A stretch of DNA of 64,000 bases from Roseococcus suduntuyensis. GTDB taxonomy: Bacteria; Pseudomonadota; Alphaproteobacteria; Acetobacterales; Acetobacteraceae. The DNA lies in NCBI RefSeq assembly GCF_014196305.1, contig NZ_JACIDJ010000011.1:1-64000 (forward strand), read 5' to 3'. The notes beneath the pieces were generated by a model, which saw only the letters and a program-made list of their open reading frames with translations, did not search any database and was not told the DNA's origin. Within the stretch, counting starts at the first letter, position 1; each line of letters opens with the position of its first letter. Both the position numbers and the translations under genes were made by a program. Below are positions 1 through 64,000 of this stretch, piece after piece.

Positions 1-43
1 CTGCGTTCACATGCGTTCACGCAGCCTGCTCTAACCTTTGTTG

Positions 44-93
44 AGAGCGGGATTCAGCGTTCTCGGTGATTCCACCTCAACGCATCCCGCTCT
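44..93 (-). terminator. Inverted repeat at the stop codon of the XRE regulator gene
   Basis: A perfect 10-bp inverted repeat pairs AGAGCGGGAT (44-53) with ATCCCGCTCT (84-93) across a 30-nt loop. On the minus strand the 5' arm overlaps the TAG stop of the regulator gene. It could act as a terminator or as an mRNA 3'-end structure. The loop is long and no U-tract follows, so factor-independent termination is uncertain. Confidence 0.4.
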
Positions 94-448
94 AACCGGG
101 CTTGTTCAGTTCCTGCAGGAGGGCTTCCACCCTTTCCTCCGGCAGATCGCGGATGCGACGGGCCAACTGGTTCGCCAGCTCCGTCGCGCGCGGGCTCAGG
201 CCCGAGGTGTCCACCACCACCCTCGGATGGGAGATGCGCGCGAGGCGGACCAGCTCCTCCGCCTCGTCCCAGATCAGCCCGAAGAACTCGTTCACCTGGT
301 GCACCAGCCCGGCCGAGGGGCGGCCGCGCTTGCCGTGCTCCAGCGCGGAAAGATAGGCGGCCGAGACATGCACCGCCGCCGCCAATTCGCTGAGGGTGAC
401 GCCACGCTGTTCGCGCAGCGCGCGCAGGCGCAGGCCGAAGGGGGTCAT
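92..448 (-). CDS. XRE-family helix-turn-helix transcriptional regulator
   Basis: This 118-residue protein has an N-terminal Cro/C1-type helix-turn-helix over about residues 6-60. The typical motif runs from ALREQRGVTLSELAAAVHVS through AYLSALEHGKRGRPS. The C-terminal half is short and helical, and it ends in a segment rich in Arg, Glu and Leu that could mediate dimerisation. It is probably a cytoplasmic DNA-binding regulator; its target is not visible. It lies last in the minus-strand series lutB-lutC-smr, 181 bp beyond smr with a hairpin in between, so it may be partly uncoupled from that series. The ATG start fits the beginning of the HTH domain. Confidence 0.85.
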   Translation of the reverse strand: MTPFGLRLRALREQRGVTLSELAAAVHVSAAYLSALEHGKRGRPSAGLVHQVNEFFGLIWDEAEELVRLARISHPRVVVDTSGLSPRATELANQLARRIRDLPEERVEALLQELNKPG

Positions 449-542
449 GTTTTTGTGCCCTCAGGCGCCGGGCGCGCGCTCCGCGCGCTTGGCTTGCGCG
501 CCACGCGCTGACGCTCCTGAACCAGCGGGCGGTCGAGGCGCG

Positions 543-561
543 GCGGCCGCTGTGCGGCCGC
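543..561 (-). terminator. Short GC hairpin between smr and the XRE regulator gene
   Basis: GCGGCCGC (543-550) is followed by a 3-nt loop and a second GCGGCCGC (554-561), which is its own complement. The result is an 8-bp perfect stem. It sits in the only sizeable gap (449-629) of the minus-strand series and may attenuate transcription entering the regulator gene. No T-run follows. The rest of the gap shows no coding potential that I can support. Confidence 0.4.
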
Positions 562-629
562 ATCCTCGGAGCACTGCTCGTTACCGGCAAAGTCGCGCTG
601 GGCGCGCTGGGCCGGGCCGCGTCTGCGGC

Positions 630-1175
630 TCACCTGGCCCGCCGCAGCAGCAGATGCACCGCGCCCGCATTGGCCCGGTGCGGGTGGGCGGCGCCGAGGA
701 TCACGGCGCGCAGTTCGGGCGCGTTGAGCCAATGCGGCAATTCGCGGCGCAACACACCCCCCTCCGTGCTGCTGCCCTTGCCGGTGACGATGCACACCAC
801 CCGCGCGCCATCCATTTGCGCCGCGCGCAGGAAGGTGCGGACGGCGCCATGCGCGCGCTCGGCGGTCATGCCGTGCAGGTCGAGCTTGCGCTCGGGCCGC
901 AGCGTGCCGCGGCGCAGGTCGCGCCAGCGCTTCGCGTCCAGACCGTCGGGCTGGATGCCGACATTCAGCTCGGGCGGGGGGCGGCGCGGCGGGGGCGGCG
1001 CGGGTGTGGCCGGGGCGCGTGGCGGCGGCGTGATGGTGACGCTGGGCGGGGCTGGGGGCGCTTCCGGTTCGGCCAGGGCCTTGCCGGGCAGGGGGGTGAT
1101 GGTGCGCGCCACCGCCGCCCAGGCCGCGCGGTCCTCGGGCGAGAGCCCGCGGCGGCGCTTCGTGGCGCCGTTCAC
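630..1175 (-). CDS. Smr/MutS2-type nuclease domain protein
   Basis: This 181-residue protein carries a C-terminal Smr domain (about residues 95-181), with the LDLHGM motif and a GKGSSTEGGVLRRELPHWL segment typical of stand-alone Smr proteins. Smr domains are nicking endonucleases or nucleic-acid binders linked to recombination or RNA quality control; the substrate here is unknown. The N-terminal half is a proline-rich, probably disordered stretch (about residues 30-70) after a short helix. Its ATG overlaps the TGA of lutC by four bases, so translation is coupled to the lut genes upstream. The link to lactate oxidation is probably only positional. Confidence 0.85.
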   Translation of the reverse strand: MNGATKRRRGLSPEDRAAWAAVARTITPLPGKALAEPEAPPAPPSVTITPPPRAPATPAPPPPRRPPPELNVGIQPDGLDAKRWRDLRRGTLRPERKLDLHGMTAERAHGAVRTFLRAAQMDGARVVCIVTGKGSSTEGGVLRRELPHWLNAPELRAVILGAAHPHRANAGAVHLLLRRAR

Positions 1176-1879
1176 GGGGCGGGCAGGGCGGCGGGATCGT
1201 CATCCAGCAAGAGGATGTGCAGCCTTCTCGGCCCATGCGCCCCCAGTTCCAGCGTCTGCTCGATGTCCGCGCTGCGCGAGGGGCCGGTCACGAACATCAC
1301 GTTGCGGGGCATGAACCCGCCGGTGCGGGCGTCCTGGTTCTCGGCCCGCAGCAGGTCCCAGGCCTCCTCATAGGCGCCGACGATCCGGCTGGCGCGGAGG
1401 AACACCATCTCGGTGTCGGGCAGCAGGTTCAGCGTGGTGGGGCGGTGTGGCGAGGAGGGCAGCATCAGCGTGCCCGTCTCCGCGATGCCGGCGAAGCCGT
1501 GCTGGAGGCTGACGGAATCCTGTGGGTCGCCGCGCCGCGCCTCAACCTGGAGCATGGGGCGCGAATCCCAGTCCAGCCCCTGCAATTCCGGGTGCGGCGC
1601 CATGGCGATGCGCTGGGGCAGGTTCTGCGCGGCCAGGTACTCCCCGATGGCGGCGGGCATTTCGGCGGCATCCGCCACGCGGCGGACGGTGCCGAACTCC
1701 TTCTCGACGTTGCGGATGAACAGCGCCACCTGCTCGGGCCGCGCCACACGGGAGCGCGCGGGGATCAGGTGGCGCGGATGGGTGGCAAGCCGCCCGCCCA
1801 GCATGGCCTGCTGGTCGGCGGGCAGGGGGCCGCGGCGCAGGCCGCGCCGGATGGCGGTGAGGATGGCGTCCTTGCTCAT
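1172..1879 (-). CDS. lutC: LUD-domain protein LutC (lactate utilisation)
   Basis: This 235-residue protein belongs to the LUD (LutC/YkgG) family, a subunit of the iron-sulfur L-lactate oxidising complex. The hallmark GIAETGTLMLPSSPHRPTTL region is near residue 140, and the AFVT-like end (NVMFVTGPSRSADIEQTLELG) matches the family. The ATG at 1879 was chosen because it overlaps the lutB stop in an ATGA junction and gives MSKDAILTAIRRGL, a normal LutC start. The gene also overlaps smr downstream by ATGA. The third partner, LutA (two CCG domains), is not in this window. Confidence 0.85.
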   Translation of the reverse strand: MSKDAILTAIRRGLRRGPLPADQQAMLGGRLATHPRHLIPARSRVARPEQVALFIRNVEKEFGTVRRVADAAEMPAAIGEYLAAQNLPQRIAMAPHPELQGLDWDSRPMLQVEARRGDPQDSVSLQHGFAGIAETGTLMLPSSPHRPTTLNLLPDTEMVFLRASRIVGAYEEAWDLLRAENQDARTGGFMPRNVMFVTGPSRSADIEQTLELGAHGPRRLHILLLDDDPAALPAP

Positions 1880-3348
1880 CGGTTCCGCATCCGCTTCGCA
1901 TATTGCGCCATGAAGGTGCCGCCCTGGGGCACGGGCAAATCCCGCCCCGCCGTCCAGCCGCCGGCCAGCGGCAGTGACTTGAACGCGCCCTTGTGGCGGC
2001 CCAGCAGCCCCATCAACCCCACCCCGATCCGCGAGGCCAGCCGATAGGCCCCCGGCCGTTGCGCGAACCAGGCCCAGAGGCCGAGCCCGCTGCGGACCCC
2101 CTGTGGCGAGAGGTGCCGTTCGAACTCGCGCTCGCGCCAGTGGCGCATCATCTTGGGCAGCGGGATCTTCACCGGGCAGACGCTCTCGCACTTGCCGCAG
2201 AAGGTGCTGGCATTGGGCAGGTGCCCGGCCTTCTCCACGCCGATCAGCGAGGGCGTCAGCACCGACCCCATGGGCCCCGGATAGACCCAGCCATAGGCAT
2301 GCCCGCCCACCGCGCCATAGACCGGGCAGTGGTTCATGCAGGCGGCGCAGCGGATGCAGCGCAACATCTCCTGGAATTCGGTGCCGACCATGGCGGAACG
2401 GCCATTGTCCACCAGCACCACATGGTATTCGCCCGGCCCGTCGATCTCCGCCTCGCGCCGGGCGCCCGTGCTGAAGGTGGTGTAGACGGAGAAATCCTGC
2501 CCGGTGGCGGAGCGCGCCAGCAGGCGCAGCAGGCTCACGCAATCCTCCAGCGTGGGCACCACCTTCTCGATGCTGGCCAGCGCGATATGGACGCGGGGCA
2601 GCGTCTGCGTCAGGTCGCCATTGCCCTCATTGGTGACGATGACGGAACTGCCCGTCTCGGCCACCAGGAAGTTGGCGCCGGTGATGCCGACATCGGCGGC
2701 CAGGAATTTCTGCCGCAGGCGGGTGCGCGCCTCGGTCAGGATGTCGCGGCGTTCGTGGAAGACGCGGTCGGGGTCGAGGTCGGTGTGGGCGCGGCGGAAA
2801 TCCGCCTCCCAATCCTCGCGGTTCAGGTGGAAGGCGGGGGCGATGATGTGCGAGGGCGTCTCGCGCCGCAGCTGGATGATGTATTCACCGAGGTCCGTCT
2901 CGACGGGGTCTATCCCGTGCTTCTCCAGGTGGTCGTTGATCCCGAGCTCCTCGGAGATCATGGACTTGCCCTTGGTGACCGTCTTCGCCCCCGCCTTGCG
3001 GCAGATTTCCAGCACGGCGGCGCGGGCCTCCTCGGCCGTGCTGCACCAGTGCACATGGCCACCCGCGCGCTCCACATTGGCGGCGAAGGTTTCCAGGTAG
3101 AAATCGAGGTTGGCCAGGGTGTGGTTCTTGATGTCGCGGCCGACGTCCCGCAGCGCCTCGAACTCCGGCAGGCGGGAGACGGCCTCGGCCCGGCGTTGCA
3201 GGAAGGCGCCCTTGGCTTTGCCGAGCGCCTTCTGCAGCCCGGCATCCTTCAGCGCGTGGGCGGCGTTGTCCTTGAAGGCGGGGGAGGTGGTGAGCACGGG
3301 CTGCGGTCCTGGCTGGCTGCCCCCATAGTATAGGGCGGGGCCGGGCAT
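1876..3348 (-). CDS. lutB: Iron-sulfur protein LutB (lactate utilisation)
   Basis: This 490-residue LutB/YkgF protein has an N-terminal LUD domain and a C-terminal ferredoxin-like part. The first cluster reads CxxCxxCxxxCP (Cys331, 334, 337, 341) and the second CGKCESVCP (Cys384, 387, 391). These are expected to hold [4Fe-4S] clusters that pass electrons from lactate oxidation. The ATG at 3348 gives MPGPALYYGG; an ATG eight codons upstream is possible but less family-like. The gene is divergent from the aminotransferase gene across a 78-bp gap that probably holds both promoters. It is coupled to lutC by ATGA. Confidence 0.88.
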   Translation of the reverse strand: MPGPALYYGGSQPGPQPVLTTSPAFKDNAAHALKDAGLQKALGKAKGAFLQRRAEAVSRLPEFEALRDVGRDIKNHTLANLDFYLETFAANVERAGGHVHWCSTAEEARAAVLEICRKAGAKTVTKGKSMISEELGINDHLEKHGIDPVETDLGEYIIQLRRETPSHIIAPAFHLNREDWEADFRRAHTDLDPDRVFHERRDILTEARTRLRQKFLAADVGITGANFLVAETGSSVIVTNEGNGDLTQTLPRVHIALASIEKVVPTLEDCVSLLRLLARSATGQDFSVYTTFSTGARREAEIDGPGEYHVVLVDNGRSAMVGTEFQEMLRCIRCAACMNHCPVYGAVGGHAYGWVYPGPMGSVLTPSLIGVEKAGHLPNASTFCGKCESVCPVKIPLPKMMRHWREREFERHLSPQGVRSGLGLWAWFAQRPGAYRLASRIGVGLMGLLGRHKGAFKSLPLAGGWTAGRDLPVPQGGTFMAQYAKRMRNR

Positions 3349-3426
3349 GGTCGAGGTCCACCCCTTTCGCACCCCCTCGCCCCGGGCCTATCCTGCGCCC
3401 AGCCCGATCATCCAGGACCCGCGCCC

Positions 3427-4755
3427 ATGAACGAACTCTCCGTCCCGCGCCCGAACAACCTCGACGCGTTCTGGATGCCCTATTCGGACAACAAGTATTT
3501 CAAGGGCACGCCGCGGCTCCTCGCGCGCGCCGAGGGCATGAACTACTACACGCCCGAGGGCCGGGAAGTGCTGGACGGCACGGCGGGCCTGTGGTGCTGC
3601 AATGCCGGCCATGGGCGACGCGAGATCGTGGAGGCCATCCAGAAGCAGGCCGCCATCCTGGACTTCGCGCCCACCTTCCAGCTCGGCCACCCCATCGCCT
3701 TCGAGGCGGCGGCGCGCGTGGCCGACCTGACGCCGGACGGGCTGGACCACGTCTTCTTCACCAATTCCGGCAGCGAGAGCGCCGACACCGCGCTCAAGAT
3801 CGCGCTGGCCTACCAGCGGGCGCGCGGCCAGGCGCAGCGGGTCCGCCTGGTGGGGCGGGAGCGCGGCTATCACGGCGTGGGCTTCGGCGGCATGTCGGTG
3901 GGCGGCATCGGCCCCAACCGCAAGCAGTTCGGCGCCATGCTTCCTTATGTGGACCACTTGCCGCACACCCACCTGCCGGCGCAGAACGCCTTCAGCCGCG
4001 GGCAGCCCGAGCATGGGGCAAACCTCGCCGACCACCTGGAGTCGCTGGTCGCCCTGCATGGCGACACCATCGCGGCGGTCATGGTCGAGCCGGTGGCGGG
4101 CTCGACCGGCGTGCTGGTGCCGCCCAAGGGGTATTTGGAGCGACTGCGGGCGCTCTGCGACAAGCACGGCATCCTGCTGATCTATGACGAGGTCATCACG
4201 GGCTTCGGCCGCATCGGCACGCATTTCGGCGCCGAGCGCCTGGGTGTTGCCCCCGACATCATGACCATGGCCAAGGGCCTGACCAACGCCGCCGTGCCCA
4301 TGGGCGCGGTCGCGGTGCGCAACGAGATCTACCAGACCATCGTGGACGGCACCCAGGCGGGCATCGAGTTCTTCCACGGCTACACCTATTCGGGCCACCC
4401 GCTGGCCGCCGCCGCCGCCATCGCCGCCATTGACATCCATGTGCGCGAGGACCTGCCCGGCCGGGTGCGCGCCATCGAGGGCTATTGGGAGGACGCCGCC
4501 CACGCCATGCGCTCGGCCCCCAACGTCATTGACGTGCGGAACCACGGCCTGATCGCGGGCATCGAGCTGGCTCCACGCGAGGGCGCGCCCGGGGATCGCG
4601 CCATGCGCGTCTTCCGCCGCTGCTTCGACGAGGGCGTGCTGATCCGCGTGACGGGCGACATCGTGGCGCTCAGCCCGCCGCTGATCATCGAGAAGCCGCA
4701 TGTGGACCGTATCTTCGGCACGCTGCAGGACGCGATCCACAAGGAAGCCGCCTGA
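3427..4755 (+). CDS. Class III pyridoxal-phosphate omega-aminotransferase
   Basis: This 442-residue fold-type I aminotransferase resembles beta-alanine/omega-amino acid:pyruvate transaminases. Visible are FFTNSGSESADTALK (phosphate binding), IYDEVITGFGR with the PLP-ring Asp254, and MTMAKGLTNAAVPMG with the Schiff-base Lys283. It would move an amino group from an omega-amino acid or amine to an alpha-keto acid in the cytoplasm. The precise donor cannot be read from the sequence. It is transcribed alone, divergent from lutB, and its TGA lies in the loop of a hairpin. Confidence 0.88.
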   Translation: MNELSVPRPNNLDAFWMPYSDNKYFKGTPRLLARAEGMNYYTPEGREVLDGTAGLWCCNAGHGRREIVEAIQKQAAILDFAPTFQLGHPIAFEAAARVADLTPDGLDHVFFTNSGSESADTALKIALAYQRARGQAQRVRLVGRERGYHGVGFGGMSVGGIGPNRKQFGAMLPYVDHLPHTHLPAQNAFSRGQPEHGANLADHLESLVALHGDTIAAVMVEPVAGSTGVLVPPKGYLERLRALCDKHGILLIYDEVITGFGRIGTHFGAERLGVAPDIMTMAKGLTNAAVPMGAVAVRNEIYQTIVDGTQAGIEFFHGYTYSGHPLAAAAAIAAIDIHVREDLPGRVRAIEGYWEDAAHAMRSAPNVIDVRNHGLIAGIELAPREGAPGDRAMRVFRRCFDEGVLIRVTGDIVALSPPLIIEKPHVDRIFGTLQDAIHKEAA

Positions 4756-4762
4756 GGCGGCT
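4746..4762 (+). terminator. Hairpin with the aminotransferase stop codon in its loop
   Basis: AGCCGCC (4746-4752) and GGCGGCT (4756-4762) form a perfect 7-bp stem whose 3-nt loop is the TGA stop. The site lies between two convergent genes, where a shared terminator is expected. There is no U-tract. Confidence 0.45.
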
Positions 4763-4776
4763 GTTCATGGCGGGCC

Positions 4777-5598
4777 CTACTGGTGGGGCTCGCCATGATG
4801 ATGGCCATGGGCCTTGCGCGCCGCCTCCTTGCGGATGCGCTGCTGCTGCGCGGCGTCGCTGAAGGCCGCGGCCAGGATGCCGGTCGGAATGGCGATCAGG
4901 CCGATGCCCAGCACCGCGATGAAGCCCGCGCAGACCCGTCCGAACCAGGTGATGGGCGCCACATCGCCATAGCCCACCGTGGTCAGCGTCGCGATGGCCC
5001 ACCACATGGACCGCGGGATGGAGCCGAAGGCCTCGGGCTGGGCGTCGCCCTCCACCACGTAGAGCAGCGTGGCCGAGAGCACGAGCAGCCCCCCCGCCAC
5101 ACAGACCCCCAGCACCAGCTCATGGCGGCGTGAGGCCAGGGCCTCCTGAAGGAAGGCGAAGGCGCCGGAGAATTGGCCCAGCCGCGCGAAGCGCAGGATG
5201 CGCAGCATGCGCGCGAAGCGCAGCAGGAAGGCCTGCGGGCCCAGATCCTCCAGCAGCAGCGGGCTCAGCGCCAACAGGTCCAGGATGCCGGCGGGCGAGA
5301 CGATGAAGCGCAGCCGTGCCCGCCAGGCGGGGCCATCGGGGTCGGCCTCCGGCGCCACCCAGATCCGCGTCAGGTACTCCGCGAGGAAGATGCCGCCGAG
5401 CAGCAATTCCAGTGTGCGGAAAATCCCCTCATTGCCCGCGTAGATCGTGATTTCGCTCTCGAGCGTGGCCACGCCCACCGAGAACAGGATGAGAAGCCCG
5501 ATCATCTTGTTCGCGGGCGACATCCCCTCGGCCGGCCATTGCCGCGGGCTGAGCTGCACGAACAGGCGGCGGCGGAGCGAGGGGCGGTCGGGTGCCAA
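4777..5598 (-). CDS. Voltage-gated potassium channel family protein
   Basis: This 273-residue inner-membrane protein has six transmembrane segments. S1 starts near residue 31. The S4-like helix FLLRFARMLRILRFARLG (about residues 124-141) carries regularly spaced Arg. The selectivity filter TTVGYGD is at residues 206-212. The short C-terminus is rich in His, Arg and Ala. The start is a TTG at 5598, supported by a GGAAGG Shine-Dalgarno sequence (5605-5610) six bases upstream. It retains the N-terminal stretch RRRLFVQLSPRQWPAEGMSP seen in this channel type; the internal ATG at residue 26 would begin just before S1. No RCK or cyclic-nucleotide domain is present. Confidence 0.87.
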   Translation of the reverse strand: MAPDRPSLRRRLFVQLSPRQWPAEGMSPANKMIGLLILFSVGVATLESEITIYAGNEGIFRTLELLLGGIFLAEYLTRIWVAPEADPDGPAWRARLRFIVSPAGILDLLALSPLLLEDLGPQAFLLRFARMLRILRFARLGQFSGAFAFLQEALASRRHELVLGVCVAGGLLVLSATLLYVVEGDAQPEAFGSIPRSMWWAIATLTTVGYGDVAPITWFGRVCAGFIAVLGIGLIAIPTGILAAAFSDAAQQQRIRKEAARKAHGHHHGEPHQ

Positions 5599-5725
5599 GG
5601 CAAGCCTTCCAGCGAGGGCGGTTCAGGGGTGTGGCCCTGTCTCTACGCCTCCGGGGACGGGTAGTCACCCTTGATGGCTTTCCCATATGCCCAGACGATG
5701 CTAAATAATCGGACAATCCATCAGG

Positions 5726-5941
5726 TCATGCGTGGCTGATTTCGTATGAATCCGCCCCGCGAGGCCCAAGGCCGGCCAGTTTTCGAATCGGAATGACGGT
5801 CAACCTGCCGTCGAGAAATTCGCCTCTGATTCGATGCATCTGTTGTTGTTGGTCGTGCGTTGGGCTTTGGAAGCGTGGTGTTTCGTCCAGATCATATGCG
5901 GTTGATTTTTTTCCGCGAGTGATACTGAGCGTAGCCGCCAT
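5726..5941 (-). CDS. Possible 71-residue small protein, function unknown
   Basis: An ATG at 5941, with AGGA nine bases upstream, opens a 71-codon frame ending in TGA. The product is hydrophilic, with a QQQQ run and a charged centre, and has no motif I recognise. Only about half of its third codon positions are G or C, unlike the strongly GC-biased neighbours. It is therefore either recently acquired, a relic, or not coding at all. It lies inside the probable glgE promoter region on the opposite strand. Confidence 0.25.
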
Positions 5942-6018
5942 GCTGCCCGATCCTGGTTCCCCGACCCAAGGGAGCCGCCGCCATGCCGGGCCCTCCGGCG
6001 TGGCGAAACCGCGCGAAT

Positions 6019-6023
6019 GGAGG
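6019..6023 (+). promoter_or_regulatory. Ribosome binding site that sets the glgE start
   Basis: GGAGG lies five bases before the ATG at 6029. The ATG at 6017 overlaps this Shine-Dalgarno sequence and has none of its own, so 6029 is the likelier start. Confidence 0.65.
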
Positions 6024-6028
6024 TCCGG

Positions 6029-9000
6029 ATGGCGGAACACCGCCCGAGCAAGCCAAAGACGGCCCAACCGAAAGCCCGCACCGCGGGCCAGGCGCCCGCC
6101 CGTGCCACGGGACAGGCCGCCACACGGGCCAAGGCGACACCCAGGCCAGGTCCGTCTGAAACCATCACCGCGCCGACGGCATTTCCGGCCCAGCCCGCGC
6201 CTCGGCTCTATCTGCTGCATCCGTTGCTGGTGGGCGCCCTGCCGGCCTGGGATGCGGCGCTGGAGCGTGCCGCGTCGCTCGGGTTCAACGGCGTGCTGAT
6301 CCCGCCGCCCGTGGCCCCCGGTGGGGCGGGGCACCTTTACCAGATGGGCGACCCCGATGTGGCGCATCCCGTGCTGGACGCCTCGGGCGACAGCGCCGCG
6401 GCGCTGAAGCAGCTTGCCGAGAAGGCGCGGGCGCGCGGGCTCGATCTCTACATGGACCTGGTGCTGGACCGCGTGGCGGCCGATGGGCGCCTGGCCCACG
6501 ACCATGCCAGCTGGTTCGAGGCCCCCGCCGCCGATGCCCTGCCGGACCCCCGCCTGCCGCCGCCCGACCGCGCCATCGCCCTGGCCCGCTGGAGCGACGC
6601 GGAGGCCTCGGAGGCGCTGGGCGCCTGGTGGGAAGAACGTCTGCGCCGCTTCGTCGAGGCGGGCCTGGTCGGTTTCCGCTGTGAGGCGCCGGCTGCCGTG
6701 CCGGCCGGGGTCTGGCGCCGGTTGATGGCCGTCGTTCCGCAGGCGCGTTTCCTGGCCTGGACGCCCGGCCTGCCGGCCGAGGCCGTGCCCGGCCTTGCGG
6801 GCCTCGGCTTCGTCGGCGCCTTCAACAGCCTGGCCTGGTGGGATCTGCGCGACGGCTGGCTGGCGGAGGAGGCGCAGCGCCTCGCCCCCCTCGGCCCGAC
6901 GCTGGCAACGGTTGAGGCGCCCTTCGGCCCGCGCCTCGCGGCGCAGGAGGCCGACCCCGGCCTCGCGCGGATGGCCGCGCTGCGCCATCTGCGCCTCGCA
7001 GCCGGCATGGGGGCGGGGTTGCTCGTGCCCATGGGCTTTGAATTCGGCGCGCGCCGCCCGCTGGATGCCGCGCGCGACCGTCCTGGCGATTGGGAATGGC
7101 TGCGCCGCAACGCCGGCTTCGACCTGGAAGACGAGCTGCGCGCCACCAATGCCACCCTCCAGGACCAGGCGTTGGCCGCGGGCGAGTTGCGGCCGCTGAC
7201 CGGCCCCGGCGCCCCGGTGGCCGCGCTGCTGCGCGCCCATGGTCCTGATGCGCGAGGGGCGGAGGGCGCCACCCTTACCCTCGCCAACACTGACCTGCAC
7301 CAGGCGGCCAGCGTGAGCGCGGCCGCGCTGTTGCCCGGCACGGGCGGCGTCTTCACCCGCTTCACCCCCTGCTGCCCGGAGGAGGGCGCGCCCTTGCTGC
7401 CGGGCGGCGAGGTCACGCTGCGCGGCGGCGAGACCCGCATCTATCGCGCCGAGGCATCCGCGCCCATCCGTGGCGCGGCCCTGCCCGCCGCCACCGAGGC
7501 GCCGCGCCTGGGCATCGAGGCCATCACCCCCAGCGTCGAGGAAGGCCGCTTCGCGGTGAAGCGCATCGTGGGCGAGGTGGTCGAGGTCACTTGCGACATC
7601 ATCTGCGATGGGCATGACAAGCTGGGCGCCGCCCTGCTCTGGCGCGCGGTGGATGAGGAGGCGTGGCGCGAGGTGCGCCTCACGCCGCTGGGCAATGACG
7701 CCTGGACCGCGCGCTTCCCGCTGGAGCGCATGGGCCGCTACGTCTTCGTGATCGAGGCCTGGCGCGACGCCTTCGCGAGCTTCCACGACGAGCTGCAGAA
7801 GAAGCACGCCGCCGGTGTCGCCATCGGCGTGGAGCTGGAAGAGGGCCGCCGCCTGGTCGAGGCCGCGGGCCAAGGCGCCGGCGACGAGGTGGCGGCGCTG
7901 GCCGCGCGCATCACCGCGGCGGGCGACGCGGAGAAGCTCGCCCTGTTGCTGGCGCCCGACACGGCGCGTCTGATGGCGGCCGCCGATGACCGCCCCTTCA
8001 AGCTGCGCTCGCCCGAGATGCCGGTGGAGGCCGAACGCACGGGTGCCGGCTTCGCGAGCTGGTATGAGGTCTTCCCGCGCAGCCAGTCGGGCAGCGAGAC
8101 ACGGCACGGCACCTTCGACGACGTGATCCGCCAATTGCCGCGCATCCGCGGCATGGGCTTCGACGTGCTGTACTTCCCGCCCATCCACCCGATCGGCACC
8201 AAGAACCGCAAGGGGCGCAACAACAGCCTGACGCCGGGGCCGGATGATCCGGGCAGCCCCTATGCCATTGGCTCCGAGGCGGGTGGGCATGACGCGCTGC
8301 ATCCGGAACTCGGGACGCTCGATGACTTTTTGCGGCTGGTGCACGCGGCGCGGGAGCACAACCTGGAACTGGCGCTGGACTTCGCCATCCAGTGCAGCCC
8401 CGATCACCCCTGGCTGCGCGACCACAAGGACTGGTTCGAGTGGCGGCCCGATGGCTCCATCCGCTACGCCGAGAACCCGCCCAAGAAATACGAGGACATC
8501 GTCAACGTCGATTTCTACGCGAAGGGTGCGAAGCCCGCGCTGTGGAACGCGCTGCGCGACGTGGTGCGGTTCTGGTGCGTGCAGGGCGTCAGGCTCTTCC
8601 GCGTGGACAACCCGCACACCAAGCCCTTCCCCTTCTGGGAATGGATGATCGCGGATATCCGCGCGGAGTTCCCCGATGCGGTGTTCCTCTCCGAGGCCTT
8701 TACGCGGCCCAAGGTGATGTATCGCCTCGCCAAGGTCGGCTACAGCCAGAGCTACACCTACTTCACCTGGCGCAACGACAAGGCGGGGCTGACGGAGTAC
8801 CTCACGGAGCTGACGACGACAGCGCCGAAGGACTTCTTCCGCCCGCACTTCTTCGTGAACACACCGGACATCAACCCGAAATTCCTGCAGCGATCGGGGC
8901 GGCCGGGCTTCCTGATCCGGGCCGCGCTGGCGACCACCCTCTCGGGGCTGTGGGGCCTTTACCAGGGCTTCGAGTATTGCGAGGCGCGGGCCATGCCGGG

Positions 9001-9427
9001 CAAGGAGGAGTATCTCGACAGTGAGAAATACCAGCTCCGCGTCTGGCCCGACCGCGCGCCGGGCGACATCATCGACGAGGTGACGCGGCTGAACGCCATC
9101 CGCCGCGGCAACCCGGCGCTGCAGAGCCATCTGGGCCTCGCCTTCCACCACGCCTTCAACGACCAGGTGCTGTGGTTCCGCAAGCAGAGCGCGGACCGCA
9201 CGAACGTGCTTCTCATCGCCGTCAGCCTCGACCCGCATGCGGTGCAGCAGGCCTCGGTGGAGGTGCCGCTCTGGGAATGGGGCCTGCCCGACCACGCGGC
9301 GCTGGAGGTGGAAGACCTCATGCGCGGACACAGCTTCACATGGAGCGGAAAAGTGCAGCAGATCACGCTTGATCCTCATGAATTGCCCTTCGGAATCTGG
9401 CGCGTGCGCCCGGCGGGGGGCGTCTGA
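6029..9427 (+). CDS. glgE: Alpha-1,4-glucan:maltose-1-phosphate maltosyltransferase with N-terminal amylase-like domain
   Basis: GlgE extends alpha-1,4-glucans with maltose-1-phosphate. The last 650 or so of 1132 residues are a full GlgE. They show the family N-domain near residue 490, the nucleophile Asp860 in [10 protein letters not shown], the acid/base Glu889 in FLSEAFTRP, and Asp947 in NTPDINP. Residues 1-50 are basic and low-complexity. Residues 55-475 resemble a second GH13 barrel in which the usual catalytic residues are not recognisable (GFRCEA at the nucleophile site, FLAWTPG at the acid/base site). Long GlgE forms occur in alphaproteobacteria; a regulatory or glucan-binding role for the extra domain is inference. 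First gene of a six-gene operon; treS follows three bases later. Confidence 0.92.
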
Positions 9428-9430
9428 GCC

Positions 9431-12400
9431 ATGGCGCAGGACCCGTACTGGTACCGCGACGCGGTCATCTACCAGCTCCACGTCAAGAGCTTCTTCGACG
9501 GCAATGACGACGGCATCGGCGACTTCGCCGGGCTGATGCAGAAGCTGGACTACATCTCGGAACTGGGCGTGGACACGCTGTGGCTGCTGCCCTTCTACCC
9601 GAGCCCGCTGCGCGACGATGGCTATGACATCGCCGACTACCGCGGCGTGAACCCGAGCTATGGCAATCTCCGCGACGCGAAGCGCTTCGTGCGCGAGGCG
9701 CATGCGCGCGGCCTGCGCGTCATCACGGAGCTGGTCATCAACCACACCAGCGACCAGCACCCCTGGTTCCAGAAGGCACGCGAATCCAAGCCCGGCTCGC
9801 CCGCGCGGGACTTCTACGTGTGGTCCGACACGGACGAGAAATATGACGGCACGCGCGTCATCTTCTGCGACACCGAGAAGTCCAACTGGACCTGGGACGA
9901 CAAGGCGAAGGCCTATTTCTGGCACCGCTTCTACAGCCACCAGCCCGACCTGAACTTCGACAACCCGCGCGTGATGACCGAGGTGCTGGGGGCCATGAAG
10001 TTCTGGCTCGACATCGGCGTGGATGGGTTGCGCCTCGACGCCGTGCCCTACCTGGTGGAGCGCGAGGGCACCAACAACGAGAACCTGGAAGAAACCCACG
10101 CCATCCTGAAGCGCATCCGCGCCAGGCTGGACCAGGACTTCCCGGACAAGATGCTGCTGGCCGAGGCGAACCAGTGGCCCGAGGACACGCAGATCTATTT
10201 CGGCGAGGGCGACGAATGCCACATGGCGTTCCACTTCCCGCTGATGCCGCGCATGTACATGTCCATCGCCCAGGAAGACCGCTTCCCCATCACGGACATC
10301 CTGCGCCAGACGCCCGACATCCCCGAGGGCTGCCAATGGGCCATCTTCCTGCGGAACCATGACGAGCTGACGCTCGAGATGGTGACCGACAAGGAGCGCG
10401 ACTACCTTTGGAGCACCTATGCCGCGGACAACCGCGCGCGCATCAACCTCGGCATCCGCCGGCGGCTCGCCCCCCTGCTGCAGCGCGACCGCCGGCGTAT
10501 CGAGCTGATGAACGGGCTGCTGCTCTCCATGCCCGGCACGCCCGTGATCTACTATGGCGACGAGATCGGCATGGGGGACAACATCTTCCTGCGCGATCGT
10601 GACGGCGTGCGCACGCCCATGCAGTGGTCGCCCGACCGGAATGGCGGGTTCAGCCGCGCCGACCCCGCGGCACTCGTCCTGCCGCCCCTGCAGGACCCGA
10701 TGTACGGCTTCCAGGCCGTGAATGTGGAGATGCAGGCGCGCGACCCGCATTCGCTGCTGAACTGGATGCGGCGCATGCTGGCTGTCCGCAAGCGCAGCCA
10801 GGCCTTCGGGCGCGGCGGCATGCGGCTGCTCTATCCGGCGAACCGCAAGGTGCTGGCCTATGTGCGCGAGCATGAGGAGGACACGATCCTCTGCGTGTTC
10901 AACCTTTCGCGCTCGGCCCAGGCGGTGGAACTGGACCTCTCGGCCCTGGCCGGCCGCGTGCCGGTGGAGATGCTGGGCGGCACGAGCTTCCCGCCCGTCG
11001 GCCAGCTTCCCTACCTGCTGACGTTGCCGCCCTATGGCTTCTACTGGTTCGTGCTGGCGGCGGACCAGGCACTGCCGGCCTGGCACACGCCCTCGCCCGA
11101 GCCCCTGCCGGACCTGCGCACGCTGGTGCTGCGCGCCAATGTGAAGGAGATGCTGGGCGCCACCACGAGGGCGGAGCTGGAGCAGCAGGTGCTGCCCGAA
11201 TACCTGCCGAAGCGGCGCTGGTTCGCGTCGAAGGGAGAGAAGCTCGGCGCGCTGCGCCTCGACGCCATCGCGACGCTGCCGGAAACCCAGGGCGCCGTGG
11301 TGATGGCCGAGGTGGAGGTGAACCTTCCCGGCCGCACCGAGCGCTACGCCCTGCCATTGGCCGGCGTGGAGGACATGGAGGGCAGCGGGCCGCTTTCCTC
11401 GCAGCTGGCGCTGGCCCGGCTGCGGCAGGGGCGGCGCGTGGGCTACCTCACCGACGCCTTCGCCGATGACCGCATGCCGGCCGCCGTGCTGTCCGCCCTG
11501 CGCGCGGGACAGCGGCTGAACAGCGATGCGGGGGAAATCCGCTTCAACGCCACCTCGCGCCTCACCGACATCGTGATGCCCGAGGGGGCGGAGGTGCGGC
11601 GGCTTTCCGCGGAGCAGTCCAATTCCTCGCTGATTTATGGCGAGCAGGTGGTGCTGAAGATCATCCGCCGCATCAACCCGGGCATCCACCCGGAGGCGGA
11701 GATGACGCGCCACCTCACCGAGGCGGGCTTCGCCAACATCGCGCCCCTGCTGGGCGAGGTGGTGCGCGTCGCCCCCGACGGCACGCCGCACACGCTGATG
11801 CTGGTGCAGGGCTTCGTCCGCAACCAGGGCGATGGCTGGGGCTGGACGCTCGATTGGCTGGGCCGCGCCATTGACGACGCGGCGCTGCATGACGAGACGC
11901 CGGAGGATGTCTTCGCGGGCTATCAGGGCTTCGCCGCCCTGCTGGGCCGCCGCCTGGGCGAGCTGCACGCCACCCTGGCCTCCGCCAGCCGCGACGAGGC
12001 CTTCGCGCCTGAGACCGCCACCGAGGCCGACCGTGCCACATGGGCGAAGGGCGTGCTGGAACAGCTGGACCCCGCGCTGGACCTGCTGGCCCGCGCCGAG
12101 CTGGACGAGGCGGATGCCGAACGCGCCCGCTTCGTGATCGGGAAGCGCAAGGCCCTGCACGCGGCGGCAAAGCGCCTCGCGCAATCGGCCGAGGGCGCGC
12201 TCAAGACGCGCGTGCATGGCGACTTCCACCTGGGCCAGGTGCTGGTGGCCCAGGGCGATGCCGTGATCGTGGACTTCGAGGGCGAGCCCGCGCGCACGCT
12301 GGAGGAACGCCGCGCCAAGGGCAGCCCGCTGCGGGACGTGGCGGGGCTGCTGCGCAGCCTCGACTACGCGGCGCATGTGGGCGAGGGGAACGACACCGTG

Positions 12401-12664
12401 GCCGCGGCCCCGGCCGACCGCCGCGCCGCCCTCTTCGCGCGCTGGAAGCAGGAGACCGCGACGGTCTTCCTCGACGCCTACCGCGAGGTGCATGCCGCGG
12501 CACCTGAGCCCTGGGTGCCGGCGGGGGCGGAGGCCGCGCTGCTCGACCTCTTCCTGCTGGAGAAGGCCGCCTACGAAATACGTTACGAAGCCGCCAACCG
12601 CCCCACCTGGATCGGCGTTCCCCTGCGCGGCCTCGTGGAGCTCGCCGAAAGGATGACGTCATGA
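9431..12664 (+). CDS. treS: Trehalose synthase - maltokinase fusion
   Basis: This 1077-residue bifunctional enzyme has two parts. The N-terminal 540 or so residues are trehalose synthase, a GH13 enzyme interconverting trehalose and maltose, with nucleophile Asp203 (GLRLDAV), acid/base Glu245 (LLAEANQWP) and Asp311 (RNHDE). After a beta-sandwich and linker, residues 570-1077 are a maltokinase (Pep2/Mak). It shows [12 protein letters not shown] with catalytic Asp931 and the metal-binding VIVDFEGEP. The fusion turns trehalose into maltose-1-phosphate, the GlgE substrate. It begins 3 bp after glgE and its TGA overlaps the glgB ATG, so synthesis of the three enzymes is coupled. TreS-Mak fusions are known elsewhere. 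Confidence 0.94.
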
Positions 12665-14814
12665 TCGCAGGATTGGAGGAGCTGGTTACCGGCCATCACG
12701 GAGACCCCTTCGCCATCCTGGGCCGCCAGGGCGGGGAGGTTCGCACCTTCCAACCCGGCGCGCGCGCCGTGACGCTGCTGGCGCGCGAAGGCGGGCAGGA
12801 AATGGGCCGGCTGGAACCCGTCCACCCTGGCGGCTTGTTTGCCGGCCCGGCGCGGGAGGCCCCCTACCGGCTGCGGATCGAATGGCCCGGTTCCGTGCAG
12901 GAAACTGAGGATCCCTATGATTTCGGCCTGCTGCTGGGGCCGCTCGACCTGCACCTGCTGGCGGAAGGGCGGCATTTCGAGATGGGCCGCGTCTTCGGCG
13001 CGCAGCCCATGGAGATCGAGGGCATCGCCGGCGTGCGCTTCGCTGTCTGGGCGCCCAATGCGCGGCGCGTCTCGGTGGTGGGCGACTTCAATGGCTGGGA
13101 TGGCCGCCGCCACCCCATGCGGCTGCGGCGCGAGGCGGGGGTGTGGGAGCTGTTCGTCCCGCGCCTCGCCCCCGGCGCGCCCTATGCCTACGAGATGCTG
13201 GCGGCGGATGGCTCCGTGCTGCCCCTGAAGGCCGACCCGGTGGCGCTGTCCACCGAGGCGCCGCCCGCCACCGCCTCGCGCGTGCCGGAAGCGGCGCCCT
13301 TCCACTGGACGGACGAAGGCTGGATGGCGGGCCGCGAGGCGCGCCAGGCGCTGGATGCGCCCATGTCCATCTATGAGGTCCATCCCGGCTCCTGGTGGCG
13401 CGATGCGAATGGCGATGCGCCTGACTGGGACCGTCTGGCCGATCGCCTCATTCCCTACGCGCAGGGGCTGGGCTTCACGCATCTGGAATTCCTGCCCATC
13501 ACGGAGCACCCTTTCGGGGGCTCCTGGGGCTACCAGCCCCTGTCGCTGTTCGCGCCCAGCGCGCGCTTCGGCGATGCGGCGGGCTTCGCGCGCTTCGTGG
13601 ACCGCGCCCATGCGGCCGGGCTGGGCATACTGCTCGACTGGGTGCCGGCGCATTTCCCGACCGACCCGCACGGGCTGTACCGCTTCGACGGCAGCCCCCT
13701 CTACGAGCACGCCGACGCGCGCGAGGGTTTCCACCGCGACTGGAACACTGCCATCTACAATTTCGGGCGGAATGAGGTGCGGGCCTTCCTGATCTCCTCC
13801 GCGCTGCACTGGCTGGAACGCTTCCATGTGGACGGGCTGCGCGTGGATGCGGTGGCCTCCATGCTCTACCGCGACTATTCGCGGCCCCAGGGCGAGTGGG
13901 TGCCGAACCGCCATGGCGGGCGCGAGAATTTGGAGGCCGTGTCCTTCCTGCGCGAACTGAACACTGTGGTGCGCGAACGCTGCCCCGGCGCCGTGATGAT
14001 CGCGGAGGAAAGCACCGCCTGGCCCGGCGTGACCAAGCCCGTGGAAGAAGGCGGCCTGGGCTTCCACTACAAGTGGAACATGGGCTGGATGAACGACACG
14101 CTCGGCTACATGCACCAGGAGCCGATCCATCGTCGCCATCACCACGGCGCCATGACCTTCGGCCTTGTCTATGCCTGGAGCGAGCACTTCATCCTGCCCA
14201 TCAGCCATGATGAGGTGGTGCACGGGAAGGGCTCGCTGCTGGGCAAGATGCCGGGCGACGCATGGCAGAAGCTGGCTAACCTGCGCGCCTATCTGGGCTT
14301 CATGTGGATGCACCCGGGCCGCAAGCTGCTCTTCATGGGCAATGAGCTGGCGCAGCCCGCCGAATGGAACCACGACGCCGCGCTCGCCTGGCCGTTGCTC
14401 GACCAGCCGGCGCATCGCGGCGTGCAGCATCTGCTGCGGGACCTGAATGCCCTCTACCGCGCGCAGCCCGCCTTGCACCGGGCGGACGCCCGGCCCGAGG
14501 GCTTCCGCTGGATCACCGCCGACGATGCCGATCACAGCGTGCTGGCCTGGCTCAGGCTGGGCGCGGAAGGAGACGAACCCGTGCTGGTCGCCTGCAACAT
14601 GACACCCGTGCCCCGGCACGGATACCGCCTCGGCGTGCCCGAGGGCGGCGAATGGGCTGAGCTGCTGAACTCAGATGCCGGCCTCTATGGCGGCGGGAAC
14701 ATGGGCAATGGCGGCGCCGTGCGGGCCGAGCCCGTCGCGGCGCATGGCTTCGCGCAGTCGGTGGCGCTCACGCTGCCGCCGCTGTCCACACTGGTCCTGG
14801 GGCGGCGCGCCTAG
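12661..14814 (+). CDS. glgB: 1,4-alpha-glucan branching enzyme
   Basis: This 717-residue GH13 branching enzyme introduces alpha-1,6 branches into the glucan made by GlgE. After an N-terminal CBM48-like region ([21 protein letters not shown] near residue 125) come the catalytic barrel and a C-terminal beta domain. Catalytic residues are Asp396 ([15 protein letters not shown]), Glu449 (MIAEEST) and Asp517 ([13 protein letters not shown]), the usual GlgB signature. The start codon overlaps the treS stop (ATGA). glgX begins two bases after its TAG. Confidence 0.95.
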
Positions 14815-14815
14815 G

Positions 14816-16921
14816 ATGGCCCCCCTTCCGGACCGGCTGCTGCCTGGCCGCGCGGACCCGCTCGGCGCCCATTGGGATGGGCTCGGCGTGAATTTCGCCG
14901 TGTTCTCGGCCCATGCCGAGCGCATCGAGCTCTGTCTCTTCGACCCGGCCGGCCGGCGCGAGATCGCGCGCCTGCCCCTCCCCGAATGCACCGACGAGGT
15001 GTGGCACGGCTATCTGCCCGAGGCGCGGCCGGGCATGCTCTACGGCTATCGCGCCCATGGGCCCTATGACCCGCGCCAAGGCCACCGCTTCAACCCGAAC
15101 AAGCTGCTGCTTGACCCCTATGCGCGGCAGCTCTCGGGCGAAGTGCGCTGGTCCGACGCGCTGTTCGGCTACCGTCTGGGTGCAGGCCGCGGGGACCTCA
15201 CCTTCGACCGGCGCGACAGCGCGCCCGCCATGCCCAAGGGCGTGGTGGTGGATGAGAGCTTCCACTGGGGCGACGACCGCTCGCCGGAAATCCCCTGGGA
15301 CCGCACCATCATCTACGAGGCGCATGTCCGCGGCCTGACCAAGCTGCGCGAGGACGTGGCACCCCGCGAGCGCGGCACCTTCGCCGCACTCGCCGACCCG
15401 CGGATGATCGAACACCTGCAGCGCATCGGCGTGACGGCGGTGGAGCTGCTGCCCATCCACGCCTACCTCCAGGACCGCTTCCTGGTGGAGAAGGGCCTCA
15501 GGAACTACTGGGGCTATTCCACCCTCTCCTTCTTCGCGCCCGAGCCGCGCTACCTCGTCGAGCCCTGGATGCGGAACGAGCTGAAGGTGGCCGTGCGCCG
15601 CCTGCACGCCGCGGGCATCGAGGTGATCCTGGACGTCGTGTACAACCACACCTGCGAAGGCAGCGAACTCGGCCCCACGCTGTCCTGGCGCGGCCTGGAC
15701 AACGCCTCCTACTACCGGCTGCTGCCCGACAACCCGCGCCACCTCATCAACGACACTGGCACGGGCAACACGGTGAACATCAGCCATCCGCGCGTGCTGC
15801 AGATGGTGATGGACAGCCTGCGCTACTGGGTGCAGCACTTCCACATCGACGGCTTCCGCTTCGACCTCGGCACCATCCTGGGGCGCGAGGCGCATGGCTT
15901 CGACCCCGGCAGCGGCTTCTTCGACACCATCCGCCAGGACCCCGTGCTGGCGCGCGTGAAGCTGATCTCGGAGCCCTGGGACATCGGGCCGGGCGGCTAC
16001 CAGGTCGGCAACCACCCGCCCGGCTGGGCCGAGTGGAACGATCGCTACCGTGACGGCGTGCGACGCTTCTGGCGGGGCGACAGCGGCATGCGAAGCGACC
16101 TCGCGGCGCGGCTGACGGGTTCGGCCGAAATGTTCGACAAGCGCCGCCGCCGCCCCTGGGCCAGCGTCAACTTCCTGGCGAGCCATGACGGGTACACCCT
16201 CTATGACCTGACGGCCTATGAGCAGCGCCACAACGAGGCCAATGGCGAGGATGGCCGCGACGGCCATTCCGACAACCACAGCCGCAACTGGGGCCATGAG
16301 GGTGAGACGGAGGATGAGGGTATCCGCTCCACCCGCGCCCGCGTGGCGCGCGCCATGCTGACCACGCTGTTCGCCTCGGCCGGCACGCCCATGCTGCTGG
16401 GCGGCGACGAGATGGCGCGCACCCAGGGCGGCAACAACAACGCCTATTGCCAGGACAACGACATTTCCTGGTTCGACTGGAACCATGCGGAGACGGAGGA
16501 GGCGCAATCCCTTCAGCGCTTCACCGCGCGTCTCGCTGGCCTGCGCCAGCAGCTGCCGCCGCTGCGCCCGGCGGTCTATGAGCATGGCGCGGCGGAGCTG
16601 CGGCCCGGCCTTTCCGCCATCGGCTGGTTCGACCAGCACGGCCAGGGAATGACGCCCGAGGCCTGGGCCGAGCCGGAGGCGCGCACCCTGATCCTGCGCC
16701 GGGCGGTGGTGGCGCCGGAGGGACATGTGGATGTGGTGCTGCTTCTGCTGAACGCGGATTCTGACGGCCACCGCTTCACCCTGCCCGAGCCCGCGATGGA
16801 CTGGACCATGATGCTGGACAGCGCCCATCCGGACCTCGCCGAACACCAGGCCGCCGGGCGTTCCGTGCTGGTGGCCGCGCATTCGGTGGTGCTGACGGCG
16901 ACCCGGCTGCCGCCCGAATGA
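14816..16921 (+). CDS. glgX: Glycogen debranching enzyme GlgX
   Basis: This 701-residue isoamylase-type GH13 enzyme hydrolyses alpha-1,6 branches. An N-terminal CBM48 domain ([18 protein letters not shown]) precedes the barrel. Catalytic residues are Asp350 (GFRFDLG), Glu386 (LISEPWD) and Asp457 (ASHDGYT). The stretch [19 protein letters not shown] is characteristic of GlgX/TreX. The ATG at 14816 was chosen because it follows the glgB stop at once and gives the standard N-terminus; upstream starts would lie inside glgB. In this operon it supplies linear chains for TreY and trims the polymer. It is coupled to treZ by ATGA. Confidence 0.94.
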
Positions 16922-18665
16922 ACACGCTCTGGGGCCCGGTGACACGGCCCGGTGGCGGCACGCGCTTCCGCCTCTGGGCGCCGGACAGCGACGCGGTGCT
17001 GCTGGAGGTGGAGGGCCGCGCCCCCATCCCCATGGCGGCGCAGGCACAGGGTTGGTTCACGCTGGACGCGCCGGTGGGCGAGGGCGCGCGCTACCGCTTT
17101 CGCGTGTCACCGGGGCTGGTGGTGCCGGACCCCGCTTCGCGCGCGCAGGTGGGCGGGGTGCATGGGGCCTCGGTGCTAGTGGACCTTGCCGCCTTTCTCT
17201 GGAAGCATGGCGCATGGCAGGGCCGCCCCTGGCATGAGGCCGTGATCTATGAGGTTCACGCCGGCACGATGGGCGGCTTCGACGGTGTGCGCGAAGCCCT
17301 GCCGCGGCTGAAGGCGCTGGGCGTCACCGCCATCGAACTCATGCCCGTGGCCGAGGCGCCAGGCGCGCGCGGCTGGGGCTATGACGGCGTGCTGCCCTTC
17401 GCACCCCATGCGGCGCTGGGTTCGCCCCAGGCCTTGCAGGCGCTGGTGGATGCGGCGCATGGCGAGGGGCTGATGGTGCTGCTCGACGTGGTGTTCAACC
17501 ATTTCGGGCCGGACGGCGCCTACCTCCACGCCTATGCGAAGCGTTTCTTCGACGAGGGCGTCCACACCCCCTGGGGCGCCGCCATCAACTTCGCCGAGCC
17601 CGCGGTGCGCGCCTATTTCGAGGAATGCGCGCTGCATTGGCTGCGCGACTACCGCTTCGACGGGCTGCGCCTCGATGCCGTCCACGCCATCCCGGACCCC
17701 GACTGGTTGGACCATCTGGCGCGCCGCATCCGCGCGGAGCTGCCCGGCCGCCACATCCATCTGGTGCTGGAGAATGAGCGCAACGCCGCGCGCCACCTGG
17801 CGCCCGACGGCTCCTTCGACGCGCAGTGGAATGATGACGGCCACAACATCCTGCACCCGCTGCTGACCGGCGAGCGCGAGGGCTACTACGAGGATTTCGC
17901 GGAAGACGGTGCCACGAAGCTCGCCACCGTGCTGGGGCAGGGCTTCCTCTTCCAGGGGCAGCATTCGGCGCATCTGGACGCGCCGCGTGGCGAGCCGTCG
18001 GCCCACCTGCCGCCCACCGCCTTCGTGCTGTTCCTGCAGAACCACGACCAGGTGGGCAACCGCGCCTTCGGCGAACGTCTGCCTGCGCTGGCGGACCCCG
18101 AGGCGCTGGCGGCCGCGACGGCGCTGCTGCTGCTCTGCCCGCAGATCCCGCTGCTCTTCATGGGCGAGGAATGGGGGGCCACCGCCCCCTTCCTCTTCTT
18201 CACCGACCACAATGCGGAGCTGGCGCCGCTGGTGCGCGAAGGGCGGCGCCGCGAATTCGCGCACTTCGCCGCCTTCGCCGACGCCGCGACGCGCGCCCGC
18301 ATCCCCGACCCGAACGATGCTACGACCTTCACCGCCTCCATCCCGGATGTGACGGAGGCCGCGCGCGAACCCCATGCGACGACACTGGCCCTCTACACGC
18401 ATCTGCTCGCGCTTCGCCACGCGCGCATCATCTCGCATCTGCCCGGCGCGCGCGCGCTGGGCGCCGAGGCGGTGGGAGAGAAGGCCGTGCTGGCGCGCTG
18501 GCGCCTGTCCAACCAGGAGGAATTGACTCTGGCCTGCAATCTGGGAGAGGCGCCCGTCGCCTGCACGGCGCGCGGCGCGTTGCTGTTCGAAGGCCGCGAA
18601 GGCGCCGCCGCCGCGCTCGCCGCCGGCACGCTCCCCGCGCGCACCACCGTGGCGCTGCTCGGCCA

Positions 18666-18669
<4 letters not shown>
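16918..18669 (+). CDS. treZ: Malto-oligosyltrehalose trehalohydrolase
   Basis: This 583-residue GH13 enzyme releases trehalose from maltooligosyl-trehalose made by TreY. It has a short N-terminal beta domain, IYEVHAGTMGGFDGV at the barrel start, nucleophile Asp253 (GLRLDAVHAI), acid/base Glu285 in LVLENERNA, and QNHDQVGNRAFGERL, all typical of TreZ. ATGA overlaps join it to glgX upstream and treY downstream, so the pathway enzymes should be made together. Confidence 0.95.
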
Positions 18670-21401
<2,732 letters not shown>

Positions 21402-22026
21402 GCCAGCGCCGCATGGGCGCGCGCGCTGGCGCGGCCCAGGCCGATCAGGGCGGGCAATTCCCAGGGGCGCCGCGCGAGCCCTGCCAGCACGGGGCCCAGC
21501 GCGGGGCGGCCGTCGGGCGTCAGCGCTCGGTGGGCGGCGCGGGGCAGGGCGTCCTCCGGCCCATCGGCCACGGCGCGCAGCACGGCGAAGGGCAGGCCGC
21601 GCGTGGTGGCGAAGCGCGCCACCGCGCCGCTTTCCATGTCCACGGCGTGCGCGCCTGTCGCCGCGTGCAGGGCGCGCTTGGCCTGGACATCGGCGAGCAA
21701 CGTCTCGCTGGCGGCGAGCGGCACCACACGCGCCCCCGTGCCTGTGGCCCCCGTGCCTTTGGCCAGCGCCGCCGTCCAGGTGGCATCGGGGGCGAAGGTC
21801 TGGCCCGCGTGCAGCGTGCCGGCCAGCAGCACCTCGCCGGTGCGGGCCTCGGGCGCCAGACCACCCGCGATGCCAAAGGACAGCACGCAGGTCACATCGG
21901 CGGGCAGGGCTTCCAGCATTTCGGCCAGCCGTGCCGCATCGCCGCCCGAGACCAGCACGCGCGTGCCGGCCGGCAGCAGCGCGGCCTCGCTGGCCAGCCC
22001 CACCGCCACCACCGCACCTTCCGGGA

Positions 22027-23382
22027 TCAGCAAGGCGGCGCGTAGTCCTTCCAGGGGGCGGCGCGCTCATAGCCATGGGCAGCGCGCAGCAGCAGCGCAT
22101 CGGCATGGGCGGGCGCGGCCAGTTGCAGCGAGAGCGGCAGGCCCTTTGCCGACAACCCACTCATCAGCGTGATGGCGGGTTGGCCGGTCACGTTGAAGGG
22201 CGTGCGGGCCTGGCGGGGATAGGTGCGCTCCACCTCCGGCTCGTCGTCGATGAGGGCGGCTTCCTCCATGCTGCTCGCGGTCAGCAGCAGATCCACCTGG
22301 CCGAAGACCTCGTTCACCCGGGCCAGAAGCTGGGTCCGGCGGCGGGCGGCGTGCATGTAGTCCACCGCCGGCAGGAACATGCCCGGCAGCAGGCGGCGGC
22401 GCGTGACGGCCGCATAGTCCTGCGGGCGGGTCTTGAGCCATTCCTCGTGCACCACGCTGCTCTCGGCGGCCAGGATGGTGCGGTTCACGGCGGCGAATTC
22501 GTCGAGGCTGGGCAGGGTCACGTCGGTGACCATGGCGCCCTCCGCTTCCAGCAGGCGCGCGGCCTCGTCGAGTGCCGCCGCCATCTCGGCCGAGGCCGGC
22601 TGGTCCTTCTCGTGGAAGTGCCGGACATAGCCGATCCGCAACCCGCGCACGCCCTGGGTCAGGCCGCGGGTGTAGTCCTGCCCGCCATCGGCCATCACGT
22701 TCAGCATCAGCGCGGCGTCGCGCACCGTGCGCGTCAGCGGCCCCACATGGTCCAGCGAGAAGGCCAGCGGAAACACGCCCGCGCGCGGCACCAGCTCATA
22801 GGTGGGCTTGAGGCCCACGATGCCGCAATGGCTGGCCGGGTGCCGAACCGAGCCACCCGTGTCCGTGCCCAGCGCCGCCGGCAGCATGCGCGCCGCCACC
22901 GCGGCACCGGAGCCGGAGGAGGAGCCGCCCGGATGGTGCGCCGTGTTCCACGGGTTGCGGGCGGGCGGGAAGGGCAGGTCGAAGGCCGGGCCGCCGATGG
23001 CGAATTCATGCGTGGCGAGCTTGCCCGGAAACACCGCGCCCGTGGCGCGCAGCCGCGCCACGACCGCCGCATCAGCATCGGCCATGTGGTCCAGGCGCTG
23101 CTTGGAATGGCAGGTGGTGGGGTGGCCCTTGAGGTCAATGATGTCCTTCAGCCCCACCGGGATGCCATGCAGGGGCGAGCGTGGGCCGTGCCGGGTGATC
23201 TCGGCCTCGGCCTCGCGCGCGGCCGCCTCGGCTTCGGCGACGTTCATGCGGATGAAGGCGTCGAGTCGCGGCTGCACGGCGGCGATGCGCGCGAGGCAAT
23301 CCTCCAGCAGTTCCACCGGCGAGAGCTTGCGCGCGGCGATGAGGGCGGCGGCCTCCGCCAGCGTCAACTGGTGCGGGGTCAT
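22027..23382 (-). CDS. Amidase-signature hydrolase, AtzE-like
   Basis: This 451-residue cytoplasmic amidase has the Ser-cisSer-Lys triad of the family: Lys79 in VGLKDIID, Ser154 in GGSSSGSG and the nucleophile Ser178 in GTDTGGSVRHPA. The family hydrolyses amides, ureido acids or carboxybiuret; the substrate here is not fixed by sequence. It overlaps an upstream 59-residue AtzG-like gene by ATGA, the arrangement of the AtzE-AtzG heterodimer, which suggests a two-subunit enzyme. GatA is unlikely because no gatB is present. Confidence 0.83.
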   Translation of the reverse strand: MTPHQLTLAEAAALIAARKLSPVELLEDCLARIAAVQPRLDAFIRMNVAEAEAAAREAEAEITRHGPRSPLHGIPVGLKDIIDLKGHPTTCHSKQRLDHMADADAAVVARLRATGAVFPGKLATHEFAIGGPAFDLPFPPARNPWNTAHHPGGSSSGSGAAVAARMLPAALGTDTGGSVRHPASHCGIVGLKPTYELVPRAGVFPLAFSLDHVGPLTRTVRDAALMLNVMADGGQDYTRGLTQGVRGLRIGYVRHFHEKDQPASAEMAAALDEAARLLEAEGAMVTDVTLPSLDEFAAVNRTILAAESSVVHEEWLKTRPQDYAAVTRRRLLPGMFLPAVDYMHAARRRTQLLARVNEVFGQVDLLLTASSMEEAALIDDEPEVERTYPRQARTPFNVTGQPAITLMSGLSAKGLPLSLQLAAPAHADALLLRAAHGYERAAPWKDYAPPC

Positions 23383-23558
23383 GCGCGGGGTGCCACGAAG
23401 GCGGGCGTGGGTTCCAGCGCGGGGTCGCCGCTGCGGGGCAATTGCCCGCGCTGGCGGGCCAGCTGCGCCAGTGCCGCCCGCACATCGGCCGGGTAGCGCG
23501 CGGCGGCGTCCTCCAGCCCCGCGGCCTTCACGAGGGCGGCGATCTCTTCATCGGTCAT
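23379..23558 (-). CDS. Small AtzG-like (DUF4089-type) amidase partner
   Basis: This 59-residue protein starts MTDEEIAALVKAAGLEDAA and ends in ALEPTPAFVAPRA. The pattern matches AtzG/GatC-like small subunits, a short helical pair followed by an extended proline-containing tail. Such subunits wrap around and stabilise an AtzE-type amidase. The ATG at 23558 is three codons inside a longer frame and gives the family-like start. Its TGA overlaps the amidase ATG, which argues strongly for paired expression. It is short enough to be missed in routine annotation. Confidence 0.68.
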   Translation of the reverse strand: MTDEEIAALVKAAGLEDAAARYPADVRAALAQLARQRGQLPRSGDPALEPTPAFVAPRA

Positions 23559-23860
23559 GGTGGGCACCCCTGCTGTCCGCGCGCAGCTTGGGCCGGGCGG
23601 GAGGGGTGGAAAAGGGGGGAAAAGCAGGGGGCGGCCGCATTCGGGGGGGAGAGTTGGCGCGACCGCCCCCTGAAGTTGGGCTCCCTGGCGGCGAGGCGCC
23701 GCCCCGGGAGGTCCGGGAGAGACGGGAGTGTTCGGGGGGAGAACACATCCCATGCCGCAATGTGGGGAGGCCGAGTTACGGAAGTGTTGCCGGCACCGCA
23801 CGAATTGTCGCGGGCGGCGGCCGGGTCTATGCCGAGGGCCGGATCTGGGAAGGAAGACGG
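23559..23860. other. 302-bp divergent intergenic region with G-tracts and hairpins
   Basis: No gene is supported here. A run of four G-tracts (23590-23606) could form a quadruplex on the plus strand and lies 32 bp upstream of the AtzG-like start. A hairpin pairs CTCCC-GGCGGCG (23681-23693) with CGCCGCC-GGGAG (23697-23710). A second pairs GTGTTC with GAACAC just after it. Both would lie in the 5' leader of the CoA-transferase mRNA if transcription starts upstream of them. Confidence 0.45.
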
Positions 23861-25027
23861 ATGCTGCCGCTCACGGGCCTCAAGGTGGTGGAACTCGGGC
23901 ACTACATCGCCGCCCCCTTCTGCACGCGGCTGCTGGCCGATCTGGGCGCCGAGGTCATCAAGGTGGAGCCGCCCGGCGGCGACCCCTTCCGCGGCTGGGG
24001 CGCCAAGCACAACGGGCATTCCGTGTGGTTCAGCGTGCATGGGCGCAACAAGCTCTCGGTCACGCTCGACCTCAAGAGCGAGGAAGGGAAGCGCCGGGTG
24101 AAGGCGCTCTGCGCCCGCGCCGATGCGGTGGTGGAGAATTTCCGCCCCGGCTACCTGGAGCGCATCGGCCTCGGCCCCGAGGTGCTGCATGCGGCCAACC
24201 CGAACCTCATCATCGCGCGCATCAGTGGCTATGGGCAGGACGGGCCCTATCGCGACAAGCCGGCCTTCGGCGCCATCGGCGAGGCCATGGGCGGACTGCG
24301 CCACCTGACGGCCAATCCGGGCCAGAGCGAATACCCGCCACCGCGCTGCGGCGTCTCCATCAGCGATGACCTGGCGGGGATGTATGCGGCGCTTGCCATC
24401 GCTTCGGCCTGCTGGGGGCGCGAGCGGGGCAACAATGCGGGCAAGGTGCTGGACCTGGACCTGGTTTCCTCCGTGTTCTCGCTGATGGAGGGCATGCTGC
24501 CCGAGCACGGGCTGTTCGGCTGGGTGCGCCAGCCGGCGGGTGCCGCCATCCCGACCGCGGCCCCCACCAACACCTACCCCTGCGCCGATGGGAAATGGCT
24601 TTGCGTCGCCGGCAATTCGGACCTGATCTTCGCCCGCCTCATGGCGCTGATCGGCCGGCCGGAGCTTGCCGCCGACCCGCGCATGGCCACCAATGGCGGC
24701 CGCTGCGAACACGCGGCCGAGCTGGATGCCGCCATCGCCGACTGGACGCGCACCCTGCCCGCCAAGGAGGCCGAGGCGCTTCTGGAAGGTGCGGAGGTGC
24801 CGTGCTCGCGCCTCTACGACATCGCCGACTGCGCGACCGACCCGCACTTCCTTGCGCGCGGCATGGTGCAGAAGGTGGCCGACCCGCTGCTGGGCGAGGT
24901 GCTGCACCCGGCACCCCCCTTCCGTTTCGACGGCATCGCCCCCGCCGAGATGATCCGCTGGCCCGGCCGTGCGGCCGGCGCGGACAATGACCATGTGTTC
25001 CATGAATTGCTGGGAGAAGCCCGATGA
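23861..25027 (+). CDS. CaiB/BaiF (class III) CoA-transferase
   Basis: This 388-residue family III CoA-transferase moves CoA between carboxylic acids through an aspartyl-CoA thioester. Seen are LKVVELGHYIAAPFCTRLLADLGAEVIKVEPP at the N-terminus and the likely catalytic Asp in VSISDDLAGMYAA (Asp169 or Asp170). The ATG at 23861 follows a clear GGAAGGA site. The gene overlaps an HMG-CoA lyase by ATGA. The pair could activate and then cleave a branched 3-hydroxy-3-methyl dicarboxylic acid; that substrate is inferred from the pairing only. Confidence 0.86.
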   Translation: MLPLTGLKVVELGHYIAAPFCTRLLADLGAEVIKVEPPGGDPFRGWGAKHNGHSVWFSVHGRNKLSVTLDLKSEEGKRRVKALCARADAVVENFRPGYLERIGLGPEVLHAANPNLIIARISGYGQDGPYRDKPAFGAIGEAMGGLRHLTANPGQSEYPPPRCGVSISDDLAGMYAALAIASACWGRERGNNAGKVLDLDLVSSVFSLMEGMLPEHGLFGWVRQPAGAAIPTAAPTNTYPCADGKWLCVAGNSDLIFARLMALIGRPELAADPRMATNGGRCEHAAELDAAIADWTRTLPAKEAEALLEGAEVPCSRLYDIADCATDPHFLARGMVQKVADPLLGEVLHPAPPFRFDGIAPAEMIRWPGRAAGADNDHVFHELLGEAR

Positions 25028-25911
25028 ACGTCACCCTCTCCGAAGTCTCCCCGCGCGACGGGCTGCAGCCCATCAAGGAATGGGTGCCGACCGAGACCAA
25101 GGTGGCGCTGGTGCGCGCCCTGCACGCGGCCGGCGTCACGCGGATGGAGGTGGGCAGCTTCGTCAGCCCCAAGGCCATCCCGCAGATGGCCGACACGAAT
25201 GAGGTGCTGAAGGCGGCGAAGCAGCTCGATGGCTTGGAATGCACCGTGCTGGTGCCCAACCGGCGCGGCTTCGACACGGCCATCCAGGCGGGCGCGGATC
25301 GCTTAGGCTTCTTCATGTCGGTGACGGAGAGCCACAACAAGGCGAACCTCAACCGCACGCGCATGGAGAGCTTCGCGGAACTGGCCAAGCTGGTGCAGGA
25401 GACGCCGAAGGGCACGAAGATCCGCTTCAACCTCTCCTGCGCCTTCCACTGCCCCTTCGAGGGCGTGGTGCCGGAGGCCGAGGCGCTGGACTGGATCGAG
25501 CGTGCCCAGGCGCTGGACGCCGACATGGAGGTGGCCATCGCCGACACCACCGGCAATGCGGCGCCCGACCAGGTGCGCCGCGTCTTCACCCACGCGATCG
25601 AGAGCTGGGGCAACCGCTTCGCCTTCCACGGGCATGACACCTATGGGCTGGGGCTGGCCAACATGCTGGCCGCCTGGGAGGCGGGGTGCCGCGTGTTCGA
25701 CGCGGGCTCGGGCGGGATCGGCGGCTGCCCCTATGCGCCGGGGGCCACGGGCAACACTGCCATGGAAGATGCCGCCTGGATGTTCGAGCGGATGGGTGTC
25801 TCCACCGGGCTGAACTGGCCCAGGCTGCTGGAAGCGGCGGACATGGCCGCCGCCATCCCGGGCGCCATGCCAGGCGGGCGGGTGCGCGGCGTGCCGGGGG
25901 CGCGCGGGTGA
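25024..25911 (+). CDS. Hydroxymethylglutaryl-CoA lyase family protein
   Basis: This 295-residue HMGL/DRE-TIM metallolyase cleaves HMG-CoA, or a related 3-hydroxyacyl-CoA, to a ketone or keto acid and acetyl-CoA. Visible are SPRDGLQ with Arg11/Asp12, the metal-binding His202-x-His204 in FHGHDTYGLG, and GIGGCPYAPGATGN with the active-site Cys235. It is coupled to the CoA-transferase by ATGA. The last codons and the stop lie inside the first unit of a 25-bp tandem repeat, so the C-terminal tail (GVPGARG) is repeat-derived. Confidence 0.88.
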   Translation: MNVTLSEVSPRDGLQPIKEWVPTETKVALVRALHAAGVTRMEVGSFVSPKAIPQMADTNEVLKAAKQLDGLECTVLVPNRRGFDTAIQAGADRLGFFMSVTESHNKANLNRTRMESFAELAKLVQETPKGTKIRFNLSCAFHCPFEGVVPEAEALDWIERAQALDADMEVAIADTTGNAAPDQVRRVFTHAIESWGNRFAFHGHDTYGLGLANMLAAWEAGCRVFDAGSGGIGGCPYAPGATGNTAMEDAAWMFERMGVSTGLNWPRLLEAADMAAAIPGAMPGGRVRGVPGARG

Positions 25912-26015
25912 AGCCGTGCCTGGGGCGCGCGGGTAAAGTCGTGCCTAGGGCGCGCGGGTAAAGCCTTGCCGGGGGCACGCGGGTGAAGCCTTGCCTGGCG
26001 CGCGCGGCGTGACGA
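25891..26015. repeat. 25-bp tandem repeat, about 4.5 copies, spanning the HMG-CoA lyase stop
   Basis: Units start at 25891, 25916, 25941, 25966 and 25991 (the last degenerate). Their shared core is a GTGCC or TTGCC start, a G-rich run, CGCGCGGGT, then GAAGCC or AAAGTC. The first unit supplies the last codons and the TGA of the lyase gene. Later units lie in the 3' untranslated part. No unit is palindromic. Confidence 0.85.
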
Positions 26016-26040
26016 GCCGCGCGGCACAGCCCGCTCGAAA

Positions 26041-26059
26041 GGAAATCTTCAAGACTTCC
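26041..26059. promoter_or_regulatory. 19-bp near-palindrome upstream of the small membrane protein gene
   Basis: GGAAATCTTCAAGACTTCC pairs GGAA-TCTT with AAGA-TTCC around a central C, with one mismatched position. It sits 17 bp before the ATG at 26076, in a locally AT-richer stretch, so it could be an operator. It could instead be a weak terminator for the lyase operon. Confidence 0.4.
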
Positions 26060-26075
26060 TGACATTTCTTGCCGC

Positions 26076-26381
26076 ATGCGGGACCAGGAAGCTTCGAGCC
26101 ACATCTCCGTCCTGGCCCTGCTCGGGGCCAGCTGCGTGTTCCTGCTGCTGGCCGTGCTGTGGCCGCGCGCGGGACAGCCGGTTCTCCTGACGCTCCCCGC
26201 GGCCGCGTCGCCCTCCGTGCTTGGCGTCGCCGGCTGGCGCGTCACGGGCTGGCGTGACCTGGGACCGCTGCGCCTTCTCCACCTCCAGCCCGATGATCCG
26301 CAGGCCAGCCCGCTGGCGCTGTTGCGGCGGACGGGCGGCTGGCTGGCCATCAACTCCACCCGCTCCGGCGGGTGCCTGTAG
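26076..26381 (+). CDS. Small single-span membrane protein, unknown
   Basis: This 101-residue protein has a hydrophobic segment at about residues 11-30 ([20 protein letters not shown]). A soluble domain rich in Leu, Trp and Arg follows and ends in [15 protein letters not shown]. Strong G/C bias at third codon positions supports coding. It resembles a membrane-anchored periplasmic domain, but I do not recognise the family. It ends 10 bp before the chemotaxis receptor gene on the same strand and may be co-transcribed with it. No strong ribosome binding site is visible. Confidence 0.6.
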
Positions 26382-26391
26382 GGGCTACACC

Positions 26392-27855
26392 ATGGACCTC
26401 ACGCATTTCCGCGCCCAGACGGGCCGCTTCCTTCTCTGCCTCATGGCGGGGATGATCCTGGTGACGCCCCTGGTCGGGCTCTCCTCCGGCGCCCCGATGG
26501 AAGACCTTTTCCTCGGCACGCTCGGGGTGGCGCTGCTGGCCCTGGCCGCGGGCCTCGCGGCACGGCGTGGCGCGGGCAGCGCCCTGGCCGGGCAGACCAT
26601 GGCCGTGGCGCTGATGGCGGCGATCTCCGTCCAGGTCTGGCTGGCGCCCGCCGCCTGGACCCTGGACGCGCACATGGCCTATTTCGCCGGCCTCGCGCTG
26701 CTGGCAGGCTATTGCGACTGGCGGACCGTGCTGGTGGCCACCGTCACCGTCGCCCTGCACCACCTGGTGCTGAGCTACCTGGCCCCCATGGCCGTGTTCG
26801 GCGTGCCGGACGGCAATCTCGGCCGGGTGCTGCTGCATGCCGTCATCCTGCTGGTGGAGGCGGGCGGGCTGCTGCTTCTGGTCCGTGGCCTGCCCCGGGC
26901 TGCGGCGGCGGCCGATGCCGCGCTGGCCGAGGCCCGCGCCGCCCGCGCGGCCGAGGCCGTCGAGGCGCAGCGCCGCCTGGCCGGCGAGGCGGAATCCCAG
27001 GCCGCCAGCCGCCGCACCCGCGCCACCACCGCGGACAGCGTGGAACAAGCCCTGGGCGGGGTGGCCCGCGAGGTGGACACGGCATCGGGCGCGCTGGACG
27101 AGGCCGCGCGCCGCATCAGCGGCGAAGCCAACGCCGCGGCGGAGGAGGCCGAGGCGGCGCGCAGCGCCGTGACGGAGGCGGCGAGCGGCGTGCAAACCGT
27201 GGCCGCGGCCTCGGAGGAGCTGGCCGCGGCGGTGTGCGAGATCACCCGGCGGGTGGCCCAGGCCAGCGAGGTCGCGGGCCGCGCCGCCGCCCAGACCGAA
27301 AGCACCGGCGCCATCGTGAACGGCCTGTCGGACAGCGCGCAGCGCATCGGCGACGTGCTGCGCCTCATCAGCGACATCGCGGGGCAGACGAATTTGCTGG
27401 CGCTGAACGCCACCATCGAGGCAGCCCGCGCCGGCGAGGCCGGCAAGGGCTTCGCCGTGGTGGCGAGCGAGGTGAAGAACCTGGCCGGGCAGACCGCCCG
27501 CGCCACGGAGGAGATCGGCCAGCAGATCAGCGCCATCCGCGCCGCGACCGATAATGCCGTGGCGGCCATCCAGGCCATCAGCCAGGTGGTGGGCGAGGTG
27601 AACGAGGTGGCCGGCACCATCGCCTCGGCCGTGGAGGAGCAGGGGACGGCCACGCGCGAGATCGCGGGCGCCAGCGCCACCGTGGCGCAGGGCACCGAAG
27701 CCGCCGCGGCGGCGGTGAGCCGGGCGGTGGAGCGGATGGGGCGCACGGCCGAGGCGGTGTCGGAGCTTGAAAGCATGGCCGATGCCCTCCGGAACGAGGC
27801 CGTAATCCTCCGCAACACCTTGCAGGACACGACAGCGGGCCTCCGCGCCGCCTGA
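26392..27855 (+). CDS. Methyl-accepting chemotaxis protein with membrane-embedded sensor
   Basis: This 487-residue chemoreceptor has an N-terminal module of about six membrane helices (residues 13-165) and no large periplasmic domain. That module contains [17 protein letters not shown] and [10 protein letters not shown] with conserved His. A coiled linker follows, then the MCP signalling domain with its hairpin tip [27 protein letters not shown]. It should control CheA-dependent signalling, perhaps sensing a membrane or intracellular cue. The ATG at 26392 precedes the first helix. No che genes are adjacent. Confidence 0.87.
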
Positions 27856-27861
27856 GACCTT

Positions 27862-27876
27862 GCCGGCGGCGCCGGC
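27862..27876 (+). terminator. Hairpin after the chemoreceptor gene
   Basis: GCCGGC, a 3-nt loop and GCCGGC form a 6-bp perfect stem just after the TGA at 27855. It lies before the rplY leader. There is no T-run. Confidence 0.35.
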
Positions 27877-27982
27877 ATCGCCTACACCCCGCGCCAGGGC
27901 GGCACCCCTGGAGGCCGCCTGCTTCCGTTCGGGCATCTGCCTGGGCAGGGGCGAAACATACCCGCAGCAAGGAGTTTCTGGC

Positions 27983-28675
27983 ATGGTCCAGACCATTCGG
28001 ATCGAGGCCGAGGCGCGCGGGCGTGCCGGTAAGGGGGCGGCGCGCGCGACCCGGCGAGAGGGGCTTGTCCCCGGTGTCGTCTATGGGGCGAAGCGGGAGG
28101 CCACGCTGGTCGCCTTCGACCCCCGCGACATCATGAAGGAGCTGCACAAGGGCTCCTGGCAGTCGCACGTCTATGACGTGGTGGTGAAGGACGGCCCGAC
28201 CGAGCGCGCCCTTCTGCGCGAGGTGCAGTTCCACCCCGTGACCGACCGCCCCATCCACATTGATTTCCAGCGCCTGGCGCCGGGGGCCCGCATCCGCATC
28301 AAGGTGCCGGTCGTGTTCAAGCACGAGGACAGCTGCCCCGGCCTGAAGGCGGGCGGCGTGCTGAACCTGGTGCGCCGTGAACTCGAAGTGCTGGTGGACC
28401 CCGAGGCGGTGCCCGAGACCTTCCACATCGACCTGGCGGAAGCCAAGATCGGCGACAGCATCCGCTGGTCGGCCGTGGTGGACAAGGCGGACGCCAAGCC
28501 CGTGATCACCGGCCGCGACTTCGTGGTGGCCACCATCGCCCCGCCGACCGTGGTCGAGGAGGTGGCCGCCCCGGTCGCCGCCGCCGAGCCCGCGAAGAAG
28601 GGCGGCAAGGCCGCGGCCAAGCCGGCCGCGAAGGCGCCCGCCGCCGCCGCCGCCGCCCCGGCGAAGAAGAAGTAA
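27983..28675 (+). CDS. rplY: Large ribosomal subunit protein bL25 (Ctc type)
   Basis: This 230-residue bL25 of the long (Ctc) form binds 5S rRNA. The N-terminal domain has the RRREGLVPGVVYG-like segment and the C-terminal domain contains DFQRLAPGARIRIKVPVVF. It ends in a long Ala/Lys/Pro tail (about residues 195-230), common in alphaproteobacteria. AAGGAG lies nine bases before the ATG at 27983. It heads the plus-strand group rplY-pth-unknown-ychF, a common translation-related arrangement. Confidence 0.95.
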   Translation: MVQTIRIEAEARGRAGKGAARATRREGLVPGVVYGAKREATLVAFDPRDIMKELHKGSWQSHVYDVVVKDGPTERALLREVQFHPVTDRPIHIDFQRLAPGARIRIKVPVVFKHEDSCPGLKAGGVLNLVRRELEVLVDPEAVPETFHIDLAEAKIGDSIRWSAVVDKADAKPVITGRDFVVATIAPPTVVEEVAAPVAAAEPAKKGGKAAAKPAAKAPAAAAAAPAKKK

Positions 28676-28690
28676 GCCGGGAGGCTTGTG

Positions 28691-29266
28691 GTGCGGCTTT
28701 GGGTGGGCCTCGGCAATCCGGGGTCCGAACATGCGAAGCAGCGCCACAACATCGGCTTCATGGCGCTCGACGCCATCGCACGCCGCCACGGCTTCGCGCC
28801 GTGGCGGTCCAAGTTCAAGGGCGAGGTCACGGATGGCAGCGTGGGCGGGCAGCGCCTGTTGCTGCTCAAGCCCATGACCTACATGAACCTGAGCGGCGAG
28901 GCGGTGCAGGCCGCCTGCGCCTTCCACAAGATCCCGCCCGCCGACATCTGGGCCTGGCATGACGAGCTGGACCTGGCGCCCGGCAAGGTCCGGGTGAAGA
29001 AGGGCGGCGGCACCGCCGGCCATAACGGGCTGCGCGACATGCAGCGGGCCCTGGCCACGCCGGATTTCTCCCGGGTGCGGCTCGGCATCGGCCATCCGGG
29101 CCACAAGGACCGCGTGACCGGCCATGTGCTGGGCAACTTCGCCAAGGTGGACAGCTGGGTGGAACCCCTGCTGGATGCGCTGGCCGATGCGGCCCCCTTG
29201 CTTGCCACCGGCAAACCCGAGGAATTCATGACCCGCGTGGCCTATCTGACGCAGGAGACCCCCTGA
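28691..29266 (+). CDS. pth: Peptidyl-tRNA hydrolase
   Basis: This 191-residue Pth recycles peptidyl-tRNA by cleaving the ester bond. It contains WVGLGNPG with the active Asn, QRHNIGF with the catalytic His19, KPMTYMNLSG, HDELDL, and GHNGLRD. Two adjacent GTG codons could start it. GTG 28691 lies six bases from the GGAGG at 28680-28684, against three bases for GTG 28688, so I prefer 28691. It follows rplY by 15 bp. Confidence 0.94.
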   Translation: MRLWVGLGNPGSEHAKQRHNIGFMALDAIARRHGFAPWRSKFKGEVTDGSVGGQRLLLLKPMTYMNLSGEAVQAACAFHKIPPADIWAWHDELDLAPGKVRVKKGGGTAGHNGLRDMQRALATPDFSRVRLGIGHPGHKDRVTGHVLGNFAKVDSWVEPLLDALADAAPLLATGKPEEFMTRVAYLTQETP

Positions 29267-29267
29267 C

Positions 29268-29714
29268 ATGGAGCCAATGGTCGTGGAGGAATTCTTCGGC
29301 GGGCCCGGCCCCGAGGACATGGCCAACGCCGCCGCCGCCATCGCCCAGGCGCTGCGGCAATTCGCGGCCACCGAGGCGCAGGCGGCCGCCGGGCTGCGCG
29401 CCTGCCTGCCCACGCCCACCGAGGCCGGCCCCCTCTCCGACGTGCGGCGCCTGCGCGCGGTCTCGGCCGCGGCCGGCGAGGCCGCCATCCGCGCGGCCCT
29501 GCTGCTGGAGGCGGCCGACATCATCGCTCCCGGTGGGCCGGCGCCCGAACTCGGCGCGGCACTCGCCGCCGCGACCAAGCGCGTGGGCCTGCCGCCCGCC
29601 GTGCTGGTGCCGCTGCTGCGCGCCGCCGCCCTCAGCCTGCCCACGGATGACGCCTCGGCCCGCATTGCCGCGGCCATCCGCGTGCAGGACCTCGCCGCCG
29701 CCATCGCCGGCTGA
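29268..29714 (+). CDS. Ala-rich helical protein of unknown function
   Basis: This 148-residue acidic, very Ala-rich and probably all-helical protein has no Cys and no membrane segment. I do not recognise the family. It starts one base after the pth stop, with AGGAG ten bases before its ATG, and ends 28 bp before ychF. It is therefore almost certainly co-transcribed with these translation genes. A link to translation is only suggested by position. Confidence 0.65.
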   Translation: MEPMVVEEFFGGPGPEDMANAAAAIAQALRQFAATEAQAAAGLRACLPTPTEAGPLSDVRRLRAVSAAAGEAAIRAALLLEAADIIAPGGPAPELGAALAAATKRVGLPPAVLVPLLRAAALSLPTDDASARIAAAIRVQDLAAAIAG

Positions 29715-29742
29715 CACACCCCTTACCGCCAAGGCCAATTCC

Positions 29743-30837
29743 ATGGGTTTCAACTGCGGCATCGTGGGCCTGCCCAATGTGGGCAAATCCACCCTCTTCA
29801 ACGCGCTGACGCAGACGGTGGCAGCCCAGGCGGCCAACTACCCCTTCTGCACCATCGAGCCCAATGTGGGCCGCGTGGCGGTGCCGGACCCGCGCCTCGC
29901 GCAGCTCTCGGCCATCGCCAAGAGCCAGAAGATCATCCCCACCAGCCTTGAGTTCGTGGACATCGCGGGTCTCGTGCGCGGCGCCTCGCGCGGGGAGGGG
30001 CTGGGCAACCAGTTCCTCGGCAACATCCGCGAGGTGGACGCCATCGTCCATGTGCTCCGCTGCTTCGAGGATGGCGACGTCACCCATGTGGATGGCAGCG
30101 TGGACCCGCTGCGCGACGCCGAGACGGTCGAGACCGAGCTCATGCTGGCCGACCTCGACAGCCTGGAGAAGCGCGTGCCGCAGCTCCAGAAGAAGGCGCG
30201 CGGCAATGACAAGGAAGCCGCCGCGCAGCTCGCCCTGGTCGAGGCGCTGATCCCCGCCCTTTCCGCCGGCCGCCCCGCGCGCACCGCCGTGCCCAAGGGC
30301 GAGGAGGAGGCCGCGCGGCGCCTGGGGCTGATGACCACGAAGCCCGTGCTCTATGTGTGCAATGTGGAGGAGGCCTCCGCCGCCACGGGCAATGCCCAGA
30401 GCGAGCGGGTGATGGCCCGCGCCAAGGCCGAGGGGGCGCGCGCCGTCGTCGTCTCCGCCGCCATCGAGGCCGAGATCGCGCAGATGGCCGAGGGCGACCG
30501 GGGCGAGTTCCTCGAAACACTGGGCCTCAACGACAGCGGCCTCGATCGCGTCATCCGCGCGGGCTACGAGCTGCTGGGGCTGGTCACCTATTTCACCTGC
30601 GGCCCCAAGGAAACCCGCGCCTGGACCATCCACCAGGGCATGACCGCGCCCCAGGCCGCCGGCGTCATCCATGGCGACTTCGAGCGCGGCTTCATCGCCG
30701 CTGAAACCATCGCCTTCGACGACTACGTCAAGCTCGGCGGCGAACAGGGCGCCAAGGAAGCCGGCAAGATGCGGGTGGAAGGCAAGACCTACATCGTCCG
30801 CGACGGCGACGTGATGCTGTTCCGGTTCAACGTCTGA
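29743..30837 (+). CDS. ychF: Ribosome-associated ATPase YchF (Obg-like)
   Basis: This 364-residue YchF/OLA1 protein matches the family's usual length. It has the P-loop GLPNVGKST (residues 9-17), switch [11 protein letters not shown], and the non-canonical NVEE in place of NKxD that gives ATP rather than GTP preference. A TGS-like C-terminus ends in [13 protein letters not shown]. It binds ribosomes and modulates stress responses and translation. The ATG at 29743 gives the canonical [16 protein letters not shown]. The gene ends at a large palindromic element. Confidence 0.95.
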
Positions 30838-30847
30838 GGGGCATCGC

Positions 30848-31053
30848 GGGGGACGCTGTCCCCCGTACCCCCTGCCAAAGGCCATGGCCTTTGGAAACCG
30901 TCAGTTTTGGGGTTTGCGGGAGGGGGCATGGCCCGCCCGTGATCACGCGCGCGCCCGTGACGCCCCCTCCCGCAAACCCCAACAATCGAATGGGTGTCCA
31001 GAGGCCCTCGGCCTCTGGCAGGTGGGGTGTGGGGAGGACGGCGTCCTCCCCAC
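30848..31053. repeat. 206-bp composite palindromic (REP/BIME-like) element
   Basis: The element holds five stem-loops in near mirror order. A: GGGGGAC/GTCCCCC (30848-30864). B: a 20-bp perfect palindrome (30875-30894). Centre: 21-bp perfect arms (30907-30927 and 30962-30982) around 34 bp. C: CCAGAGGCC/GGCCTCTGG (30998-31018). D: GTGGGGAGGAC/GTCCTCCCCAC (31029-31053). A-spacer-B resembles the reverse complement of C-spacer-D. It lies between convergent ychF and the DUF1674 gene and may end transcripts from both sides. Confidence 0.85.
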
Positions 31054-31060
31054 GACGCCC

Positions 31061-31249
31061 TCAGAAATCGCTGACCCGGCCCTTGCGTTCCCAGTCGTTG
31101 TAGCGCGTAGGCTCGGGCCCGGTGGGGCCGCCGTCTTCGCCTTCGCGGCGTGCGGGCGGGTGTTTCGGCCGTTCGATCTTGGTCAGCGGGGGGGCGGTGC
31201 GGGGTTTGCCACCGGGGATGGCATCGGTCGGCTTGTCTGGCGCGTTCAT
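31061..31249 (-). CDS. DUF1674 protein (SdhAF4-like assembly factor)
   Basis: This 62-residue protein ends in [23 protein letters not shown], the near-invariant tail of DUF1674/SdhAF4. Eukaryotic relatives help flavinylated succinate dehydrogenase subunit A assemble; bacterial relatives are assumed to do the same. The N-terminal 30 residues are proline- and lysine-rich and variable, as usual. It is divergent from htpX with a 36-bp gap and convergent with ychF across the palindromic element. No sdh genes are in the window. Confidence 0.85.
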
Positions 31250-31285
31250 GCACACGATTTGGGGGTTTGGAAGGAGTTTCGGAAG

Positions 31286-32224
31286 ATGGCAAAGACCTTC
31301 ATCCTGCTGGCGGGCATGACGGCGCTGTTCCTCGCGGTCGGCTACCTGGTGGGGGGGCAGGCGGGCGCGATGATCGCGCTGCTGGTGGCGGGCGGCATGA
31401 ACCTGTTCGCCTGGTGGGGCAGTGACGGGATGGTGCTGCGCATGCACAACGCCCAGCCCGTGACGCCGCAGGAGGCGCCGCAGCTCTACGCCATGACCGA
31501 GCGCCTGGCGCAGCGCGCCGGCATTCCCATGCCCGCGCTCTACATCATCCATGAGGACCAGCCCAACGCCTTCGCCACCGGCCGCAGTCCGGAGAAGGGC
31601 GTGGTGGCGCTGAACACCGGCCTGCTCAACATGATGAGCGAGCAGGAGGTGGCGGGCGTCATCGCGCATGAGATGGCGCACATCAAGAACCGCGACACGC
31701 TGATCATGGCCGTGACGGCCAGCATCGCGGGTGCCATCGGCTTCCTCGCGCAGTTCGGCTTCATGATGGGCGGCAACCGCGACGGGCGGAGCCCCTTCGG
31801 CTTGATCGGCATGATCCTGCTGATGATCCTGGGCCCGATCGCCGCCATGGTGGTGCAGATGGCCATCAGCCGTTCGCGCGAATACGAGGCCGATGCGGAG
31901 GGCGCGCGCATCTGCGGCGACCCGGCCTGGCTGGCGAATGGTCTCGCGCAGCTGGAGCGCTACAAGCAGGGGCGTGTGAACCAGGCGGCCGAGGCCAATC
32001 CCGCCACGGCGCACATGTTCATCATCAACCCGCTCTCGGGCTTCCGCATTGACGGGCTGTTCTCCACCCACCCGCCGACGGAGGAGCGCATCGCGCGCCT
32101 CATGGCCATGCGCGGCAGCGGCGGCGGTGCGGGCGTGGCGCCGGGCGGCTGGGCCAAGCCCGCCTCGGTGGGTGGTTCGCCCTGGGGCCAGGCGCCGAAG
32201 CGCCGCAGCCCCTGGGCGCGCTGA
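31286..32224 (+). CDS. htpX: Zinc metalloprotease HtpX
   Basis: This 312-residue M48 inner-membrane protease takes part in quality control of misfolded membrane proteins. Two N-terminal transmembrane segments (about residues 5-40) and two further ones (about 145-200) flank the catalytic region. The zinc motif is HEMAH (His128, Glu129, His132), with the third ligand Glu in [12 protein letters not shown] flexible Gly/Pro-rich tail follows. AAGGAG precedes the ATG by nine bases. It is often heat- or envelope-stress-induced, but no sigma-32 site was identified. Confidence 0.94.
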
Positions 32225-32249
32225 GCCGCGCTGCCCCCTGAATGGGCCG

Positions 32250-32276
32250 CACCCTGCCGCTTTGTCGGGCAGGGTG
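32250..32276 (+). terminator. Terminator-like hairpin after htpX
   Basis: CACCCTGCC (32250-32258) and GGCAGGGTG (32268-32276) form a perfect 9-bp stem with a 9-nt loop, 26 bp after the htpX stop. Only a short T-stretch follows, in GGATTTG. Confidence 0.55.
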
Positions 32277-32375
32277 GGATTTGTCCGGATGGTTTGCGGG
32301 GGTGAAAGGGTTGTTCCCTGGGCGGCGCATGCGAAGTTGCGCGCGAACCTCGACCCATCAGGGAGAAACCCGTCC

Positions 32376-33350
32376 ATGCTGAAGCGCGCCCTGCTCGCCT
32401 GCGGCCTCGCCGTCGCCGCCATCGCCCCCGCCGCCATCGCCCCGGCCGCCGCGCAATCCTTCGAGCGGCCCATCCGCATCATCGTGCCCATCGCGCCCGG
32501 AGGTGGCACGGACGTCTTCGCGCGGCTGCTGGCGGAGCTGGTGGGGAGTTCGCTCGGCCAGCCCATCGCTGTGGAGAACCGGCCCGGTGCCTCCTCCACC
32601 ATCGGCACGCAGTTCGTGGTGGACCAGCGGCCCGACGGCCACACGCTGATGTTCACCGCCAACTCGCCCATCACCGCCGCGCCGCATGTGATGAACGTGC
32701 GCTACACCGTGGATCAGCTGGAGCCGATGTTCATGGTGGGCCATGTGGGCTTCACCCTCTGCGTGCGGAATGACAGCCCCATCCAGGACGCGCGGAGCCT
32801 GATCGCGGCGATGCGCGCCGATCCCGGCGGCTTCAACTACGGCACCGACGGCGTGGGCGGGAACATGCACCTGGCCGCCGAGCGCGTCTTCCGCCGCCTG
32901 GGCGTGGAAGGGACCATGGTGCCCTTCCAGGGTGCCGCGCAGACGCTGACGGCCTTCAGCGGCGGGCATATCCAGCTCTATGGCGGTTCCATCGCCGTCG
33001 CCATGCCGGCCATCCGCGACGGGCGCGCCCGCTGCCTGATCCTGACGCAGCGCGACCAGCATCCGGCGGTGCCCACGGGCAGCGGCCTCGACGCGCTGGG
33101 CATCCCCGAGGAGGAGACGCTGATCTGGTGGGGCATGCTGGCCCCGCGCGGCCTGCCCGCCGACCGTCGCGCCGCGCTGATGACGGCCTTCGAGGCCGCC
33201 TGGCGCAGCGAGCGCTTCCAGCAGCAGCTGGCCCGCAGCGGTGTCACGCCCCAGTTCCGCGGCCCCGAGGAATCCGCCCGCCTGATCGCGGCGGAAAGCG
33301 AGGCGCTGGGCCGGGTGGTCCGCGCGATCGGCATCGAGCGCAGCCGCTGA
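32376..33350 (+). CDS. Tripartite tricarboxylate transporter (Bug-type) substrate-binding protein
   Basis: This 324-residue periplasmic binding protein of the Bug/TctC family has a signal peptide ending near Ala-Ala-Ala-Gln (about residue 26). The classic first strand is RPIRIIVPIAPGGGTDVFARLLA, followed by IAVENRPGASSTIG. Such proteins bind carboxylates and are often orphans without TctA/TctB, as here. It lies 69 bp before the ThDP enzyme gene on the same strand, so it may report or deliver the substrate of that pathway. The ligand cannot be predicted. Confidence 0.9.
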   Translation: MLKRALLACGLAVAAIAPAAIAPAAAQSFERPIRIIVPIAPGGGTDVFARLLAELVGSSLGQPIAVENRPGASSTIGTQFVVDQRPDGHTLMFTANSPITAAPHVMNVRYTVDQLEPMFMVGHVGFTLCVRNDSPIQDARSLIAAMRADPGGFNYGTDGVGGNMHLAAERVFRRLGVEGTMVPFQGAAQTLTAFSGGHIQLYGGSIAVAMPAIRDGRARCLILTQRDQHPAVPTGSGLDALGIPEEETLIWWGMLAPRGLPADRRAALMTAFEAAWRSERFQQQLARSGVTPQFRGPEESARLIAAESEALGRVVRAIGIERSR

Positions 33351-33419
33351 ACCTGCCCGCGGATTGACCGGGCGGCCCCCCCGCGCGACCCTCCTTCCAG
33401 CCAAGGAAGGGGGAAGCGG

Positions 33420-35078
33420 ATGGAAGGGGCCGAATGGCTCGCCCGGTCATTGCGAGGGTCGGGCGTCTCGCACTTCTTCTTCGTGGATGCGGTGCTGCGG
33501 CGGACGCTGCTGGCGCTGGAACGGGTTGGGGTGCAGCCCGTCCTGGCCCATGCCGAGAAATCCGCGGCCTACATGGCCGATGGCTATGCGCGCATCGCCG
33601 GCCGGCCGGGCGTGGTGGCGGCGCAGGCGGTGGGGGCGGCCAATCTCGCCGCCGGCTTGCAGGATGCCTATCTGGGCCGTTCGCCGGTGCTGGCGCTGAC
33701 CGGGCGCAAGCCGCTCGGCCACCAGCACCGCAATGCCTATCAGGAATTGCCGCATGGGCCGCTTTTCCAGGCGGTGACGAAGCACAGCGCCCTGGTGGAG
33801 CGCGCGGAAGAATTCCCCCGCGCGCTTCGCCAGGCCTGGTCCGCCATGCTGGCGCCGCCGCCGCGCCCCGCGCATCTCGACCTGCACGGGCTGATGGGCG
33901 AGGTGATCGAGCGCGGCGACATCGCCGACGCGCCGCTCGAACTGGCCGATTGGCATGCTCCGCGCCACCGCTCCATCGCCGATGGGCTGGACCGTGCGGC
34001 CGCGCTGCTGCTGGACGCGAAGCGCGTGGCGCTGGTGGTGGGCGAGGGCGCGCTGCTCTCAGGCTGCGGCCCGGAATTGCTGGCGCTGGCCGAGGCCCTG
34101 CAGGCGCCCATCGCGCTCTCCTTGGGCGCGCGGGGCATCGTGCCGACGCGCCACCCGCTGCACCTGGGCGTGCTGGGCGCCTATGCCGGTCCGCCCGCGA
34201 ACGCGGTGGTGGATGAGGCGGAGCTCGTCTTCTTCATCGGCGCCGACACTTCGGACATGCTGACCAATTACTGGCGCACGCCGCGCATCGGCACGCGCTG
34301 CCTCCAGCTCGACGCGGACCCGCTGGAGTTCGAGCGCAGCTACGCGCTGGAACATGCGATGTGCGGCGACCCGAAGCTGAGCCTGGCCGCGCTGAACACG
34401 CTGATCGGCCGGCCGGAGCGTGATGGCGGTTACGCGCTGCGCGCCGCGACCGCCATGCGCGAATGGCGCGCGGCCATGGCGCCGCGCCTCACCTCCAACG
34501 AGGCGCCGATAGACCCCGCGCGGCTGTGCGCCGAGATCACCGCCGCCCTGCCGGAGGACGGCATCCTGGTGGCCGATACCGGCTATTCCGGCATCTGGAC
34601 CGGCAACCTGGTGGAGTTGAACGGCGCGGGGCAGTCCTACCTGCGCGCGGCGGGTTCGCTGGGCTGGTCCTTCCCTGCCGCGCTGGGGGCGAAATGCGCG
34701 GCACCTCATCGCAAGGTGGTGTGTTTCTCGGGCGATGGCGCGCTCTACTACCACCTCACCGAATTGGAGACGGCGCGGCGGCGCGGCATCGGCGTCGTGC
34801 TGGTGGTGAACAACAATTCGGGCTTCGGCCAGGGCTGGCCCAACTACCTCAAGCAGGCCGGCAACCGGCCCGTGGCGGCCGAGCAGGTGCTGCGCTTCGG
34901 CCCCACCAACTTCGCCCGCGTGGCGGAGGAATTCGGCGTCACCGGCATCCGCGTGGAGACGCCGGACGCCATTGGCCCCGCGCTGCGCCGGGCCATCGCC
35001 ATGGAGGCGCCGGTGGTGGTGGATGTCGCCACCGGCATCGAGTTCCGCGCCCCCGAACCCTGGACCCCCCCCTCTTGA
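33420..35078 (+). CDS. Thiamine-diphosphate-dependent enzyme, acetolactate synthase-like
   Basis: This 552-residue enzyme has the three-domain ThDP fold. The N-terminal domain carries the cofactor-activating Glu in HAEKSAAYMADGYAR. A central Rossmann-like domain follows. The C-terminal domain has the GDG motif (residues 438-440, SGDGALYYHLTE) and NNNSG about 28 residues on. It probably decarboxylates or carboligates a 2-keto acid or acyl-CoA; no ALS small subunit is adjacent and the substrate is unknown. GGAAGGGGGAAG precedes the ATG. It groups with the next two genes. Confidence 0.85.
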   Translation: MEGAEWLARSLRGSGVSHFFFVDAVLRRTLLALERVGVQPVLAHAEKSAAYMADGYARIAGRPGVVAAQAVGAANLAAGLQDAYLGRSPVLALTGRKPLGHQHRNAYQELPHGPLFQAVTKHSALVERAEEFPRALRQAWSAMLAPPPRPAHLDLHGLMGEVIERGDIADAPLELADWHAPRHRSIADGLDRAAALLLDAKRVALVVGEGALLSGCGPELLALAEALQAPIALSLGARGIVPTRHPLHLGVLGAYAGPPANAVVDEAELVFFIGADTSDMLTNYWRTPRIGTRCLQLDADPLEFERSYALEHAMCGDPKLSLAALNTLIGRPERDGGYALRAATAMREWRAAMAPRLTSNEAPIDPARLCAEITAALPEDGILVADTGYSGIWTGNLVELNGAGQSYLRAAGSLGWSFPAALGAKCAAPHRKVVCFSGDGALYYHLTELETARRRGIGVVLVVNNNSGFGQGWPNYLKQAGNRPVAAEQVLRFGPTNFARVAEEFGVTGIRVETPDAIGPALRRAIAMEAPVVVDVATGIEFRAPEPWTPPS

Positions 35079-35094
35079 ATCGCGGAGAATTGAA

Positions 35095-36075
35095 ATGAGC
35101 CGACAGATGCGCGTGGCGGTGCTGGGCGCCGGCACGATGGGCCATGCGCTGGCCCTGGTCTTCGCCATGGGCGGCCACAGCGTCCGCCTGACCGATGCCA
35201 ACCCCGAGACGCTGGCCCGCGCGCCCGGACTGATGGCCAAGGCGCTGACCACGCTGACCGCGATGGGCGAGGCCCCTGCGGGCATGGGGCCGGAACAGCT
35301 GGCCCAGATCTGCACCTGCCATGCGGACCTGGCGGAGACGGTGGAGGGCGCCGAACTCATCATCGAGGCGATCGTCGAGAACCCCGAGGCCAAGCGCACG
35401 CTCTACGCGCAGCTCGACGCCTGCGCGCCGGCGGACGCCATCTGGGCCAGCAACACCAGCTACCTCGACGCGTTCCCGCTGATGCCGCCGCACCGCCTGC
35501 GCCGCGCCCTCATCGCGCATTGGTACACGCCCCCCTACCTGGTGGATCTGGTGGATCTCGTCGCCAGCCCGGAATGCGAGCCGGAGGCGATGGCGACCGT
35601 GAAGGAGGCGATCGAGGCCATGGGCAAGGTGCCCATCGTGCTGAAGAAGTTCATCCCCGGCTATATCGCGAACCGCATCCAGGCCGCCTTCCAGAACGAG
35701 GTGCAGTTCCTGATCGACGAGGGCTATGCGTCGGCGCAGGACATCGACGACAGCGCCATCCACGGCATCGCGCTGCGCTTCATGATCATCGGCATCATGG
35801 CCAAGGCCGACTTCACCGGCCTGCCGCTGCTGCAGCACACCTTCCGCAACAAGATGTACACGCCCCCGCCCGAGACCGACCACAGCCGCAGCATGGATGC
35901 GCTGATCGCGCGCGGGGACACGGGCGTGATGGGCGGGCGCGGCTATTACGACTGGGGCGGGCGCGCGCCCGCGGAACTGTTCGAGGAACGCGATGCCAAG
36001 CTCATCGCGCTCAAGAAGGCCATGCGGCAAATCGGCTTCATGGCGGGACGTGGCATGAAGGCGAATGACGCATGA
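35095..36075 (+). CDS. 3-hydroxyacyl-CoA dehydrogenase family protein
   Basis: This 326-residue NAD-dependent dehydrogenase starts with the Rossmann motif VAVLGAGTMGHALA and has the family Glu in IIEAIVEN and SNTSYLDAFPL. A C-terminal helical domain begins at KFIPGYIANRIQAAFQNE. It would oxidise a 3-hydroxyacyl-CoA or a similar 3-hydroxy acid. The His in the usual HxFNP position is replaced by AHWYTPPYLVDLVD, so the substrate may be a free hydroxy acid. The ATG was chosen for its GGAG site and the standard N-terminus. ATGA overlap with the SDR gene. Confidence 0.85.
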   Translation: MSRQMRVAVLGAGTMGHALALVFAMGGHSVRLTDANPETLARAPGLMAKALTTLTAMGEAPAGMGPEQLAQICTCHADLAETVEGAELIIEAIVENPEAKRTLYAQLDACAPADAIWASNTSYLDAFPLMPPHRLRRALIAHWYTPPYLVDLVDLVASPECEPEAMATVKEAIEAMGKVPIVLKKFIPGYIANRIQAAFQNEVQFLIDEGYASAQDIDDSAIHGIALRFMIIGIMAKADFTGLPLLQHTFRNKMYTPPPETDHSRSMDALIARGDTGVMGGRGYYDWGGRAPAELFEERDAKLIALKKAMRQIGFMAGRGMKANDA

Positions 36076-36833
36076 TCACCTATGACCTCAAGGGCAAGAC
36101 GGCGTTGGTGACGGGCGGTGCCTCGGGCATCGGCCTCGCCACCGTGCGGATGCTGGCGAAGAATGGCTGCAAGGTCGCCATCAACCACCTGGCCGATGAC
36201 GCGCGCGGGCCGGAGGTGGTGGAGGCGCTGCGTGCGGAGGGCATGGACGTGATCTCCGCCCCGGGCAATGTCGGCGATGCGGCCGATGGCCCGCGCATGG
36301 TGGAACAGGCGGCGGCCGACCTCGGGCGCCTGGACTACCTCGTGAACAATGCCGGCACGCCGGGCACCCGCGCCTCCATCCCGCCCACGAAGCTCGACCT
36401 CATCACCGAGGAGCTGTGGGAGGCGGTGATCGAGGTGAACCTGCTGGGCGTCTTCCGCTGTTCCAAGGCGGCCGCGCCGCACCTGAAGAAGACGGGCGGG
36501 GCCATCGTCTCCGTGGCCTCCATCGCGGGGCTCAACTCGCCGGGGTCCTCCATGGCCTATGGGGCGACCAAGGCGGGGGTGATTTCGCTGACGAAGAACC
36601 TGGCGCGCGGGCTGGGGCCGGAGGTGCGGGTGAACGCCATCGCGCCCGGTGCCGTGAACTCCACCTGGCAGATCGAGTGGACGAACGAGCAGCGGGCCAC
36701 CTCCATCGACAAGGCCGTGCTGAAGCGCCGCTGCGAGCCGGAGGACCTGGCCGAGGTCATGGTCTTCCTGCTGGCCGGAGCCGCGATGGTGACGGGGCAG
36801 ACGGTGGTGGTGGATGGCGGGCTGACGCTGTAG
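36072..36833 (+). CDS. SDR-family NAD(P)-dependent oxidoreductase
   Basis: This 253-residue classical short-chain dehydrogenase has the nucleotide-binding TGGASGIG (residues 14-21), NNAG (92-95), and the catalytic Ser150-Tyr163-Lys167 in AYGATK. It ends with GQTVVVDGGLTL. It interconverts an alcohol and a ketone in the cytoplasm. As the last gene of the set with the ThDP enzyme and the hydroxyacyl-CoA dehydrogenase-like protein, it probably acts on the same intermediate chain. Confidence 0.9.
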   Translation: MITYDLKGKTALVTGGASGIGLATVRMLAKNGCKVAINHLADDARGPEVVEALRAEGMDVISAPGNVGDAADGPRMVEQAAADLGRLDYLVNNAGTPGTRASIPPTKLDLITEELWEAVIEVNLLGVFRCSKAAAPHLKKTGGAIVSVASIAGLNSPGSSMAYGATKAGVISLTKNLARGLGPEVRVNAIAPGAVNSTWQIEWTNEQRATSIDKAVLKRRCEPEDLAEVMVFLLAGAAMVTGQTVVVDGGLTL

Positions 36834-36849
36834 CGTCCGACCCGCGGAG

Positions 36850-36881
36850 GCGGCCACGCCGAAGCGGGAAATGGCCGCTTC
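36850..36881. terminator. Alternative hairpins between convergent SDR and copD genes
   Basis: Two mutually exclusive 7-bp stems share bases: GCGGCCA (36850-36856) with TGGCCGC (36872-36878), and GAAGCGG (36861-36867) with CCGCTTC (36875-36881). They lie between converging genes, so a bidirectional terminator is likely. Confidence 0.45.
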
Positions 36882-36896
36882 GATGCCGCGCCCGGA

Positions 36897-37805
36897 TCAG
36901 CCCGGGATGCGGTGGCCGTAGTCGATGGGGTGGACCGAGACCATCTCGGCCGCCGCCCAGAAGGCCAGCAGCACGAAGACCATCTCGACACGGATGGAAC
37001 CCGCCAGCCGTGCGCCCGCACCTTGCTCACCACGCGTCAGGGCGGGGGTGTGGCGCAGCCGGTTCCAGCCGGCGAGCGCGAGTGCCGCCAGCACCGCCAG
37101 CGTCTTGGCGGCCAGCGCCCAGCCATGCCAGGCCTCCAGGATGCGGTCGAGCCGCACCGTGAGGTACCAGGTCAGCATCAGCCCCGTGGCGAGCATCGCC
37201 ACCACGGCCAGCGTGGCGACCCGGCTCCAGTCCCGGACCAGCCCCGCCGCCGCCGCGCCGTCCGCCCGCCGCGCCACCCAGAGCAGCGGCGGCAGCGAGC
37301 CCACCCAGAAGGCCACCACGGTCAGGTGCAGGACCAGCAGCGCCACGATTTCCTGCCGCGGCCCGTACAGGGTCGAGTGGCCCATCGCGGCATAGGACCC
37401 CACGACCATCGCCACCCCAACCGCCGCCACGGCCGGGCCCACCCGCCAGAGCAGGGCCGCCGCCGCCAGCAGCAGAAGGCCGCCACCGCGCAGCCAGAAG
37501 GCGTCGCCGATCCGCGATCGCATGACGGCCGCCCAGACGTCGGGGTCGGTGGCGCTCGCGCCCGCGGTCAGCACCAGCACGCGCAGGGCCAGGGCCAGGA
37601 CCGACAGCGCCAGCCCCGCGGCGACGGCCGCCAGCAGCGTGCGCCGCAGCCGTGCCGCTTCCATGGGCTCCAGCCGGTGGCCGAAGCCGAGGGCAAAGAG
37701 GGCAAGCCCCGCCGCGCCCAGCGTCGCGACATGCTGCGCGCCGCGCAGCAGCACGGTGGCGCCGTCCAGCAGCGAGGGGTCCGGCTGGAGGTATTCCAGG
37801 ATCAT
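36897..37805 (-). CDS. copD: CopD-family copper resistance membrane protein
   Basis: This 302-residue inner-membrane protein has about eight hydrophobic helices and the CopD domain in its second half (LHLTVVAFWVGSLPPLLWV). CopD takes up copper across the inner membrane together with periplasmic CopC. The ATG at 37805 overlaps the copC stop by ATGA, which favours it over the in-frame start 24 codons upstream. copC-copD alone suggests copper acquisition or homeostasis rather than a full cop resistance operon. Confidence 0.85.
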   Translation of the reverse strand: MILEYLQPDPSLLDGATVLLRGAQHVATLGAAGLALFALGFGHRLEPMEAARLRRTLLAAVAAGLALSVLALALRVLVLTAGASATDPDVWAAVMRSRIGDAFWLRGGGLLLLAAAALLWRVGPAVAAVGVAMVVGSYAAMGHSTLYGPRQEIVALLVLHLTVVAFWVGSLPPLLWVARRADGAAAAGLVRDWSRVATLAVVAMLATGLMLTWYLTVRLDRILEAWHGWALAAKTLAVLAALALAGWNRLRHTPALTRGEQGAGARLAGSIRVEMVFVLLAFWAAAEMVSVHPIDYGHRIPG

Positions 37806-38191
37806 GGCCGATGGCCCTCGACGCGGAAGGGGATGACGCCGCCGACCGGGTGCCCGTCGGCCGAGATGATGCGCCATTCGGCGCGGTACGCGCCGGGTTC
37901 CAGCGGCGGCAGAGCGATGACCTCCATGCGCTCGGGCCGGATGGGGCGGCGCGGCAGGGGGATCTCGGTGCCATCCGCCCGGTAAAGGCGCAGGGCCGTG
38001 AGCTGCACCCGTTCGCTGAAATGCAGCTCGATGCGCTCCGGCGCGCGGTCGAGCACGGCGCCGGGGGCCGGCACGCTCCGCCGCAATTCGGAATGGGCCC
38101 GGGCGAGCCGAACCCAGGGCGCGGCGCAGAGGACGAGCAGCCCCGCCCGACGCCCCACCGCGCCCACGAGCGAGGTTGACCTGTGTTTCAT
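37802..38191 (-). CDS. copC: Periplasmic copper-binding protein CopC
   Basis: This 129-residue protein has a signal peptide ending RLARA, so mature CopC would start with His33. That histidine is the N-terminal ligand of the Cu(II) site. The motif HSELRRSVPAPGAVL opens the domain, and SADGHPVGG near residue 114 supplies Asp112 and His114, the remaining Cu(II) ligands. There is no Met-rich Cu(I) region, so a Cu(II)-only type is likely. It is paired with copD by ATGA. Confidence 0.9.
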   Translation of the reverse strand: MKHRSTSLVGAVGRRAGLLVLCAAPWVRLARAHSELRRSVPAPGAVLDRAPERIELHFSERVQLTALRLYRADGTEIPLPRRPIRPERMEVIALPPLEPGAYRAEWRIISADGHPVGGVIPFRVEGHRP

Positions 38192-38224
38192 CCGCTCAGG
38201 ATGCAGCTTCCCACCCTGGGAAGA

Positions 38225-38623
38225 TCAAGGGGTCTCGTCCACCGCCGCGATGGCCTCGATCTCCAGCAGGAAGTCCGGCACGGGCAGGGCGGCCACCACG
38301 CTGGTGGTGCGCGCGGGAAGGTGCGCGGCGTCGAAGGTGGCGGCATAGAGGCGGTTCATCTCCGGCACGTCCGTGGCCCGCACCAGCAGCACGCTGGTCT
38401 TGAGCACGCGCGTGATGTCGGTGCCGGCCTCGGCCAGGATGGCGTGAAGGTTGCGGATCACTTGCTCGAACTGCGCCGCGAAGTCCCCGCGGGCGATGTT
38501 CCCCTGGCCGTCCACCGGCCCCAGCACCGACACATACAACGTGTTCCCATGGCGCACGGCCATGGAGAACGGCGGATAGGCACGCCCGCCCAAAGGTGTT
38601 GCAAAACGGGTGATCCCGGACAT
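38225..38623 (-). CDS. RidA/YjgF family protein
   Basis: This 132-residue trimeric RidA-fold protein contains the conserved Arg in LPARTTSVVAALPVPDFLLEIEAIA. RidA enzymes deaminate reactive enamine/imine intermediates; other family members have different roles. The ATG at 38623 is preferred over the one 21 bp upstream because a GAGGGGG stretch lies about five bases before it. It is transcribed toward copC and divergent from the M20 genes, perhaps sharing a control region with them. Confidence 0.87.
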   Translation of the reverse strand: MSGITRFATPLGGRAYPPFSMAVRHGNTLYVSVLGPVDGQGNIARGDFAAQFEQVIRNLHAILAEAGTDITRVLKTSVLLVRATDVPEMNRLYAATFDAAHLPARTTSVVAALPVPDFLLEIEAIAAVDETP

Positions 38624-38697
38624 GTGCGCCCCCTCGCGGCCCATTGCCGCGGGCGCATCATGGCCTATCCTCCGCCGCTTCGCGAAAGGGGTGTGGC

Positions 38698-39897
38698 ATG
38701 GCGCAGGTGGACACGGAACGCTTCCTCAAGGACCTGAACGAGCTTCGGAAGATCGGCGAGTTCAAGACGGGCGTTCACCGCCCCACCTTCTCGGCCGAGG
38801 ACATGGAAAGCCGCCGCTGGCTGATGGACCGCATGCGCGAGGTGGGGCTGGAGCCCAGCATGGACGGCATCGGCAATGTCTTCGGCCGCCACCCCGGGCC
38901 GGGGCCGCATCTGCTGGTGGGCAGCCATATCGAAAGCCAGAACCAGGCCGGCTGGCTGGACGGCGCGCTGGGCGTGATGGCGGGCGTGGCGCTGGCCCGC
39001 GCCGGGCTGCCGGTGGATGTCGTGGCCTTCGCCGATGAGGAGGGCCACTACGGCAGCTTCATCGGCAGCCGCTCGCTGCTGGGCATCCTGGAGGACAGCG
39101 AGATCGACAGCCTGAAGAACCGCTACCACGGCAAGCCGCTGCGCGAGGCGCTGCGCGAGGCGGGCCTCGAAGGCCTGCCGCGGCCGAAGCTGGACCCCAG
39201 CCGCTACAAGGGCTTCTTCGAGATGCACATCGAGCAGGGAACCCAGCTCGAATCCCAGGGCCTGCGGGCGGGCGTGGTGACGGGCATCGTCGCCATCTGG
39301 CAGTTCCGCCTGACCATCGAGGGCATGCAGGACCATGCGGGCGGCACGACCATGGCCGAGCGCCGCGATGCCGGCCTGACGGCGGTGCGGCTGCTGTCCC
39401 GCGTGGACCGGGAATTCCCCCTGCTCTGCGGGCCCCGCACGGTCTGGACCTGCGGGCGCATCGCGCTGGAGCCCGGCGCGCCCTCCATCATCCCGGGCCG
39501 GGCCGAGGTGCTGTTCCAGTTCCGCGACATTGATGTGCCCACGCTGGAGCGACTGGAGGAATGCCTCACCCGCATCGTGCAGGAGATGAACCGCACCGAG
39601 CGCACCACCACCACGCTCGAAGCCATGAGCCGTTCCAAGCCCGCCCTTTGCGACCCCGCGATGCAGGCGGCACTCGCCGATGCGGCGACGAAGCACGCCA
39701 ATGGCCAATGGCAGCACATGCCCTCGGGGGCCGGCCATGACGCGCAATACATGGCGCGCATCATGCCGGCCTCGATGCTGTTCACGCCCTCCATCAACGG
39801 CATCAGCCACCATTGGGCCGAGGACACGAAGGAGGAGGACCTGGCGCTGAACATCCGCATCATGGCGGACGCGGCGGAGGCCTATCTCCGTGGCTGA
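38698..39897 (+). CDS. M20 amidohydrolase (carbamoylase/allantoate hydrolase-like), first of two
   Basis: This 399-residue member of the M20 hydantoinase/carbamoylase family has a two-metal catalytic domain split by a dimerisation domain. Motifs are GSHIESQNQAGWLDGALGV (metal His and bridging Asp), FADEEGHYGSFIGS (base and metal Glu), MHIEQGTQLE and HMPSGAGHDAQ. In HxD, the Asp beside the metal His is Glu here. Likely substrates are N-carbamoyl amino acids or ureides. Its stop overlaps the start of a near-identical paralogue by 8 bp. Confidence 0.85.
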   Translation: MAQVDTERFLKDLNELRKIGEFKTGVHRPTFSAEDMESRRWLMDRMREVGLEPSMDGIGNVFGRHPGPGPHLLVGSHIESQNQAGWLDGALGVMAGVALARAGLPVDVVAFADEEGHYGSFIGSRSLLGILEDSEIDSLKNRYHGKPLREALREAGLEGLPRPKLDPSRYKGFFEMHIEQGTQLESQGLRAGVVTGIVAIWQFRLTIEGMQDHAGGTTMAERRDAGLTAVRLLSRVDREFPLLCGPRTVWTCGRIALEPGAPSIIPGRAEVLFQFRDIDVPTLERLEECLTRIVQEMNRTERTTTTLEAMSRSKPALCDPAMQAALADAATKHANGQWQHMPSGAGHDAQYMARIMPASMLFTPSINGISHHWAEDTKEEDLALNIRIMADAAEAYLRG

Positions 39898-41089
39898 GCC
39901 CGATACCGCGCGCTTCCTGGCGGACCTGCACGCGCTGCGGCAGATCGGCCAGTTCAAGACCGGCGTCCACCGCCCGACCTACACGCCGCAGGACATGGAA
40001 AGCCGCCGCTGGCTGATGGAGCGCATGCGGGAGGTGGGCCTCGAACCCGAGATGGACGGCCTCGGCAACGTGCTGGGCAAGCATCCCGGCGCCGGGCCGA
40101 AGCTGCTGGTCGGCAGCCACATCGAGACGCAGAACGAGGCCGGCTGGCTCGATGGCGCGCTGGGCGTGGTCGCGGGCTTGGCGCTGGCCCGCGCCGGCAT
40201 GGCGGTGGATGTCGTGGCCTTCGCCGATGAGGAGGCGCACTACGGCAGCTTCCTCGGCAGCCGCTCCATGGTCGGCGAGGTGACCGAGGCCGAGATCGAC
40301 GCCGCCCGCCACAACATGGACGGCAAGCCGCTCCGCCAGGCGCTGCGCGAGGCCGGGCTGGAAGGCCTGCCGCGCATGCGCCTCGACCCCGCGCGCTACA
40401 AGGGTTTCCTGGAACTGCACATCGAGCAGGGCACGCAGCTGGAACAGGCGGGGCTGCGCAGCGGCGTCGTCACCGGCATCTTCGGCATCCGCTATTTCAA
40501 GATCACCGCCGTGGGCCAGCAGGACCACACCGGCGGCACCACCATGGCCGAACGCAAGGACGCCAACGTCGCCGCCATGCGCGTGCTGGCCATGATCGAC
40601 GAACAGTTCCCCATGCATGTGGGCGAGCGCACGGTCTGGACCTGCGGCCGCGTGGTGCTGGAGCCCAACGCGCCGCACATCATCGCCGGCCGCGCGGAGC
40701 TGATCTTCCAGTTCCGCGACCTGTCGGAGGCGGTGCTGGATCGGCTGGAGACGCTCCTGACCCGCATCGTGCAGGAGGTGGACCGGCGCGACCGCTGCGC
40801 CCTCAGCCTGGAACGCCTGGGCCGTTCGGCGCCGGCCATCGCGGACCCTGCCCTGCACGGCGCGCTGTGCGAGGCCGCCACACGCCACGCCAATGGCCAA
40901 TGGCAGCCCATGCCCTCGGGCGCCATCCATGACGCGCAGCATGTGGCGAAGATCATGCCCATGGCCATGCTGTTCACGCCCTCCATCGGCGGCATCAGCC
41001 ACCATTGGGCCGAGGACACGAAGGAGGAGGACCTCGTCCTGTCGCTGCGCATTCTGGCCGATGCGGCGGAGAAGGCGCTGGCCTCCTGA
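39890..41089 (+). CDS. M20 amidohydrolase, tandem paralogue
   Basis: This 399-residue protein has the same length and motif order as its upstream neighbour: GSHIETQNEAGWLDGALGV, FADEEAHYGSFLGS, LHIEQGTQLE and PMPSGAIHDAQH. It starts with GTG at 39890, inside the previous gene. The two clearly arose by tandem duplication. Differences in the dimerisation domain (IWQFRLTIEGMQDHAGG against IRYFKITAVGQQDHTGG) could mean different substrates or a heterodimer. The HxE change is shared. Confidence 0.85.
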   Translation: MAEPDTARFLADLHALRQIGQFKTGVHRPTYTPQDMESRRWLMERMREVGLEPEMDGLGNVLGKHPGAGPKLLVGSHIETQNEAGWLDGALGVVAGLALARAGMAVDVVAFADEEAHYGSFLGSRSMVGEVTEAEIDAARHNMDGKPLRQALREAGLEGLPRMRLDPARYKGFLELHIEQGTQLEQAGLRSGVVTGIFGIRYFKITAVGQQDHTGGTTMAERKDANVAAMRVLAMIDEQFPMHVGERTVWTCGRVVLEPNAPHIIAGRAELIFQFRDLSEAVLDRLETLLTRIVQEVDRRDRCALSLERLGRSAPAIADPALHGALCEAATRHANGQWQPMPSGAIHDAQHVAKIMPMAMLFTPSIGGISHHWAEDTKEEDLVLSLRILADAAEKALAS

Positions 41090-41113
41090 CCCGCATGGGC
41101 GCGCGCTGAGGCC

Positions 41114-42244
41114 ATGCCGCTTCTGGCGCTCGCCTTCCTGGCCTTCATCGGGCTGGGATTGCCTGACCCGCTGCCGGGCAGCCTCTGGCCGGAACTGCAA
41201 CCGCATTTCGGCGTGGCCAATGCGGGGCTGGGCCTGGTGCTGGCCGCCAATGCCACGGGCTACATCACGGCCGGGCTGCTGGCGGCGCGGCTGATCCGGG
41301 GGTTGGGCATCGGGCTGCTGCTGTCCGTCAGCCTGGCGGCCACCGCGACGGCCGCCCTGGGACAGGGCCTCGCGCCGCCCTGGTGGGGCTTCGTGGCGCT
41401 CGCCGTGCTGGCGGGTGTGGGCGGGGGCGCGGTGGACGCGGCGCTCAACCTCTTCGCCGCGCACCGCTTCCGCCCGCGCCACCTGAACTGGCTGCATGGC
41501 TGCTGGGGCATCGGCGCCACGCTGGGTCCGCTGGCGGCGGCTCTGCTGCTGGCGGGCGGCTTCGGCTGGCAGGCGGGCTACCTTGTGGTGGGCGCCGTGC
41601 TGGCCGCGCTGTCACTGGCCTTCGGCCTGACGCGCCGGCGGTGGGATGCGGGCGCACACCAGGGGGGCGGGGGCGCGGACCTCTCGGCTCTGGCCGTGCT
41701 GCGCCACCCGGTGGCGCGGCTGCAGATCGTCATCTTCTTCCTCTACACCGGCATCGAGGCCGGGGCGGGGCAATGGGCCGCCACCATCCTCACCGCCGCG
41801 CGCGGCGCCACCGCGGCCGAGGGCGCGGCCGCCGCCACCACCTTCTTCGCGGCGCTGACGCTGGGGCGCATCGGCCTCGGCTTCGTGGTGGACCGGGTGG
41901 GGGCGGACCTTCTGCTGCGGCTTCTCACCCCCGTGACGGTGCTGGGCGCGCTGCTTCTGGCCTCGGGCTGGGCGGATTTCCCGGCACTCGGGTTGATGGC
42001 GCTGGCCCTCGCCCCGATCTATCCGACGGTGATGGCCCGGACGCCCTCACGCCTCGGCGTCCAGGCGGCGGCGCAGGCGGTGGGGTTCCAGGTCTCCGCC
42101 GCCATGCTGGGCGTGGCGGTGGTGCCGGCCCTGCTCGGGCTGGCGGCCGACCTGGCCGGGGCGCGCATCCTGCCCTGGCTGCTGGCGTTGGGCTGCGTGG
42201 GGCTTTCCGCGCTCATCTGGCGCCTGCCCGCCGCGAAGGAGTGA
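41114..42244 (+). CDS. Major facilitator superfamily transporter
   Basis: This 376-residue inner-membrane carrier has about twelve hydrophobic helices. The loop between the second and third helices reads TAGLLAARLIRGLG, and a central basic loop (LTRRRWDAGAH) splits the halves. The overall pattern, including WLHGCWGIGATLGP, resembles FHS/fucose-permease-like MFS proteins. The substrate is unknown. It lies 24 bp after the M20 pair on the same strand and may import their substrate. Confidence 0.83.
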   Translation: MPLLALAFLAFIGLGLPDPLPGSLWPELQPHFGVANAGLGLVLAANATGYITAGLLAARLIRGLGIGLLLSVSLAATATAALGQGLAPPWWGFVALAVLAGVGGGAVDAALNLFAAHRFRPRHLNWLHGCWGIGATLGPLAAALLLAGGFGWQAGYLVVGAVLAALSLAFGLTRRRWDAGAHQGGGGADLSALAVLRHPVARLQIVIFFLYTGIEAGAGQWAATILTAARGATAAEGAAAATTFFAALTLGRIGLGFVVDRVGADLLLRLLTPVTVLGALLLASGWADFPALGLMALALAPIYPTVMARTPSRLGVQAAAQAVGFQVSAAMLGVAVVPALLGLAADLAGARILPWLLALGCVGLSALIWRLPAAKE

Positions 42245-42251
42245 ATGCCCC

Positions 42252-43232
42252 ATGGGCCTGCTGATCAACGGCGTCTGGCACGCCGATACCCCCCTCGTCG
42301 CCACCAAGGACGGCGCCTTCGTCCGCAACGAAAGCCCTTTCCGCAACTGGGTGACGGCCGATGGCGCCCCCGGCCCCACGGGCGAGGGCGGTTTCCAGGC
42401 CGAGCATGGGCGCTATCACCTCTATGTCTCGCTGGCCTGCCCCTGGGCGCACCGCACGCTGATCTTCCGCGCGCTGAACGGGCTGCAGGATTCCATCAGC
42501 GTCTCGGTGGTGAACTGGCTGATGCTCGGCCATGGCTGGACCTTCGTGGAGGGCGAGGGCGTGGTGCCGGACCCCATCCACAACGCCCGCTTCCTGCACG
42601 AGATCTACACCGCCGCCGACCGGCGCTTCACCGGCAAGGTCACCGTGCCCGTGCTGTGGGACAAGGCGCGCGGCACCATCGTGAGCAATGAGAGCGCCGA
42701 TATCATCCGGATGCTCGACAGCGCCTGGGGCGGCGGCGGGCGCCATTACCCGGACGCTTTGCGCGAGGAGATAGATGCGCTGAACGCGCGCATCTACGAC
42801 ACGCTGAACAACGGGGTCTACAAGGCCGGCTTCGCCACCACCCAGGCGGCCTATGAGGCGGCGGTGAACCCTCTCTTCGAGACGCTGGACTGGCTGGAGG
42901 CCCAGCTCACCACGCGCCGCTACCTTTGCGGCGACGTGATCACGGAGGCCGATTGGCGCCTCTTCCCCACGCTGCTGCGCTTCGACGCGGTCTATGCTGG
43001 CCACTTCAAGTGCGACCGGCGGCGCATCGCGGACTACCCCGCGCTGTCAGGCTATCTGCGTGAACTCTACCAATGGCCAGGCGTGCGCGAGACGGTGAAC
43101 TTCTCCCACATCCGCCGCCATTACTATGAAAGCCACCGTGGCCTGAACCCGCACGGCATCGTGCCCGTGGGGCCGGTGCTGGACTATGACCGGCCCCATG
43201 AGCGCGGCGGCGGGGGGCTTGGGGTCGCGTGA
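42252..43232 (+). CDS. yqjG: Glutathionyl-hydroquinone reductase (Xi-class GST)
   Basis: This 326-residue Xi-class glutathione transferase has the active-site ACPWAHRT with Cys63, and C-terminal FSHIRRHYYESHRGLNPHGIVPVGP, diagnostic of this class. It reduces glutathionyl-hydroquinones to hydroquinones with GSH in the cytoplasm. It begins 8 bp after the MFS gene stop and is probably co-transcribed, though a functional link to the M20 enzymes is not evident. It converges with the allophanate hydrolase gene. Confidence 0.92.
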   Translation: MGLLINGVWHADTPLVATKDGAFVRNESPFRNWVTADGAPGPTGEGGFQAEHGRYHLYVSLACPWAHRTLIFRALNGLQDSISVSVVNWLMLGHGWTFVEGEGVVPDPIHNARFLHEIYTAADRRFTGKVTVPVLWDKARGTIVSNESADIIRMLDSAWGGGGRHYPDALREEIDALNARIYDTLNNGVYKAGFATTQAAYEAAVNPLFETLDWLEAQLTTRRYLCGDVITEADWRLFPTLLRFDAVYAGHFKCDRRRIADYPALSGYLRELYQWPGVRETVNFSHIRRHYYESHRGLNPHGIVPVGPVLDYDRPHERGGGGLGVA

Positions 43233-43263
43233 TTCACGCCCGCGGGCCTTCGCCCCGCGGCGA

Positions 43264-45000
43264 CTACCCCTTTGCCGCCAGATGCGCCCGCCACCCGCCC
43301 AGCGCGGTGATGTCGGGCGCGCTGGCCACGCCTTCGGCCTCGGCCAGGAAGCCCAGGATGCGGCTGCCGTCCTCCAGCGCCACCTGGCCGAAGCCCAGCG
43401 GCGGCGGGATTTCGGCGAGGAATGGCCCGATGCTGGCAGCAGGCACGGCCCAGGCCTCGCCCGCGATCATGCCGCCGCCGGTCGCCACATGCAGCATTCC
43501 CGGCCGGTTGCCGAGGTCATACAGCCGGTAGGCCGGCGCGGTGCGGGCCGCGCGCAGGAAGCGCCCACCATGGCCCAGCATCTGCCGGTTCAGCGGCAGC
43601 CCGGCCATGTGCGCGCCGATGGCGAAGAGCGCGATTTCATGCGGCGCCAGCGGCGCGGGCACGGGGGGCAGGGGCCCGATGCCCGCCGCGTGATGGATGG
43701 CGGCCCCCAGGCCGCACAGCCGCCCCTCGCTGTGCGCCGGCCCGACCAGGGTGACGCCCGCCGGCGCCCCATCGGCCCGGAAGCCTGCCGGCACCGCGAG
43801 TGCCGCCAAGTCGCACAGGTTCACGAAATTCGTATAGGTGCCCAGCCGCGAATTGGCCGCGATGGGCGCCGCCTCCATGGCCGCCAGGGTCGGGATGCCG
43901 GGGCAGGTCGGCAGCAGCAGCGCGTCCACCTCGGCGAAGAGGCGCCGCGCCAGCAGCCGCGCGCCGGCCGCCGCGTGGAAGTCGTCGAAGGCGTCCATGG
44001 TGCGGCGCTCCAGCCCGCCTTCCAGGATGGCGCGCGTGACCGGGTGCAGGGCGTCCGGCCGCCGCACCACCCATTCCCGCAGCGCCGCCGTGCGCTCGGC
44101 CACCCAGGCCCCGTCATAGAGGCGGCGTGCCACCTCCAGCAGGGGGGCGATGTCCACGCGGCGGATGGTGGCGCCCATGGCCTCGGCGCGGGCCAGCGTG
44201 GCGTGGAACACCGCGGCATCGCCCGGCGTGTCGAAGACGAGCTGTTCCTCCAGCGGCGCGGCCAGGCTGGGGGCCGCGGGCGGCGCGTCCAGCGCGCGCC
44301 AGGTGGCGGGGGCGGGGCGGCTGTAGGGGTCCTCGGCATCGGGCCCGGCGGCGATGGCCAGCACGGCCGCCGCATCGGCCACCGAATGGGCGAAGATGGA
44401 CACCACGTCGAGCGATCGGCAGGCCGGCACCACGCCCCGCGTCGGGATCAGCCCCAGGCTCGGCTTCAGGCCCACCAGGTTCTGCGCGGCGGCAGGCACC
44501 CGGCCCGAGCCCGCCGTGTCCGTCCCCAGGCTGAAGGCCGCGATGCCGGCCGCGACCGCCGTGGCGGAGCCGGAGGAGGAGCCCCCCGGGATCAGCTCCG
44601 CGCGGATGGCGTTGCGCGGGGTGCCGTAGGGGCTGCGCGTGCCGTTCAGGCCGGTGGCGAACTGGTCCAGGTTCACCTTGCCCAGCAGCAGCGCGCCGGC
44701 CGCGCGCAGCCGCGCCACGGCCGGCGCATCGGCCTCCGGCACATGGGCGAAGTCCGGGCAGGCGGCGGTGGTGGGCATGCCGCCCACGTCGATATTGTCC
44801 TTCACCACGAAGGGGATGCCGTGCAGCTTGCCCTGCGGCAGGCGTGCCGCCTCGGCCATGATCTCGGCCTCGGGGCGCAGGTGCAGGAACAGCGCGGGGT
44901 CGTTGAATGCCGCGATGCGGGCCAGCGCCTCGGCCGCGATGGTGGTGGCGGGCGTGCCGGCGGCGAGGCGGGCGCGCAGCCCCTCCAGGGTGACGATCAT
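43264..45000 (-). CDS. atzF: Allophanate hydrolase
   Basis: This 578-residue enzyme hydrolyses allophanate to ammonia and CO2. The N-terminal amidase domain has Lys68 (FVVKDNIDV), Ser141 (GGSSSGSA) and Ser165 (GTDTAGSGRVPA). The C-terminal 120 or so residues form the extra AtzF/DUR1 domain, with the typical ALEDGSRILGFLAEAEG. No urea carboxylase is adjacent, so the allophanate source (urea carboxylation, biuret or cyanurate pathways) is open. The ATG at 45000 overlaps the upstream alpha/beta hydrolase stop. Confidence 0.9.
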   Translation of the reverse strand: MIVTLEGLRARLAAGTPATTIAAEALARIAAFNDPALFLHLRPEAEIMAEAARLPQGKLHGIPFVVKDNIDVGGMPTTAACPDFAHVPEADAPAVARLRAAGALLLGKVNLDQFATGLNGTRSPYGTPRNAIRAELIPGGSSSGSATAVAAGIAAFSLGTDTAGSGRVPAAAQNLVGLKPSLGLIPTRGVVPACRSLDVVSIFAHSVADAAAVLAIAAGPDAEDPYSRPAPATWRALDAPPAAPSLAAPLEEQLVFDTPGDAAVFHATLARAEAMGATIRRVDIAPLLEVARRLYDGAWVAERTAALREWVVRRPDALHPVTRAILEGGLERRTMDAFDDFHAAAGARLLARRLFAEVDALLLPTCPGIPTLAAMEAAPIAANSRLGTYTNFVNLCDLAALAVPAGFRADGAPAGVTLVGPAHSEGRLCGLGAAIHHAAGIGPLPPVPAPLAPHEIALFAIGAHMAGLPLNRQMLGHGGRFLRAARTAPAYRLYDLGNRPGMLHVATGGGMIAGEAWAVPAASIGPFLAEIPPPLGFGQVALEDGSRILGFLAEAEGVASAPDITALGGWRAHLAAKG

Positions 45001-45830
45001 CGCAGCATCTCCGCCGCCACGCGCAGCAACAGGCCATCGGGCCGGCGCAGCGCCTCCAGCACGCGGAAATGATCGGCCCCCGGCACGGGCCAGAGCGGCC
45101 CCGGTGCCTGGGCCGCCGCGCGCCGCGCATGGAAGTCGCGCGACTGTCGGCACAGCTCGGGCAGTTCCGCGGCGCCATGGACGATGGCCATGGGCTTCAT
45201 CACCACCGGCCGCCGCATCGGCGAGAGGTTGATGATCTCGTCATCGGTCAGCTTCAGCGCCGCGTTCAGGTAGGTGTCGCGGATCGGCCCCAGCTCGAAG
45301 ATGCCGGAGATGGCGACGGCCGCACTCACCGACGGGTGTTCGGCTCCCAGCGCCGTCAAATGCCCGCCCGCGCTCCAGCCGGACAGCACCAGCGGCCCGC
45401 CCATGCCGTGCTCGGCGCCATGGACGGAAAGCCAGTCCAGCGCCGTGTTCAACTGCCAGACGATGCGCGTCAGCGTGGCGTCGGGCGCCAGGCTGTAGCC
45501 GCAGAGGGCCACGCCCCAGCCCATGGCGAGCGCGCCTTCGGCCATGCAGGCGAAATCCTGCCGGCGGTTCCATTGCCAGTAGCCGCCATGGACGAAGACG
45601 AGCACGGGGGCCGAGGGGTCGCGGCCCGGGAACAGGTCCCAGGCTTCGCGGTCGCTGGGGCCGTAGGCGAGGTTCAGGTGGCCGGGATGGGCGGCGCGGA
45701 AGGCTTCGGAGGCCTGGTTGCGTTCCTCGGTCAGCGCGGGGCTGTCGGCCACGGCCTTGCGGTTGTCATAGGCGTCGTCGCGTTCGCGCTGCGTGAGGCT
45801 TGCCCAATCCAGACCATTCGCCAGCTTCAT
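44997..45830 (-). CDS. Alpha/beta hydrolase, carboxylesterase/formamidase-like
   Basis: This 277-residue alpha/beta hydrolase has the oxyanion motif HGGYW (81-85), the nucleophile elbow GWSAGG with Ser153, and a C-terminal GADHF with the probable catalytic His. It resembles kynurenine-formamidase/esterase-like proteins. Its coupling to allophanate hydrolase (ATGA) suggests it cleaves an amide or ester upstream of that step. The ATG at 45830 has a GAGGTGG site about six bases before it and is preferred over starts inside the neighbouring gap. Confidence 0.82.
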   Translation of the reverse strand: MKLANGLDWASLTQRERDDAYDNRKAVADSPALTEERNQASEAFRAAHPGHLNLAYGPSDREAWDLFPGRDPSAPVLVFVHGGYWQWNRRQDFACMAEGALAMGWGVALCGYSLAPDATLTRIVWQLNTALDWLSVHGAEHGMGGPLVLSGWSAGGHLTALGAEHPSVSAAVAISGIFELGPIRDTYLNAALKLTDDEIINLSPMRRPVVMKPMAIVHGAAELPELCRQSRDFHARRAAAQAPGPLWPVPGADHFRVLEALRRPDGLLLRVAAEMLR

Positions 45831-45900
45831 CCGTGCCACCTCAGGGTTTTGCGGCGCAGCACACACCGCCGCGCCGCGCCTGTCCACCGTTTCGGCCGCC

Positions 45901-46860
45901 TCAGCCCGTGATGACGCGGATGGGGCTGCCCGCCTCATAGGCCTGGATGGCCTCGACCGCGCCGGCGAAATAGCTGCGGTAGTTCTCCTGCGTGACGTAG
46001 CCGAGATGCGGCGTCAGCACCGTGTTGGGCGCCGACAGCAGCGGGTGGTCCATGGGCAGCGGCTCGATGTCATAGACATCAATGCCGGCACCGGCGATGC
46101 GCTCTTCGCGCAGGGCCGCGATCAGCGCCGCCTGGTCGATGATGGGCCCGCGCGAGGTGTTCACCACGAAGGCATCGGGCTTCATCAGCGCGAGTTCCGC
46201 CGCACCCACCAGCCCGCGCGACCGCTCGGACAGGATGAGGTGGATGGAGAGCACATCGGCGCCCGCGAACAGCTCGGCCTTGTCCACCCGCGTCACGCCA
46301 TGGGCCTCGGCGGCGGCGGCGGTCAGGTTCTGGCTCCAGGCGATGGTCTTCATGCCGAAGGCCTGGCCCACCTTCGCCACCTTCTGGCCGAGCTTGCCCA
46401 AACCGAGCAGCCCCAGCGTGCGCCCCTGCAACCCGACGCCCACCGCCGTCTGCCAGCGGCCCGCGCGCAGCGCGTCCTGCTGCGCCGGGATGCCGCGGGC
46501 GAGTGCGAGGATCAGCCCCCAGGTCAGGTCCACCGTGGGCGCGCCGAAGCTGGGCGTGCCGCTGAAGGTGATGCCGCGCGCGGCGCAGGCGGCGGCGTCG
46601 ATGCCGCGGTTGCGCTCGCCCGTGGTGATCAGCAGCTTCAGGTTCGGCAGCCGCTCCAGCAGGGCGGCGGGGAAGGGCGTGCGCTCGCGCATGGCGAGGA
46701 TGGCGTCGAAGGGCGCGAGGCGCGCCACCAGCGCGTCCTGGTCGTGCAGCGTGTCCTGGAAGACGGTGGCCTCGATGTGGGGCAGCTTCTCCCAGGGGCC
46801 CATGGCGAGGGTGACGCCCTGGTAGTCGTCCAGGATGGCGAGGCGCATAAGCTTTGGCAT
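45901..46860 (-). CDS. D-2-hydroxyacid dehydrogenase family protein
   Basis: This 319-residue NAD-dependent dehydrogenase has LGLLGLGKLGQKVAKVG as nucleotide-binding loop. The catalytic trio is visible as Arg in NTSRGPIIDQ, Glu in DVYDIEPLP and His in LTPHLGY. It reduces a 2-keto acid to a D-2-hydroxy acid or the reverse; the substrate is unknown (phosphoglycerate-, glyoxylate- and hydroxypyruvate-type enzymes share this pattern). It sits 70 bp upstream of the alpha/beta hydrolase gene on the same strand. Confidence 0.88.
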   Translation of the reverse strand: MPKLMRLAILDDYQGVTLAMGPWEKLPHIEATVFQDTLHDQDALVARLAPFDAILAMRERTPFPAALLERLPNLKLLITTGERNRGIDAAACAARGITFSGTPSFGAPTVDLTWGLILALARGIPAQQDALRAGRWQTAVGVGLQGRTLGLLGLGKLGQKVAKVGQAFGMKTIAWSQNLTAAAAEAHGVTRVDKAELFAGADVLSIHLILSERSRGLVGAAELALMKPDAFVVNTSRGPIIDQAALIAALREERIAGAGIDVYDIEPLPMDHPLLSAPNTVLTPHLGYVTQENYRSYFAGAVEAIQAYEAGSPIRVITG

Positions 46861-46878
46861 GGAATTTCCCCTTGGTGG

Positions 46879-48681
46879 TCAGGCTCTCAGCGCGCGTAGG
46901 GCATTGAGAATCACCGCCACGTCAATCGCCTCCTGCAACAAGGCGCCCTGCACGGGTGTGAGATAGCCCGCCGCCGCCGCGACCATGCCGAGGGTGGAAA
47001 GGCCGATGCCCGCCACCACGCTCTGCCGCGCGATGGCACGGGCGCGGGTGGCGGCGGCCAGCACCTCCGCGAGACGGCCGAGGCCCTCGCCCAGCAGCAC
47101 CGCATCGGCGGCCTGGGCGGCGGCGGCCCCGCGCACGCCGACGGCCACGCCCACATCGGCGGCCGCCAGGGCGGGCGCGTCGTTCAGCCCATCGCCCAGC
47201 ATCATCACGGGGCCATGGGCGCGGGTGGCGTGCAGCAGCGCGACCTTGCCGGAAGGGTCGAGCCGCGCATGGGCCGCATCGGCGCCCACGGCGCGGCCGA
47301 TGGCGGCGACCCGCGCCTCGGTGTCGCCCGAGGCCAGTTCCACCCGCGCCACCCCCTGGCGGCGCAGCGCGGCAATGAGGGCGGGCGCTTCGGGCCGCAG
47401 CCGGTCGGCGAAGAGCAGCACGCCCGCCACGCGCCCCTCCACGGCAACGAGGGAGCGGGTGGCGCCTTCCAGCCCTTCCTCGGCCGTCAGCGGGGGCGGA
47501 TGGCCTGTCGCATGGGCCTGCACGAAGGCGGCCCCGCCCACCAGGACGCGCTGGCCTTCCACCACGCCCTCCAGCCCCTCGCCGGGGGTTTCGCGCACCG
47601 ATTCGGGCGTGGCCAGCGCAAGCCCGTGCGCCCGCGCCGCCGCCACCAGCGCATGGGCGATGGGGTGGGTGGAGGCCTGGTCCAGGCTGGCCGCCAGCCG
47701 CAGCGCCTCATCGCCGCCCGCATGGGCCACAAGTTCCGCCTGGCCGTGCGTCAGGGTGCCGGTCTTGTCCATGATGACGACGCGGATGCGCGACATGGCC
47801 TCCAGCGCCGCCGCCGATTTCACCAGCACGCCGAGCTTCGCCGCGCGCGAAAGCCCTGCCATCAGCGCCACCGGCACGGCCAGGATCAGCGGGCAGGGGG
47901 TGGCGACCACCAGCACGGCCAATGCCCGCGTGGCCTCGCCGGTCGCGGCCCAGGCGCCGCCGGCCAGGGTCAGGGTCAGCGCCAGGAAGCTCAGCGCCCA
48001 GCGGTCCGCCAGCCGCGCCATGGGCGCGCGGCTTTCCTGCGCGGCGCGCACCAGGCGCAATATGCCGCCATAGGTGCTGGCCTCCGCATCGGTGGTGGCC
48101 AGCAGGTCGAAGGCCTCGCCGGCATTGCCGCAGCCCGAGAGCAGCGCTTCGCCGCGCGCGGCGCGCATCGGCATGGGCTCGCCCGTCACGGCGGCGGTGT
48201 CGAGCAGGGCGGAATCACCCTCCAGCACGCCATCCACCGGCAGCACGGCCCCGCGCGGGATCAGCAGCCGGTCGCCGGGGCCGAGGGCCGCGATGGGCAC
48301 CTCCTCCAGGCCCTGGGAGCCGTGGCGCAGCGCCGTGCGGGGCTGGCGGGCCAGCAGGGCCGTCATCTCGGCGCTGGCGCGGTGGCGGGCGTGGTCGTCG
48401 AGGAACTGCCCGCCGGCATACATCAGCGCCACCACATTGGCGGCGAGGTTCTCGTCCATCACCAGGGCGAAGCCGATGGCCAGGGCCGCGATGAGGTCCA
48501 GGCCGAACTCGCCCCCGCGCAGGCTGCGCGCCATCTCGGCCAGCAGGAGGGCCAGCACGGGCAGGGCGCCCATGGCGAAGGCGGCGCCCGGCACATGGCC
48601 CAACGCCCAGAGCACCCCGCCCGCCAGCAGGCCGAGCAGCGGTGGCGCCAGCAGCGCCCGCCGGTCGGCCAGGGGGGTCAT
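46879..48681 (-). CDS. P1B-type heavy-metal transporting ATPase
   Basis: This 600-residue metal pump has no N-terminal metal-binding domain. Visible are TGEP (about 166-169), the membrane motif TPCP (261-264) where CPC or SPC is usual, DKTGTLT with phosphorylated Asp305, and GDGLNDAPAL. The last helix reads QEAID. TPCP with QEXXD is the signature reported for P1B-5 pumps, linked to Ni/Fe export; the usual C-terminal hemerythrin domain is absent. The start lies in a 14-bp tandem repeat and is reached from the thioesterase gene by a chain of ATGA overlaps. Confidence 0.88.
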   Translation of the reverse strand: MTPLADRRALLAPPLLGLLAGGVLWALGHVPGAAFAMGALPVLALLLAEMARSLRGGEFGLDLIAALAIGFALVMDENLAANVVALMYAGGQFLDDHARHRASAEMTALLARQPRTALRHGSQGLEEVPIAALGPGDRLLIPRGAVLPVDGVLEGDSALLDTAAVTGEPMPMRAARGEALLSGCGNAGEAFDLLATTDAEASTYGGILRLVRAAQESRAPMARLADRWALSFLALTLTLAGGAWAATGEATRALAVLVVATPCPLILAVPVALMAGLSRAAKLGVLVKSAAALEAMSRIRVVIMDKTGTLTHGQAELVAHAGGDEALRLAASLDQASTHPIAHALVAAARAHGLALATPESVRETPGEGLEGVVEGQRVLVGGAAFVQAHATGHPPPLTAEEGLEGATRSLVAVEGRVAGVLLFADRLRPEAPALIAALRRQGVARVELASGDTEARVAAIGRAVGADAAHARLDPSGKVALLHATRAHGPVMMLGDGLNDAPALAAADVGVAVGVRGAAAAQAADAVLLGEGLGRLAEVLAAATRARAIARQSVVAGIGLSTLGMVAAAAGYLTPVQGALLQEAIDVAVILNALRALRA

Positions 48682-48727
48682 GGTTGGGGGGTCATGGTTG
48701 GGGGGTCATGGTTGGGATGTCATGTCA
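48672..48727 (-). repeat. 14-bp tandem repeat forming three minicistrons before the P1B ATPase start
   Basis: GGGGGGTCATGGTT occurs at 48672-48685, 48686-48699 and 48700-48713, with a diverged copy to 48727. On the minus strand each unit provides an ATG. The ATGs at 48723, 48709 and 48695 each open a five-codon frame (MTSQP, MTPQP, MTPQP) whose TGA overlaps the next ATG as ATGA. The first ATG overlaps the thioesterase stop and the last TGA overlaps the ATPase start at 48681. Confidence 0.9.
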
Positions 48728-49154
48728 GCAGGGCCTCGGCGGCGCGGCGCAGCGCCTCGGGCAGCGGCACGGTGCGGGATTGTTGGGCGCGGTCCACATA
48801 GACATGGGTGAAATGGCCCTCGGCCGCGGCCTGGTCCTCGTCATTGCGGAACAGCGCGAGTTCGTAGGTGATGGAGGAACCTCCCAGGCGCCGCGGCCGC
48901 AGCCCGCCCGTCACCTCGTCGGGGAAGGCCATGGGGGCATGATAGCGGCAACCCGTCTCGACCACGAGGCCCACATACGGGCTGCGCGCCAGGTCCAGCA
49001 CGCCATGGTCCAGCAGGAAGCGCGCCACGAGCGTGTCGAACAGGCTGTAGTGCTGCACGTTGTTCATGTGCCCGTAGATATCATTGTCCATCCAGCGGGT
49101 GGCCATGGTGCGGAACCATCTGTAGTCGGCGCGGCGGCCAGGGGGTGCTCTCAC
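48720..49154 (-). CDS. Acyl-CoA thioesterase, 4HBT/YbgC type
   Basis: This 144-residue hot-dog-fold thioesterase has the characteristic RWMDNDIYGHMNNVQHYSLFDT with catalytic Asp near residue 21. It ends in ALRRAAEALLT. It hydrolyses an acyl-CoA in the cytoplasm; chain preference is unknown. The likely start is GTG 49154, seven bases after AAAGGAA; further upstream starts would run into the divergent minC region. Its stop begins the minicistron chain that leads to the P1B ATPase. Confidence 0.83.
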   Translation of the reverse strand: MRAPPGRRADYRWFRTMATRWMDNDIYGHMNNVQHYSLFDTLVARFLLDHGVLDLARSPYVGLVVETGCRYHAPMAFPDEVTGGLRPRRLGGSSITYELALFRNDEDQAAAEGHFTHVYVDRAQQSRTVPLPEALRRAAEALLT

Positions 49155-49296
49155 GCGGGGGTTCCTTTCGGGACGCTGGGGTGGAGGATGTCCCGGTTCA
49201 TCCCCGGTTTCCACTGGGGGAATGGCGGGAAGGGCTTCGCTCCGGCGCGCGGGGCGGCTATGCAGGCGCGTTGCAGCCTGGATGACACAAAGCCCC

Positions 49297-50061
49297 ATGT
49301 CCGTCGCCGCGAGGCCCTCCCCCATGCCGGAAAGCTTCCGCCTGCGCGCGAGCAATTACAGCCTGCTGACCCTGCGCCTGCTGACGGGCCGCATCGAGGA
49401 GGTGCTGCCCGCGCTGGGCGACCAGTTCCAGAAGGCGCCCGGCTTCCTGCGCTTCGCGCCCATCGCCATCGGCCTCGACGATCTGGGCGATGACCGGGTG
49501 GACTTCCCGGCGCTGATCCAGGGGCTGCGCGCGCTGGAAATCCTGCCCATCGGCGTCACGGGCGGCACGCAGATGCAGCGCGCGGCGGCCGCCGGCGCGG
49601 GCCTGCCCACGCTGCGCCCCACCGGCCAGAAGGAGACGGAGGTGCAGGCCCCCGCACCCGTGGCGGCACCCCCGGTGGCCATGAATCCGCCGCCCGCCGC
49701 CGCCGCCACGCCGCCGCCCATGGCCGCCGCCGCGCGCACCCTGGTCGTGGAGCAGAACATCCGCGCCGGCCAGCGCGTCCATGCCCAGGGTGCCGACCTC
49801 GTCGTCATCGGCACCGTCAATGCCGGGGCCGAGGTCATCGCGGACGGCAACGTGCACATCTACGGCGCGCTGCGCGGCCGGGCCGTCGCCGGTGCCGGCG
49901 ATGACGGCGAGGCGCGCATCTTCGCGCAGATCTTCGACCCGGAACTCGTCGCCATCGCGGGCTTCTATGCCGTGCGCGACGGGCTTTCGGGCACACCCAT
50001 CGGCCGCGGCGCGATCGTCCGGCTGGAGGGCGAACAGCTTCGGTTCAGCCCGATCGGCTGA
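49297..50061 (+). CDS. minC: Septum site-determining protein MinC
   Basis: MinC inhibits FtsZ polymerisation away from mid-cell. This 254-residue form has the N-terminal FtsZ-interacting domain (FRLRASNYSLLTLRL to about residue 95), a long Pro/Ala linker (about 108-140), and the C-terminal beta-helix that binds MinD (IRAGQRVHAQGADLVVIGTVNAGAEVIADGNVHIYGALRGRA). ATG codons at 49282, 49297 and 49324 are all possible; 49297 is a compromise, as none has a strong ribosome binding site. It heads minCDE. Confidence 0.92.
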   Translation: MSVAARPSPMPESFRLRASNYSLLTLRLLTGRIEEVLPALGDQFQKAPGFLRFAPIAIGLDDLGDDRVDFPALIQGLRALEILPIGVTGGTQMQRAAAAGAGLPTLRPTGQKETEVQAPAPVAAPPVAMNPPPAAAATPPPMAAAARTLVVEQNIRAGQRVHAQGADLVVIGTVNAGAEVIADGNVHIYGALRGRAVAGAGDDGEARIFAQIFDPELVAIAGFYAVRDGLSGTPIGRGAIVRLEGEQLRFSPIG

Positions 50062-50088
50062 GCCGACCCAACCGGGAGGGATTTCTTC

Positions 50089-50906
<818 letters not shown>

Positions 50907-50910
<4 letters not shown>

Positions 50911-51188
50911 GCTGGCTGAACTTCTTCCGCACCCGCCGCGACGAGGCGGCCGCCGGGAGCAACGCGAACCTGGCCAAGGACCGGCTGCAGGTCATCATCA
51001 GCCATGAGCGCGTCTCCCGCACGCGGGAGGATTTTCTGCCGAAGATGCAGCAGGAACTCGTCGCCGTGGTCACGCGCTATGTGGCGGTGGACCCCGACAA
51101 GGTGCAGGTGAACCTGGAGCGTGGCGCGGACCTTTCCACGCTGGCCATCGAGATCGAGCTGCCGGGCCCGAAGGGCAAGCTGACGTGA
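50907..51188 (+). CDS. minE: Cell division topological specificity factor MinE
   Basis: This 93-residue MinE has an N-terminal membrane/MinD-contact segment (MSWLNFFRTRR), the helix or strand region AKDRLQVIISHERVSR, and a C-terminal topological-specificity domain. It stimulates MinD ATPase activity. Its stop overlaps the GTG of the next gene (GTGA), so the min operon continues into unrelated genes. Confidence 0.95.
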
Positions 51189-52213
51189 GCTTCGAGCAAG
51201 CGGCGGCGCACGCCCAGGCGCACGAAACCCCCTGGCCGCGCGACATCCTGGCGCATCTGGAAAGCGGCTTCTTCGAACCCGCGCCGGACAACGAGGTGCT
51301 GGGCCCGACGGCCCCGCGCGGCGGCCCGGCCGGCATCATCTTCCAGCGCGGGCAGCGCGTGGCCGAATGGGGCGACACGCAGCGCGCGGACATGACCTTC
51401 AGCGTGGCCAAGTCCTACCTCGCCATGCTGGCGGGGCTGGCCGTGCAGGATGGCCTGCTGCCCGACCTGGACGAGGAGGTGCGCCGCCGCGCCGCGCACC
51501 CGGCCTTCGAAGGCGCGCAGAACGGCCGGATCACCTGGCGGCATCTGCTGACCAACACCTCGGAGTGGGAAGGCAGCCTCTTCGGCAAGAGCGACCTGAT
51601 CGACCGCGGTCGGAATTTGGGCGTGGAAGGGCAGGGGAAGAAGCGCAGCACGCGGCCCTTGCAGGCGCCGGGCGCCTATTGGGAATACAATGACGTGCGC
51701 GTGAACGCGCTGTCTTTGGGCCTGCTGCTGTTGTTCCGGCGCAGCCTTCCCGATGTGTGGCGCGAGCGCATCATGGGCCCCATCGGCGCCAGCGCGGATT
51801 GGCATTGGCATGGCTATTCGACCTCAGGCGTCGAGATCGGCGGGCAGGTCATCGAGAGCGTCTCGGGCGGCGGCCATTGGGGCGGGGGCATCTTCATCTC
51901 CGCCGAGGACCAGGCGCGCGTGGGCCTGCTGGTGGCGGCGGATGGCGAGTGGCAGGGCCGGCGCCTCATCGCGAAGGAGTGGCTCGACCTCTGCCGCGCC
52001 CCCTGCGCGCTGAACCCGCATTACGGCTTCCTGTTCTGGCTCAACACCGGCCGTACCAAGTGGCCGAGCGCCAGCGAGGGCGCGGTGTGCTTCTCCGGCG
52101 CCGGCGGCAACACGACCTGGATGGAGCCGGAAGGCGGCATCATGAGCGTGACGCGCTGGCTCGATCCCGCGCAGTTGGATGGCTACATGGCGAGGGTGCG
52201 CGCCGCCGCATGA
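51185..52213 (+). CDS. Beta-lactamase-fold serine hydrolase
   Basis: This 342-residue class C beta-lactamase-like hydrolase has the SxxK nucleophile motif SVAKS (Ser73, Lys76) and the Tyr motif YND (Tyr168-Asp170). No signal peptide is seen, so it is probably cytoplasmic and an esterase or amidase rather than a true beta-lactamase or DD-peptidase. It starts with GTG 51185, coupled to minE, and overlaps the YifB gene by ATGA. Confidence 0.82.
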   Translation: MSFEQAAAHAQAHETPWPRDILAHLESGFFEPAPDNEVLGPTAPRGGPAGIIFQRGQRVAEWGDTQRADMTFSVAKSYLAMLAGLAVQDGLLPDLDEEVRRRAAHPAFEGAQNGRITWRHLLTNTSEWEGSLFGKSDLIDRGRNLGVEGQGKKRSTRPLQAPGAYWEYNDVRVNALSLGLLLLFRRSLPDVWRERIMGPIGASADWHWHGYSTSGVEIGGQVIESVSGGGHWGGGIFISAEDQARVGLLVAADGEWQGRRLIAKEWLDLCRAPCALNPHYGFLFWLNTGRTKWPSASEGAVCFSGAGGNTTWMEPEGGIMSVTRWLDPAQLDGYMARVRAAA

Positions 52214-53733
52214 GCCTCGCGCGCGTGGCCACCTTCGCCTTCGCCGGCATCGAGGCGGTGCCGGTGGAGGTGCAGGTGCAGCTCGCCTCCGGCCTGCCGG
52301 CCTTCCTGGTGGTGGGGCTGGCCGACAAGGCCGTGGGCGAATCGCGCGAACGGGTGCGGGCGGCGCTGACCGGGCTGGGGCTTTCGCTGCCCCCCAAGCG
52401 CATCCTGGTGAACCTGGCCCCGGCCGACCTCGCCAAGGAGGGCAGCCATTACGACCTGCCCATCGCGCTGGCCCTGCTCGCCGCCATGGACGTGCTGCCG
52501 CGCGAGGAATTGGCCGGTTTCGCCGCACTGGGCGAACTGGGGCTTGATGGCGCGCTGTTGCCGGTGGCGGGCGTGCTGCCGGCCGCACTTGGCGCCTCCC
52601 AACGCAACCTCGGCCTGATCTGCCCCGCCGCCCAGGGCGCCGAGGCCGCCTGGGCTGGGCGCGGGCAGGTGCTGGCGCCGGCGGACCTGCCGGCTTTGCT
52701 CAACCATTTCCGGGGCGTGCAGGTGCTGGCGCCGCCCGCGCCGCCGCACCTCGCCCCCGAACCCTGGCGCGGCCCCTGCCTCTCCGAGGTGAAGGGGCAG
52801 GAGACGGCCAAGCGCGCCCTGGAAATCGCCGCCGCCGGAGGGCACAACCTGCTGCTGGTCGGCCCACCCGGCGCGGGCAAGTCCATGCTGGCCCAGCGCC
52901 TGCCCGGCCTGTTGCCGGACCTCTCGCCGGAGGAGGCGCTGGAGCTTTCCCTGGTGCATTCCGTCGCCGGGCTGCTGCGCGATGGGCGCCTGCTCACGCG
53001 CCCACCCTTCCGCGACCCCCACCATTCCGCGAGCCAGGCGGCCCTCATCGGCGGCGGCAACAAGGGGCGGCCGGGCGAGATCAGCCTGGCCCACCACGGG
53101 GTGCTGTTCCTGGACGAGTGGCCCGAATTCCCGCGCCCCGCCTTGGAATCGCTGCGCCAGCCCATGGAGAGCGGCCGCGCGGTCATCGCGCGCGCCAATG
53201 CCCATGTCACCTGGCCCGCGCGCTTCCAGTTGATCGCGGCCATGAACCCTTGCCGCTGCGGCTTCCTGGGTGATCCGGGGCGCGAATGCTCACGCGCGCC
53301 CCGCTGCGGCGAGGAATACACCGACCGCCTCAGTGGCCCATTGCTCGACCGCATGGACCTGACCGTCGAGGTGCAGCCCGTGCCGGCCGCCGAACTTTCC
53401 CGCGCGCCGGCGGGCGAGACCACCGCCGCTGTCGCCGCGCGCGTGGCCCGCGCCCGCGCCGTCCAGCGCGCCCGCTATGGCGAGGACGGCCCCCGCCACA
53501 ACGCGGCGGCCGAGGGTGCCGCGCTGGAGGAAAAATTGGTGCTGGACGAGATGGCCCGCCAGCTACTGGAACAGGCGACGGAACGGCTGGGCCTTTCCGC
53601 CCGCGGCCACACCCGCATGCTGCGCGTGGCCCGCACCATCGCGGACCTGGCCGGGAGTGCCGCCGTCACCCGCGCCCATGTGGCCGAAGCCTTGGCCTAT
53701 CGCGGCCGGCGCGGCATGCGGAGGATCGGATGA
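52210..53733 (+). CDS. YifB-family Mg-chelatase-like AAA+ ATPase
   Basis: This 507-residue protein of the YifB/ComM family has an N-terminal Lon-like domain (SLARVATFAFAGIEAVPVEVQVQLASGLP) and a central AAA+ core with Walker A GPPGAGKS (218-225) and Walker B GVLFLDEWPEF. A Cys-bearing insertion (NPCRCGFLGDPGRECSRAPRCGEEY) and a C-terminal Mg-chelatase domain follow. ComM is a branch-migration helicase promoting natural transformation; equivalence here is inferred from the family. It is coupled on both sides by ATGA. Confidence 0.93.
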   Translation: MSLARVATFAFAGIEAVPVEVQVQLASGLPAFLVVGLADKAVGESRERVRAALTGLGLSLPPKRILVNLAPADLAKEGSHYDLPIALALLAAMDVLPREELAGFAALGELGLDGALLPVAGVLPAALGASQRNLGLICPAAQGAEAAWAGRGQVLAPADLPALLNHFRGVQVLAPPAPPHLAPEPWRGPCLSEVKGQETAKRALEIAAAGGHNLLLVGPPGAGKSMLAQRLPGLLPDLSPEEALELSLVHSVAGLLRDGRLLTRPPFRDPHHSASQAALIGGGNKGRPGEISLAHHGVLFLDEWPEFPRPALESLRQPMESGRAVIARANAHVTWPARFQLIAAMNPCRCGFLGDPGRECSRAPRCGEEYTDRLSGPLLDRMDLTVEVQPVPAAELSRAPAGETTAAVAARVARARAVQRARYGEDGPRHNAAAEGAALEEKLVLDEMARQLLEQATERLGLSARGHTRMLRVARTIADLAGSAAVTRAHVAEALAYRGRRGMRRIG

Positions 53734-55424
53734 AGCGCTTCCTGCTGGCCTTCCTGTTCTGCGCGGCACCGGCCTGGGCCCAGCCCGCCGCGCCGCAGGC
53801 GGGCGGTGTCATGCCGTCGCAGCCGGCCAACATGGTGGTGGCGGGCCATCCGCTGGCCGCCGAGGCCGGCATGGCCATGCTGCGCGCCGGGGGCACCGCG
53901 CTCGATGCCGCCGTCGCCGTCCAGGCGGTGCTGACGGTGGTGGAGCCCCAGGCTTCGGGCATCGGCGGCGGCGCCTTCCTGCTGCATTGGGACGGCCGGG
54001 CCATCACCGCCTGGGATGGGCGCGAGGAAGCCCCCTCCGCCGCCACGGGCGAATTGTTCCTGCGCGACGGCCGCCCCATGCCCTTCCGCGAGGCGGTGGT
54101 GGGCGGCCGTGCCGTGGGCGTGCCCGGCGTGATGCGGATGCTGGAGGCGGCGCACCGCGAGCATGGCGTGCTGCCCTGGGCGCAGCTTTTCCAACCCGCC
54201 ATCCGGCTGGCGGAAGAGGGCTTCACGGTCTCGCCCTATCTGGCCCGCGCCCTGGCCGCGACGGCACCTGCCCTGCGGGGCGACCCCGGCGCGGCGGCGC
54301 TGTTCCTGACGCCGGCGGGCGCGCCACTGCCCGCCGGGACCACCCTCCGCAACCCCGCCTTGGCCGAGACCCTGCGCGCGCTGGCGACACGCGGCGCCGA
54401 CGCGCTGCACACAGGCCCCATCGCGGAGGAGATCCTGCGCGTGGTGCGCGGCCACGCCAATGCCGGCCTGATGACGGCGGAGGATTTGGCGAACTACACC
54501 CCGCGCCGCACCCAGGCGCTGTGCATGCCCTATCGCGCCTTCACGCTGTGCGGGCCGCCGCCGCCCTCGGGGGCCGCGGTGGTGCTGCAGATCCTGGGGC
54601 TGCTCGCGCATTTCGACATGCTGGCCCTGCCGCCGGACAGCGCCGATGCGGCGATGCTGGTGGGCGAGGCCGGGCGGCTGGCCTTCGCCGACCGCAACAT
54701 GTTCATGGCCGACCCGGCGCATGTGGCGGTGCCCGTCTCCGGCCTGCTGGACCCCGCCTACATGAACCAGCGCGCGCAGCTCATGAACCGCGACCACGCC
54801 ATCGCGGCCATAGCCCCAGGCAATCCGCGCTTCGGCGGCCCGCCGATGGCCAGCCAGCCGCCGCAGCCCGAGGGCGGCACGGCGCAGGTCTCGATCCTGG
54901 ACGCGGCCGGCCGCGCGGTCAGCATGACAACCACCATCGAGGGCGTGATGGGCGCGCATGTGGTGGCCGCGGGCTTCCTGCTGAACAATCAGCTGACCGA
55001 CTTCAGCTTCGCGCCGGAGCGCGACGGGCGGCCCATCGCCAACCGGGTGGCGGGCGGCAAGCGGCCGCGTTCCTCCATGTCGCCCATCCTCGTGTTTCGC
55101 GATGGGCGGCTGGAGGCCATCACCGGCTCGCCCGGCGGGGCGCGGATCATCGGCTATGTGGCGCAGTCGCTGGTCGGGCTGCTGGATTGGGAGATGACGC
55201 CGCAGCAGGTCGCCGCCATGCCCCATGTCGGCCCGCTGAACGCCACGGTGGAGCTGGAGGCCGGCACGCCCGCCGCCGCCCTGGCCCCTGTCCTGGCCGC
55301 GCGCGGGCTGGAGGTGGCGGTGCGGGAGATGCATTCGGGCCTGCACATCATCCGCCTGCGTCCCGGCCAGCCGCCCCTGGGTGGGGCCGATCCCCGCCGC
55401 GAAGGCATGGTGGCCACGGAATAG
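53730..55424 (+). CDS. ggt: Gamma-glutamyltransferase
   Basis: This 564-residue Ntn hydrolase is exported by a signal peptide (MKRFLLAFLFCAAPAWA) and self-cleaves before a catalytic Thr, here probably Thr384 in PEGGTAQVSILD. The E. coli motif TTHYSV reads TAQVSI, so the His two residues after the nucleophile is Gln. Other family regions are present, e.g. VVEPQASGIGGGAFLLHWDG and GKRPRSSMSPILV. It would hydrolyse or transfer gamma-glutamyl groups from glutathione in the periplasm. It overlaps the YifB gene by ATGA. Confidence 0.9.
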   Translation: MKRFLLAFLFCAAPAWAQPAAPQAGGVMPSQPANMVVAGHPLAAEAGMAMLRAGGTALDAAVAVQAVLTVVEPQASGIGGGAFLLHWDGRAITAWDGREEAPSAATGELFLRDGRPMPFREAVVGGRAVGVPGVMRMLEAAHREHGVLPWAQLFQPAIRLAEEGFTVSPYLARALAATAPALRGDPGAAALFLTPAGAPLPAGTTLRNPALAETLRALATRGADALHTGPIAEEILRVVRGHANAGLMTAEDLANYTPRRTQALCMPYRAFTLCGPPPPSGAAVVLQILGLLAHFDMLALPPDSADAAMLVGEAGRLAFADRNMFMADPAHVAVPVSGLLDPAYMNQRAQLMNRDHAIAAIAPGNPRFGGPPMASQPPQPEGGTAQVSILDAAGRAVSMTTTIEGVMGAHVVAAGFLLNNQLTDFSFAPERDGRPIANRVAGGKRPRSSMSPILVFRDGRLEAITGSPGGARIIGYVAQSLVGLLDWEMTPQQVAAMPHVGPLNATVELEAGTPAAALAPVLAARGLEVAVREMHSGLHIIRLRPGQPPLGGADPRREGMVATE

Positions 55425-55561
55425 GTGGGGTTGCCCTCCGGTTCACCCTGGCCCTAGCCTGCAACCACCGCGTGTCTCCGGCTTGGGGCAGCGGATGGGA
55501 GGCGAATGGGCGCGGGCGCCATCGGGGCGGGCCGCGCGCCGGCAAGCGGGGAGAGACAGCA

Positions 55562-56029
55562 ATGAAGCAGGGTGTTCTGGCGGCGGTGGCGGTACTGGCG
55601 GTGACGATGGGCCCGGTGGTGGCGCAGAACTACAACCTCCGCCCCTCCTTCGGCACGGTCAACCTCAACGCGAATTTCTATCCCGATCCCTATGTGATCC
55701 GCGTCACCGCGGGTGGCTCCATCCCGGCCGAGCGGCTGGGCGGTTCGCAATGCGTGGGCACCATCGCCGAGGCGCCGGATGTCCGGCTGAACTACCGGGC
55801 GGGGCAGGGACTGCCGCTCTACCTCTCGGCCACCGCACGCGCCGACATCACCCTGGTGGTGAACCTGCCCAATGGCCGCTGGGCCTGCAATGACGACTTC
55901 ATCGGGACCGATCCCGGCCTCGTCTTCCCCAATCCCATGTCCGGCCAATACGACATCTGGATCGGCCATTACGGGCGCGGTGCGGGCGTGCCCGCGCAGC
56001 TGCGGATTTCGGAGATTCCGCCGCGCTGA
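55562..56029 (+). CDS. Secreted beta-sandwich protein, paralogue 1
   Basis: This 155-residue protein has a signal peptide cleaved near VVAQ (residue 22). The mature part holds GGSQCVGTIAEAPDVRLNYRAGQGLPLYLSA, LVVNLPNGRWACNDDFIGTDPGL and SGQYDIWIGHY. These resemble short pre-peptidase (PPC-like) periplasmic domains often labelled peptidase-like without catalytic residues. Two Cys (in SQCVG and WACND) may form a disulfide. No function is known. It is followed 136 bp later by a near-copy of equal length. Confidence 0.78.
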   Translation: MKQGVLAAVAVLAVTMGPVVAQNYNLRPSFGTVNLNANFYPDPYVIRVTAGGSIPAERLGGSQCVGTIAEAPDVRLNYRAGQGLPLYLSATARADITLVVNLPNGRWACNDDFIGTDPGLVFPNPMSGQYDIWIGHYGRGAGVPAQLRISEIPPR

Positions 56030-56071
56030 AGTTTGGCGCGATTTCAATTTTTGGTTGATTTTTCCTCTTCA

Positions 56072-56099
56072 TTGATCCTGCCCGATGCGCCAGGATCAA
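56072..56099 (+). terminator. Inverted repeat between the two secreted paralogues
   Basis: TTGATCCTG (56072-56080) and CAGGATCAA (56091-56099) form a perfect 9-bp stem with a 10-nt loop, in a locally AT-rich gap. It lies 43 bp after the first gene and 67 bp before the second, so it could be a terminator or an operator. Confidence 0.45.
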
Positions 56100-56165
56100 G
56101 GCGGCAAGGAAGGGAACAGGCGGGCCACTGGGGCGCGCGCCTTTCCGCGCCCACGGAAAAACGCC

Positions 56166-56633
56166 ATGTCCGCCAGGCTTCTTGCCGCAGCCACTCTCCT
56201 CTCCGTGACGGTGGGGCCCGTCGTCGCGCAGAACTACAGCCGCCCGCCTTCCTTCGGCACACTCAACCTCAGCGCGAATTTCGCGCCGGACCCGGTGGTG
56301 GTGAACGTCACCGCCGGTGGAAACGTCCAGGCTGAGCGTCTGGGTGGGTCGCAATGCGTGGGCACCATCGCCGACGCACCGGATGTGCGGCTGAACTACC
56401 GCGCGGGGCAGGGGCTGCCGCTCTATATCTCGGCCACCTCGCGCGCCGATGTCACGTTGGTGGTGAACCTGCCCAATGGCCGCTGGGCCTGCAATGACGA
56501 TTTCCGGGGCACCGACCCGGGCCTCATCTTCAACAATCCCATGTCCGGCCAATACGACATCTGGATCGGTCATTATGACCGCGGCAGCCGCGTGCCGGCG
56601 CAGCTGCGGATTTCGGAGATCCTGCCGCGCTGA
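56166..56633 (+). CDS. Secreted beta-sandwich protein, paralogue 2
   Basis: This 155-residue protein closely matches the upstream copy: same length, a shared GGSQCVGTIA-APDVRLNYRAGQGLPLY core, LVVNLPNGRWACNDDF and NPMSGQYDIWIGHY. The signal peptide differs most (MSARLLAAATLLSVTVGPVVAQ). Tandem duplication followed by divergence of the N-terminal mature region (NLSANFAPDPVVVNVTAGGNV) is evident. It sits in its own gap with AT-rich upstream DNA, so it may have its own promoter. Confidence 0.78.
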   Translation: MSARLLAAATLLSVTVGPVVAQNYSRPPSFGTLNLSANFAPDPVVVNVTAGGNVQAERLGGSQCVGTIADAPDVRLNYRAGQGLPLYISATSRADVTLVVNLPNGRWACNDDFRGTDPGLIFNNPMSGQYDIWIGHYDRGSRVPAQLRISEILPR

Positions 56634-56646
56634 GGCGGCGGCGCGG

Positions 56647-56979
56647 TCAGATCAGCCGCGCCTCGAAGGGCGGCAACAGGTCGGGCGCGTCGAACTCGAC
56701 CACCCAGAGGTCGGGGTCGCGCTTCACCTGGCGCGCCACATAGGCGTCGGCGGTGTCCTCGGCCACGGGGGCGTCGCCCGTGCCGCGCAGCCAGGCGGGG
56801 CGGCCCTCGGCATCGCGCGCCTGGGCCAGGACCACCTGCCCCTCGCGGCCCCGCAGCACGCAGAGGATGCCGCCCGAATCCGGGTCTCCCTTACGCAGCA
56901 CGGCGGCGCCGCGGCCGGCCATGTCCGACATCCGCACCGCCATCGAGACCCAGATATGCGCCTTGACCTTCGCGTCCAT
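56647..56979 (-). CDS. DUF1491 family protein
   Basis: This 110-residue alphaproteobacterial protein of unknown function has the family pattern KAHIWVSMAVRMSDMAG, AVLRKGDPDSGGILCVL and, near the end, VKRDPDLWVVEFD. The ATG at 56979 gives MDAKVKAHIW, the usual start; a longer frame upstream has no support. It is convergent with the secreted paralogue and divergent from the small basic protein gene. Confidence 0.82.
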   Translation of the reverse strand: MDAKVKAHIWVSMAVRMSDMAGRGAAVLRKGDPDSGGILCVLRGREGQVVLAQARDAEGRPAWLRGTGDAPVAEDTADAYVARQVKRDPDLWVVEFDAPDLLPPFEARLI

Positions 56980-57064
56980 GCGGCCTGTGTGGCGCGCCAC
57001 CCCGCTTGCAGCAAGCCCCGCGCCCGTCCACATAATAGGTTCCTCCATACATGGACCCACGGGC

Positions 57065-57313
57065 ATGGACTCGATCAAGGTGACGCGTGAGACGCAGGGC
57101 CTGGCCACTCTCACGCCGGGCCAGCGCGCCTATGAGGCGAAGCGCGCGGCCAAGGCCGGCATGACGCTGGAAGCCTGGATGCGCGACAAGGAACGCCGCG
57201 CCAAGGCCGAGGCCGCCGAAGCCGCGAAGGCGGCGCGCACCGAGGTGGCGCTGCCGGGCAAGAAGCCCGGCTTCTTCTCCCGCCTGATGGAGAGGGCCCA
57301 GCGCCCGCTCTGA
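57065..57313 (+). CDS. Small basic helical protein, unknown
   Basis: This 82-residue highly charged protein has a long Ala/Lys/Glu/Arg helix (about residues 28-64) and an amphipathic-looking tail GKKPGFFSRLMERAQRPL. I do not recognise a family. Its coding is supported by GC-rich third positions and its isolated position with a promoter-sized gap upstream. The tail could be a membrane or partner contact; this is inference. The gene ends just before a duplicated hairpin. Confidence 0.6.
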   Translation: MDSIKVTRETQGLATLTPGQRAYEAKRAAKAGMTLEAWMRDKERRAKAEAAEAAKAARTEVALPGKKPGFFSRLMERAQRPL

Positions 57314-57323
57314 AGCCGTTCGG

Positions 57324-57429
57324 GGCTGATCCACGCCTTCGGAAAATACCGAAGGCGATCAGCGCTATACGCCCGGCGGCTGATCCACGCCTTCGGAAAA
57401 TACCGAAGGCGACCAGACGCTACACGCCC
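57324..57429. repeat. Duplicated stop-plus-hairpin unit, two copies of about 52 bp
   Basis: Copies at 57324-57374 and 57378-57429 are nearly identical. Each holds a 9-bp stem CGCCTTCGG/CCGAAGGCG with a 6-nt loop (stems at 57334-57357 and 57388-57411). The second copy includes the TAG stop of the minus-strand metallophosphoesterase; the first carries a duplicate of its final GTA-TAG. They serve as tandem terminators between convergent genes. Confidence 0.85.
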
Positions 57430-58160
57430 ACGAAAAGCCGTTCGGCCAGCAGTTCCGGCAGGCCCGCGGCGCGGATCTTGGTGGCCGCGCGCGCCACATC
57501 ATAGGCCACGCGGCGCTGGGTGATGAGGCGTGCGCCGGGGTCCAGCAGCGCGTAGCACGCCTCCGCCTGGCCGTTGCGCGGCTGGCCCACGGCGCCCACC
57601 ACCGCCAGCCAGCGATGCGCGGCATCGAGGGCGAGGGGCCGGTCCTCCTCGAAGGGCACCGGCGCCACATGCTCCGCCCCCGACAGCCGCCACAGGGCCG
57701 GCACATGGGTGTGGCCGCACAGCGTCAGCCAGGCGGGCGTGGCCAGCAGGCTGCGCCGCGCGGTGCGCGAATCCGTCACATAGCGCCATTCGCCCGGGGC
57801 CGAGGCATCGGCATGGGTGAAGAGGATGCCGGCCTCCATATGGGTCAACGGCAGCCCGGCCAGCCATTCCCGCGCCTCCGGCGCCAGCCGGTCCATGGTC
57901 CAGCGCATGGCGGCGGCGGCCAGGGTGGAGAAGCCCTGCGGCCCGAGGCTCGCCGCCTCGTCATGGTTGCCGCGCAGCACCACGGCGCCCTCGGATTGCA
58001 GGATGCGCGCGCGCGCCACCACCTCCCAGGGGTCTGCGCCATAGCCCACCAGGTCGCCCAGGAAGACGAGGCGCTCCGCCCCCGCTGCGCGCGCATCGGC
58101 GAGGCAGGCCTCCAGCGCCTCCAGATTGGCGTGGACGTCGGTGAGGATCGCGATCCGCAT
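57420..58160 (-). CDS. Calcineurin-like metallophosphoesterase
   Basis: This 246-residue YfcE/MJ0936-like phosphoesterase has the ordered metal-binding motifs TDVHANLEAL, GDLVGYGADP, GNHDEA and CGHTHVP. It probably cleaves a phosphodiester in the cytoplasm; the substrate is not known. The ATG at 58160 starts exactly at MRIAILTDVHAN. It is a single minus-strand gene, 43 bp after the histidine kinase stop, so it may be read from the two-component operon. Confidence 0.88.
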   Translation of the reverse strand: MRIAILTDVHANLEALEACLADARAAGAERLVFLGDLVGYGADPWEVVARARILQSEGAVVLRGNHDEAASLGPQGFSTLAAAAMRWTMDRLAPEAREWLAGLPLTHMEAGILFTHADASAPGEWRYVTDSRTARRSLLATPAWLTLCGHTHVPALWRLSGAEHVAPVPFEEDRPLALDAAHRWLAVVGAVGQPRNGQAEACYALLDPGARLITQRRVAYDVARAATKIRAAGLPELLAERLFVGV

Positions 58161-58203
58161 GGGGCTCAGGCTTGCCCGGACGGGCGGGGCTGGCAACCCC
58201 GCA

Positions 58204-59604
58204 TCAGCCCAGGCTGTCGGACAGGCGCAGGGTGACACGCAGCCCGGGCGGTGCCACTCCCGGCCGGGCGTCTGCCAGCAACACCTCGCCGCCATGCAAC
58301 TGCGCCACCGCCCGCACCAGCGAAAGGCCGAGGCCCGAGCCCGGCGTGTTGCGCGAGGCATCGGCGCGGAAGAAGCGGTCGGTGGCGCGCGCGCGTTCCT
58401 CGGGCGGCAGGCCGGGCCCCGTGTCGCTCACGGCCACCTCGATGCCGCCCTCCTCCTGCCGCGCGGCCAGGCGCACCACCCCGCCCGGTGGCGTGAACTT
58501 GATGGCGTTGTCCAGCAGGTTCGCGACGGCCTGCAGCAGCAGGTCGCGGTCGCCCACCATCACCAGATGCTCGGGCAGGGCGGTTTCCAGGCGCTGGTCG
58601 CGCGCCTCGGCCATCACCTCATAGAATTCGGCGGCGTCGCGCAGCACCTCGGGCAGGTCCATGGGCGCGAAGGCGGCGCGGCGGGCGCCGGCCTCGGCCT
58701 CGGCGATGCGCAGCAGGGCCTGGAAGACGCGGCTGATGTTGTCGAGATCCTGGATGCCCTGCTCGATGGCGGCCCGCCAATCCTCCTCGGTGCGGGCGGT
58801 GGCGAGGCTTTCCTCCAGCTTGCCGCGCGCGCGGGCGATGGGGGTGCGCAGGTCATGGGCGATGGCGTCGGAGACGCTCCGCACGCCGGCCATGAGGGCG
58901 GCGATGCGGTCCAGCATGTCATTCATGGTGGAGGCGAGGCGGTCGAACTCGTCGCCATGGTCCGAGAGGGGCACGCGGCGCGACAGGTCACCCCCCGCGA
59001 TGCCCAGCGCCGTCACCACCGCCGGCCGCATCCGGTTCTGCAGGGAGCGGCGGACGATGTTCGCCCCCAGCAGCGCGAAGAGGAACATCCCCCCCAGCGA
59101 CCACGCGACCCCCTCGGTCAGCAGCAGGCGGAGTTGCACGCGCTCGCTCTCGTCGCGGCCCACCAGCAGGCGCAACCCGGGCAGGTCGCGCCGATGGACC
59201 CGCGCCTCGGAGATCACGCCATCCTGGTCGAAGCGGGTGCGGAACCACAGGCCTTCCTCGCCGATGGCGGTGGGCCAGCGTTCCAGGTTGCCGGCGAGCT
59301 TGATGCCCTCCTCGTCCTGCAGGAGGTAGAGCGTCTCCGCCGCGGCATCGAGGGAAAGGCGTTCCTCGATGGCCTCGATCAGCCCGTAGAGCCCCGTCTC
59401 GCGGTGCCGTTCGGCCAGCGCCGCCGCATCGGCGCGGATGGCCGCGATGGTCTGCCGGTCGAGCGCGCCCGCGGTCGCCCACCACAGCACCGCCACCAGC
59501 AGCCAGGCGGCGGCGGAGAAGGTGCCCATGAAGAGCAGGGCGATGCGGAAGGCGGCCGATTGCAGCAGCCGCGGCGGCGCGCTGCGTGGGAAGCCCTGCG
59601 CCAT
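58204..59604 (-). CDS. Sensor histidine kinase (two-component system)
   Basis: This 466-residue inner-membrane kinase has two transmembrane helices (about residues 18-45 and 165-185) around a periplasmic sensor of about 120 residues. A HAMP domain follows, then the phosphorylated His250 in AIAHDLRTPIARARGKLE, the N-box NLLDNAIKFTPPGG and DTGPGLPPEE/GSGLGLSLV in the ATPase. The ATG at 59604 is chosen; a TTG ten codons upstream, almost touching the regulator stop, is the alternative. It pairs with the OmpR-type regulator upstream. Confidence 0.92.
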   Translation of the reverse strand: MAQGFPRSAPPRLLQSAAFRIALLFMGTFSAAAWLLVAVLWWATAGALDRQTIAAIRADAAALAERHRETGLYGLIEAIEERLSLDAAAETLYLLQDEEGIKLAGNLERWPTAIGEEGLWFRTRFDQDGVISEARVHRRDLPGLRLLVGRDESERVQLRLLLTEGVAWSLGGMFLFALLGANIVRRSLQNRMRPAVVTALGIAGGDLSRRVPLSDHGDEFDRLASTMNDMLDRIAALMAGVRSVSDAIAHDLRTPIARARGKLEESLATARTEEDWRAAIEQGIQDLDNISRVFQALLRIAEAEAGARRAAFAPMDLPEVLRDAAEFYEVMAEARDQRLETALPEHLVMVGDRDLLLQAVANLLDNAIKFTPPGGVVRLAARQEEGGIEVAVSDTGPGLPPEERARATDRFFRADASRNTPGSGLGLSLVRAVAQLHGGEVLLADARPGVAPPGLRVTLRLSDSLG

Positions 59605-59608
59605 GCCC

Positions 59609-59630
59609 CGGAGGGGGCCGGGACCCTCCG
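59609..59630 (-). promoter_or_regulatory. Hairpin in front of the histidine kinase ATG
   Basis: CGGAGGG and CCCTCCG (59609-59615 and 59624-59630) form a 7-bp perfect stem with an 8-nt loop, immediately before the ATG at 59604. On the minus-strand mRNA the GGAGG sequence is inside the stem, so the hairpin may limit kinase translation relative to the regulator. Confidence 0.35.
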
Positions 59631-59637
59631 CCAAGCC

Positions 59638-60318
59638 TCAGCCCTCGGCGCGGATCATGTAGCCGGCGTTGCGCACCGTATGGATCAGAGGCTTGTCGAA
59701 GCCGCGGTCGAGCTTCTGCCGCAGGCGCGACACATGCACGTCGATCACGTTGGTCTGCGGGTCGAAATGGTAGTCCCAGACCTTCTCCAGCAGCATGGTG
59801 CGGGTGACCACCTGGCCGGCATGGCGCATCAGATGCTCCAGCAGGCGGAATTCGCGGGGCTGCACGTCGATCTTCTTGCCCGCCCGGGTCACGGTGCGGC
59901 TGAGCAGGTCCAGCTCCAGGTCGGCCACCTTGAGGCGCGTGACGGGTGCCTCGCTGGAGGGGCGGCGGCCCAGCGCCTCGCAGCGCGCGAGCAGCTCGGC
60001 GAAGGCGAAGGGCTTCACCAGGTAGTCATCGCCGCCGGCCTTGAGGCCGCGCACCCGCTCATCCACGCCGGACAGCGCCGAGAGGAACAGCACGGGCGTG
60101 CGGTTATCCTGCTGGCGCAGGGTTTCCACGATGCGCACGCCATCCACGCCGCCGGGCAGCATGCGGTCCAGCACCAGAAGGTCGAAGGCCTCCGAGGCGG
60201 CGAGGAACAGGCCGTCGCGGCCATTCCCGGCCTGCTCGACGGTGTGCCCGGCCTCCTGGAGGCCCTTCTTCACGAAGCGGGCGACCTCGACATCGTCCTC
60301 CACCAGCAGGATCCGCAT
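59638..60318 (-). CDS. OmpR-family response regulator
   Basis: This 226-residue regulator has a receiver domain with acidic pocket Glu7-Asp8-Asp9, phosphorylated Asp51 (LVLDRMLPGG) and the conserved Lys in YLVKPFAF. A winged-helix OmpR/PhoB DNA-binding domain follows (QPREFRLLEHLMRHAGQVVTR to HTVRNAGYMIR). It is first in the operon with the histidine kinase. The DegQ-like protease gene lies 149 bp upstream on the same strand and could be a target, as in envelope-stress systems; that is inference. Confidence 0.94.
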   Translation of the reverse strand: MRILLVEDDVEVARFVKKGLQEAGHTVEQAGNGRDGLFLAASEAFDLLVLDRMLPGGVDGVRIVETLRQQDNRTPVLFLSALSGVDERVRGLKAGGDDYLVKPFAFAELLARCEALGRRPSSEAPVTRLKVADLELDLLSRTVTRAGKKIDVQPREFRLLEHLMRHAGQVVTRTMLLEKVWDYHFDPQTNVIDVHVSRLRQKLDRGFDKPLIHTVRNAGYMIRAEG

Positions 60319-60467
60319 GGGCTGTTCCGTTTCCGTCCTTGTCGGGCGATGGGTCGCGGGCCGGCGCCGCCGCCGGGGAAACCCGGGGTTGCGGCCCCGG
60401 CGGCCGCCTCATCGAAAGGATTCTAGCCGAAAAGCCCGTCGGGCGAAATCTCCCGCACGATTCGGGC

Positions 60468-61544
<1,077 letters not shown>

Positions 61545-61665
61545 GACGGGTCCGGATTCTCCTGGGGCGCCCGGGGAGGGCGCCTTGGGGTGTTGTGCAG
61601 GGGCCGGCGGCACGCCGGCACCGTGGAAGGTTGGTCGCGCAAGGCCTTGCGTCAACCGAGCGCGC

Positions 61666-62304
61666 TCAGCGGTCCGGATGCTCGCGCCCCGGGCGGCCCT
61701 TGTAGGCCGGCAGGCTCCAGCCGCGCAGCAGGGCCAGGGCGCGGATCAGCAGGCAGGTCAGCACGCCCAGCGCGAAGGCGGGCTCACGCCACAGCCCGGC
61801 CTGGGTCAGCATGACGAAGCCCGCGGCCCCGGCGGCGGCGGCGGTGACGTAGATCTCGCGCCGCAGGATCAGCGGCACCTCGTTGCTGATCACGTCGCGG
61901 ATGATGCCGCCGAAGGTGGCCGTCACCACGCCCAGCAGCACCGCGGCCCAGGGGGCGGCGCCGGCTTCCAGCGCGATCTCGGCGCCCGCCACCGCGAAAA
62001 GGGAAAGCCCCACCGCATCGGCCCAGAGCAGGGCGCGGAAACGGTTCTCGACCCGGTGCGCGATGAAGAAGACGAGAAGCCCGGCGGCGGCGGCAACCCC
62101 CACCACCTCCGGCGCGCGCAGCCAGAAGACCGGGGTGTTGCCCAGCAGCAGGTCCCGCAGCGTGCCGCCGCCGAAGCCGGTCACGCAGGCGAGGAGCACG
62201 AAGCCCACCGCGTCCATCTCCTTGCGCGAGGCGACCAGCGCGCCGGAGGCCGCGAAGACCGCGATGCCCGCCATGTCCAGCCATGGCAGCCATTGCTCCA
62301 GCAT
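61666..62304 (-). CDS. TRIC/YicG-family membrane protein (UPF0126)
   Basis: This 212-residue inner-membrane protein has seven hydrophobic segments made of two repeats. Each repeat carries the family glycine motif, GFGGGTLRDLLLG and TFGGIIRDVISNE. Members are trimeric cation channels or small-molecule permeases. The C-terminus is short and basic (YKGRPGREHPDR). It starts 2 bp after the MFS gene stop on the minus strand, so the two are co-transcribed. Confidence 0.9.
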   Translation of the reverse strand: MLEQWLPWLDMAGIAVFAASGALVASRKEMDAVGFVLLACVTGFGGGTLRDLLLGNTPVFWLRAPEVVGVAAAAGLLVFFIAHRVENRFRALLWADAVGLSLFAVAGAEIALEAGAAPWAAVLLGVVTATFGGIIRDVISNEVPLILRREIYVTAAAAGAAGFVMLTQAGLWREPAFALGVLTCLLIRALALLRGWSLPAYKGRPGREHPDR

Positions 62305-62306
62305 GG

Positions 62307-63521
62307 CTATTCGGCCGGCTGCATCCGGGGTGCGGGGGCCGTCATGCCCCGCGCCGCACCGGCGCAGAGCAGGGAGAGCCCCAGCAGCACCGCGACCGTG
62401 GGCAGCACCATCCAGGCGAAGCCGAGATCAATCAGGAAGCCCATGGGCACGGGCATGAGGGCGGAGCCCAGCGGCAGCCCGGCGCTGACGAAGCCGAACA
62501 CCTTGCCGACCTCGCCGGGGGGGCAGGCCTCCTTCAGCATCACGTCGCGCGGGGTGCGGGAGGCGCCGAGGCACAGCCCCGCCGCGAAGGCCACCGGCAG
62601 CAGCAGCCACTGGCCCCAGTCCACCAGGCCCATGGAGAGGATCAGCGCCATGGAGACGCCGGTCAGCACCACGACGAAGCCCAGCAGGTTGCCGCCCTTC
62701 TTGTCGGCCCACCAGCCGCCGACCAGCGTGCCGCCCGTGGCACCCGCCATGTAGCCCGTGAGCGCCACGGAGGCGATGGCGACCGGCGTGGCCCAGAGCA
62801 CCCCCAGGACGGTGATGAGGAAGGCCGTCACCCCCGAGCCCGCCATGGCCGAGAGCAGGAAGAAGGCGAAGAAGGCCAGGATGGGCTTCGAAGTCAGCAG
62901 CCGCGCCCCGCCCACGGGCTTGGGGCCGCGGGCCTTGGGCTGGTCGCTCAGGATGCGCGATTGCAGCAGGATGGCGCCCACCACCGGCACGCCCAGCAGC
63001 CCCACCAGCAGCAGCGCCCCGCGCCAGTCCATCACCAGCAGCAGCGTGGCGATGACGGGCGGCGCCATGGCGAAACCGAGATTGCCCGTGAAGGTGTGCA
63101 GCGCGAAGGCGCGGCCCATGAATTCCTTCCGCACCGAGCCCGCCAGGATGGCGTAGTCGGCCGGGTGGATCACGGAATTGCCCACGCCCGAGAGCACCGC
63201 CAGCACCAGGATCAGACGGTAGTCGTTCACGAAGGCCATGGCGGCGATGGACAGCGCCATCAGCAGCGTGCCGCCCACCAGGTAGGGCCGTGCGCCATGC
63301 CGGTCCACGAGGAAGCCCACGGGCGTCTGCAACAGGGCGGTCACGCCGCTCATCAGCGCGACCGACAGGCCCAGCATGGCGAAGGAGACGTCGAACTCAG
63401 CCCGCCAGGCGAGAAACAGCGGCGGCAGGCAGAGCACGTAGAAATGGCTGAGGAAATGCCCGGTCCCGATCAGGGCGCAGATCTGCGCGTCGCGGCGGGG
63501 GGACAGGGTCGTTTCGCTCAT
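62307..63521 (-). CDS. MFS transporter, fosmidomycin-resistance-like
   Basis: This 404-residue carrier has about twelve membrane segments and a central basic loop (SDQPKARGPKPVGG). N-terminal IGTGHFLSHFYVLCLPPLF with conserved His residues and GFLVDRHGARPYLVGG place it near the Fsr/fosmidomycin resistance group. The substrate is unknown. The ATG at 63521 gives MSETTLSPRRD just before the first helix. It precedes the TRIC-type gene and follows tsaD by 31 bp. Confidence 0.87.
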   Translation of the reverse strand: MSETTLSPRRDAQICALIGTGHFLSHFYVLCLPPLFLAWRAEFDVSFAMLGLSVALMSGVTALLQTPVGFLVDRHGARPYLVGGTLLMALSIAAMAFVNDYRLILVLAVLSGVGNSVIHPADYAILAGSVRKEFMGRAFALHTFTGNLGFAMAPPVIATLLLVMDWRGALLLVGLLGVPVVGAILLQSRILSDQPKARGPKPVGGARLLTSKPILAFFAFFLLSAMAGSGVTAFLITVLGVLWATPVAIASVALTGYMAGATGGTLVGGWWADKKGGNLLGFVVVLTGVSMALILSMGLVDWGQWLLLPVAFAAGLCLGASRTPRDVMLKEACPPGEVGKVFGFVSAGLPLGSALMPVPMGFLIDLGFAWMVLPTVAVLLGLSLLCAGAARGMTAPAPRMQPAE

Positions 63522-63552
63522 GGTTTCATGGTGCGCCGGCACCCCAGCCCGG

Positions 63553-64000
63553 TCAATGCGGAACCGCCAGCTCGTCCAGCGGCCAGCGGGGGCGCGGGGC
63601 AAGGTCCATCGGGTCCCGCTGCCCGGCGCGCAGCCGCTCCAGCCCTGCCCAGGCGACCATCACGGCATTGTCGGTGCAAAGGCGCAAGGGCGGCGCCAGC
63701 AGGTGCAGGGGGGTGGCGGCGGCCAGCGCCGCCCGCACCGCCTGGTTGGCCGCGACGCCGCCCGCCACCACCAGCGCCGTGGCGTCCGGCAGCATCGCAT
63801 GGGCGTGGCGGGCGCGGTCGGCCAGCACGGCGGCGACGCTGGCCTGGAAGCTGGCCGCGATGTCGGCATGGGCGAAGCCCTTGCCCACCGCCTGGGCCAC
63901 CGCCGTCTTGAGCCCGGAGAAGGAGAAGTCGCACCCCACCCGCCCCAGCAGCGGACGAGGCAGGGGCACGGCGCGGGCGTCGCCCGTGGCCGCCAGCCGT
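63553..64000 (-). CDS. tsaD: tRNA N6-adenosine threonylcarbamoyltransferase TsaD, partial
   Basis: The window holds only the C-terminal 148 or so residues; the 5' part lies beyond position 64000. The segment [22 protein letters not shown], the glycine loop [14 protein letters not shown] and [13 protein letters not shown] are diagnostic for TsaD/Gcp. With TsaB, TsaE and TsaC it forms the t6A modification at position 37 of ANN-decoding tRNAs. The frame is open to the window edge and there is no sign of disruption. Confidence 0.93.

Follow-up and report, generated by a model that had tools for sequence, protein, structure and literature searches.

The window analysed here is a stretch of 64,000 nucleotides from Roseococcus suduntuyensis. 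On its minus strand, an acyl-CoA thioesterase-like ORF (4HBT_2; 48720..49355) precedes the gene for a P1B heavy-metal ATPase (46879..48681), and the 38 nt from the stop of the former to the start of the latter (48719-48682) are filled by three frames of five codons (MTSQP, MTPQP and MTPQP), each closed by its own stop. The thioesterase TGA (48722-48720) overlaps an ATG at 48723 that opens minicistron 1 (48706..48723); minicistrons 2 (48692..48709) and 3 (48678..48695) follow, and the TGA of the last overlaps the final ATG of the series, at 48681, which opens the ATPase. The ATGA overlaps are located at 48723-48720, 48709-48706, 48695-48692 and 48681-48678. Read along the minus strand, the order is GCCGAGGCCCTGCTGAC, then ATGACATCCCAACC, ATGACCCCCCAACC and ATGACCCCCCAACC, then ATGACCCCCCTGGCC, with two bases differing between unit 1 (ATGACATCCCAACC) and the identical units 2 and 3. 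Tandem Repeats Finder (TRF) delimits the array at 48672-48724 (period 14, 3.8 copies, 94% matches, score 92), and its exactly periodic core spans 45 nt (48716-48672), made up of three copies of CCAACCATGACCCC and a 3-nt remainder, with C-runs on the flanks. The earlier note on this DNA had described a 14-bp repeat that builds three five-codon minicistrons with an ATGA at every junction, and both the coordinates and TRF reproduce this description exactly. Such a periodic core between C-runs is what slippage would be expected to produce, presumably in a one-unit ancestor like that of a close relative (G003), the unit of which is homologous to minicistron 1 and matches it at 12 of 14 bases.

The triple-ATGA array is not a product of chance. 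ATGA triples repeated in tandem at a unit length of 8-26 bp occur twice in the window, both times in this array, versus none in 60 dinucleotide shuffles, and in the complete 4.1-Mb genome (the window's own, G000 in our genome set) the 14-bp pattern is confined to this single place, with two overlapping matches and none for the reversed control. The two top-scoring tandem repeats of the window lie elsewhere, at 57324-57429 (54 bp x 1.9, 94% matches) and at 25890-26012 (25 bp x 4.9, 85%).

The ATPase exceeds the cut-offs of both TIGR01525 and the cadmium subfamily TIGR01512, and its two best matches in the contig search are Roseococcus records with 78% and 70% identity. In both G003 and G004, and likewise in those outgroups that share the gene pair (G017 among them), the N-terminus (M/V)xPLADRR starts from the same ATG/GTG; judged by sequence, the assigned ATPase start is right. 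The start of the thioesterase is uncertain, because its ORF extends some 60 codons upstream of the in-frame match in G004. Both genes are under purifying selection, with a dN/dS of 0.17 for the ATPase (G000-G004) and of 0.14 (G000-G004) and 0.09 (G000-G003) for the last 150 codons of the thioesterase; hence, the ATPase is presumably still made. The downstream neighbours encode a 2-hydroxyacid dehydrogenase and an alpha/beta hydrolase.

A Shine-Dalgarno (SD)-like GAGG (48737-48734) in the thioesterase end, 10 nt ahead of the minicistron 1 ATG at 48723, forms an anti-SD duplex of -5.9 kcal/mol, and no SD precedes the ATGs at 48709, 48695 and 48681, the ATPase start, where the duplex is at +0.7 kcal/mol. 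The 53-nt array by itself folds at -1.8 kcal/mol and is thus nearly unstructured. The scan of 48600-49500 returned no terminator-like site and, for the sigma-70 type covered, no promoter, where only 0.1 would be expected by chance; Rfam gave no match in 45000-52000. The earlier note had named a promoter and ribosome binding site belonging to the ATPase as contrary evidence, and neither an SD at the ATG nor a sigma-70-like promoter in 48600-49500 was found, although the latter result is weak given the low chance expectation. A leader-peptide attenuator was rejected on the shallow fold of the array, the lack of terminator-like sites in 48600-49500 and the negative Rfam search, and a known RNA on the latter result in 45000-52000.

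Unit number in related genomes

With one genome sampled per species, the ATPase is found at E<=1e-140 in 12 of 21 same-genus genomes, the window's own included. The closest of these genomes differ in the number of 14-bp units at the junction: in G004 (94% amino acid identity in the ATPase), which lacks units, the two genes overlap directly as ATGA, whereas G003 (92%) carries a single unit, ATGACACCCCACCC, and G000 three. With zero, one or three units, both reading frames are intact at the junction, and no frame-breaking unit occurs between thioesterase and ATPase in the relatives examined. The G003 ATPase itself carries a frame change near residue 345 (C56 ~113340-113374, L013), a sign that the gene is broken or else that the assembly is wrong there.

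Farther out, seven genomes (G010, G018, G015, G014, G019, G005 and G009) join the same gene pair by a direct GTGA overlap without any unit, and so does G017, whose contig carries just the ATPase start, making eight outgroups, all of the same genus, with the plain overlap. G020 also shows GTGA and no unit, but its upstream gene differs, since its thioesterase match sits on another contig, and in G006 (ATPase 52%) the neighbourhood is different. The direct overlap in G004 and the eight outgroups points to a simple overlap as the likely ancestral state. Nonetheless, the branching of G000, G003 and G004 has a support of 51, so that loss of the unit in G004 is as possible as its gain in G000 and G003. 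The position of the GAGG follows the array: in G004 it precedes the ATPase ATG itself, whereas in G003, as in G000, it precedes the minicistron and not the ATPase, from which we conclude that array growth took the SD away from the ATPase.

These results agree with the expectation of the earlier note that relatives would show a 14-bp ladder always keeping ATGA, and with its view that copy number can change without breaking the relay; repeats of other unit lengths that break the overlap, which it had listed as adverse evidence, are absent from this junction in the relatives examined. Its reading of such a ladder as a sign of selection does not follow from this single locus, because a duplication carries the ATGA along and a third of all unit lengths preserve the frame, but gains support from the class-wide comparison presented below (for 14 bp, among the matches listed). 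As a whole, the earlier interpretation is thus partly supported. A slippage contingency locus was also considered and rejected, since both frames are kept at every copy number.

The 17-bp search revealed a second relay in G000 (C1:1094417-1094454), in which two 17-bp units ATGAACGCGCTGAAACC (MNALKP and a stop) lie ahead of a gene that we take, from the translations, to be folC, downstream of a presumed accD. Since the chain begins 10 nt past the accD stop, no overlap is involved in its first step. Among eight chosen same-genus genomes, the units again number zero in G004, one in G003 and two in G000, and the junction without units, in frame with folC, takes the form of a direct ATGA in G009 and G015, GTGA in G010, GTGATG in G018 and TGATG in G012. 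A third ladder involves a binding-protein-dependent permease pair with five units in G314 and two in G392, the proteins being 96% and 95% identical. More generally, a Pfam scan of ten chosen 14-bp junctions gave a match on both sides in nine, including CcmE-CcmF, nitrate reductase beta-delta (NarH-NarJ), two ABC-ATPase pairs, the permease pair, SdhE with a UvrB-interaction-domain protein, an APH-fold kinase with RNase H and a GDSL lipase with FIST. Unit sequences differ between most of the junctions of the class, so the arrays arose many times.

Two further observations concern the distribution and geometry of the arrays. Some genera have several 14-bp ATGA arrays each (G304 and G208 in g66; G314, G392 and G220 in g83), which gives the impression that relays or slippage are particularly frequent in them. 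In addition, 15-bp ATGA arrays with an in-frame TGA in each unit occur in G072 (C9:93131-93179), where the TGA directly abuts the next ATG (TGA-ATG), and in G200 (C10:136731-136764); they are possibly a second geometry of minicistron relay.

Unit length at gene starts in the Alphaproteobacteria

The 14-bp triple is present in 117 of the 385 genomes of the class, versus 39 of 385 for the reversed control, and in the same 275 genomes a match is found in 80 for 14 bp, 62 for 13 bp, 65 for 11 bp, 58 for 17 bp and 52 for 16 bp, but raw pattern counts are by themselves weak evidence. The analysis was thus based on arrays with units at least 70% alike, taken with up to 1.2 kb on either side, and on their position relative to genes. 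An array was placed at a gene start when a coding ORF began at its last ATG, and at a two-gene overlap when another ended at its first ATGA, the coding ORFs being called with a codon-position G+C filter or, where genome G+C was low, by length. A looser criterion (ORFs of at least 60 codons) took a spurious frame as accD, when the real stop lies 10 nt before the first ATG, and with the G+C filter in its place the 14-bp arrays scored as two-gene overlaps dropped from 26 to 16 of 57 among the matches listed. Arrays seen on both strands at one place count once; unit lengths that are multiples of three were left out, as was a variable-gap survey of 80 genomes, which had also picked up 15-bp in-frame coding repeats.

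For 14 bp, 138 of the 150 matches listed, out of 294, were used, with eight rows of G286 and four of G132 omitted as 7-bp-period registers, and three 7-bp-period loci (L224, L239 and L240) were excluded. We used 68 of 96 rows for 13 bp and 34 of 85 for 16 bp (row totals counted by eye); we passed over rows whose units did not resemble one another on inspection by eye, as well as rows from the second strand of palindromic arrays, and the 16-bp set also excludes the arrays with an 8-bp period in G306, G147 and G176. Every listed row was used for 11 bp (92 rows) and 17 bp (85 rows).

Among the matches listed, the frame-keeping 14-bp unit accounts for 57 arrays, 37 of them at a gene start and 16 at a two-gene overlap. 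The other frame-keeping lengths give 29 arrays (12 and 5) for 17 bp and 20 arrays (4 and 0) for 11 bp, versus 27 (4 and 1) and 19 (3 and 0) for the frame-breaking lengths of 13 and 16 bp, which together have 7 of 46 arrays at gene starts. With 14-bp arrays taken among the matches listed, with thresholds set during the analysis and with related genomes that are not independent, the pooled 14- and 17-bp arrays exceed those of 13 and 16 bp at p=2.8e-6 for gene starts and 5.3e-4 for two-gene overlaps. On the same terms, the 14-bp arrays do so at 3.4e-7 and 3.2e-4 (7.5e-7 and 6.3e-4 with the window left out), and all three frame-keeping lengths at 5.4e-5 and 0.0045; the corresponding values for 17 bp are 0.015 and 0.029. 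When each genome is counted once per length, 24 of 32 genomes for 14 bp (among the matches listed) compare with 7 of 36 for 13 and 16 bp (p=6.8e-6), and 8 of 20 for 17 bp with the same 7 of 36 (p=0.12), which is not significant alone. Within the same 275 genomes, the counts per genome are 12/18 for 14 bp (among the matches listed), 8/20 for 17 bp, 4/16 for 11 bp, 4/20 for 13 bp and 3/16 for 16 bp. The 11-bp units, frame-keeping too, show no enrichment at gene starts (4/20); four-codon frames may be too short, or the 7-base comparison may admit chance arrays.

A search of the phylum added seven further tandem-like 14-bp arrays, four of them at gene starts, two of these four with a two-gene overlap as well; one of the seven has a 7-bp period, three come from genomes already matched in the class 14-bp search (G063, G194 and G318) and the other four genomes are new. 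Outside the class, the triple-ATGA pattern often has a 7-bp period (7 = 1 mod 3) among the matches listed, as seen in G454, G480, G451, G559, G702, G581 and G577.

Repeated SD sequences were rejected as a general explanation for the arrays, for just 3 of 37 arrays of 14 bp (among the matches listed) and 2 of 12 of 17 bp at gene starts carry an SD-like word in their final unit; the other 34 and 10 contain none of five such words there. Because duplication cannot know the reading frame, we read the frame bias as selective retention, and this suggests that bacteria tolerate duplications at such gene starts mainly when the hand-over stays intact.

Probable origin of the array and proposed hand-over of ribosomes

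We consider it likely that the arrays stem from slippage duplications across a coupled stop and start, filtered for lengths of 2 mod 3, that keep serial termination and reinitiation going. A plain 4-nt stop/start overlap would become an array by tandem duplication, through replication slippage, of the segment spanning the junction. Whatever the unit length, neither protein is altered, since the first TGA still closes the upstream one and the last ATG still opens the downstream one, but the duplication would move the ATPase start off its SD-like GAGG and off the thioesterase stop, by 38 nt here. The accessible part of PMC10666635 reports for E. coli that coupling needs no more of the upstream gene than its final 15 nt, and that a gap of precisely this size cut reinitiation by 80-90% in two gene pairs and abolished it in a third. 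Without a relay, coupling across 38 nt should therefore fail; with it, every stop would sit on a start. A closed chain can arise solely with units of 2 mod 3, which for 14 bp means five sense codons and a stop per minicistron. Each minicistron then has its stop right on the following ATG, so that a single ribosome could pass along the chain by terminating and reinitiating four times in series. Duplications with units of this kind would be retained, and those with other lengths would tend toward loss. From the observed structure, ladder, SD position and class-wide frame bias, we infer that ribosomes travel the relay and that selection acts on the loss of coupling.

A rival reading, which takes up the idea of the earlier note that copy number might tune ATPase output, is that the relay is adjustable, each unit passing on only a fraction of the ribosomes, so that slippage would set ATPase output in steps for selection to use. 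Close species do differ in copy number at three junctions. The accessible part of PMC6728339 reports that, once the SD had been removed, reinitiation fell by 60-90% in three E. coli pairs and ceased in another, with no effect in bioBF, where there is no coupling; SD-less relay steps may thus be leaky or inefficient, a property on which a tuning role would depend. The copy numbers are, however, small and may drift, and we hold this reading to be possible but rather unlikely. A broader version would regard the relays as a recurrent element of the Alphaproteobacteria, in which 14- and 17-bp slippage, at a fixed factor per unit, provides a frame-safe and reversible dial of stoichiometry under selection, and this we regard as doubtful.

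The arrays might also be neutral clutter, with unused minicistrons, an ATPase ATG that starts by itself in an unstructured, C-rich stretch and duplications of any length tolerated. The weak fold of the array fits this account, as do the neutrality of junction-spanning duplications for both proteins and the 7 of 46 frame-breaking arrays that lie at gene starts. On the other hand, the ATPase start lacks an SD, and neutrality predicts none of the enrichment of 14-bp (among the matches listed) and 17-bp arrays at gene starts over frame-breaking lengths, which leaves this account unlikely. It is highly improbable that a post-termination 70S or 30S scans across the 38 nt with the minicistrons untranslated: 70S scanning has been reported in vitro (discussed in the accessible part of PMC12548453), but in vivo reinitiation is strongly distance-dependent according to that of PMC10666635, and scanning does not account for the class-wide frame bias (14 bp, among the matches listed). 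Least probable is an element acting at the DNA level, such as a repeated protein-binding site or an ATPase promoter, for although short direct repeats can be binding sites, copy number differs (0, 1 and 3) between close species, units at other junctions are unrelated in sequence, Rfam has no match in 45000-52000 and no sigma-70-like promoter is seen in 48600-49500, a weak point at 0.1 expected by chance.

Relation to known systems

If serial termination and reinitiation is indeed what the arrays maintain, they would point to a rule that decides whether a tandem duplication at an operon junction survives, warn gene finders of mis-called starts and supply a simple building block with which protein ratios could be set step by step. 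The natural series, with 0 to 5 or more units and with 14 and 17 versus 13 and 16 bp, bears on repeated SD-less termination and restart by one ribosome, and touches the dispute between strict overlap-dependent reinitiation and scanning.

One of the closest counterparts lies in coupled gene pairs that overlap at -4 (PMC6728339 and PMC10666635, in their accessible parts), which all four junctions of the chain resemble in being ATGA overlaps. The likely ancestral state of the junction, direct in G004 and eight outgroups, is one such overlap, but known pairs have a single junction, whereas here a tandem repeat strings together up to five tiny frames (L250). Synthetic bicistronic designs normally have one leader with its own SD. 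These designs and coupled uORFs resemble the arrays in bringing the ribosome to the gene proper by way of a short leader cistron (accessible parts of PMC12548453 and PMC10367133), but here the leaders form a repeated series, follow a real gene and have SD-less later starts. Slippage changes copy number in contingency loci too (accessible part of PMC3711429, and general knowledge), but these switch a gene by frameshift, whereas here neither protein is altered however many 14-bp units are present. No description of tandem minicistron chains with 14- or 17-bp units was found in the open-access literature, as judged from titles and abstract openings, and the accessible parts of PMC3711429 and PMC5972666 do not describe such chains.

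A chain of tiny frames could, from its sequence, hand over ribosomes between genes, and the mycobacterial interspersed repetitive units (MIRUs) are the other close counterpart among known systems. These repeats are tens of bp in length. Within them, a small ORF couples to the next gene at -4 (Supply et al. 1997, via the accessible part of PMC12548453), and as a result of this coupling their insertion has, in the same source, little effect on the following gene. The end of a small ORF overlaps the following gene by -4 here too. MIRUs are, however, much longer, sequence-related, dispersed and apparently mobile, whereas the 14- and 17-bp units are unrelated between junctions and locally derived, and dispersed related copies of the MIRU type are absent: the 14-bp ATGA triple occurs once in G000, and the accD-folC unit differs from it in both sequence and length. 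The relay arrays thus share the logic of MIRUs, but are not a dispersed, sequence-related repeat.
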